Translations under genes and position numbers: made by a program
The notes under the pieces: generated by a model
What the model was told of the DNA's origin: nothing
Database searches by the model: none
Seen by the model: the letters and a program-made list of their open reading frames with translations, nothing else
NCBI GenBank assembly: GCA_022570885.1
Contig: JACZYW010000005.1
Coordinates: 1-33,650, forward strand
Origin: Chloroflexota bacterium
GTDB taxonomy: Bacteria > Chloroflexota > Dehalococcoidia > DSTF01 > RBG-16-68-14
Reading direction: 5' to 3'
Length of the DNA stretch: 33,650 nucleotides
Shown here: piece after piece, positions 1 through 33,650 of the stretch
Position numbering within the stretch: position 1 is the stretch's first letter
Layout: each line of letters begins with the position of its first letter

Positions 1-146
1 CGGTCAATCACAAGCCCCAGCGCGCGTGGCGGGGAAGATAGGCTTGCTTCCCATCGCACCGATTACTGTGCGAAAAGCCGGATATTAACGGAACAGTTTA
101 AATCATTCACCGCTGCCTGGCACTGCACCGCACGGGAAATTCAGGC

Positions 147-608
147 TTATGGCTTCACCGGTTCGACGATAAGAGTCACGCCGTCGGCGTCGGTAACCGT
201 CACCCGGGCGCCCTTGGCCGCATCGGGTCCTTGCACCCGCCACAGGGTATCGCCGATGCGTATCTTGCCCCGGCCATTCTCGAGCGGTTCGGCCATCACA
301 TAGGTCTTGCCGATATGCTGATGCGCACGCCGGTGCAGCAGGGGCCTCTCGCCCGGCGCCTCCGCGCCGGCAGGAAAGAATTTTCGCGCCAGCGCCACCA
401 CCGCCAGAGACAACAGCGCGAACTGTACCGCCTGCCATTGCCAGGCGATGTCGGTCAACAGCGCCACCGCGCCCACGGCCGCCGCGGCAAGCCCGAACCA
501 GACCAGAAAGACGCCCGGCGCGGCAAGTTCCAGAACAAGCAGCAGCGCCGCCAGAATGAGCCAGTTCCAGGCGCCCAGGCCGACGACTATCGAGGAGATA
601 TTTTCCAT
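147..608 (-). CDS. NfeD family membrane protein
   Basis: 153-aa ORF with N-terminal TM helices (WLILAALLLVLELAAPGVFLVWFGLAA) and C-terminal OB-fold-like domain (IGKTYVMAEPLENGRGKIRIGDTLWRVQGPD), typical of proteobacterial NfeD. Confidence 0.85.
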   Translation of the reverse strand: MENISSIVVGLGAWNWLILAALLLVLELAAPGVFLVWFGLAAAAVGAVALLTDIAWQWQAVQFALLSLAVVALARKFFPAGAEAPGERPLLHRRAHQHIGKTYVMAEPLENGRGKIRIGDTLWRVQGPDAAKGARVTVTDADGVTLIVEPVKP

Positions 609-637
609 GGCGATCGAACCTTACGCTTGCTCTATGT

Positions 638-1837
638 TCATGTCCTGGGGACCGAACCGCGCGCGCGCTCTGTCCCGCCGCCGCCACCGCTGTCCCCGCC
701 TATCGTAGTCGCGTTGTCGGTACGCGCTAGGTTGCAAACCCACAATTCAAACTGGACGCAGACGCCCACCGCTTCGACGGTGTGATCACAATCTTGAGAA
801 TTCGACGAGCGGCCATAGAAACATACGGAGCCACCCAACATCGTGCCGGTCTTGATACTATTCACGTCTCTAATGGTTGACGAGGTGGCATAGAACTCGG
901 CAAGCTCTGTATGGGACGTGGTGTGATACTCAACGTCTCCGAGGTCACCCCATTCTTGGTCTCTAAAGATCATGGAATACGGGGTAACCCCGGGCTGCTC
1001 GAACTGGTTGAGTCCACCGCAGTGGCCGGCAGTGATGATACCGTCGCCATTCGGGCCGCTAACGGACCAGCCGCTTGTGCACTCCCTGACCCCATCATCG
1101 CGAAGCCAGTTTCCGCTCCGGCTATGGTTGTTCGTGATGATCGGGCCAGAGCCTGTGATCACGGTCAGTTCGAGGTCGCTCGCATCTACCGTAGCGGCTC
1201 TGCCTTGCAACTCCCGGTCAGCCCGTACGCGATCCTGCACCGCCCCGAGGATGTCTAACTTACTCGGCTGCGTTGTCCCCTCAGGGAGCCGAAGTTCGAT
1301 GCGGATCACCCTGTCGATGGGGTCGAAAAACGTAACGAAATTCCGGTATCCTTGGCCTACCAGCGCCTCGGCTACCAACTCGGTGCGGCGCGCATGATCT
1401 GCCATCGAGATCATGCCCCCTCCAGCGAGGACGACGTTGTTTGCATCTAGAAGACCTTGCCCCTTGAGTTCTGAGCTGACCTCTGAAGGTACTTCCCCGG
1501 TAAACTGGATGTGGCCTCTCGTGTTAGGGACCGGCTCCACCCAAACAACCGAAATCTGATCCGGAAAGCGGATGATAAGTTCGTCCGCATACTTCGCGAA
1601 GGCTTGTTGGAACGCTATGGCGTCCTCAACACTCTCCACTGGAAGGCCTGTCTCACTCGCGAGAATGGCTGTATCGGCTGCCTGTGCAGCACTCTCGTCT
1701 TGACGCACCACATCGGGCTCAATCTGACGACCGAATGCCGTGGTTACAAATAACAAACTCACGATGAATAAGACTGCAACTGATAAATTCCTAATCTTCG
1801 TATCCGTTTCCCTCCATTTCTGGCAGCATTGAGGCAA
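638..1837 (-). pseudogene. Secreted chymotrypsin/streptogrisin-like S1 serine protease, truncated just after the GDSGG motif
   Basis: Signal-like N terminus, TAGHC (His), GDLGDVEYH (Asp) and GGDSGG (Ser) motifs. The reading frame then runs into low-complexity GGGTERARGSVPRT and stops, without the expected C-terminal strands. Confidence 0.7.
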
Positions 1838-1990
1838 ATTTTTGCTACCACGAGGCGATCATAATCTCGCATGTCACATTAGTCAAGTCCTTGGTCATTC
1901 CTCGGTGGCCGACAGAGCATGAAGAGGCCGGCGGCGGCCTCCTCGATTTCTGCCTTGTCGCTACTTCCGCCGCCGCATCCGATTCGGCGA

Positions 1991-2125
1991 TCAGCTGACC
2001 GCGCATGTGACGGACAGCACCGGCGGGAGGTCGCTTGGAAGGCGCTGCCAGTGATCGCCGCCGTCCGCGCTGGCGAAGACTTGGCCGTTGCTTGTGACGA
2101 CCAGTAGCTGCACTTTTGTAGACAT
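1991..2125 (-). CDS. 44-aa mini-protein with one Asp-box (BNR) repeat, or fragment of a BNR-repeat protein
   Basis: ATG...TGA ORF MSTKVQLLVVTSNGQVFASADGGDHWQRLPSDLPPVLSVTCAVS; GAGGAG upstream; SADGGDHW fits the Asp-box S-x-D-x-G-x-x-W. Below the ORF-track size cut-off. Confidence 0.5.
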   Translation of the reverse strand: MSTKVQLLVVTSNGQVFASADGGDHWQRLPSDLPPVLSVTCAVS

Positions 2126-2139
2126 CGGCGAACTCCTCG

Positions 2140-3573
2140 CTAGTCTAGCCCCTCTTGTTGGCGCCAGTAGTCGATGGCGCGACGGAGGGCGGCGGCGGCT
2201 CGCTCGAACGAGGCGAAGGCGGCCAGCCCCCGCTCGCCGACGCGGGCGCGGGCCTGCGAGGCCACATCCTCTAGGTGCCCGGGGTGAAGGACGGTGACGA
2301 ACGGCTTCGCGGAGCGCTCGCGATGGGCCTGCAGCAGGTCGAGCAGGCTGTCCAGGCTCGCCGGGTCGGCTTGCCAGCGGCGGGCCATGAAGCCGGAGGC
2401 GAGCTCGATGGCGATGGCGTCCACGTGCTCGTCTTCGTCCAGGATCTGGAGCAATCGCTCTAGGTGCTGCGGCTGGCCGCCGAAGCCGATCGTGCCGCCC
2501 ATATCGAGGGGATTGCGATAGCTGCCCCCGATGATGTTGAAGAAGCTGGCCAATTTCTCGTAGCTGGCCGCGGTCAGCAGCGGCACCTCCAGCCCCGCCC
2601 GCACGAAGGCATCGGTGATCACGACCGATTGGCCGCCGGTCATCGCCATCAGCCCCATGCCGCGTCCCGTGCCCGGCTTGCAGAAGAGCAGCGCCTTCAG
2701 CACATCGATGAGGTCGTCCATGCTCTCCGCGGTGATGGCGCCGGCCTGCTTGACGACGGCGTTCCAGACGGCGTTCGGCGTCGCCAGCGCGGCGGTGTGG
2801 GAGGCGATAGCGCGGGCGCCGGCTTCGGTGACGCCGCCCTTCCAGACGACGACGGGCTTCGCTTTGCTGGCCCGGCGCAGCGACTCGAAGAAGCGGCGGC
2901 CGTCCTTCACGCCTTCCGCGTAGATGGCGATGACCTGTGTCTCAGGATCAGCCGCTAGATAGTCGAGGTAATCTGGGATGTCCAGCACCTCGGCGTTGCC
3001 GATGCTGATCGAGGTGCTGACGCGTATGCCCTGAGCTGCGCCGTTAAGGCCGAAGTTGATCGCATGGGTGCCGGACTGGGAGATGAGGCCGACAGGCCCG
3101 GCTTCGCCCGTCGGCTGCTCGGCCGATTGGCGCACGCCCAGCCTCGGGTTGTAGAGGCCCATGCAGTTGGGCCCGATGAGCGGCAGTCCGGCCTCCCGGG
3201 CGATGCGGCCGATCTCCGCCTGGAGCTCTGCCCCTTCGGCTTCGCCCGTCTCGGCAAAGCCCGAGGTGAAGAGGGCGACGGCGCCTACTCCCTTCGCCGC
3301 GCAATCGGCGATGATGCGCGGGGCGATGGTGCGCGGTACCGAGCAGACAGCGTAGTCGATCTCGTCGGGTATCTCCGCCAGCGAGGGGAAGTTGGGGACG
3401 CCCAGCTCCTCGATGCCGGGGATCTCGTCCGGGTCGATCTGTACGGAGTAGAGCTTGCCCGTGAAGGTGCTCATGCTGCGCAGCCAGAGGTAGCCCATGG
3501 CCCGCTTGTCGCCAATCACGGCGACGGTACGCGGCCGGAAGGCGCGTGCCAGCTTGCTCTGAAGATCAGGCAC
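2140..3573 (-). CDS. Acyl/acetyl-CoA synthetase (NDP-forming), alpha subunit (CoA-binding and succinyl-CoA ligase-like domains)
   Basis: FRPRTVAVIGDKRAMGY CoA-binding start, LIGPNCMGLYNP, GPVGLISQSGTHA; adjacent to ATP-grasp subunit. Confidence 0.88.
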   Translation of the reverse strand: MPDLQSKLARAFRPRTVAVIGDKRAMGYLWLRSMSTFTGKLYSVQIDPDEIPGIEELGVPNFPSLAEIPDEIDYAVCSVPRTIAPRIIADCAAKGVGAVALFTSGFAETGEAEGAELQAEIGRIAREAGLPLIGPNCMGLYNPRLGVRQSAEQPTGEAGPVGLISQSGTHAINFGLNGAAQGIRVSTSISIGNAEVLDIPDYLDYLAADPETQVIAIYAEGVKDGRRFFESLRRASKAKPVVVWKGGVTEAGARAIASHTAALATPNAVWNAVVKQAGAITAESMDDLIDVLKALLFCKPGTGRGMGLMAMTGGQSVVITDAFVRAGLEVPLLTAASYEKLASFFNIIGGSYRNPLDMGGTIGFGGQPQHLERLLQILDEDEHVDAIAIELASGFMARRWQADPASLDSLLDLLQAHRERSAKPFVTVLHPGHLEDVASQARARVGERGLAAFASFERAAAALRRAIDYWRQQEGLD

Positions 3574-3585
3574 GGCGCCGCTCGT

Positions 3586-4290
3586 TCATGCTGTCGGCGC
3601 CGCGAGGACGATGCGGGCGTCGACGGCGACGGCGCTGTTCGGATAGGCGAAGACGGGGTTCAGGTCTAACTCCGTCACTTCCGCATGCTCCTCGATGAAC
3701 GCGGAGAGCTTGAGCAGGAGCGCTTCCAACGCCTCCAGGTCCGCAGGCTCCTGGCCGCGGTATCCCTGGAGGATGGGGAAGCCCTGGATGTCTCGCATCA
3801 TCTGGCGGGCGTCGCGAGCGGTGATCGGCACCACCCGGAAGGCGACGTCTTTGAGCACCTCTACCAATACGCCCCCCAAGCCGAACATCAGCACCGGCCC
3901 GAACTGGGCGTCCATGGTCATGCCCACGATCACCTCGATGCCCGGCTCCGCCATGCGCTGCACTGAGACGCCCTCGATCGGCGCGTCGGGCGCGGCACGC
4001 TTGGCCGCCGCCACGATCGCGTCGAAGGCAGCGGTCACCTCCTCGGCCGTGCCCAAGTTGAGCTGCACGCCGCCCACATCCGACTTGTGGGTGATCTGTG
4101 GCGAGACGATCTTCAGCGCCACAGGGTAGCCGAACTCCTTGGCCAGGGCGACAGCCTCGTCCCGCTCCTTGGCCAGCCGCGCTTCGACGACAGCGATACC
4201 GGCCTCGGCGAGCAGCTGCTTCGCCTCGACTTCGGAAAGGACGGTGCGTCCCTGCTGGCGCGCCCGGTCGATGATGCCAGCGTTCGTCAT
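3586..4290 (-). CDS. Acyl/acetyl-CoA synthetase (NDP-forming), beta subunit (ATP-grasp)
   Basis: VLSEVEAKQLLAEAGI, YPVALKIVSPQITHKSDVGGVQLNL, FGPVLMFGLGGVLVEVLKDVAFRVVPI; ATP-grasp beta-subunit motifs. Confidence 0.88.
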   Translation of the reverse strand: MTNAGIIDRARQQGRTVLSEVEAKQLLAEAGIAVVEARLAKERDEAVALAKEFGYPVALKIVSPQITHKSDVGGVQLNLGTAEEVTAAFDAIVAAAKRAAPDAPIEGVSVQRMAEPGIEVIVGMTMDAQFGPVLMFGLGGVLVEVLKDVAFRVVPITARDARQMMRDIQGFPILQGYRGQEPADLEALEALLLKLSAFIEEHAEVTELDLNPVFAYPNSAVAVDARIVLAAPTA

Positions 4291-4416
4291 AACAGCGCTG
4301 CTCTCATGGGTTGCATAAGCGCCCGCATCTTATCGAGAAGGGCAGGCGGGGTCAATGAGAGCGGAGGGGGCGGGCGAGGGTTGCGATCTACTACTGCCGG
4401 TGTATACTAGATGCGA

Positions 4417-4532
<116 letters not shown>

Positions 4533-4533
4533 A

Positions 4534-4899
4534 ATGAATGCCAACGTCTACCTCGCACTAGGTGTGGGTATCGGCGCGGGCATTGGGACAGCGATCGGCG
4601 CAGCTACTGGCGCGATGGCCATCTGGCTACCAGTCAGCATAGGTGTGGGCGTAGCGGTCGGCGTGGCGTTGGGCCGCGCAGTAATAGCCTTGTCCTCGCG
4701 CTACACTCCGTCCACCACAGCAGGAGGTGGCGAGCATGACACCACGCACAGCAGCGCTCGCAGGCGTCGCTATCGCGATCATCTTCGCCGCATGCGGAGG
4801 CGATGGCGAGCAGGCTGCGAGCCTCGCCTGCACGGCACCCTCCGACTCGCCCGCTCCCTCTTCATGACGCGCCGACGATCGCGTTCTACTCAACCATAG
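4534..4899 (+). CDS. Small Gly/Ala-rich membrane protein (glycine-zipper-like)
   Basis: MNANVYLALGVGIGAGIGTAIGAATGAMAIWLPVSIGVGVAVGVALGRAV, starting immediately after att copy 1; the distal part of the ORF overlaps the next gene and may not be authentic. Confidence 0.35.
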   Translation: MNANVYLALGVGIGAGIGTAIGAATGAMAIWLPVSIGVGVAVGVALGRAVIALSSRYTPSTTAGGGEHDTTHSSARRRRYRDHLRRMRRRWRAGCEPRLHGTLRLARSLFMTRRRSRSTQP

Positions 4900-5213
4900 A
4901 GGGCCAATCGGACATATTCGTCATCAACGCCGACGGTTCTGGCGAATCCAACCTGACCAGCAACCCAGACGGCGGCGACTTTGGCCTCGACTGGTCGCCC
5001 GATGGTTCGTGCATCGTCTTCACGTCCGATCGAGACGGTGACCGAGAGATATACGTCATGAACGCCGACGGGTCCGCACAGACTCGCCTGACCGACCGCG
5101 CGGGCGACGACGGCTTCCCACGCTGGTCACCCGACGGAACAAAGATTCTCTTTCGCTTTGGCAGGCCAGCATTTGACGTCTTCGTGATGAACGCAGACGG
5201 GTCCGGTCAGATT
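4737..5213 (+). pseudogene. PD40/TolB-like beta-propeller lipoprotein, frameshifted
   Basis: Lipoprotein start MTPRTAALAGVAIAIIFAACGGDGEQ stops at about 4860; propeller repeats (DIFVINADGSG...LDWSPDGS...EIYVMNADGSAQTRLTD) continue in another frame. Confidence 0.65.
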
Positions 5214-5910
5214 ATTGCGCTGCTCTTGGTCGCATGTGGCCTGTTCGAGCCATGGCGGTGACGACGGTGCGGAGTTGCCAGATACCTCGGTCGTCGCGGC
5301 CGTCGACCGGGTGTACAAGTTCGACGCCGCTGGCTCGCTGCCCCTAGCAGATCGGTCGGAACTACCGGTTGATCCTGGAGCCGTAACCGCCCGGTGGTAC
5401 ACGTTCAGGGGATGGTATGTCGCAGTATTCGAGGACCTAGACCTCGAGGCATTAGGTCCCCTGTGCCTGGGCACTTCCGTCTTCAATCCGACCGCAAACC
5501 AGCTCGAGCACGCGTTCACCTCGCCCACGGCTGAGGGAGCGTGCGACGACGCCGGAACAGGGGTGGCCGTGCCGCTCGCCCGCGGTAATACCGGCGTGCG
5601 CGCATGTGGCGGTCTCGTCTCGTACGTGACCAATATCCCCGCGGATCTCGATGGCGTGCTCTTCGCGACGCTCACCGTGTTCCCGGGCGACGGCACAGGG
5701 GTCGCGATCATGGGCCGAGTCGAGTCGACGATAGGACCGCTTGGTGAGATCGACGCAGCGAAGCTGCGCTGTGGCCCAGCGATGCGCCCACCGACCCCGG
5801 AGCCTACCGTGGCACCGACGCCGGCTCCCGCGAGCTCGGGCAACGTTGCCACAGCCGAGAGGGTGCCGCCCCCATCGCCACGCGAACCGGAGAACTGCGT
5901 CCCCCCCTGA
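5195..5910 (+). pseudogene. Secreted/lipoprotein of unknown function; N terminus fused in frame to the PD40 fragment and then frameshifted
   Basis: Lipobox-like LLLVACGLFEP runs in the PD40 frame, while the body (GDDGAELPDTSVVAAVDRVYKFDAAGSLPL...) is in another frame. Confidence 0.45.
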
Positions 5911-5935
5911 AACGGATGAGCTGCACGCGGTTCTA

Positions 5936-6534
5936 ATGACCGATGCTAGCCCATATTTCGTCCACCACCCGACACCTGACAACCCGGCCGCTCCAACCGT
6001 GATTTTTCTTCCCGGAGTAGGCGCGGAAGCGCGGAACGGATATGGGAGACCATTTTCGCTGATCAACCCGCCACCGAAGCGTTTCGCGTGGTGATTCCGT
6101 ACTCGTTCGACGCAGACTTCATCGACGAGGCAAACAGAACGTTTGAAATCCTCAACGAAGTCCTCTGGTGTTTCGGCGGCGATCCGGCCAAGGTCCACCT
6201 TGCCGGCACGTCGAACGGTGGGCTCGCGCCCTTTGCGCTGATGGTGTCGCGCCCGGAGCATTTTGCCACCTTGCTCGGTGCGCCGGGGGCCTTTCCCGTA
6301 CAGGATCCAGCGGACGTGGATCCAACGGTGTGGGCCGAGGCCCTCGCCAGCCGTGCGGTCTTTAACGGCGTTGCCGCCCACGACGAAGAATGGAAGCCCG
6401 AGGTTGTCGCGACGCACAATGCGCTGGCGGCGGCGGGCGTCGAATCGGTCTTCGTTGAGTTCGCTGGCCAGGGCCACGTTCTCACCGCTGCCCTTGACGA
6501 GAGCGTCTTCTTTGACTTTTGGGCCAAGCACTGA
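5936..6534 (+). pseudogene. Alpha/beta hydrolase (esterase/PHB-depolymerase-like), one frameshift at about 6035-6045
   Basis: PTVIFLPGVGAEARNGYG in frame 1, then WETIFADQPATEAFRVVIPYSFDADF...HLAGTSNGGLAPFAL in another frame; G-x-S-x-G nucleophile elbow, GHV near the C terminus. Confidence 0.6.
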
Positions 6535-6535
6535 G

Positions 6536-6737
6536 TGCTTGTGCGAGGGGAGCGCGAAATCTTGCAGGCCTTGCCGCCGGCGCAACCAACAACGAGATCG
6601 CTTCCGCTCTATTCATTTCCCAGAACACGGTCAGCTATCACATGAAGAACATCCTCGGTAAGCTCCACCTCCGGAATCGGGCGCAGGCCGTCGCCTACGC
6701 TATCCGTTCCGGCCTGGTTAAGCCGTCAACCCAATAG
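6536..6737 (+). pseudogene. C-terminal LuxR/NarL-type HTH fragment of a response regulator
   Basis: GEREILQAL (one frame) then AAGATNNEIASALFISQNTVSYHMKNILGKLHLRNRAQAVAYAIRSGLV; closely similar to the C terminus of the intact NarL-type regulator at 15929-16588; no receiver domain. Confidence 0.7.
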
Positions 6738-6780
6738 GTCCAACATCCCACCAATCTAGGTAGGCGGCTCACCCCTTACA

Positions 6781-6816
6781 GGGGTAGTCTCGCCCTGAGC
6801 GAGACTACCCCTTTTT
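6781..6816 (+). terminator. Rho-independent terminator
   Basis: Perfect 13-bp stem GGGGTAGTCTCGC / GCGAGACTACCCC, 5-nt loop, followed by TTTTT. Confidence 0.9.
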
Positions 6817-6916
6817 CTTGGCCCCGCCCCTAAAGATCAGCGTTGTGCCGCGGACGGTACCCCACGCATAATTCCCTCAGGAGACTTTGTTCGCGGTTTC
6901 ACAAGAGGGATCAAGG

Positions 6917-7288
6917 ATGGGAGCTCTCCGCATCGCCGTGGTGTTTTCTGAATCGCTCATGCTCGAAGGCTTGGCCGCCTTTCTCCGGGAAATGCAGGAC
7001 ATGGAGGTGACGAGTTTGGACCCTTCCCAACCTGATGCCGCCACTCGCCTCAGGCAATTGTGCCCGGAAGTGATCATCGTCGACGGCGAGGGCGTTGGTC
7101 AGTGGCCTGACCTTACCCTTCCCCAACTCCTGGTGGGCAATCCCGAAGCGAAGCTCATCGATGTGAACCGCCACATCAATCAGATAGCCGTCTACGAGCG
7201 GCACACGGTTCGCGTCGGCACAATCGATGACCTGCTGGCGACCTTTGGAACCCGTGATTCTGCTCGAGAAGGGGAGGTAGACGCATGA
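6917..7288 (+). CDS. Stand-alone response-regulator receiver-like protein
   Basis: LRIAVVFSESLMLEGLAAFLREM...CPEVIIVDGEG with Asp at the beta-3 position; no output domain. Confidence 0.5.
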   Translation: MGALRIAVVFSESLMLEGLAAFLREMQDMEVTSLDPSQPDAATRLRQLCPEVIIVDGEGVGQWPDLTLPQLLVGNPEAKLIDVNRHINQIAVYERHTVRVGTIDDLLATFGTRDSAREGEVDA

Positions 7289-7342
7289 ATGGAACCTCGT
7301 GAATCGGAAGTATCCAACCGCTAGCAAGAAAGGAGCGTACAC

Positions 7343-8827
7343 ATGACGCCTATCAAGGCACTGAAAATGATCGGACTGGTGGCAGTTGTGGTGTCAATCA
7401 CACTCTTCGCCTTCGCCTGCGGCGGTGGCGACGACGACAATGGCGATTCCTCGGGGGACGCGGGCGTTCCCGACGCCGACATCCAGACCATCATTCAGGT
7501 GGGAGAGTTGCAGCCAGCCCCAGCCGGCGCCGAGCCGAGCGGCTGGGAGACGGAGTGGTCGCAGCTCCTCGGGATAAACCTGATCGCGCAGCTTGACTCC
7601 AGTGGACCCGACGCATGGGACCCCGGAGAACATCCCCTCGTCTACGTTAGCGCGGAGGGACCAGGATACGGATCAGCCGCGTTCGGCGGCGAGTTCCTCA
7701 GCAGCAGACAGATAGGCCCTGGCGTCGCGATCATCGACGCAAACACCCACGAGGCGGTTGCCACGACGCAGTACCTGGTCGATGGGGTTGACACGTACGC
7801 CGAGAACCACGGCATCGCGGTTTCAGCGGACGGGAAGTGGATCTACACGCAGGGGGTCAACCTCGAATCTGACCTGCGCGGCAACGCTGTGCTGCACATC
7901 ATCAATGCCCGCACCCTGAAGATCGACAAGATCATCCGGAGTCGGGTCCACCACGTGAAGGTGATCCACAACTCCTTCACGGGCAAGGATCTCGTGCTCG
8001 TGGAGGGCTGGGGCACATTCTTCGCAATGGATCCCTCGGATGACAATCGCATCGTCGGCGCCGTGGATCCAGCGGACCTTCAAGGGTCCGGTTACCTCGC
8101 CTTCAGCGACCCGAGCGGCCAGTGGCTTTTCATCAGTGTTCGAACGGGCTTCCGGGAGTCAGATGGTGGCATCGCGGTGGTGAGTTTGGACGACTGGAAA
8201 GTTAAGGCCCGGATCAACACGCAAGACGGCAGCCCCATCTGGATCGCTTTCGAGGCTGATGGCGATACGGCGTACGTCAGCGACGGCCATGAAAGCAAGA
8301 TCGCGAAGATCGACATCAGCGCGGAGGACCCCTCGGAGTGGCGTGTCGTTGGCATGGCCAACGCCGGGGCGATCGGACCGTACGGCCTCACGTTCAACTG
8401 GGATGACACGATGATCTTCGCCATGGGCAAGGGTGAGGCAAGTCACAACCAGGGCAAGACCGTGGGATTCACCAGCCCGGATCTGTTCGTTGAGCCCGAC
8501 CAGTATCGAGGCTGGGGAACGGTCCTCGGGCAGATCGTCTCCAACTGTCTGCGCCAGGACCATGCCATTGTCCATCCGGACCCCGATCTGAACGAGATGT
8601 GGATCAGCTGCAACAGCAGCTTTGACAACGTCATCGTGGACATGGGCACCCAGACAGTGATAGCGACCGTTCCACAGCCGAACGGCGGGAGCTCGCACAA
8701 CGGCTCCTTTGTGCGATACACGCCAGACTGGGCAGGCGAGCTGCTGTCAGACCAGAACGGCATGCATGGTAGCGCACTTGACGTGAAGCTGGACATCATC
8801 GCAAAGGCGGTGAACTCAGGCCAGTAG
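7343..8827 (+). CDS. YVTN/YncE-like beta-propeller lipoprotein
   Basis: Lipobox FAFACGGGDDD; repeated propeller strands (GGIAVVSLDDWKVKARI, SPIWIAFEADGDTAYVSDGHESKIAKIDI); many His residues. Confidence 0.65.
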   Translation: MTPIKALKMIGLVAVVVSITLFAFACGGGDDDNGDSSGDAGVPDADIQTIIQVGELQPAPAGAEPSGWETEWSQLLGINLIAQLDSSGPDAWDPGEHPLVYVSAEGPGYGSAAFGGEFLSSRQIGPGVAIIDANTHEAVATTQYLVDGVDTYAENHGIAVSADGKWIYTQGVNLESDLRGNAVLHIINARTLKIDKIIRSRVHHVKVIHNSFTGKDLVLVEGWGTFFAMDPSDDNRIVGAVDPADLQGSGYLAFSDPSGQWLFISVRTGFRESDGGIAVVSLDDWKVKARINTQDGSPIWIAFEADGDTAYVSDGHESKIAKIDISAEDPSEWRVVGMANAGAIGPYGLTFNWDDTMIFAMGKGEASHNQGKTVGFTSPDLFVEPDQYRGWGTVLGQIVSNCLRQDHAIVHPDPDLNEMWISCNSSFDNVIVDMGTQTVIATVPQPNGGSSHNGSFVRYTPDWAGELLSDQNGMHGSALDVKLDIIAKAVNSGQ

Positions 8828-8833
8828 CAGCGC

Positions 8834-8877
8834 GGTGCAGTGCCCGACCGCGGTTAAATGCGGCCGGGCACTGCACC
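8834..8877 (+). promoter_or_regulatory. Large intercistronic stem-loop (17 of 18 bp paired, 8-nt loop)
   Basis: GGTGCAGTGCCCGACCGC / GCGGCCGGGCACTGCACC around GGTTAAAT, 6 nt after the propeller stop codon; no U-tract. Confidence 0.7.
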
Positions 8878-8908
8878 GGTGGAGAGACGATGTGAGAGGA
8901 GAACAGTG

Positions 8909-9418
8909 ATGGCAGGCACCCGCGCAGAAGGATCAGGCATCGCTCTTGTTGCAATACTCGTCGCAATCGTCGCTCTGGTCGCGGCGGCATGCGGCGGATC
9001 AACGTCTGGCGGTTCCGCCCCGGCACCGACATCGCCCGCAGCCGACACACCCATGAACGATTCTCCAACGGCGGCGGACCCGATGGACGGTCCTGCCTCG
9101 TCGAATCCTTCTAGGATAGAGATTGAGGCGAGGGACAATATTTTCAGCGTCCAGACGGCTCCAGGAGTTCCTGGAACGATCGAGGCCTCTGCCAACACAG
9201 ACTTCACAGTGAGATTGGTTAACGAAGGTGTTCTCCCACACAACATCGCCTTCTTCACGAAGGAAGGGGGCGCCCTCCTCGCCGAAGGTGCAAACGGCCC
9301 CATCCTCCTGGAAGGAGAGGCGAGGTCGATCACCTTCAAGACGCCTGCTGCCGGTACGTACTTCTTCCTGTGCACGGTGCATCCACTTGAGATGATCGGT
9401 GAGTTTGTCGTCAAATAG
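8909..9418 (+). CDS. Cupredoxin (plastocyanin-like) lipoprotein
   Basis: Lipobox VAAACGGS; type-1 copper ligand pattern VLPHNIAFF ... YFFLCTVHPLEMIGEFVV. Confidence 0.85.
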   Translation: MAGTRAEGSGIALVAILVAIVALVAAACGGSTSGGSAPAPTSPAADTPMNDSPTAADPMDGPASSNPSRIEIEARDNIFSVQTAPGVPGTIEASANTDFTVRLVNEGVLPHNIAFFTKEGGALLAEGANGPILLEGEARSITFKTPAAGTYFFLCTVHPLEMIGEFVVK

Positions 9419-9438
9419 CGCGCCCAGATGAATTCGAG

Positions 9439-9552
9439 ATGCTAAAGGGTAGCCAAGTGCAGAATGCTGTTGCGTCCGGCGAAGCCCTCGAAGCGATCGC
9501 GGCGTGTATTGACCTACTCGCTGAAGATCATAGCTCCGACGACGGGCAATGA
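9439..9552 (+). CDS. Possible 37-aa small protein overlapping the next gene by ATGA
   Basis: MLKGSQVQNAVASGEALEAIAACIDLLAEDHSSDDGQ; its TGA overlaps the ATG of the downstream lipoprotein gene. Confidence 0.3.
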   Translation: MLKGSQVQNAVASGEALEAIAACIDLLAEDHSSDDGQ

Positions 9553-10151
9553 ATCCGATAGCCCTCCGGGTCGTTGCGGCTACAGCGGTTGCCGCGGCAA
9601 TTCTCGCTGCCGCGTGCGGGAGCGCGCCTGCCGCACCATCGGACGCCCCCGAAACCACATCTCCCTCGTCCGAGACGCCGTCCGCACAGGTCGTGACGGA
9701 CACGCCGGCGAACTCCAGTCAGCCAACCGCGGGCCCGGGGGCTGATCAGGCCTACGTCCCAGAGCGCAGCATAGACACTGAGGAGAAGCGCCTGAATGTG
9801 ACGCTCAATGGCGAGACGGTATACATCCGGAACGGAAGTCAGGTGTTCCTTGGCGATGGCTTGGCTGTTGAGATCTTCGTCGACCCCTATCCCCCTTCGA
9901 CCCTGCGCACGTGGGTGGATCTCTATCTGACGCGGGATGGTGAGCCAGTCACAGACGCCAGTATGGGGATCGAGTACGACATGCTGGCAATGGTCCATGG
10001 CCCCTTCTCGGGCGTGGCGGAGAAGCTCGGAGGCGGCCACTACCTCTTCACGCTGGACTACATCATGTTTGGTCCCTGGGACCAGGCGGTCACCATCCGG
10101 ATCGGGCTGGAGCGGATCAGATTTCCGATCGTCTTGGTCGCGTACCCCTGA
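9549..10151 (+). CDS. FixH/YtkA-like domain lipoprotein
   Basis: Lipobox AAACGSAP; C-terminal Ig-like strands (LAVEIFVDPYPPSTLRTWVDLYLTRDGEPVTDASMGIEYDM...GPFSGVAEKLGGGHYLF). Confidence 0.55.
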   Translation: MNPIALRVVAATAVAAAILAAACGSAPAAPSDAPETTSPSSETPSAQVVTDTPANSSQPTAGPGADQAYVPERSIDTEEKRLNVTLNGETVYIRNGSQVFLGDGLAVEIFVDPYPPSTLRTWVDLYLTRDGEPVTDASMGIEYDMLAMVHGPFSGVAEKLGGGHYLFTLDYIMFGPWDQAVTIRIGLERIRFPIVLVAYP

Positions 10152-10164
10152 GGGGGCGTGAGAC

Positions 10165-11208
10165 ATGCCGGCCTGGATGCGGCGTACCCGAAGAGTCGCG
10201 ATTGTCATCACCGTCGCGATGGTGGCGCTGCTCCTGTGGCAGACGGTCGCGGCTCAGCCGGCATCGGCTCACGGCAAGGACCTCGACATCGCCGTCACGC
10301 CGCTGATTCCAGACCCGGGCCAACCGCTCCTGCGGCTCTATCGCGTCCATGTCGTGTACGCGAATGATCTCGAACCCGTGGAGGGCGCGACCGTCGTGCT
10401 TACGGCACGGCGCGAAGATGGCACGTCCGCTTTTCCGGCGTTGGAGCTGACAGAGGTGGACAACGGCGATGGTCTCTATGTTGGGGAGGCCGTCTTCGCC
10501 CGCTTCGGCGTCTGGGAGATGCAATTGAGCGTACAGGCGGCTGTCGGTCAGGGCGAAGGCAGCGTGACGTTCACCGACGATATCCGCCCAGGAGCGCTCG
10601 GCCCGGACCAAGAAGCTGCCCTGCGCGCGGAGGCTGAACGGGTCATTAAGCTCCAGCTTTCCTTCGGGTTCGGCTGGTGGCCCGACGTTGTCAATATTGC
10701 GATGCGGATCCTCCATTCCATGGCGGGCCTTGCCTATTTCGTCGTCACCGGCCTGGCGTTTAGCCTGGCGTGGCTCGGGATAACCTCGCGTCGCCTAGAC
10801 CTCCCGCGCCTGCTCGATCGCTTGTTCCTTCCGGCCGCGGCCACCAGCCTCGTGCTGCTTCTGGGCGCCGGACTCTACAGTGCTGCCTTTGATGCGCCGA
10901 TCACATTCCCGGGGATCTACGATATCTCAACCATGCGACGGATTCCGTATGGTGAAGCCTATCTCATAGCGTTTTTCGTCAAGGTCGCCTTATTCGTCAT
11001 GCTCGCGGTGCTGGCTGTCCGAATCAGCCGGACGCTCAGAGGATGGAACGCGAGCGACTCGACGCGTGCGAACGGCACGGTTGTCGCTAGGCTCAGGCGA
11101 GAGACGCTCTTGAGCACGGTAGTTGGCCTGGCCGTGGTGGCCGATGTCGCAGTCGTCATTTACTTGCACTACGTCAGCCACCTGGGTGTCTTTCTCCCCG
11201 ACGCATAG
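10165..11208 (+). CDS. YtkA-like periplasmic domain fused to CopD-like membrane domain
   Basis: Signal peptide, ASAHGKDLDIAVTP... Ig-like domain, then several TM helices with conserved His. Confidence 0.55.
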   Translation: MPAWMRRTRRVAIVITVAMVALLLWQTVAAQPASAHGKDLDIAVTPLIPDPGQPLLRLYRVHVVYANDLEPVEGATVVLTARREDGTSAFPALELTEVDNGDGLYVGEAVFARFGVWEMQLSVQAAVGQGEGSVTFTDDIRPGALGPDQEAALRAEAERVIKLQLSFGFGWWPDVVNIAMRILHSMAGLAYFVVTGLAFSLAWLGITSRRLDLPRLLDRLFLPAAATSLVLLLGAGLYSAAFDAPITFPGIYDISTMRRIPYGEAYLIAFFVKVALFVMLAVLAVRISRTLRGWNASDSTRANGTVVARLRRETLLSTVVGLAVVADVAVVIYLHYVSHLGVFLPDA

Positions 11209-11362
11209 TCATCGGCATCCCTGGGGCAACGGCCAGAACATCAGCTCTCCAGCGCCTTCCCGCTCACAAGGCCGGCCACCGTGTCCCGCGAATCACATGG
11301 CAGCGCGCAAGGACTCGAGGCTCGCGTCATCCTACCCTGGGCGACATAGGCTGCGCTGCGGC

Positions 11363-11380
11363 CCTACCAACTTCGGTAGG
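11363..11380. promoter_or_regulatory. Dyad CCTACC-aacttc-GGTAGG in the intergenic gap upstream of the 11516 lipoprotein
   Basis: Perfect 6-bp inverted repeat in a 307-bp intergenic gap. Confidence 0.25.
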
Positions 11381-11515
11381 TAGAAGCCCGCATCGAGACT
11401 ACTCGATTTCGCGCCAAGGCCCCCAAGGATCGGTGTTGTGCGATCCAGACGAACGGGCGATGATTGGAGTACGTGATTCCGAGTGGAGAGCGTTCTGCGG
11501 GAGTGCGTGGAAGCG

Positions 11516-12130
11516 ATGCTGCGATTCATCATCATCGGTCTCCTGGTAAGCGCCGCGTTCGGTCTCAGCGGTTGTGGTGGCAATGCGGGAGACGGTGCCG
11601 CCGGCGCAAGCACTGCGTCTCTGGATACGGGAGCGGCCACTGGAGCTGAGAACGCGATTGGGGATCTCTCAGTGCGCGATTTGATTCCGTTGCTGACGCG
11701 TCGTGGGGTTGGGCCCGGTGAGTCTGGCATCGACCTCACGTACGCGCCACAGGTTTTCTTTGAGGTCACCGGCCTTGCGCCGCCAGCCGAGATCGGTTCG
11801 CGACCAACCCTAGCCTTCATCCTGGCGGAAACCATCCATGAAGGGGACCTCGTGAGCGAACCACCAGCCGTGTTTCTGGAGCTGGAAGGTGGTGAACGCG
11901 TGCCTCCGTACAGCGCGCTGGTCACGGCGGAAGACCCGCATCATCGGACGGTTCGCCTATTATTTCCACAGCCAGACGGGTGGCTGATATCATCGCGCGC
12001 GACCGGTGGCGGAGACACGATGAGGCTTGTGGTTCCACGGCACGACGGGACTGTCTCTGCCGGGCGTATCTTCGAATGGCAGCTGCCTATCGATTTCGGA
12101 GGCGGCGCCGACGAAAGCGATAGTGAGTGA
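11516..12130 (+). CDS. Lipoprotein with HEG...HH domain shared with the CcdA-like protein (unknown function)
   Basis: Lipobox FGLSGCGGN; PTLAFILAETIHEGDL...EDPHHRTVRLLFPQPDG. Confidence 0.7.
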   Translation: MLRFIIIGLLVSAAFGLSGCGGNAGDGAAGASTASLDTGAATGAENAIGDLSVRDLIPLLTRRGVGPGESGIDLTYAPQVFFEVTGLAPPAEIGSRPTLAFILAETIHEGDLVSEPPAVFLELEGGERVPPYSALVTAEDPHHRTVRLLFPQPDGWLISSRATGGGDTMRLVVPRHDGTVSAGRIFEWQLPIDFGGGADESDSE

Positions 12131-12134
12131 CGCT

Positions 12135-12347
12135 ATGAAGTCCATCTCCCTACGACTGGCGCTCATCCTATCCCTCATCACCGCAGCGCAGATACTCTCG
12201 TTCCGCACGGCACTGGCGCACACGGGAGAAGATGCGAGCGCGGGGCACATGATCGTTGAATTTGGTCTCTGGGGCTTCGGCGTCGCCGGCGTGCTTATGA
12301 CAATCGTGGGGGTCTTCTGGATTCGGAACAAGGTGAGGCCACGGTGA
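12135..12347 (+). CDS. Small membrane protein (70 aa; signal peptide plus one TM)
   Basis: MKSISLRLALILSLITAAQILSFRTALAHTGEDASAGHMIVEFGLWGFGVAGVLMTIVGVFWIRNKVRPR; GTGA overlap with the next gene. Confidence 0.65.
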   Translation: MKSISLRLALILSLITAAQILSFRTALAHTGEDASAGHMIVEFGLWGFGVAGVLMTIVGVFWIRNKVRPR

Positions 12348-13813
12348 GCCGCGCTACTACCGCGACTACCGGATCTGTTGCGGTCGGGATCGGTCGTCTC
12401 GGGTTCGGGCGACCTTCCAGCACGTTCGTCGTCTTTGCGGTGGCTGTCGGCGTGATGCTAGGCGTGTGGCTGCTTTTAGCGTTGCTGTACAGCGGCATCG
12501 GAGGCGGTCGCAATGTTGTGGAAGCGCGCGGCGTGATCTCAGCGGTCACGAGCACCCGCGCGAGTTCGGGAAATTTTGAGGTACAAGGCATTCTCGCCAC
12601 CGCTGAGTACTTCAGGGTCACGGACCGCAGCGATGAGTTCTTCAGTCTAGCACCCGAGGAAAACCTTGCGACGCTCGCGACCAGTCCGCAGGCCTTTGAT
12701 GTCTTCGATGAGAGTGCAGATGCCCTCGCTGTGGATCCGGAGCGGACGTTGCCCGTGCTGCTGGTGGTTGACGTTCACGAGGGTGAACTCCCGGAGCCTG
12801 AACTCTGGGTCCCCGCTGTGTCGATGAGTGTCAACGGGGTGCTGCTGCCACCGGCCCAGACCTACAGTGTGGCATTCCGATCCGAACACCACCAGACGGT
12901 GGCGCTGCAGTTCGCGCGTCATGATGCCGAAGGGAATCTCTTTCTCGATGACAGTGATGGAACGCTGAGCCTGACAGTTCCCAACATTGAATCCGGAAGC
13001 GGTGAGCTGACGGTTGATTGGTCATTGCCTCTTAGATATCCGGCAGCCGAGGCTGGCGGCGTGTTCCCCGGTAGCGTTGCCACACTAGGCAGCGTCCTCG
13101 CTGTGATGGCCGGCTTGCTCGTCATATTCTCGCCATGCGTCGTGCACATGACAGCATACTTTCTCCCAGTCATTACCGGCCTTGGGATGCAAGAGATTAG
13201 GGCCCGGAAAGATGATGTTCGTTTCCGCGCGCACGTGGCACTGTCGGGCGTTGCCTTTGTCACCGGATTCGTATTGCTGTACACAGCGTTCGGCGTGGCG
13301 GCAGGATTTGCGGGGCAGTTCTTCTCGAACACAGCCAAGCTGGAGCCCTACATCTTTCCACTCCGGATCATCACCGGCACAGTCGTGATCTATCTGGCGA
13401 TTCAGACACTCGGCTTGTTCCGCCTTCCCTTCATCGTTTCGCTGCGATTGCCCGGCCGGCCGCACGAGGTGCGAAGTCCGCGGCAAGGATACGTCGCCGC
13501 CGCGATCGCCGGCATGAGCATCTCCGTCGGTTGCTTGGCCTGTGTGGGCGGGACGCTGCTGGCGTCATTACTGATCTACGCGGGCGCGTCGAGCTCGCCG
13601 GTTGTGGGTGGACTGACGCTGTTCCTCTTCTCCATCGGGATGAGCATCCCGTTTCTTCTTGTAGCATTCGCCTTTGAGAAGATGGTGCCGCAGATTAACA
13701 AAGTGTGGCCCTTGCTCCGCTATTCATCGGCGGTCGCCGGCGCCGTCATGCTGGTAGTAGGGCTGCTGATCCTCAGTGGGAATGATTCCGTCTTCGAGCG
13801 GCTCGTGGTGTAA
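12344..13813 (+). CDS. CcdA/DsbD-like thiol-disulfide transporter with N-terminal periplasmic HEG...HH domain
   Basis: FSPCVVHMTAYFLPVITG and SVGCLACVGGTLLASLL TM Cys motifs; N-terminal domain LPVLLVVDVHEGEL...SEHHQTVALQF; GTG start. Confidence 0.8.
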   Translation: MSRATTATTGSVAVGIGRLGFGRPSSTFVVFAVAVGVMLGVWLLLALLYSGIGGGRNVVEARGVISAVTSTRASSGNFEVQGILATAEYFRVTDRSDEFFSLAPEENLATLATSPQAFDVFDESADALAVDPERTLPVLLVVDVHEGELPEPELWVPAVSMSVNGVLLPPAQTYSVAFRSEHHQTVALQFARHDAEGNLFLDDSDGTLSLTVPNIESGSGELTVDWSLPLRYPAAEAGGVFPGSVATLGSVLAVMAGLLVIFSPCVVHMTAYFLPVITGLGMQEIRARKDDVRFRAHVALSGVAFVTGFVLLYTAFGVAAGFAGQFFSNTAKLEPYIFPLRIITGTVVIYLAIQTLGLFRLPFIVSLRLPGRPHEVRSPRQGYVAAAIAGMSISVGCLACVGGTLLASLLIYAGASSSPVVGGLTLFLFSIGMSIPFLLVAFAFEKMVPQINKVWPLLRYSSAVAGAVMLVVGLLILSGNDSVFERLVV

Positions 13814-13884
13814 ACGATTTCTCGCCGAGTGCGACGGGCCTGTGCGGCGGTCACGGTTTTCGTGTCGCCCCCCAGCGATGATCG

Positions 13885-14571
13885 GTGTCAGTACCCATGA
13901 AGAGCCTGCCCAAGGTTGTTGCGTTCCTCGGCATCATCGCGGTGGTCAGCGCGGTCGGAGTCTTCATGTTGCGCCAGGCGGGGTATCTCTCGGAAAGGGC
14001 GACCATGGACGCTGGTGGAATGGCGGCCCGCGATCTGCCCATCGTCACTATCCTCCCGAAGGACGCCATCCCAGCCATCTTCGAGCCCGAGTTCCTTCCG
14101 GCGACAGACGGCGGGGCCCAACTTCACGACGACGACCTCGTCCTCGGCGTCAGCATCAACGGTGACGCGCGCGCTTACGGAGTGGCCTATCTCAGCGGTC
14201 ACGAGATCGTCAACGACACCGTGGGAGGCCGGCCGATTGCGGTCACCTGGTGACCGGTCTGCTTTTCGGGCATCGTGTATGCCCGCGAAGTCCAGGGGAC
14301 AGTCCTCACATTCGGCGTATCCGGCAAGCTCATGATGAACGCCCTGGTCATGTACGACCGTGAGACCGACTCACTCTGGAGCCAGTACCTGAGCTCTGCT
14401 GTGGACGGCATCTACGCAGGGACTGATCTGGAAGTCGTGTCCGCGTCGCTCGTCACCTGGAGCACTTGGTTGGAACGCCACCCCGATACCCTCGTCCTGG
14501 ATCAGGGCGGCCGCCGAATCGATCCCTGCGACTCCTACTACGGCGGGCGCGGGGCCTGCGAGTGGGATTGA
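13885..14571 (+). CDS. DUF3179 protein, candidate selenoprotein (in-frame TGA 14251-14253 replacing the first Cys of CPxC)
   Basis: DLVLGVSINGDARAYGVAYLSGHEIVNDTVGGRPIAVTW-[TGA]-PVCFSGIVYAREVQGTVLTFGVSGKLMMNALVMYDRETDSLWSQ; both halves are in the same frame and family-like. Confidence 0.7.
14267..14285 (+). promoter_or_regulatory. Candidate bacterial SECIS hairpin
   Basis: Perfect 7-bp stem CGGGCAT / ATGCCCG, loop CGTGT with G at position 2; 20 nt between TGA and the loop. Confidence 0.5.
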
Positions 14572-14574
14572 GGC

Positions 14575-15458
14575 ATGAACGAACCAGATCAGGGTGCGGG
14601 CGCGAACAAGGCGAAGGCCCCTCGTCTTCCGCGGTGTGATGGGATCCTAAGGCTGGGGCTTCTTAGCCTTGTGCTATGTGCCGTGCTGGCAACTGCCTGT
14701 AACTCTTCTGACGTGTCGTCACCGGCCGTAAGGCCTGTCGCCGACATCCTCGCCGGACAGATCGAGATCGCCGACCTCACAGCCAGCAGCGCCACAGTGC
14801 GGGTCGAGACGAACATAGACGTGGTCTGCTCTGTCGTGTACGGGCCAGACCAGAGCTACGGGAGCCAGAGCACAGACCCAGACATGGGTGGACTCCCACA
14901 CCGGGATCACCGGGCTCCCCTGCGAGGCTTGCAGCCCGACGCCGTCTACCACTATCGGCTCCAGGGCACTGGTCCCGACGGCACGCTCTATGTGAGCGAC
15001 GATCTGGCCTTCCGCACGCTGGCCACGGAGGCCCAAACGGAAGAACATGGCCGGAACGTGGCCAGCCTGGCCGCCGGCGCCCGGCTCGTAGAGGTTAGCT
15101 CAACCTTCGGCAACTCCGGCACGTGGGCCGCCAGCAACGCTCTTGATGGGGACCCACGAACGGAAGGTCATCCGCCGGCGACGGTGACGCTGCCTCAATC
15201 ACAATCGCTCTAGCCAGACCTTACGACCTGACCGCTATCGGCTTCTGGACCCGTACTATGGGCAGCACTGGCCAGATAACGAGCTTTGAAGTGGTCACGG
15301 AAGACGGTACGAAACTCGGCCCCTTTGATCTCCCTGACGCAAGCCGCATGCATATATTCCCCGTCTCTGTCCGGGCTGAGCGTCTGAGCTTCGAGGTGCT
15401 GGACTCTTCGGGTGGCAACACAGGAGCAGTGGAGATAGCCGCGTTCACCAGGGAGTAG
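14575..15458 (+). pseudogene. Lipoprotein with fibronectin-III-like and F5/8 type C (discoidin)-like domains, one frameshift at about 15166
   Basis: Lipobox LATACNSS; ADLTASSATVRVETN...YHYRLQGTGPDGT; NSGTWAASNALDGDPRTE then frame change to DGDAASITIALARPYDLTAIGFWTRTMGSTGQITSFEVVTEDG. Confidence 0.6.
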
Positions 15459-15762
15459 CCTGGGTACGGGTGGTACGTTTCTGAGCACCGAGAGGACGGC
15501 GAGACTAGCATGGCCAGGAACAGCCTGGCCCGCGTCTGGGAGCGAGAGCTGCTGCCACGTAGCCCCTCGAGTTCTCCAGGCCCCTGCAGGCCGGCGATCC
15601 TCAGGACGCCCAGTTCCAGAGCGATGCTACGGCATGGTCGCTCTAGCGTTCTGGAACCCTGACGAGAGCGACACGGGCCGGGATTGCCCCGGCCATCTGA
15701 CGCGCACCTGGAACGGGCGGATTGAGATGACGCTGCGATAATCCCTCTCCATTGGCTTGCTT

Positions 15763-15790
15763 GCCCGGGTGGTCCTCCTTCCACCCGGGC
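15763..15790. terminator. Possible bidirectional hairpin between convergent genes
   Basis: Perfect 10-bp stem GCCCGGGTGG / CCACCCGGGC, 8-nt loop; no clear U-tract. Confidence 0.35.
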
Positions 15791-15928
15791 GGGCACGCCG
15801 CCGAAGTCCTGTGGGTCATCAGTAGCTCAGGGACACTGCGCAAGCAATTCTCAACAGATCGCACCTTGGCTTCCCTCGCTCACCCAAGTGGCGGTAGCGT
15901 GCCGCCTGAGGGGGGGGGCCAGCCAAGG

Positions 15929-16588
15929 TCATTGCTCCTCCTGGTTAAGGCTGACGAGGCCGGTTCGCAGGGCATAGGCAACAGCTTCGGCGCGGTTGCG
16001 CAGGTGGAGCTTGCTGAGGATGTTTTTCATGTGGTAGCTCACGGTGTTATGCGAAATGACGAGTGCTGCGGCTATCTCCTTGTTCGTGGCACCGCTGACC
16101 ACTTGCTGGAGCACCTCTCGCTCACGTTCCGTTAGCTCAGACTCAGGGCCATCGGTGGTGGGCGCTTCCCTGTCCTGGCGGGCGAACTCGGCCAGGATCT
16201 TAGCGGCCATGCCGGAAGAAAGGGGCGCGTCGCCCTCAGCAATGCTCTGGAGCATCCTGCCGAACTCCTCGCCGGAAGTATTCTTCAGGATGTAGCCCGC
16301 AGCGCCGCTCTTGATGGCCTCGAAAAGATCTTCTTCATCGGCTGAGACGGTCACCATGACGATCTTCGTCTCCGGCATCTCCGTCTTGATGAGCCGGGTA
16401 GCCTCCAGGCCGCTGCATTTCGGCATCCTGATGTCCATGAGGATCAAGTCCGGTCGGAGCTTTCGTGCTTGCTCCAGCGCTTCCCAGCCATCGCTGGCCT
16501 GGCCCGCAACCTCCATGCCCCAGGCGCGCAAGAGGCTGGCGACGCCGTCGCGAAACAGCGCGTGGTCATCGGCGATCAGGACGTTCAT
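15929..16588 (-). CDS. NarL/FixJ-family response regulator
   Basis: MNVLIADDHALFRDGVASLLRAWG, DLILMDIRMP, LTEREREVLQQVVSGATNKEIAAAL HTH. Confidence 0.95.
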   Translation of the reverse strand: MNVLIADDHALFRDGVASLLRAWGMEVAGQASDGWEALEQARKLRPDLILMDIRMPKCSGLEATRLIKTEMPETKIVMVTVSADEEDLFEAIKSGAAGYILKNTSGEEFGRMLQSIAEGDAPLSSGMAAKILAEFARQDREAPTTDGPESELTEREREVLQQVVSGATNKEIAAALVISHNTVSYHMKNILSKLHLRNRAEAVAYALRTGLVSLNQEEQ

Positions 16589-18525
16589 GCCTGCGTCCGT
16601 CCATGGCGCCGGCTCCCGGTAAGAGGCACCATCACGGTGACGTTGGTGCCGTTATAGGGCTGAGCATCAATGTGGAAGGTGCCGCCGATGGCCTCCGCAC
16701 GCTCTCGCATCGTCCGCAGGCCGAAACGAGGCCACTCGCCGCGTCTCGAGACCGACGGATCGAAGCCCTGACCATTGTCCTCGACCGTCACTATCAGTTG
16801 ATCATCCTTGGCCGCTAGCCTCACCCAGATCTCGCTGGCCTTGGCATGCTTTCTTACGTTGCTCAGCGCTTCCTGGATAATGCGTATGACCTGGATTTCC
16901 GTGGCCACGCTCAGCGAAAGGTCTCGTACCTCGTCATCCGACTGACACCGGACCCGCAGGCCGCTCTGTCGACTGAAATGCTGCAAGTACTCATTTAGTC
17001 CAGCCACGAATCCGGCCTCGGTCTGCTTGGTACTCAGCAGGCCTAGTATTGCTTCCCTGACATCCGCGTAGACTTCGCGGGCGGCTTCCTCCAACTCGGC
17101 GAGCAGTTGTTGCGCTTCCAGGCTCTTGCCCTCTTTGAGGAGCTTCCTGACGGCGAAAGCCTTGGTATTGACATACCCGAGAACCTGAGAAACCCCGTCA
17201 TGCATCTCGTGAGCGATCCGTTCGCGCTCCTCTAGGACAGCCATAGCTTGAACCTTTTCGTATAGCTGGGCATTCTTGATGGCTACTCCCATTTGGTTGG
17301 CCATTGATTCCAGCAACTGCTGGTCGCGAGTCGCTAGGGTTATAGGCTCCCTGGAAGCAACGCAAAGGACTCCAACGACTTTCCCCTCGGACCTTAGAGG
17401 CAGGGACGCAAGGACGCGAAGCGCTTCGTTCCCGAGTGGTTCTGGGCGGTACATTGGCTCCCCGGATTCAGCTACTCTCCCCACCACGCCCTCGCCTAGT
17501 TTGAGGATTTCGGCGCTCTGGGGAGCGTCGGCCTCGGTGGTGCGGCGAGCAGCCAGCCCCAGAGTTTCGGAGCGTTCATCCAGAAGCCAGATCTCGCCCG
17601 AATCGGCCTCGCTCACATCAATGATCGCGGCGAGAGCTATGTCCAGCACCTGGTCGAGTTCCAGTGTGCTGCCGGCGGCGGCCGACAGTTCGTGGAGAGT
17701 TGCTAAGTCTCGGTTCCGCCGTACCAGCTCCTGGAACAACGTCGACTTCTCGACAGCGATACCTATCTGACTGGCGACCCGCTCTAGCAGCTGGACTTCG
17801 TCGGCACCGAACTCCTTTTCTCGCTCGCTTGCCAGGCCTAGTATCCCAACCGTCTTCCCTCCGGACCGGAGCGGTACACTTATCAACGAGCGCAGCCCTT
17901 CCCGGTGGGCTAGCTCTTGGACGCGGGGGTCGGCAAAAGCGTCCTTCACGACGATGGTTCGTCCGGTCCGCACCACCTCAGTCCCCAGCGGCTCCTCCCC
18001 CAGCTTGCTCCGCGCGGCTTGAGCGACCACGGCAGCGGACAGGCCGCGATGAGCTGTGAGGAAGAGCTCCTCTCTGCTCTCGTCAAGCAGGCAGATGAGG
18101 CCAGCAGACACGCCAGTCCTGTCTAGCACTACATCCAGGCCCACGTTCAAGGTTTCCTCCAAGCTTTCCAAGTTGTCCAAGGCGGTTGTTACCGCGTTAA
18201 TGGCGGAGAGCTCTCGGTTCTTCCGGAGAATCTGCCCTTGTAGCCTGTCCACAATGTCAAACACGGCCTGAGAGAAGAAGAACGCGGCGACGGCGGCGAC
18301 GGCGGTGATGGAGCTGAACGCTATGGCCGCATGGATGTAGTTGGGCAAAATAACGAGGCCAATGAGATTAAGAGCTGCAACAGCCGCGACGGGGAGGGCG
18401 ACAGTCACCCACCGGAGACGCGAAACGGCCCTGCCCGCCTCTGCTGAAGGAGCAGGCTCGACGACTGGCGACCGTGCATTGAAGCGCTCAGCTCGCATTC
18501 CCCTGGACGTCCCTTCACCTCCCAC
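16585..18525 (-). CDS. GAF-domain sensor histidine kinase (NarX/DegS-like, HisKA_3)
   Basis: Two GAF-like domains, ERERIAHEMHDGVSQVLGY, HATPase VTVEDNGQGFDPS...GLRTMRERAEAIGG; overlaps the regulator by 4 bp. Confidence 0.93.
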   Translation of the reverse strand: MGGEGTSRGMRAERFNARSPVVEPAPSAEAGRAVSRLRWVTVALPVAAVAALNLIGLVILPNYIHAAIAFSSITAVAAVAAFFFSQAVFDIVDRLQGQILRKNRELSAINAVTTALDNLESLEETLNVGLDVVLDRTGVSAGLICLLDESREELFLTAHRGLSAAVVAQAARSKLGEEPLGTEVVRTGRTIVVKDAFADPRVQELAHREGLRSLISVPLRSGGKTVGILGLASEREKEFGADEVQLLERVASQIGIAVEKSTLFQELVRRNRDLATLHELSAAAGSTLELDQVLDIALAAIIDVSEADSGEIWLLDERSETLGLAARRTTEADAPQSAEILKLGEGVVGRVAESGEPMYRPEPLGNEALRVLASLPLRSEGKVVGVLCVASREPITLATRDQQLLESMANQMGVAIKNAQLYEKVQAMAVLEERERIAHEMHDGVSQVLGYVNTKAFAVRKLLKEGKSLEAQQLLAELEEAAREVYADVREAILGLLSTKQTEAGFVAGLNEYLQHFSRQSGLRVRCQSDDEVRDLSLSVATEIQVIRIIQEALSNVRKHAKASEIWVRLAAKDDQLIVTVEDNGQGFDPSVSRRGEWPRFGLRTMRERAEAIGGTFHIDAQPYNGTNVTVMVPLTGSRRHGRTQA

Positions 18526-18915
18526 AAGCTGGGCGGCGCAGAACTAGTAGCTGAACACCCGACTCCGACATATTTGTACGATACCTCTTACACACCTACT
18601 GTCACAAGCGCTCATATGGTCAATGTGATCCCCTTTACGTTTGCATGACCTACCTCCAAGAAGGGGCCGAATGGCCCTACGCACACGGGTCCGTTTGTCA
18701 CATCGAAGGTTGCGCATGGGAAGGGGCTCGACCCCCTCCGTTTTGGGGAAGCACGGGCGGATCATGGCGGCAGGAATCTGACGTTGACCACGCGAAGCCC
18801 CTGCTACCTGGTGACCCCGGTGTGGGGTGGCAAAACCCCATCCGTATCTGGAAGGTTGACCTGCTGAGCTGTGTGGGCCAGCCTTGAGGTAGCATCTCCT
18901 CTCGGAGGTCTGGCC

Positions 18916-19065
18916 TTGATCAGCTATCTTCCCCTCTTCTGCGCTCTCCTCCGTAGCGCCCTGGGCTCCCGCCAGCAGCTCCTGTTCGAGAACCTCGCTC
19001 TCCGTCAGCAGGTCGCCGTCCTGTCCCGTCAGTCGCGCCGACCGAGGCTATGGAGCGGCGTGGCC
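18916..19065 (+). pseudogene. N-terminal remnant of an integrase-core (DDE) transposase
   Basis: LFCALLRSALGSRQQLLFENLALRQQVAVLSRQSRRPRLWSG, a typical N terminus of these transposases; homology then stops. Confidence 0.6.
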
Positions 19066-19254
19066 GACCAATGCAAGTCCTGGGCGACGCACGCGACCGG
19101 TCATCCCGAGATGTACGTCGCACAGCCCACGAGGCTGTTGAAAAAGTCTGGTCCGTAGGTGTGGTGTGGCGTATGCTCGCCTTAGGAAGAGGCGGGGGGT
19201 GAGGAGGCTGCCAGATGATGGGCCACCGCACCAAGCGCTTATTGTTTTTGGGAG

Positions 19255-19359
19255 CGGGAAGAGGGGATTCGAACCCCCAGCCCCTCCTCGGCAATTGGGA
19301 TCCGGCTCTGCAAGCTGCTAACAATTAGGGGGTCGCGGGGCGATGCAATTAGGTGGTCG
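19255..19359 (-). repeat. tRNA-Gly(GCC)-like 3' fragment plus arm sequence, inverted relative to the copy at 21.1-21.25 kb
   Basis: Reverse complement reads cgaccacctaattgcatcgccccgcgaccccctaattgttagcagcttgcagagccggatcccaattgccgaggaggggctgggggttcgaatcccctcttcccgctcc. Confidence 0.8.
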
Positions 19360-19489
19360 GGCGTAACTGACGCTGGCGGAGCATCTGCTACCCAAGTATC
19401 TCGCGCTAAGCGCTGTGCTTCACGAATGGCGAGCTGAGCGAAAGCAGCCCAATTATGTGCTGTTCTTCAGCCCGCCTCGCGCGAATCAC

Positions 19490-20129
19490 GGCACCGGCGA
19501 CCAAGGGAAGACCTGGTCGGTTCCGGGATTTTCGGTGAGGCGAGTTTCGTCGGAGCCGTCTGACCCCATCACGTAAACCTCTCTGTTGCCATCGCGTTTG
19601 GACTCGAACGCTATAAGGCTGCCATCGGGCGACCACGCCAGGCTAAAGTCATCCAGGGGGCATCGGTCAAGCGCACCTCTTCAGAGCCATCAGCGTTCAT
19701 AACGTAGATGTCGGAGTTGCCGTTCCGCATTGCCGTGAAAGCAATGCGAGAACCATCCGGCGACCATGTCGGCCCTGAATCGCTCCCAGAATCATTCGTC
19801 AGATTTCGCGGGTCTGCTCCGTTCGCCGCCATCACGTATATTTCATTGTTCCCATCACGGTCAGAGCGGAAGACGATCTGGTCACCGGTCGGGAACCACC
19901 TGGCTTCCCAGTCCATCCCCAGGCTATCAGTTAGATTAATGGTCGGGGCATAGGTCCCCTCCGTCGGCGCTTGCCTCAGTGCCCATGAGCCGCATCTCCC
20001 TCGAAGCGTTCGACAGGCGACTAGCTTGTCCCGCCATGTAGGTCCGCCGGACGTAATCTTCACCCAGAGACGGCACCGGAGAAGCCATAGGGTGATGCCG
20101 AGGCCCGCGATCAGCAGCCCTGATCTCAC
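19490..20129 (-). pseudogene. PD40/TolB-like beta-propeller protein, frameshift at about 19650
   Basis: QIVFRSDRDGNNEIYVMAANGADPRNLTND...PTWSPDGSRIAFTAMRNGNSDIYVMNADGSEEVRLTDAP, then DFSLAWSPDGSLIAFESKRDGNREVYVMGSDGSDETRLTENPG in another frame. Confidence 0.7.
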
Positions 20130-21096
20130 CCATGTGATGTTATCGCTCCAATCTTGCCAAGCCTTCGAACTCCAGCGAGTGGTGGAACGCTACGGCAATA
20201 GGTAGCTGGGACGACTGGGGCGCGGGCTGAACCGGCCCGGTGCTCAGGTTTGGTGGCCGAGAAAGGGACAGCGACTGTGGGATTGGAGGCGTCGTTGATT
20301 GCGCTCCTTTCCTTCGCTACAGTGTCTGCTGGACAACGGCCGAATCGCGTGAAAATCCTCTGGTCTGCCCTGTTTTCAGAGAATCAGAGGACCTGTGCCG
20401 GAATGGGTCGGCCTGGGGGCGCTAATTGAATCTGACTGGGGCTTGTTCAGAGGTGTTCCTGTCGAGAGTGCTTTGGAGCCTCTGGTCCTCCAGGACAGTC
20501 CAGCTTCCTCTGCCACGGGAACCGACGAGAGCAGCATGGTGACCTGCCCCCATAAATGCTACCACTCGCTATGTTAGTCTCGGTATGGCTGGCAGGAAGT
20601 TCGAAACCACGCGGGCTGTGGGTATCATAGCCTCAAATTCGAACTCCTAGAATCGCGCTCAGTCCGGACTAGGGTGAATCTCGGCTCGCTAAGGCTAAAT
20701 GTCGGCCGAATGACCCCAGATCTGGTTCGAATCCTGTTGGGTCATCTGTCACTCTGACGGCCCGGACGCTGTCGCCGGGCCCTCGCAGGGTAGATTCCCT
20801 CGGACGGGGTGAGGGGCCCCTCCGGGCGGCGTCGGGGCTTCTGGAATGGTTCTGGGGCGGCTGCTGGGAAACCGAGAGGCAAGGTCAGTCGGCGAGCGGA
20901 GGCTAGTCTCAGACCTCGACAGGAAGAGGCAGGAATCGTCCGGCGACCTATGCGTTGCCATGTAGTCGCGGACCAGCAGCTTCAGGCGAACGCGCTATGA
21001 CCTCGCACAAAAAGCCAGCGCACAAGGTGGAGTTGGGCGACTTGTCCCCGTTCGCCAGCCGTCTTGTAGAGCGATCTGAAGGCCATCGTTAGGCCA

Positions 21097-21200
21097 GACC
21101 ACCTAACTGACACGCCCCGCGACCCCCTAATTGTTAGCAGCTTGCATCGACCGAAATAGGAGTGGTAAGTTCGGTAGCAGCTTGCAGAGCCGGATCCCAA
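21097..21200 (+). repeat. Arm-like sequence preceding att copy 2, shared with 19296-19359 in inverted orientation
   Basis: cgccccgcgaccccctaattgttagcagcttgca...gagccggatcccaa shared; a 40-nt extra segment is present here. Confidence 0.75.
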
Positions 21201-21286
21201 TTGCCAAGGAGGGGGTCGGGAGTTCGAATCTCCTCTTCCGCTCCAAAAGAGCAACTAGGCGCACGGCTCGTATCTAGATCTGGCCG
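21201..21286 (+). repeat. att-like direct repeat, copy 2 (tRNA-Gly 3' half, 5' half absent)
   Basis: 85 of 86 identical to 4447-4532. Confidence 0.9.
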
Positions 21287-21321
21287 TTTTTCGGTCAGAG
21301 GAGGAGGTGGGCCGTGCGCCT
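21257..21321. promoter_or_regulatory. Nested inverted repeats downstream of the tRNA fragment
   Basis: Outer AGGCGCACGGC / GCCGTGCGCCT (11 bp); inner CTGGCCG-TTTTT-CGGTCAG (7 bp with one G:U). Confidence 0.5.
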
Positions 21322-21496
21322 TGACGGAGAAGGAACTCGCAGAAAAACTGCGCTCCAAAGGCTACGCAGTCTGGCAGCACTGGAGCCGCAATGACGTGTT
21401 TTAGCTTTGGCTGTGCGGCCGGCGACCTCCTAATTGGCAGGCCCTGCGAGGCCTCCGCCGCTGACCCTGACTGGGCAGCCAAATCGGAACGGGTGG

Positions 21497-21535
21497 CTCG
21501 AACTCGCGACCCTCTGCTTGGGAAGCAGATGCTCA
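21497..21535 (-). pseudogene. Degenerate tRNA-Gly(CCC)-like fragment
   Basis: Reverse complement gagcatctgcttcccaagcagagggtcgcgagttcgag: anticodon arm TCTGC-TTCCCAA-GCAGA and T-arm-like sequence; no matching acceptor or T stem. Confidence 0.55.
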
Positions 21536-21731
21536 GTAGCCTTCACTATGCAGACATAGTGTTCCCGCCAGACGTCACGGACAGCGAGGATACTGGCGTG
21601 GGCTGGGAAGCGCCGTCTCTCTCTGGAACGCGAAGCTTATCGGCCGCGTCAGCGAGACGGGTCAGGAGTGGCTAAGAGGATGCGTCGCACGAAGTCAGGA
21701 CTGAGCGGATATCCTCAGCCTGGCAGACGAG

Positions 21732-22043
21732 CTACCGTACTCGGCGACTCTGGGAACCTTTCAGGTTCTTGATCGTCAGCTTGGCACCCCTCTTCTTGGC
21801 GATCTCGACCGCCTTACTAAGGTCGTTTTGGGGCACGCGTAGCTCCTTCCTAGCGTTCCCCTGCGTCTGTAGACGGGCTATCGCCCGGCCGATCCGCTTG
21901 GGATCCGAACTCCGCTCTACCTCGGTGGCAATGTTCCCCTTCTTGACATCGAGCTTACGCTTCCCGCTGATCGACACTTCTGTGCGTCCACGGGAGCCCG
22001 CCACGCGGCCTGCGATTCGGGCTTGCTGCTGTTGCTTCGGCAT
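21732..22043 (-). CDS. Small basic conserved-looking hypothetical protein (103 aa)
   Basis: MPKQQQQARIAGRVAGSRGRTEVSISGKRKLDVKKGNIATEVERSSDPKRIGRAIARLQTQGNARKELRVPQNDLSKAVEIAKKRGAKLTIKNLKGSQSRRVR; GGAGGG ribosome-binding site. Confidence 0.6.
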   Translation of the reverse strand: MPKQQQQARIAGRVAGSRGRTEVSISGKRKLDVKKGNIATEVERSSDPKRIGRAIARLQTQGNARKELRVPQNDLSKAVEIAKKRGAKLTIKNLKGSQSRRVR

Positions 22044-22234
22044 CTGACCCTCCATGTGCTCCTGGTCCGTCGAACCTGTCTGGGGTGATGATACACGAAA
22101 CACTGAGGACGACGGAACAAGATTCAACCGGCGGGGAACTCACTGGCATGCAACGGAACCTCGGCCGACGCCAGCGAAGCGCATTTCGGATGAGTACACC
22201 ATTGGCACATGGTGCCTAGAGCGCTGGGGGCAGA

Positions 22235-23641
22235 CTACCTAACCCGCACCAACCTAACGAAATTAGTCCGGCCCGCAGGCCCATCAGGCGCTGCGCCGAC
22301 CACGACAACATCGGCACCACCTGAGAGAAGGCGCCTCGCGCTTAGCTCATAGGCGACGCCTCCGATCGCGTCCACGTCCTGTCGGGCTGCAATGACCGGC
22401 ACTACTCCTCGCCACAGGCAGAGCTCCCGGGCGGTGCTCTCCCGCTCGCAAAAGGCAAAGATCGGCTGCGTCGGTCGCAGCTTCGACAGAATCCGCGCCG
22501 TCCTCCCGGATCTCGTGAACGTAGCCAGCGCCGCTGCGCCGACCTCGGCCGCAAGCATCACTGCGGCGTGGCAGAGTGCGTGCGAGCGGCTCCCTCGGCG
22601 TGCCGGTTCCAGAACCGCCCCGCCTCCGATGGCTTCAGCCTCCACGACGATTCGGTCCATCGCCTGCACGGTCTCAGCCGGGTATTCGCCGATCGCCGTC
22701 TCGCCGCTGAGCATGACTGCATCGCTGCCGTCGAGGACCGCATTGGCCACGTCTGACGCCTCGGCACGCGTCGGCTGGGGACTGTGTGTCATCGACTCTA
22801 GCATCTGCGTCGCCGTGATCACGGGCTTCCCGAGCAGGTTCGCTCGTCTGATGATGCGCTTCTGTGCGCCGGGGACCTTCGCGGGTGACAGTTCGATACC
22901 AAGGTCGCCCCGTGCCACCATGACTCCGTCGAACGCGCGTATGATACCGTCCAGGTGTCTGAGCGCCTCCGGCCTCTCGATCTTGGCGAGGATGGGCACG
23001 CTCAGCGCCGACTTGGAGACGACTCTCCGGACGAGCTGAATATCGCTCGGGCGACGAACAAAGCTCAGCGCCACCATGTCGACGCCCTGGGCAAGTCCGA
23101 AGCGAAGGTCCTCCTCGTCCTTGACAGTCAAAGCTGGGGCGCTCAGCGCGACGCCTGGAATGTTCACTCCTTTGTGCGACCTGAGCGTCCCGCCGCGAGC
23201 GACGATACATTCAACCTCATGCCTGCGCGTCCTGCGCACCTGCAACTCGAGAGCGCCATCATCAAGCAGAACGCGGTCGCCTGGCCTGACTTCCTGGGGC
23301 AGGCCAGCATAACTGATCGAGATGCGTTCCGCCGTTCCCGCGATCGGCCGCGTTGTCAGGACGAGACGCGACCCCTCCCGCAATTCAACGGAATCGTCGG
23401 TGATGATGCCGACGCGAATCTTCGGACCCTGCAGGTCCTGTAGGAGGGCCACCAGCCTGCCAGCCTCCTGGGCTAGCCGTCTCGCCGTGGCAATGCGCCT
23501 AGCGTGCGTCTCCCTGTCTCCGTGCGAGAAGTTTAGCCGAAGTACATCGACGCCGGCCTCGATCATCTGCCGCAGGACGGCTTCGTCATCCGTTGCCGGC
23601 CCAAGGGTCGCTACAATCTTTGTCCGTCGCTTCCGCTTCAT
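22235..23641 (-). CDS. pyk: Pyruvate kinase
   Basis: MKRKRRTKIVATLGPATDDEAVLRQMIEAGVDVLRLNFSHGDRETH, LLQDLQGPKIRVG, KIERPEALRHLDGIIRAFDGVMVARGDLGIE, KPVITATQMLESM. Confidence 0.97.
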   Translation of the reverse strand: MKRKRRTKIVATLGPATDDEAVLRQMIEAGVDVLRLNFSHGDRETHARRIATARRLAQEAGRLVALLQDLQGPKIRVGIITDDSVELREGSRLVLTTRPIAGTAERISISYAGLPQEVRPGDRVLLDDGALELQVRRTRRHEVECIVARGGTLRSHKGVNIPGVALSAPALTVKDEEDLRFGLAQGVDMVALSFVRRPSDIQLVRRVVSKSALSVPILAKIERPEALRHLDGIIRAFDGVMVARGDLGIELSPAKVPGAQKRIIRRANLLGKPVITATQMLESMTHSPQPTRAEASDVANAVLDGSDAVMLSGETAIGEYPAETVQAMDRIVVEAEAIGGGAVLEPARRGSRSHALCHAAVMLAAEVGAAALATFTRSGRTARILSKLRPTQPIFAFCERESTARELCLWRGVVPVIAARQDVDAIGGVAYELSARRLLSGGADVVVVGAAPDGPAGRTNFVRLVRVR

Positions 23642-24512
23642 GCTTCGGTCGAAAGGCCTCCTCGTCCTTGGCAGAGAATCCTTGATCTGAACCGCCCGCC
23701 TCCAAAACCGTAGGATGCGGCTCGGCGGGAGCTGGTGATTGTACGTCCCGGACGCGCAACCCTCTGCACGACGATCTTACACCACCCGAGCAAGGGCTGT
23801 ACGCAAGACAGCCAGCACCATGATGAAATAGTGTGCGGGTTCCTCCACGACGGGTGAGCGGATACTGATCCTGATGGCGAACTCATGAGTGGTGACCCTG
23901 TCCGAGCGCGCCGATCCTTCGCTCCGAGAGGCCCGGAGGCAGTTCGAGTAGCATGGAGCCCAAAGAGCGCCTGCCGGCCAGCAGGCGCACCCGCGGCCGC
24001 CCTTGACGCACACCATCGGCGGATAGCGAGCGCCTGAGCTGCGCCGCTGGATTGCCCTTCAGCCTAGGAAGTTCGCGATTGCCAGCTGATAGCTCGAAGC
24101 TGCTATAAAGTCAGAGACTGCGGTGCTTAGGTCGTTCGGCAGAGGCGCCAGCTGTTGACCGAACAAGCGGGAGCGAGAAATCGTCGCAAGTTCCAGAGCT
24201 CCTACGACCGAAGCAGGAGACCCTCAGGGCTGCTTCCAGTACGTGCAGATTTGTCGCTCGGGCCATATGCCAGCCATCCTGATGCTTTCGTACGGGGATA
24301 CCCGAACCGGTATTGATCCAGCGGTGGCGCTACAGTCTCACGGTACTACATGGCCCCCAGGACGCTTTCGATTGGACGAGCAGCATGATCTGCGTGGAAT
24401 AAGCCCAGCAGCATAAGGCCGTCACGGCCGTTGCGCCGTCCACATCGTGGAGCGAGTGGCGAGGACGATTGCGCCGCGCTCATCGGCCGATGTGCCATAA
24501 TAGCCCTGATCT

Positions 24513-25151
24513 ATGAGAGTCTACGATATCTCCGTCCCGTTGCTACCGAACATGCCTACCTACGAGGGCGAACCCGGGCCGAAATTGGATTTCCTCAAAC
24601 TCTTGTCCAAAGGAGATTCCGCCACCGTGAGCGTCCTTTCGCTCGGGTCGCATACGGGGACCCATGTCGACGCGCCTTCCCACTTCATCGACGGCGCCGA
24701 CAGCGTAGAGAGGCTGTCGCTGGAGGTCCTGGTCGGCCCGGCGTACGTAGCCGAGTTCGGCGGCAACACGCACATCACCGCTGCCGACTTGGAATCGATG
24801 GCCATCCCTGACGATTGCCAGCGACTGCTCTTCAAGACGCGAAACGGCCTGCTCTGGGACGACCCAGAGTTCCACACCGATTTCATCGCCCTGGCCCCCG
24901 ACGCCGCCACGAAGCTAACCGAGCGCGGCATACGGCTGGTGGGCATCGACTACCTGTCCATCGAGCGATTCCGCGCGCGCCCCCACGAGGTGCACACGAC
25001 GCTGCTTGCCAGCGGGGTGGTGATCCTAGAGGGATTGGACCTGCGCCGCGTGACGGCCGGCAGCTACCTTCTGGTCTGCGCGCCTCTCAACGTGGTTGGC
25101 GCCGAGGGCGCCCCCGCGCGTGTCTTTCTCATCGACCAGACCCCGAAGTGA
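24513..25151 (+). CDS. Cyclase family protein (kynurenine formamidase-like)
   Basis: YDISVPLLPNMPTYEGEPGPKLDF...SLGSHTGTHVDAPSHFIDGADSVERL. Confidence 0.88.
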   Translation: MRVYDISVPLLPNMPTYEGEPGPKLDFLKLLSKGDSATVSVLSLGSHTGTHVDAPSHFIDGADSVERLSLEVLVGPAYVAEFGGNTHITAADLESMAIPDDCQRLLFKTRNGLLWDDPEFHTDFIALAPDAATKLTERGIRLVGIDYLSIERFRARPHEVHTTLLASGVVILEGLDLRRVTAGSYLLVCAPLNVVGAEGAPARVFLIDQTPK

Positions 25152-25217
25152 CGGCGTCGCCCGCGAAACCGATGTAGCGCGCAGCAGGCGCCTCTCCTCA
25201 AGCCATAAACGATCAGA

Positions 25218-26651
25218 TCACAGCCCAAAGAGTTCATTCAGTCGTCGTGCTGCCCGGAAGATGAGCTTGCCCGCATCTTCGTACAAGACCTCCTCGGTGA
25301 GCCGCGGAATGCTCGTTGCAAACGTAGGGTACACCTGGACGAGATTACGGAACGCGGGCGTGAGGCGGACTCCCTGATCGATGGCCAGTGTGAACTGGCC
25401 AATCATCTCGCTCGCAGCGGGGGCCAGAATGTGGGCGCCGAGGATCTTGAAGTTGCCCTCAGTTACCACCATTATCCTACCTGCCGCAGCCGCGTCCGTT
25501 CGAGCGCGGTCGTTCTGCTGCAGGTCCCACTCGAAGATACGGATGGACGTTTCGCCGTACTTCTGGCGTGCTTCTTCGGAGGTCATGCCGATGTGGGCGA
25601 GTTCTGGATCAGTGAACGTCGCCCAAGGGATGAGCTCGGGCGCATTCTGGCTACCCGCGTAAAACCTGTTGCGGATCGCCGTCGCAGTCTCTGCCCCGGC
25701 GCTGTGGGTGAACAGAAAACGCCCGATGGAATCCCCGACGGCGTAGATTGACTTGACGCTGGTGCGCAGCTTCGTATCGACGACAATGCCGCGCGGCCCC
25801 GTCTCCACGCCAACGCGATCTAAACCGAGCGAGTCGATGTTGGCCTTGCGGCCAGCGGCGACGAAGATCTCCTCGGCGCTCCAGGTGCGGGCTTCTCCGT
25901 TGATGCTGCCGTGAAAGACTTTGCCTCCTTCGCTGCGAGAGGCGCGGTCCAATTGGACGTTGAGGTGCACGTCTACGCCTTCGCCCACCAGGACTCCGAG
26001 CAGCGTCTCAGCAAGCGCGGGCTCGTCGCGTGCGAGCATGCGCGGCGCGACCTCCAGCACAGTGGTCTTGACGCCCAGGCGGTTCATCGCCTGGGCAATC
26101 TCGACGCCAATCGGCCCAGCGCCCACGACTAGCAGCGACCGCGGCGCCCGCTCCAGCCGGAAGATGCTTTCGTTCGTGAGGAAGCCAACCTCGTCCAGCC
26201 CTTCGATAGGTGGCGTTGCGGGACGAGAACCGGTGCAGAGAAGGATACGCCGGGCCATCAGCGCTTGCTCGCCGACCCGGACGGTGTGCTCGTCGACCAG
26301 CGTTCCCTCTCCGAAGACTACCTCGACGCCCAGCTTGCGATACCTGTCAGGACTGTCATCTGTCGTTGCGATCGACTCTTGAATTTCGGAGATACGCTTC
26401 CAGACCGTCGAGGTGTCCAACTCCATATTGGTTGAGGGCAGGCCGTACTTGTCGCCGTGGCGCATCGTATGGGCCGTCTTGGCGCTGGCAAGGAGCGCCT
26501 TGCTCGGCACGCAGCCCGTCCACAGGCAATCGCCCCCCAGCCGAGAGCGTTCGACCAGCGCCGTCTTCAGGCCGAGCCTTGGCGCCACCTCTGCCGCAAG
26601 CAAGCCGGCTGAGCCTCCGCCGACGACGATCAGATCGAATTCGTACTTCAT
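25218..26651 (-). CDS. Mercuric reductase-like / class I pyridine nucleotide-disulfide oxidoreductase
   Basis: FDLIVVGGGSAGLLAAEVAPRLG, GGDCLWTGCVPSKALL, GAGPIGVEIAQAMNRLG, YAVGDS; dimerisation domain. Confidence 0.92.
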   Translation of the reverse strand: MKYEFDLIVVGGGSAGLLAAEVAPRLGLKTALVERSRLGGDCLWTGCVPSKALLASAKTAHTMRHGDKYGLPSTNMELDTSTVWKRISEIQESIATTDDSPDRYRKLGVEVVFGEGTLVDEHTVRVGEQALMARRILLCTGSRPATPPIEGLDEVGFLTNESIFRLERAPRSLLVVGAGPIGVEIAQAMNRLGVKTTVLEVAPRMLARDEPALAETLLGVLVGEGVDVHLNVQLDRASRSEGGKVFHGSINGEARTWSAEEIFVAAGRKANIDSLGLDRVGVETGPRGIVVDTKLRTSVKSIYAVGDSIGRFLFTHSAGAETATAIRNRFYAGSQNAPELIPWATFTDPELAHIGMTSEEARQKYGETSIRIFEWDLQQNDRARTDAAAAGRIMVVTEGNFKILGAHILAPAASEMIGQFTLAIDQGVRLTPAFRNLVQVYPTFATSIPRLTEEVLYEDAGKLIFRAARRLNELFGL

Positions 26652-26709
26652 CCAGCACCTCCGCTCTCGCAGTTGGCGATGCGCCAGCGAGCCAGCGAGC
26701 TCACGCCGG

Positions 26710-27468
26710 TCATCCGCTGCTCATCCAACCGCCATTCACCCACTGAAGGAGAACCACGGCGTCCTCAGCGAACAGTGGCTCCACTTCCAGCCCAAGCCTG
26801 CGGTACAGCGACGGTGGCACGCTCAGGTCGGCCAGGTACAAGTCGCCCAGCCGCGCTCTCACGTCAGAGCCCCCCAGGCCCGTCTTGGGCAGGGCGAGGG
26901 TCATGGTGGCGGTGGCCTTGATCGATGGTTCGTACACCTTGCCCGAGCCCGCGTCTACGCCGGAAGGGACGTCCAGCGACACGATGGGCCTGCCGCTAGC
27001 GTTCGCAAGCTCGATCAGCGAGGCGGCCTGGCCCCGGGGCGCCCCTGCCAGGCTGTAGCCGATGAGCGCGTCGATGATAAGGTCAGCCTCAGCGAAGGCG
27101 CGTTGGAGAGGCTCCGGGGCCATCGCCTTCGCTTCCAGCAGCTCTACCCCCATGCTGTGCAAGATCGAGGCCTGTTGAGCGGGCACGTCGACAAGCTCCT
27201 CCAGCGGCCCGGAGAGGAGGATACGGACATCGCTTCCCATGTTGATCAGGTGGCGGGCCGCGACCAGGCCGCCGCCGCCGTTATTCCCCGTGCCGGCCAG
27301 CACCAGAACGCTCCTCCCCGGAGTCCCAGCAGTCAGGCTCGCGGCAAGCCGGGCTAGGCTGCGGCCGGCGTTCTCCATCATCTGCAGGAGGACGATCCCG
27401 TACTCCTCGATCATCAGCCGGTCCACCTCCCGCATCTGCTCCGTGGTGACGGACGGTACGCTCTTCAT
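26710..27468 (-). CDS. nnrE: NAD(P)H-hydrate epimerase (YjeF N-terminal domain)
   Basis: TTEQMREVDRLMIEEYGIVLLQMMENAGRSLARLA, VLVLAGTGNNGGGGLVAARHL, SLDVPSGVDAGSG; internal Met at 27468 preferred as start. Confidence 0.88.
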   Translation of the reverse strand: MKSVPSVTTEQMREVDRLMIEEYGIVLLQMMENAGRSLARLAASLTAGTPGRSVLVLAGTGNNGGGGLVAARHLINMGSDVRILLSGPLEELVDVPAQQASILHSMGVELLEAKAMAPEPLQRAFAEADLIIDALIGYSLAGAPRGQAASLIELANASGRPIVSLDVPSGVDAGSGKVYEPSIKATATMTLALPKTGLGGSDVRARLGDLYLADLSVPPSLYRRLGLEVEPLFAEDAVVLLQWVNGGWMSSG

Positions 27469-27560
27469 CCCTTCCCCTCTCGCTCCTGCTGCTGGCGAAC
27501 CAGCCCACTCGCGCCGGCGCCTCCGTGTAGCATTCGGCGAGGAAGCCGCAACCGCTGCTC

Positions 27561-29462
27561 TCATGATCCGCCCTTCCCAGCCTCGGCCGACTTAGCGCCC
27601 GCCCTGTGCGCTTCCGCTTCGTGGAGCTGCACCGCCGTGTTGATGAAGCCGAGATGGCTAAATGCCTGGGGGAAGTTCCCCAGCATCTCGCCGGTTTCGG
27701 CATCGGTCTCCTCGCTGAACAGGCCGAGGTCGTTGGCGCAGCTCCGAAGCTTCTCAAACAGATCGCGCGCTCGTTCAACCTGCCCCAGCGCGATCAGGTT
27801 GTCGGCGAGCCAGAACGTGCAGATAGTGAACACGCCCTCGCCGCCTGCGAGACCGTCGTTGTAACCCTTGTAGCGGTAGACAAAGCCCTGTGGCGACGTC
27901 AGCTCGCGCTCGATCGCTTCGATGGTAGAGCGCATGCGAGGGTCATCGGCGCGGATGAAGCCCACCAGGGGCAGCAGCAGGTTGCTCGCGTCCAGCAGCT
28001 TGCTGCCATACGCTTGCACGAAGACCCCACGCTCGGCATCGTAGCCCTTGGCCAGGATATCGCCCTTGATCTCCCTTCGCACATCGCGCCAGAGCTCGAT
28101 ATCTCCAGGGAGCTTGAGGGCGTGCGCGGCCTTGATCGCCCTGTCGAGGGCGACCCAGCACCAAACTTTCGAGGAAACGAAGTGCTGCCGTCCACCACGC
28201 GTCTCCCAGATCCCGTCGTCCGGCTCCCGCCAGTGCTCGATCACGAAGGCGACGACTCGCTGCAGGTACTCCCAATAGTCAGGATCCATCTCGCCGCCGA
28301 ACTTGCGGTACAGGTGGGCCGAGTCCAGCACTTCTCCATAGATATCCAGCTGGAACTGGGAGTACGCGTCATTTCCTATTCGGACAGGGCGCGAGCCACG
28401 GTATCCATCCAGCTCAGGCAGCTCCGTCTCTGTCAGCCGGCGCTCGCCACCCAGGCCGTACATGATCTGGAGGTCCCGGGCGCGCCCGGCGGTGCTCCAC
28501 TCCAGCCAATCCTTGAACGCCCGGGCCTCTGCTGTGTAGCCAAGGATGAACAGGCCGTAGAGCGCGAACGATGCGTCCCGGATCCAGGTGAAGCGGTAGT
28601 CCCAGTTGCGCCCACCCCCAATCGCCTCGGGCAGCGAAGTCGTCGCGGCTGCCAGAAGCGCGCCCGATGGCGCGTACGTCAGCGCCTTGAGCGTGAGGGC
28701 GGAGCGGAGGACATCGTCGCGGTACCGGCCATCGTACGTACACAGCGAGGACCACTCCTCCCAGAACCGCCGCGTTTCAGCGAGGCGGCGGTCGATCTCG
28801 TGCTCGTTGACCTCATCGACGTCGTGGGAGGTGAAAGACCTCCGTCCGACAGGGAGGCGCGGCTGATAGGTGACGACCGAATAGATCTTCTCGCCGGCGT
28901 TCAGGAGCCCTTCAGCCTGGAAACCACCATCTACCACCTGAAGGGGCGCCGAGCAGTAGAACGAGAGGGCGTCGGCGCCGCCGTGAGCGAAGCCCGCATT
29001 GGGGCTATTGAGGACGGCGTGCGGGACGATGGTGCCGTAATCGAAGCGTGGGCAGCACTCGACCACGAAGCGAACGTTGCCGCTGACGCACTCCAGGATC
29101 CGCAGCACTTGCCGACCGCGGCTCTCCTCTGTGGGTTCCTCCGGTGCGGGGTGCGGATGGACGGGCATGAAGTCCGTCAGCTTCGCAACCCCCGTGTCGG
29201 TGTCGAAGGTGGTTTCGAGGATGTTCGTCTCCGGCAGGTAGCGCCGGCTCACCGAACGGACCTCCCGAGGGGCGACCTGAAAATAACCGCCCTTGCGCCA
29301 GTCAAGGATGCGACTGAAGACGGCGGGACTGTCGAAGCGAGGAAAGCAGCACCAGTCGATGGACCCGGCCTTGGACACCAGGGCGCAGGAGTGCATATCG
29401 CTGATGAGACCGTAGTCGGCGATGGGAGGATACTGCTCGTCCTTAGTCAATTCCGGCTCCAT
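27561..29462 (-). CDS. Glycoside hydrolase family 15 protein (glucoamylase/trehalase-like)
   Basis: PPIADYGLISDMHSCALVSKAGSIDWCCFPRFDSPAVFSRILD, GGGRNWDYRFTWIRDASFALYG. Confidence 0.93.
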   Translation of the reverse strand: MEPELTKDEQYPPIADYGLISDMHSCALVSKAGSIDWCCFPRFDSPAVFSRILDWRKGGYFQVAPREVRSVSRRYLPETNILETTFDTDTGVAKLTDFMPVHPHPAPEEPTEESRGRQVLRILECVSGNVRFVVECCPRFDYGTIVPHAVLNSPNAGFAHGGADALSFYCSAPLQVVDGGFQAEGLLNAGEKIYSVVTYQPRLPVGRRSFTSHDVDEVNEHEIDRRLAETRRFWEEWSSLCTYDGRYRDDVLRSALTLKALTYAPSGALLAAATTSLPEAIGGGRNWDYRFTWIRDASFALYGLFILGYTAEARAFKDWLEWSTAGRARDLQIMYGLGGERRLTETELPELDGYRGSRPVRIGNDAYSQFQLDIYGEVLDSAHLYRKFGGEMDPDYWEYLQRVVAFVIEHWREPDDGIWETRGGRQHFVSSKVWCWVALDRAIKAAHALKLPGDIELWRDVRREIKGDILAKGYDAERGVFVQAYGSKLLDASNLLLPLVGFIRADDPRMRSTIEAIERELTSPQGFVYRYKGYNDGLAGGEGVFTICTFWLADNLIALGQVERARDLFEKLRSCANDLGLFSEETDAETGEMLGNFPQAFSHLGFINTAVQLHEAEAHRAGAKSAEAGKGGS

Positions 29463-29498
29463 TCTCCGGCCCGTGTGACTGCATCATACGTCACCGCC

Positions 29499-31616
29499 TT
29501 ACGGCCCGCTCGTGAGACCGCCTGGTACGATCGGCTGGGCAACTTCTGGTAGCTCGCTGGTCACTTCGCGCAGCTTCACCAGGTAGGCTGATAGGACGAA
29601 CGCCGTCCCGATGACGTTGGTCGGATCCTCTAGCCCGGCCGGTGTCGTCCCTTCCTGCGCGAAGAAGTCGACCACTAGCGAGATGACCAAGAACCCGAAG
29701 CCCGTCACCAGCAGCGGGAATGATGCTCTCGATCGAAGGAGCTCGCCGAGGAAGATCGCGACCATGGTCATGGCCACAACGCCATAGCCGAGCACGAATA
29801 TGTCGTCGGGGTTGTTGAGCAGGGGTATGGTCACCCCGAGACCCTCCTCCAACACATCGCCCATTCGCTCGTGGATCTGGAGATAGTCGTCGACGCCCAA
29901 CCAGAGGAGACCGGCGCCCGAGAGGATCCAGAAGAAGCTACCGGGGGCGTCTACCCGCTGTTCAGCCTGAGGGAGGCGCCAGAAGCGGGTGTAGATGAGA
30001 TACCCCGCCACGCCGGTCAGTAGCAGCTGCCCGGCCTTCAGCGTCTGGATTGGCCCGAACTCCCCGAACGTTAGCGCCCAACTTATTCCACCTGGTTCCG
30101 CCGACCGCTCACCTTTGAGCAGAAAGATGGTGCCAGCAACGATCAGGGCCACGAGGTTTACGGCGAGAATCACTCCGACCATGGGGAGGTGGGACCCAAG
30201 GTGTCCTATCGAATCCTTTACCCAAGCGATGACGTGGTGCGGCCGTAACAGATGCCAGCGGTCACTGACCATCCGGGACCCCAGTCCGGGGCCGGAACAG
30301 GCGAGCCAGCAGGTGAGCACCGCGAGGTGCTGCCGCTCGTACATCTTAAAGGGCAGCTTTCGTAGCCCCTCATCGAGCAGCACCGCCAGCAGGGGGCGGT
30401 TCTTGCGCAGAGGTTCGGCCACGATGTAGGCGAATGTACCCAAGCCCGGGAGCGCCGACAGCACGGCCACCGTGAGTGTGTGGATCTTTCGCGCCCCGCG
30501 CAGCTCCTCTCCCGAAACGCGCCCGCGAAGCGCCCGCGCCTCTATCCTGATCCGGAAGAATATCGTCCATCCAAAGCGCGCGATGCTACCCAGGGGGAAC
30601 CGCAGGGGGACGCTGATCGCGATGTGCGCACCGAGATGCCCCAGAACCGCGAGCGTCTCAGGGGCTTCCAGGCCGCGCAGGGCCATCTCCGCTTCTTCTC
30701 GAGCCAGGTTGCCTTCGTCTACCAGCCGCTGTACGGAGCCGCGCGCCCAACTGGTGGCCAGCTCTCGTCCTCCGCGCGCTTGGCGAACAGCAGCACGGAT
30801 CGCCCGGTAGGTGGTTGGCGGCCACAGCAGTCTCAGCGGCCAAAGGAGGAGGCCGCCGACAAACAGCAGCGCCTTTAGCAGCTTGGACCAAATTCGCAGC
30901 TCCGCCGCCTGCCATTCCTCGGCGCATTTCTGGTACTCATCAGTCGCGTCCCGCAGTTCGCGAAGGCAATCTGGCCCCACGGCAGCTTCGATCTCGCTGG
31001 CGTGCTGCTCGATGTATGTTCGCGTCTTGTCGACGAAGACATCGTCGAACACCGGGATCATCCCGGCCTTGATCGCGTCGATCCATTGGCCGATCGGCAT
31101 CATTGGCGAGGCCACGCCCGATTCCAGGTCGATGATCTTGTAGTCGCCTTCCGGCGTCTCGATGATGTTGCCCGGCGCCTTGGGATTCAAGGGATCGACC
31201 TGCCAGGTGGGAAGCCCCACCTCCTGGAAGCGCGGCGCAATCTTTCGCAGGAACGCCCGGGCTTGCTTCTTGTCCTTGGGCACCTCGCCCTCGATCAGCT
31301 GCGTGACGAAGATGCACCCCTCCTCATCGCAGCGGATGTCGAGTGTGGCAGCCACCATGTCCTTGCCGAACCAGAACTCGGTCAGGCGGCTCGCGATGAC
31401 CCGGCGCGCTCGAGCCGCGCGGAGGGATGCCTCATTGCGAACGTAGGGAAACGGCGCCTGAAACGCCAGCCAGTAGAGAAGTCTCACGTACCAGGGAGGG
31501 TCGTACTTCTTGATCGCCGTGCCGTGGACGCGGTCGAGCAGCACACGGCTGGCCAAGCCACCGGATATATCCGAGTGCTTTTCGTGGTCAGCCAGAAACT
31601 TCGCTTGATCTGACAA
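29499..31616 (-). CDS. Kinase-like plus multi-TM membrane protein (unknown function)
   Basis: N-terminal kinase-like segment (TEFWFGKDMVAATLDIRCDEEGCIFVTQLIEGEVP...GDYKIIDLESG), C-terminal TM helices; TTG start at 31616 preceded by GGAGGA matches the paralogous PAP2 start. Confidence 0.65.
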   Translation of the reverse strand: MSDQAKFLADHEKHSDISGGLASRVLLDRVHGTAIKKYDPPWYVRLLYWLAFQAPFPYVRNEASLRAARARRVIASRLTEFWFGKDMVAATLDIRCDEEGCIFVTQLIEGEVPKDKKQARAFLRKIAPRFQEVGLPTWQVDPLNPKAPGNIIETPEGDYKIIDLESGVASPMMPIGQWIDAIKAGMIPVFDDVFVDKTRTYIEQHASEIEAAVGPDCLRELRDATDEYQKCAEEWQAAELRIWSKLLKALLFVGGLLLWPLRLLWPPTTYRAIRAAVRQARGGRELATSWARGSVQRLVDEGNLAREEAEMALRGLEAPETLAVLGHLGAHIAISVPLRFPLGSIARFGWTIFFRIRIEARALRGRVSGEELRGARKIHTLTVAVLSALPGLGTFAYIVAEPLRKNRPLLAVLLDEGLRKLPFKMYERQHLAVLTCWLACSGPGLGSRMVSDRWHLLRPHHVIAWVKDSIGHLGSHLPMVGVILAVNLVALIVAGTIFLLKGERSAEPGGISWALTFGEFGPIQTLKAGQLLLTGVAGYLIYTRFWRLPQAEQRVDAPGSFFWILSGAGLLWLGVDDYLQIHERMGDVLEEGLGVTIPLLNNPDDIFVLGYGVVAMTMVAIFLGELLRSRASFPLLVTGFGFLVISLVVDFFAQEGTTPAGLEDPTNVIGTAFVLSAYLVKLREVTSELPEVAQPIVPGGLTSGP
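31462..31615 (-). repeat. Duplicated 5' coding module, copy in kinase-like gene
   Basis: About 90% identical by eye and ungapped to 32486-32639 (offset 1024). Confidence 0.9.
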
Positions 31617-31857
31617 TCGGTAGTCTCCTCCCGCCACGATTCCCAGTCAACGCCCGCCGAGCAGAACGCTACTGGACTTGACCTTACTGTTTCTTCCTCC
31701 TCCTCTGCAGAGCGTACTCATATCGCTCACTCCTTTGCCCCAAATTCAGGTGGCCAGTGAACCCCGGGCATTCGAGGAAGTCCACTCGCGTCAATCGGTG
31801 CTTTTCACTCCCGCCTCGCTTCGGGCGGGCTCCACCCCTCCGTTGGCATGGAGGATG

Positions 31858-32640
31858 CTACCTCACAGCTTGCGGCGTCGCGGCCGGCCGTTTTTTCTGG
31901 TCCGCCCCGCTCCATCGACGATGTAGCCAGATCATCGCACTCAGCACCAGCAGACCGATAACGTAGCCTCCGAGCACGTCCGTGGGCCAGTGGGCACCGA
32001 GTTCGACTCGGGCGTAGCCCATCAGTGCAATCACCATGGCAAGGCTACCCTGTACGATGCGCCTAACAGGCTTGTTCGAGATCGAGATTTCCGCACAGTA
32101 GATGAGAAACCCGTAGAACAACGTGGCGCCGAGCACATGGCCGCTCGGAAAGCTGTGGCCACCCAACTGATACGTCACGTCGACGACCGAGGCGGAAGGC
32201 CGAGGCCGGTCGACCAACTGCTTCACTCCTTCTGATAGGACGCGAGCTAGCGCCGCGGCGGCGAGAAAGATGGAGAGGTGCCGCTGCCCCCATATCCACA
32301 TGGCCACGATGGCGACGGCCGGGATGACGGTTGAAATCGGTGAGCGCCCGATGACCGTCATGAACTTCGCTATCTGATGCAACGCATCCGGGCTCGCCGA
32401 CTGCACCCAGCCGATAGCGTCTACTTCCCACGCCGGATCAGCACTGGTAGCGCCGTATACAGAGAGCAGTGCCGTAATCGCCGCCAACGCCAGCCAGTAC
32501 AGAAGTCTGACGTCCCACGGAGGTTGGTACTTCTTGATCGCCGTGCCGTGGACGCGGGCGGGCAGCACACGGCTGGCCAAGCCACCGGATACATCGGAGT
32601 GTTCTTCGTGGTCAGCCAGAGGCTTCGCTTGATCTGACAC
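31858..32640 (-). CDS. PAP2 (type 2 phosphatidic acid phosphatase) family protein
   Basis: KQLVDRPRPS...GGHSFPSGHVLGATLFYGF...ARVELGAHWPTDVLGGYVIG; GTG start. Confidence 0.93.
   Translation of the reverse strand: MSDQAKPLADHEEHSDVSGGLASRVLPARVHGTAIKKYQPPWDVRLLYWLALAAITALLSVYGATSADPAWEVDAIGWVQSASPDALHQIAKFMTVIGRSPISTVIPAVAIVAMWIWGQRHLSIFLAAAALARVLSEGVKQLVDRPRPSASVVDVTYQLGGHSFPSGHVLGATLFYGFLIYCAEISISNKPVRRIVQGSLAMVIALMGYARVELGAHWPTDVLGGYVIGLLVLSAMIWLHRRWSGADQKKRPAATPQAVR
32486..32639 (-). repeat. Duplicated 5' coding module, copy in PAP2 gene
   Basis: Ungapped match to 31462-31615. Confidence 0.9.
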
Positions 32641-32682
32641 GTTATCTACCGCCCCTGTCCAAACGTGCGGATGGTCTGTTCA

Positions 32683-33650
32683 TCAGCGCAGGTGCCAGGT
32701 TCGTGGAGCGATGAGCTCGTCCGCTTCCGGCGGTCCCCAGCTGCCTGCGGGATAGGGGCGTACCGGCGGCATTGCGTCGAGCACCGGCTGCACGACGGTC
32801 CAGGCGCGCTCCACGCCGTCGCCCCGTGCGAAGAGCGTGTGGTCACCGTCCATTGCCTCGTGGAGGAGGCGCTCGTACGCCTCTGCGGGCTGGGCCATGA
32901 ACGATTCGCCGTAAGAGAACCCCATATGCACCGGCTTTACTCTGATCTCCGGGCCCGGGACCTTAGCCAGGAAGGCGAAGCTGATCATCTCGTCGGGCTG
33001 GATGCTGATGGTGAGATGATTCGCCGGTAGCTGCTCCACCCCGGTGCCCTCGAAGAAGCGGATGGGGATGTCCCGGAAGGCGATGAGCACCTCGGTAGCA
33101 CGCCTCGGCAGGCGCTTGCCGGTGCGCAGGAAGATGGGCACGCCCGCCCAGCGCCAGTTGTCGATGGCGAGCCGGAGCGCTACGAAGGTCTCTGTCTGGG
33201 AGTCAGGGTGCACGCCCTCCTCGTCGCGATAGCCGGGCACGTCGTCACCCTCGACGCGGCTGCTCGAGTACTGCCCGCGAACGACGTTCGCCGGGTCGAG
33301 CGGCTGCATGGCGTGGAAAAGCTTGACCTTCTCGTCCCGGATCGCCTCCGGCTTGAACGAGCTCGGTGGCTCCATGGTGAGGAGCGACAGGACCTGGAAG
33401 ACGTGGTTCTGGATGATGTCGCGCAGGGCGCCCACCTCCTCATAGAAGGCGCCCCGGCCTTCGATGCCGATCGACTCGGCGACGGTAATCTGGATGTGGT
33501 CGATGGCGTCGCGGTTCCACACTCGCTCGAAGATCGAGTTGCCGAAGCGGAACACGAGGATGTTCTGCACCGTCTCCTTGCCCAGGTAGTGGTCGATGCG
33601 AAAGATCTGAGGCTCTTCGAACACCTCATGAAGTGTGTTCTCAAGCTCTT
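32683..33650 (-). CDS. zwf: Glucose-6-phosphate dehydrogenase (N terminus beyond the window)
   Basis: IFRIDHYLGKETVQNILVFRFGNSIFERVWNRDAIDHIQITVAES, WAGVPIFLRTGKRLPRRATEV; frame remains open to the window edge. Confidence 0.96.
   Translation of the reverse strand, partial: ELENTLHEVFEEPQIFRIDHYLGKETVQNILVFRFGNSIFERVWNRDAIDHIQITVAESIGIEGRGAFYEEVGALRDIIQNHVFQVLSLLTMEPPSSFKPEAIRDEKVKLFHAMQPLDPANVVRGQYSSSRVEGDDVPGYRDEEGVHPDSQTETFVALRLAIDNWRWAGVPIFLRTGKRLPRRATEVLIAFRDIPIRFFEGTGVEQLPANHLTISIQPDEMISFAFLAKVPGPEIRVKPVHMGFSYGESFMAQPAEAYERLLHEAMDGDHTLFARGDGVERAWTVVQPVLDAMPPVRPYPAGSWGPPEADELIAPRTWHLR

Follow-up and report, generated by a model that had tools for sequence, protein, structure and literature searches.

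The window (the whole stretch of 33,650 nucleotides from a Chloroflexota bacterium that was analysed) almost certainly encodes an exported or membrane-anchored DUF3179 protein in which selenocysteine (Sec) is inserted, by means of SelB and a SECIS element, at the first cysteine of the CPxC motif. The resulting UPVC sequence would presumably act in redox chemistry. This joint reading was derived from sequence comparison, and the features on which it is built are collected in Table 1.

Table 1. Features of the selenoprotein gene and its upstream neighbour (positions in the window).
Feature	Position	Strand	Basis
DsbD_TM/CcdA-like membrane protein, upstream neighbour	12344..13813	+	Pfam PF02683, E=4e-20
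DUF3179 (PF11376, first lobe only) predicted selenoprotein gene	13897..14571	+	Pfam match, conservation, AlphaFold2
TGA predicted to encode Sec, the U of U-P-V-C	14251..14253	+	Homologue column
Partner Cys codon TGC of UPVC	14260..14262	+	Sequence; Cys nearly invariant in DUF3179
Predicted bSECIS hairpin CGGGCAT-CGTGT-ATGCCCG	14267..14285	+	Fold; 93% vs 48% pairing, compensatory changes

The reading frame and its internal TGA

When the frame 13885-14571 was translated with TGA read as U, it contained a single internal TGA, at 14251-14253, and was open on both sides of it until the TGA at 14569-14571. Letters and coordinates of the frame and of its in-frame TGA agree with the first-pass annotation, which had the open reading frame begin at 13885; its stop and frame stand, and as a start ATG 13897 (MKSLPKVVAFLG..., the beginning of a signal anchor) is likelier than GTG 13885, which is also possible. 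The Pfam profile PF11376 matched across the TGA (residues 59-214, E=1.4e-58, 199 bits against a cut-off of 27), and the gene thus exceeds the gathering score for membership in the family. Positions 1-161 of the 292 in the profile were matched, so that the gene does not reach the two-lobe full length, an architecture that is usual in DUF3179 and not a condition of Pfam membership. A search for the second DUF3179 lobe downstream of the gene gave nothing recognisable, and the possibility that the TGA at 14569-14571 is another Sec codon was set aside because the frame beyond it holds no such lobe. Under the standard code, gene callers would split or shorten the gene at its internal TGA, and homologues in Chloroflexota, Poribacteria, Nitrospinota and other groups would be expected to be miscalled likewise.

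Homologues carry TGA or a cysteine codon at the same column

The homologue sample combined 60 related genomes with 80 named loci of GTDB genomes. The column of the window TGA held TGA in 61 homologues, TGC or TGT in 54 and TAA or TAG in none, the pattern of Cys or TGA that the first-pass annotation had proposed to look for. Other codons at this column, mostly for Asp, Glu or Asn, belonged in those inspected to second-lobe matches or to distant members. The in-frame TGA is thus aligned with a cysteine of homologues, as in bacterial selenoprotein genes, and its placement at the first Cys of CPxC was borne out by the PF11376 match together with the homologue column. The nearest homologues in the tree were from Dehalococcoidia, and the tree required at least seven changes between Sec and Cys, four of them forced by well-supported branches. 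A divergent DUF3179 subfamily from the same taxonomic family (35-37% identity) also has TGA at this column, in the context VTF-U-IRC or VTF-U-ILC. Three loci of this subfamily (L140, L141 and L142, genomes G002 and G004) read HHVAND...VTF-TGA-IRC/ILC, and there selA was absent from the search results or found only as a fragment.

The genome to which the window belongs encodes three further DUF3179 proteins, all without stops and with Cys at the column. These Cys-type paralogues and the missing second lobe of the window gene are what one might find if the gene were decaying or mis-assembled and its TGA either a true stop from a nonsense mutation or an artefact of sequencing. About 60 homologues with TGA at the very same column and none with TAA or TAG argue against this, as does the covariation of the hairpin described below. 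Degradation of the gene at many positions, which had been named as a ground for giving up the selenoprotein reading, was not seen: within the domain, the gene kept 44 of the 47 positions that are conserved among the other TGA homologues, and the lobe was free of frameshifts. Taken together, a nonsense mutation or error is very improbable.

A covarying SECIS hairpin follows the TGA

The hairpin lies exactly where the first-pass annotation had placed it, and consists of a perfect 7-bp stem and a loop (14274-14278) that begins after a gap of 20 nt from the TGA and whose second base is G, followed by U. The published bSECIS model has a spacing of 16-37 nt, a loop of 3-9 nt, a G as first or second loop base and a minimum free energy (MFE) of at most -7.5 kcal/mol (PMC13188914); the hairpin fits this model, in line with the fit to bacterial SECIS rules that the first-pass annotation had claimed. 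Folding of the 31-nt hairpin core gave -15 kcal/mol (z=-3.7), and the exact hairpin was found once in the window and in 0/100 shuffles. Stems of 7 bp that obey the rules are not very rare after TGA in the G+C-rich DNA of the window (5 of the 476 TGAs on the + strand), so the hairpin alone amounts to evidence at about the 1% level and the comparative data carry the case for Sec.

When the seven stem positions were compared among homologues, 93% of cells were paired in the TGA forms and 48% in the Cys forms, related sequences not being independent in this count; all seven pairs were present in 46/60 TGA homologues and in 0/54 Cys homologues. In controls, versions of the stem slid along the sequence gave 25-67% pairing and those with shuffled 3' arms at most 83%. 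Compensatory changes were frequent enough for the TGA homologues to show the arm pairs GGGCAT/ATGCCC, GGCCAT/ATGGCC, GGCTAT/ATAGCC, GGGAAT/ATTCCC, GAGCAT/ATGCTC, GGCGAT/ATCGCC and GGGCGT/ACGCCC. The mean MFE of the 37 nt past the codon was -10.8 kcal/mol in TGA homologues and -7.3 kcal/mol in Cys homologues (p=2.5e-7, again with related sequences that are not independent). A bSECIS at the correct spacing that is both conserved and covarying, as in bacterial selenoprotein genes, is thus present.

The stem also leaves its mark on the protein. In the TGA forms the pair of residues at +6 and +10 from the Sec is mostly G/A, G/S, A/G or A/S, and the two covary since it is their codons that make up the stem of the SECIS; in the Cys forms +10 is usually D or E. 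Positions 14260-14300 of the window and the corresponding region of the homologues offer a clear example of RNA constraining protein, in which a strongly covarying SECIS restricts the residues of the very protein that contains it.

Selenocysteine machinery

The genome of the window is a 2.34 Mb draft that is 91% complete. The first-pass annotation had proposed a search of the source genome for the sel genes, and selA (564 bits), selB (322 bits, with a coding frame that runs off contig C64) and selD were present, together with a partial selC at a contig end. The selD gene (L018 1483-2529, contig C232) itself has an in-frame TGA at 1531 in the context SCAGU-AGK, and a hairpin is predicted downstream of it. 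The tRNA-Sec, at the end of contig C59 (L016 1497-1568), has its 5' side cut, an anticodon loop CTTCAAA with the anticodon UCA, and a score of 49.1 bits against the gathering score of 47. This score was obtained when the locus was analysed by cmscan with the truncation recognised; in the search of the whole genome with the Rfam tRNA-Sec model it was below the cut-off, as were all other matches, most of them ordinary Ser, Leu and Arg tRNAs. That selC appears only in part, with its 5' end cut, in a draft assembly may be counted against the joint reading.

Full-length selA was found in 44/51 genomes with a TGA form and in 5/25 genomes with Cys forms only (Fisher p=2e-8). Two of the seven TGA-form genomes without a full selA match show selA fragments, and the gap in these seven is most plausibly due to incomplete MAGs.

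A UGA that is read through inside an otherwise open frame could also be recoded in another way, either genome-wide as Trp or Cys or by read-through with a near-cognate tRNA. The gene has only the one internal TGA, which sits at the Cys column, and it stops at a TGA of its own; the genome encodes the complete machinery for Sec, with a SelD that itself contains Sec, and a conserved SECIS would be superfluous for read-through. The probability that we give to such recoding is close to nil, lower even than that of a nonsense mutation or sequencing error.

Insertion of Sec, for which machinery and element are both seen in the sequence, would then proceed as follows. SelB with Sec-tRNA(UCA) would, judging from homology, bind the hairpin downstream of the UGA, which would then be read as Sec. 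The UPVC pair would most likely form an extracytoplasmic selenol/thiol redox centre (a selenenylsulfide), possibly re-reduced via the CcdA-like protein encoded directly upstream, a possible supplier of electrons to the selenoprotein.

Gene neighbourhood

Upstream of the selenoprotein gene, a cluster at 8858-13813 encodes a cupredoxin-like, two YtkA-like and the DsbD_TM/CcdA-like proteins, and looks like a set that deals with copper or redox chemistry in the extracytoplasmic space. When a conserved CcdA/YtkA/cupredoxin neighbourhood was sought around the homologous loci none was found, and the window's own locus, used as control, was matched. Further downstream, the region 18526-22234 (about 3.7 kb) has few convincing genes, with fragments that by eye resemble a TolB-like repeat protein and a transposase, and gave no tRNA or Rfam matches.

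A one-lobe member of a two-lobe family

The window protein starts with a signal-anchor helix, followed by a single DUF3179 lobe, and has 105 residues past the Sec, as compared to about 240 in nearly all homologues, which have a second lobe that lacks CPxC. Given the absence of this second lobe the window copy could be a truncated paralogue. One other one-lobe copy was found (L059 2001-2699, OY282442.1), on a Dehalococcoidia chromosome where a two-lobe Sec DUF3179 gene directly follows it, and it groups with the window gene (98/86 support), with its long branch (2.33) as a caveat.

The shortness of the protein and the long branch of this nearest one-lobe relative would both suit a situation where Sec is inserted into a relic without function, left by the duplication of a two-lobe selenoprotein. 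The end branch of the window gene is short (0.26), its conserved residues are kept and its hairpin is intact, and a single-domain fold is predicted at high confidence (core pLDDT of about 97 in the AlphaFold2 model of the lobe). The pair of genes in OY282442.1, in which another one-lobe Sec gene immediately precedes a two-lobe one, speaks in the same direction. A relic is thus unlikely, if clearly less so than a nonsense mutation or sequencing error.

Comparison with Rieske proteins and with known DUF3179 selenoproteins

Rieske ferredoxins were high-probability Foldseek matches of both one-lobe and two-lobe models (3gce, 5bok, 3c0d, 5cxm), with a probability of 0.90-1.00 for PDB 3gce and E-values of at least 0.03, none below 0.001. 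A profile comparison of DUF3179 with Rieske (hhalign) gave no support (probability 0.4% and 5.6%), and no DUF3179 match was obtained in a sequence search for PDB chains. With E-values above 0.03 and an empty profile comparison the Rieske likeness is a lead only.

Rieske boxes have the form CxH-x15-17-CxxH. As in Rieske ferredoxins, two loops around a beta-hairpin are involved in DUF3179, where the model and the alignment place the conserved His and the U/C-x-x-C 16 residues apart in the two loops flanking the hairpin, as H-x16-(U/C)-x2-C. Numbered from ATG 13897, these residues of the window protein are H102, U119 and C122. Unlike Rieske proteins, DUF3179 proteins have Ser or another non-Cys residue two positions before the His, and a Cys where the last His would stand, with (U/C)PxC instead of CxxH; the CxH...CxxH cluster ligands that mark a Rieske protein are thus not found in DUF3179. 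It is conceivable, although we hold it to be doubtful, that DUF3179 has a Rieske-like fold whose Fe-S site has been rebuilt to His/Cys/Cys and often His/Sec/Cys (H-x16-U-x2-C), with the window gene as the minimal, one-lobe version. In that case DUF3179 would be a Rieske scaffold bearing a redox or metal site that contains selenium. For this domain of unknown function the lead is a first, weak hint at the fold, a hint that could be tested on the one-lobe form as a small construct.

That DUF3179 proteins can contain Sec is not a new idea, as the first-pass annotation had suspected. The family appears in a published list of prokaryotic selenoproteins with the motif UxxC/T, in an entry that cites Zhang & Gladyshev 2007 and the Olavius algarvensis Delta 1 symbiont (PMC13188914), and its name is also in a second selenoprotein list (PMC9312934). 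The product name that the first-pass annotation had mentioned is likewise real, RefSeq using 'DUF3179 domain-containing (seleno)protein' (e.g. NZ_CP147842.1). These entries have the same domain as the window gene and indicate that NCBI already allows for Sec in the family; the examples are haloarchaeal plasmid genes and were compared by product name alone. In view of the published lists and the RefSeq name, the window gene adds a strongly supported member to an already known selenoprotein family. It shares with the published DUF3179 selenoproteins the Pfam family, a downstream bSECIS and the predicted position of Sec, where CPxC has its first Cys, and differs from them in coming from Chloroflexota and in having one lobe instead of two. 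With Sec in DUF3179 itself already on record, what is new is a Chloroflexota member, very strongly supported by the sequence evidence, with a one-lobe form.
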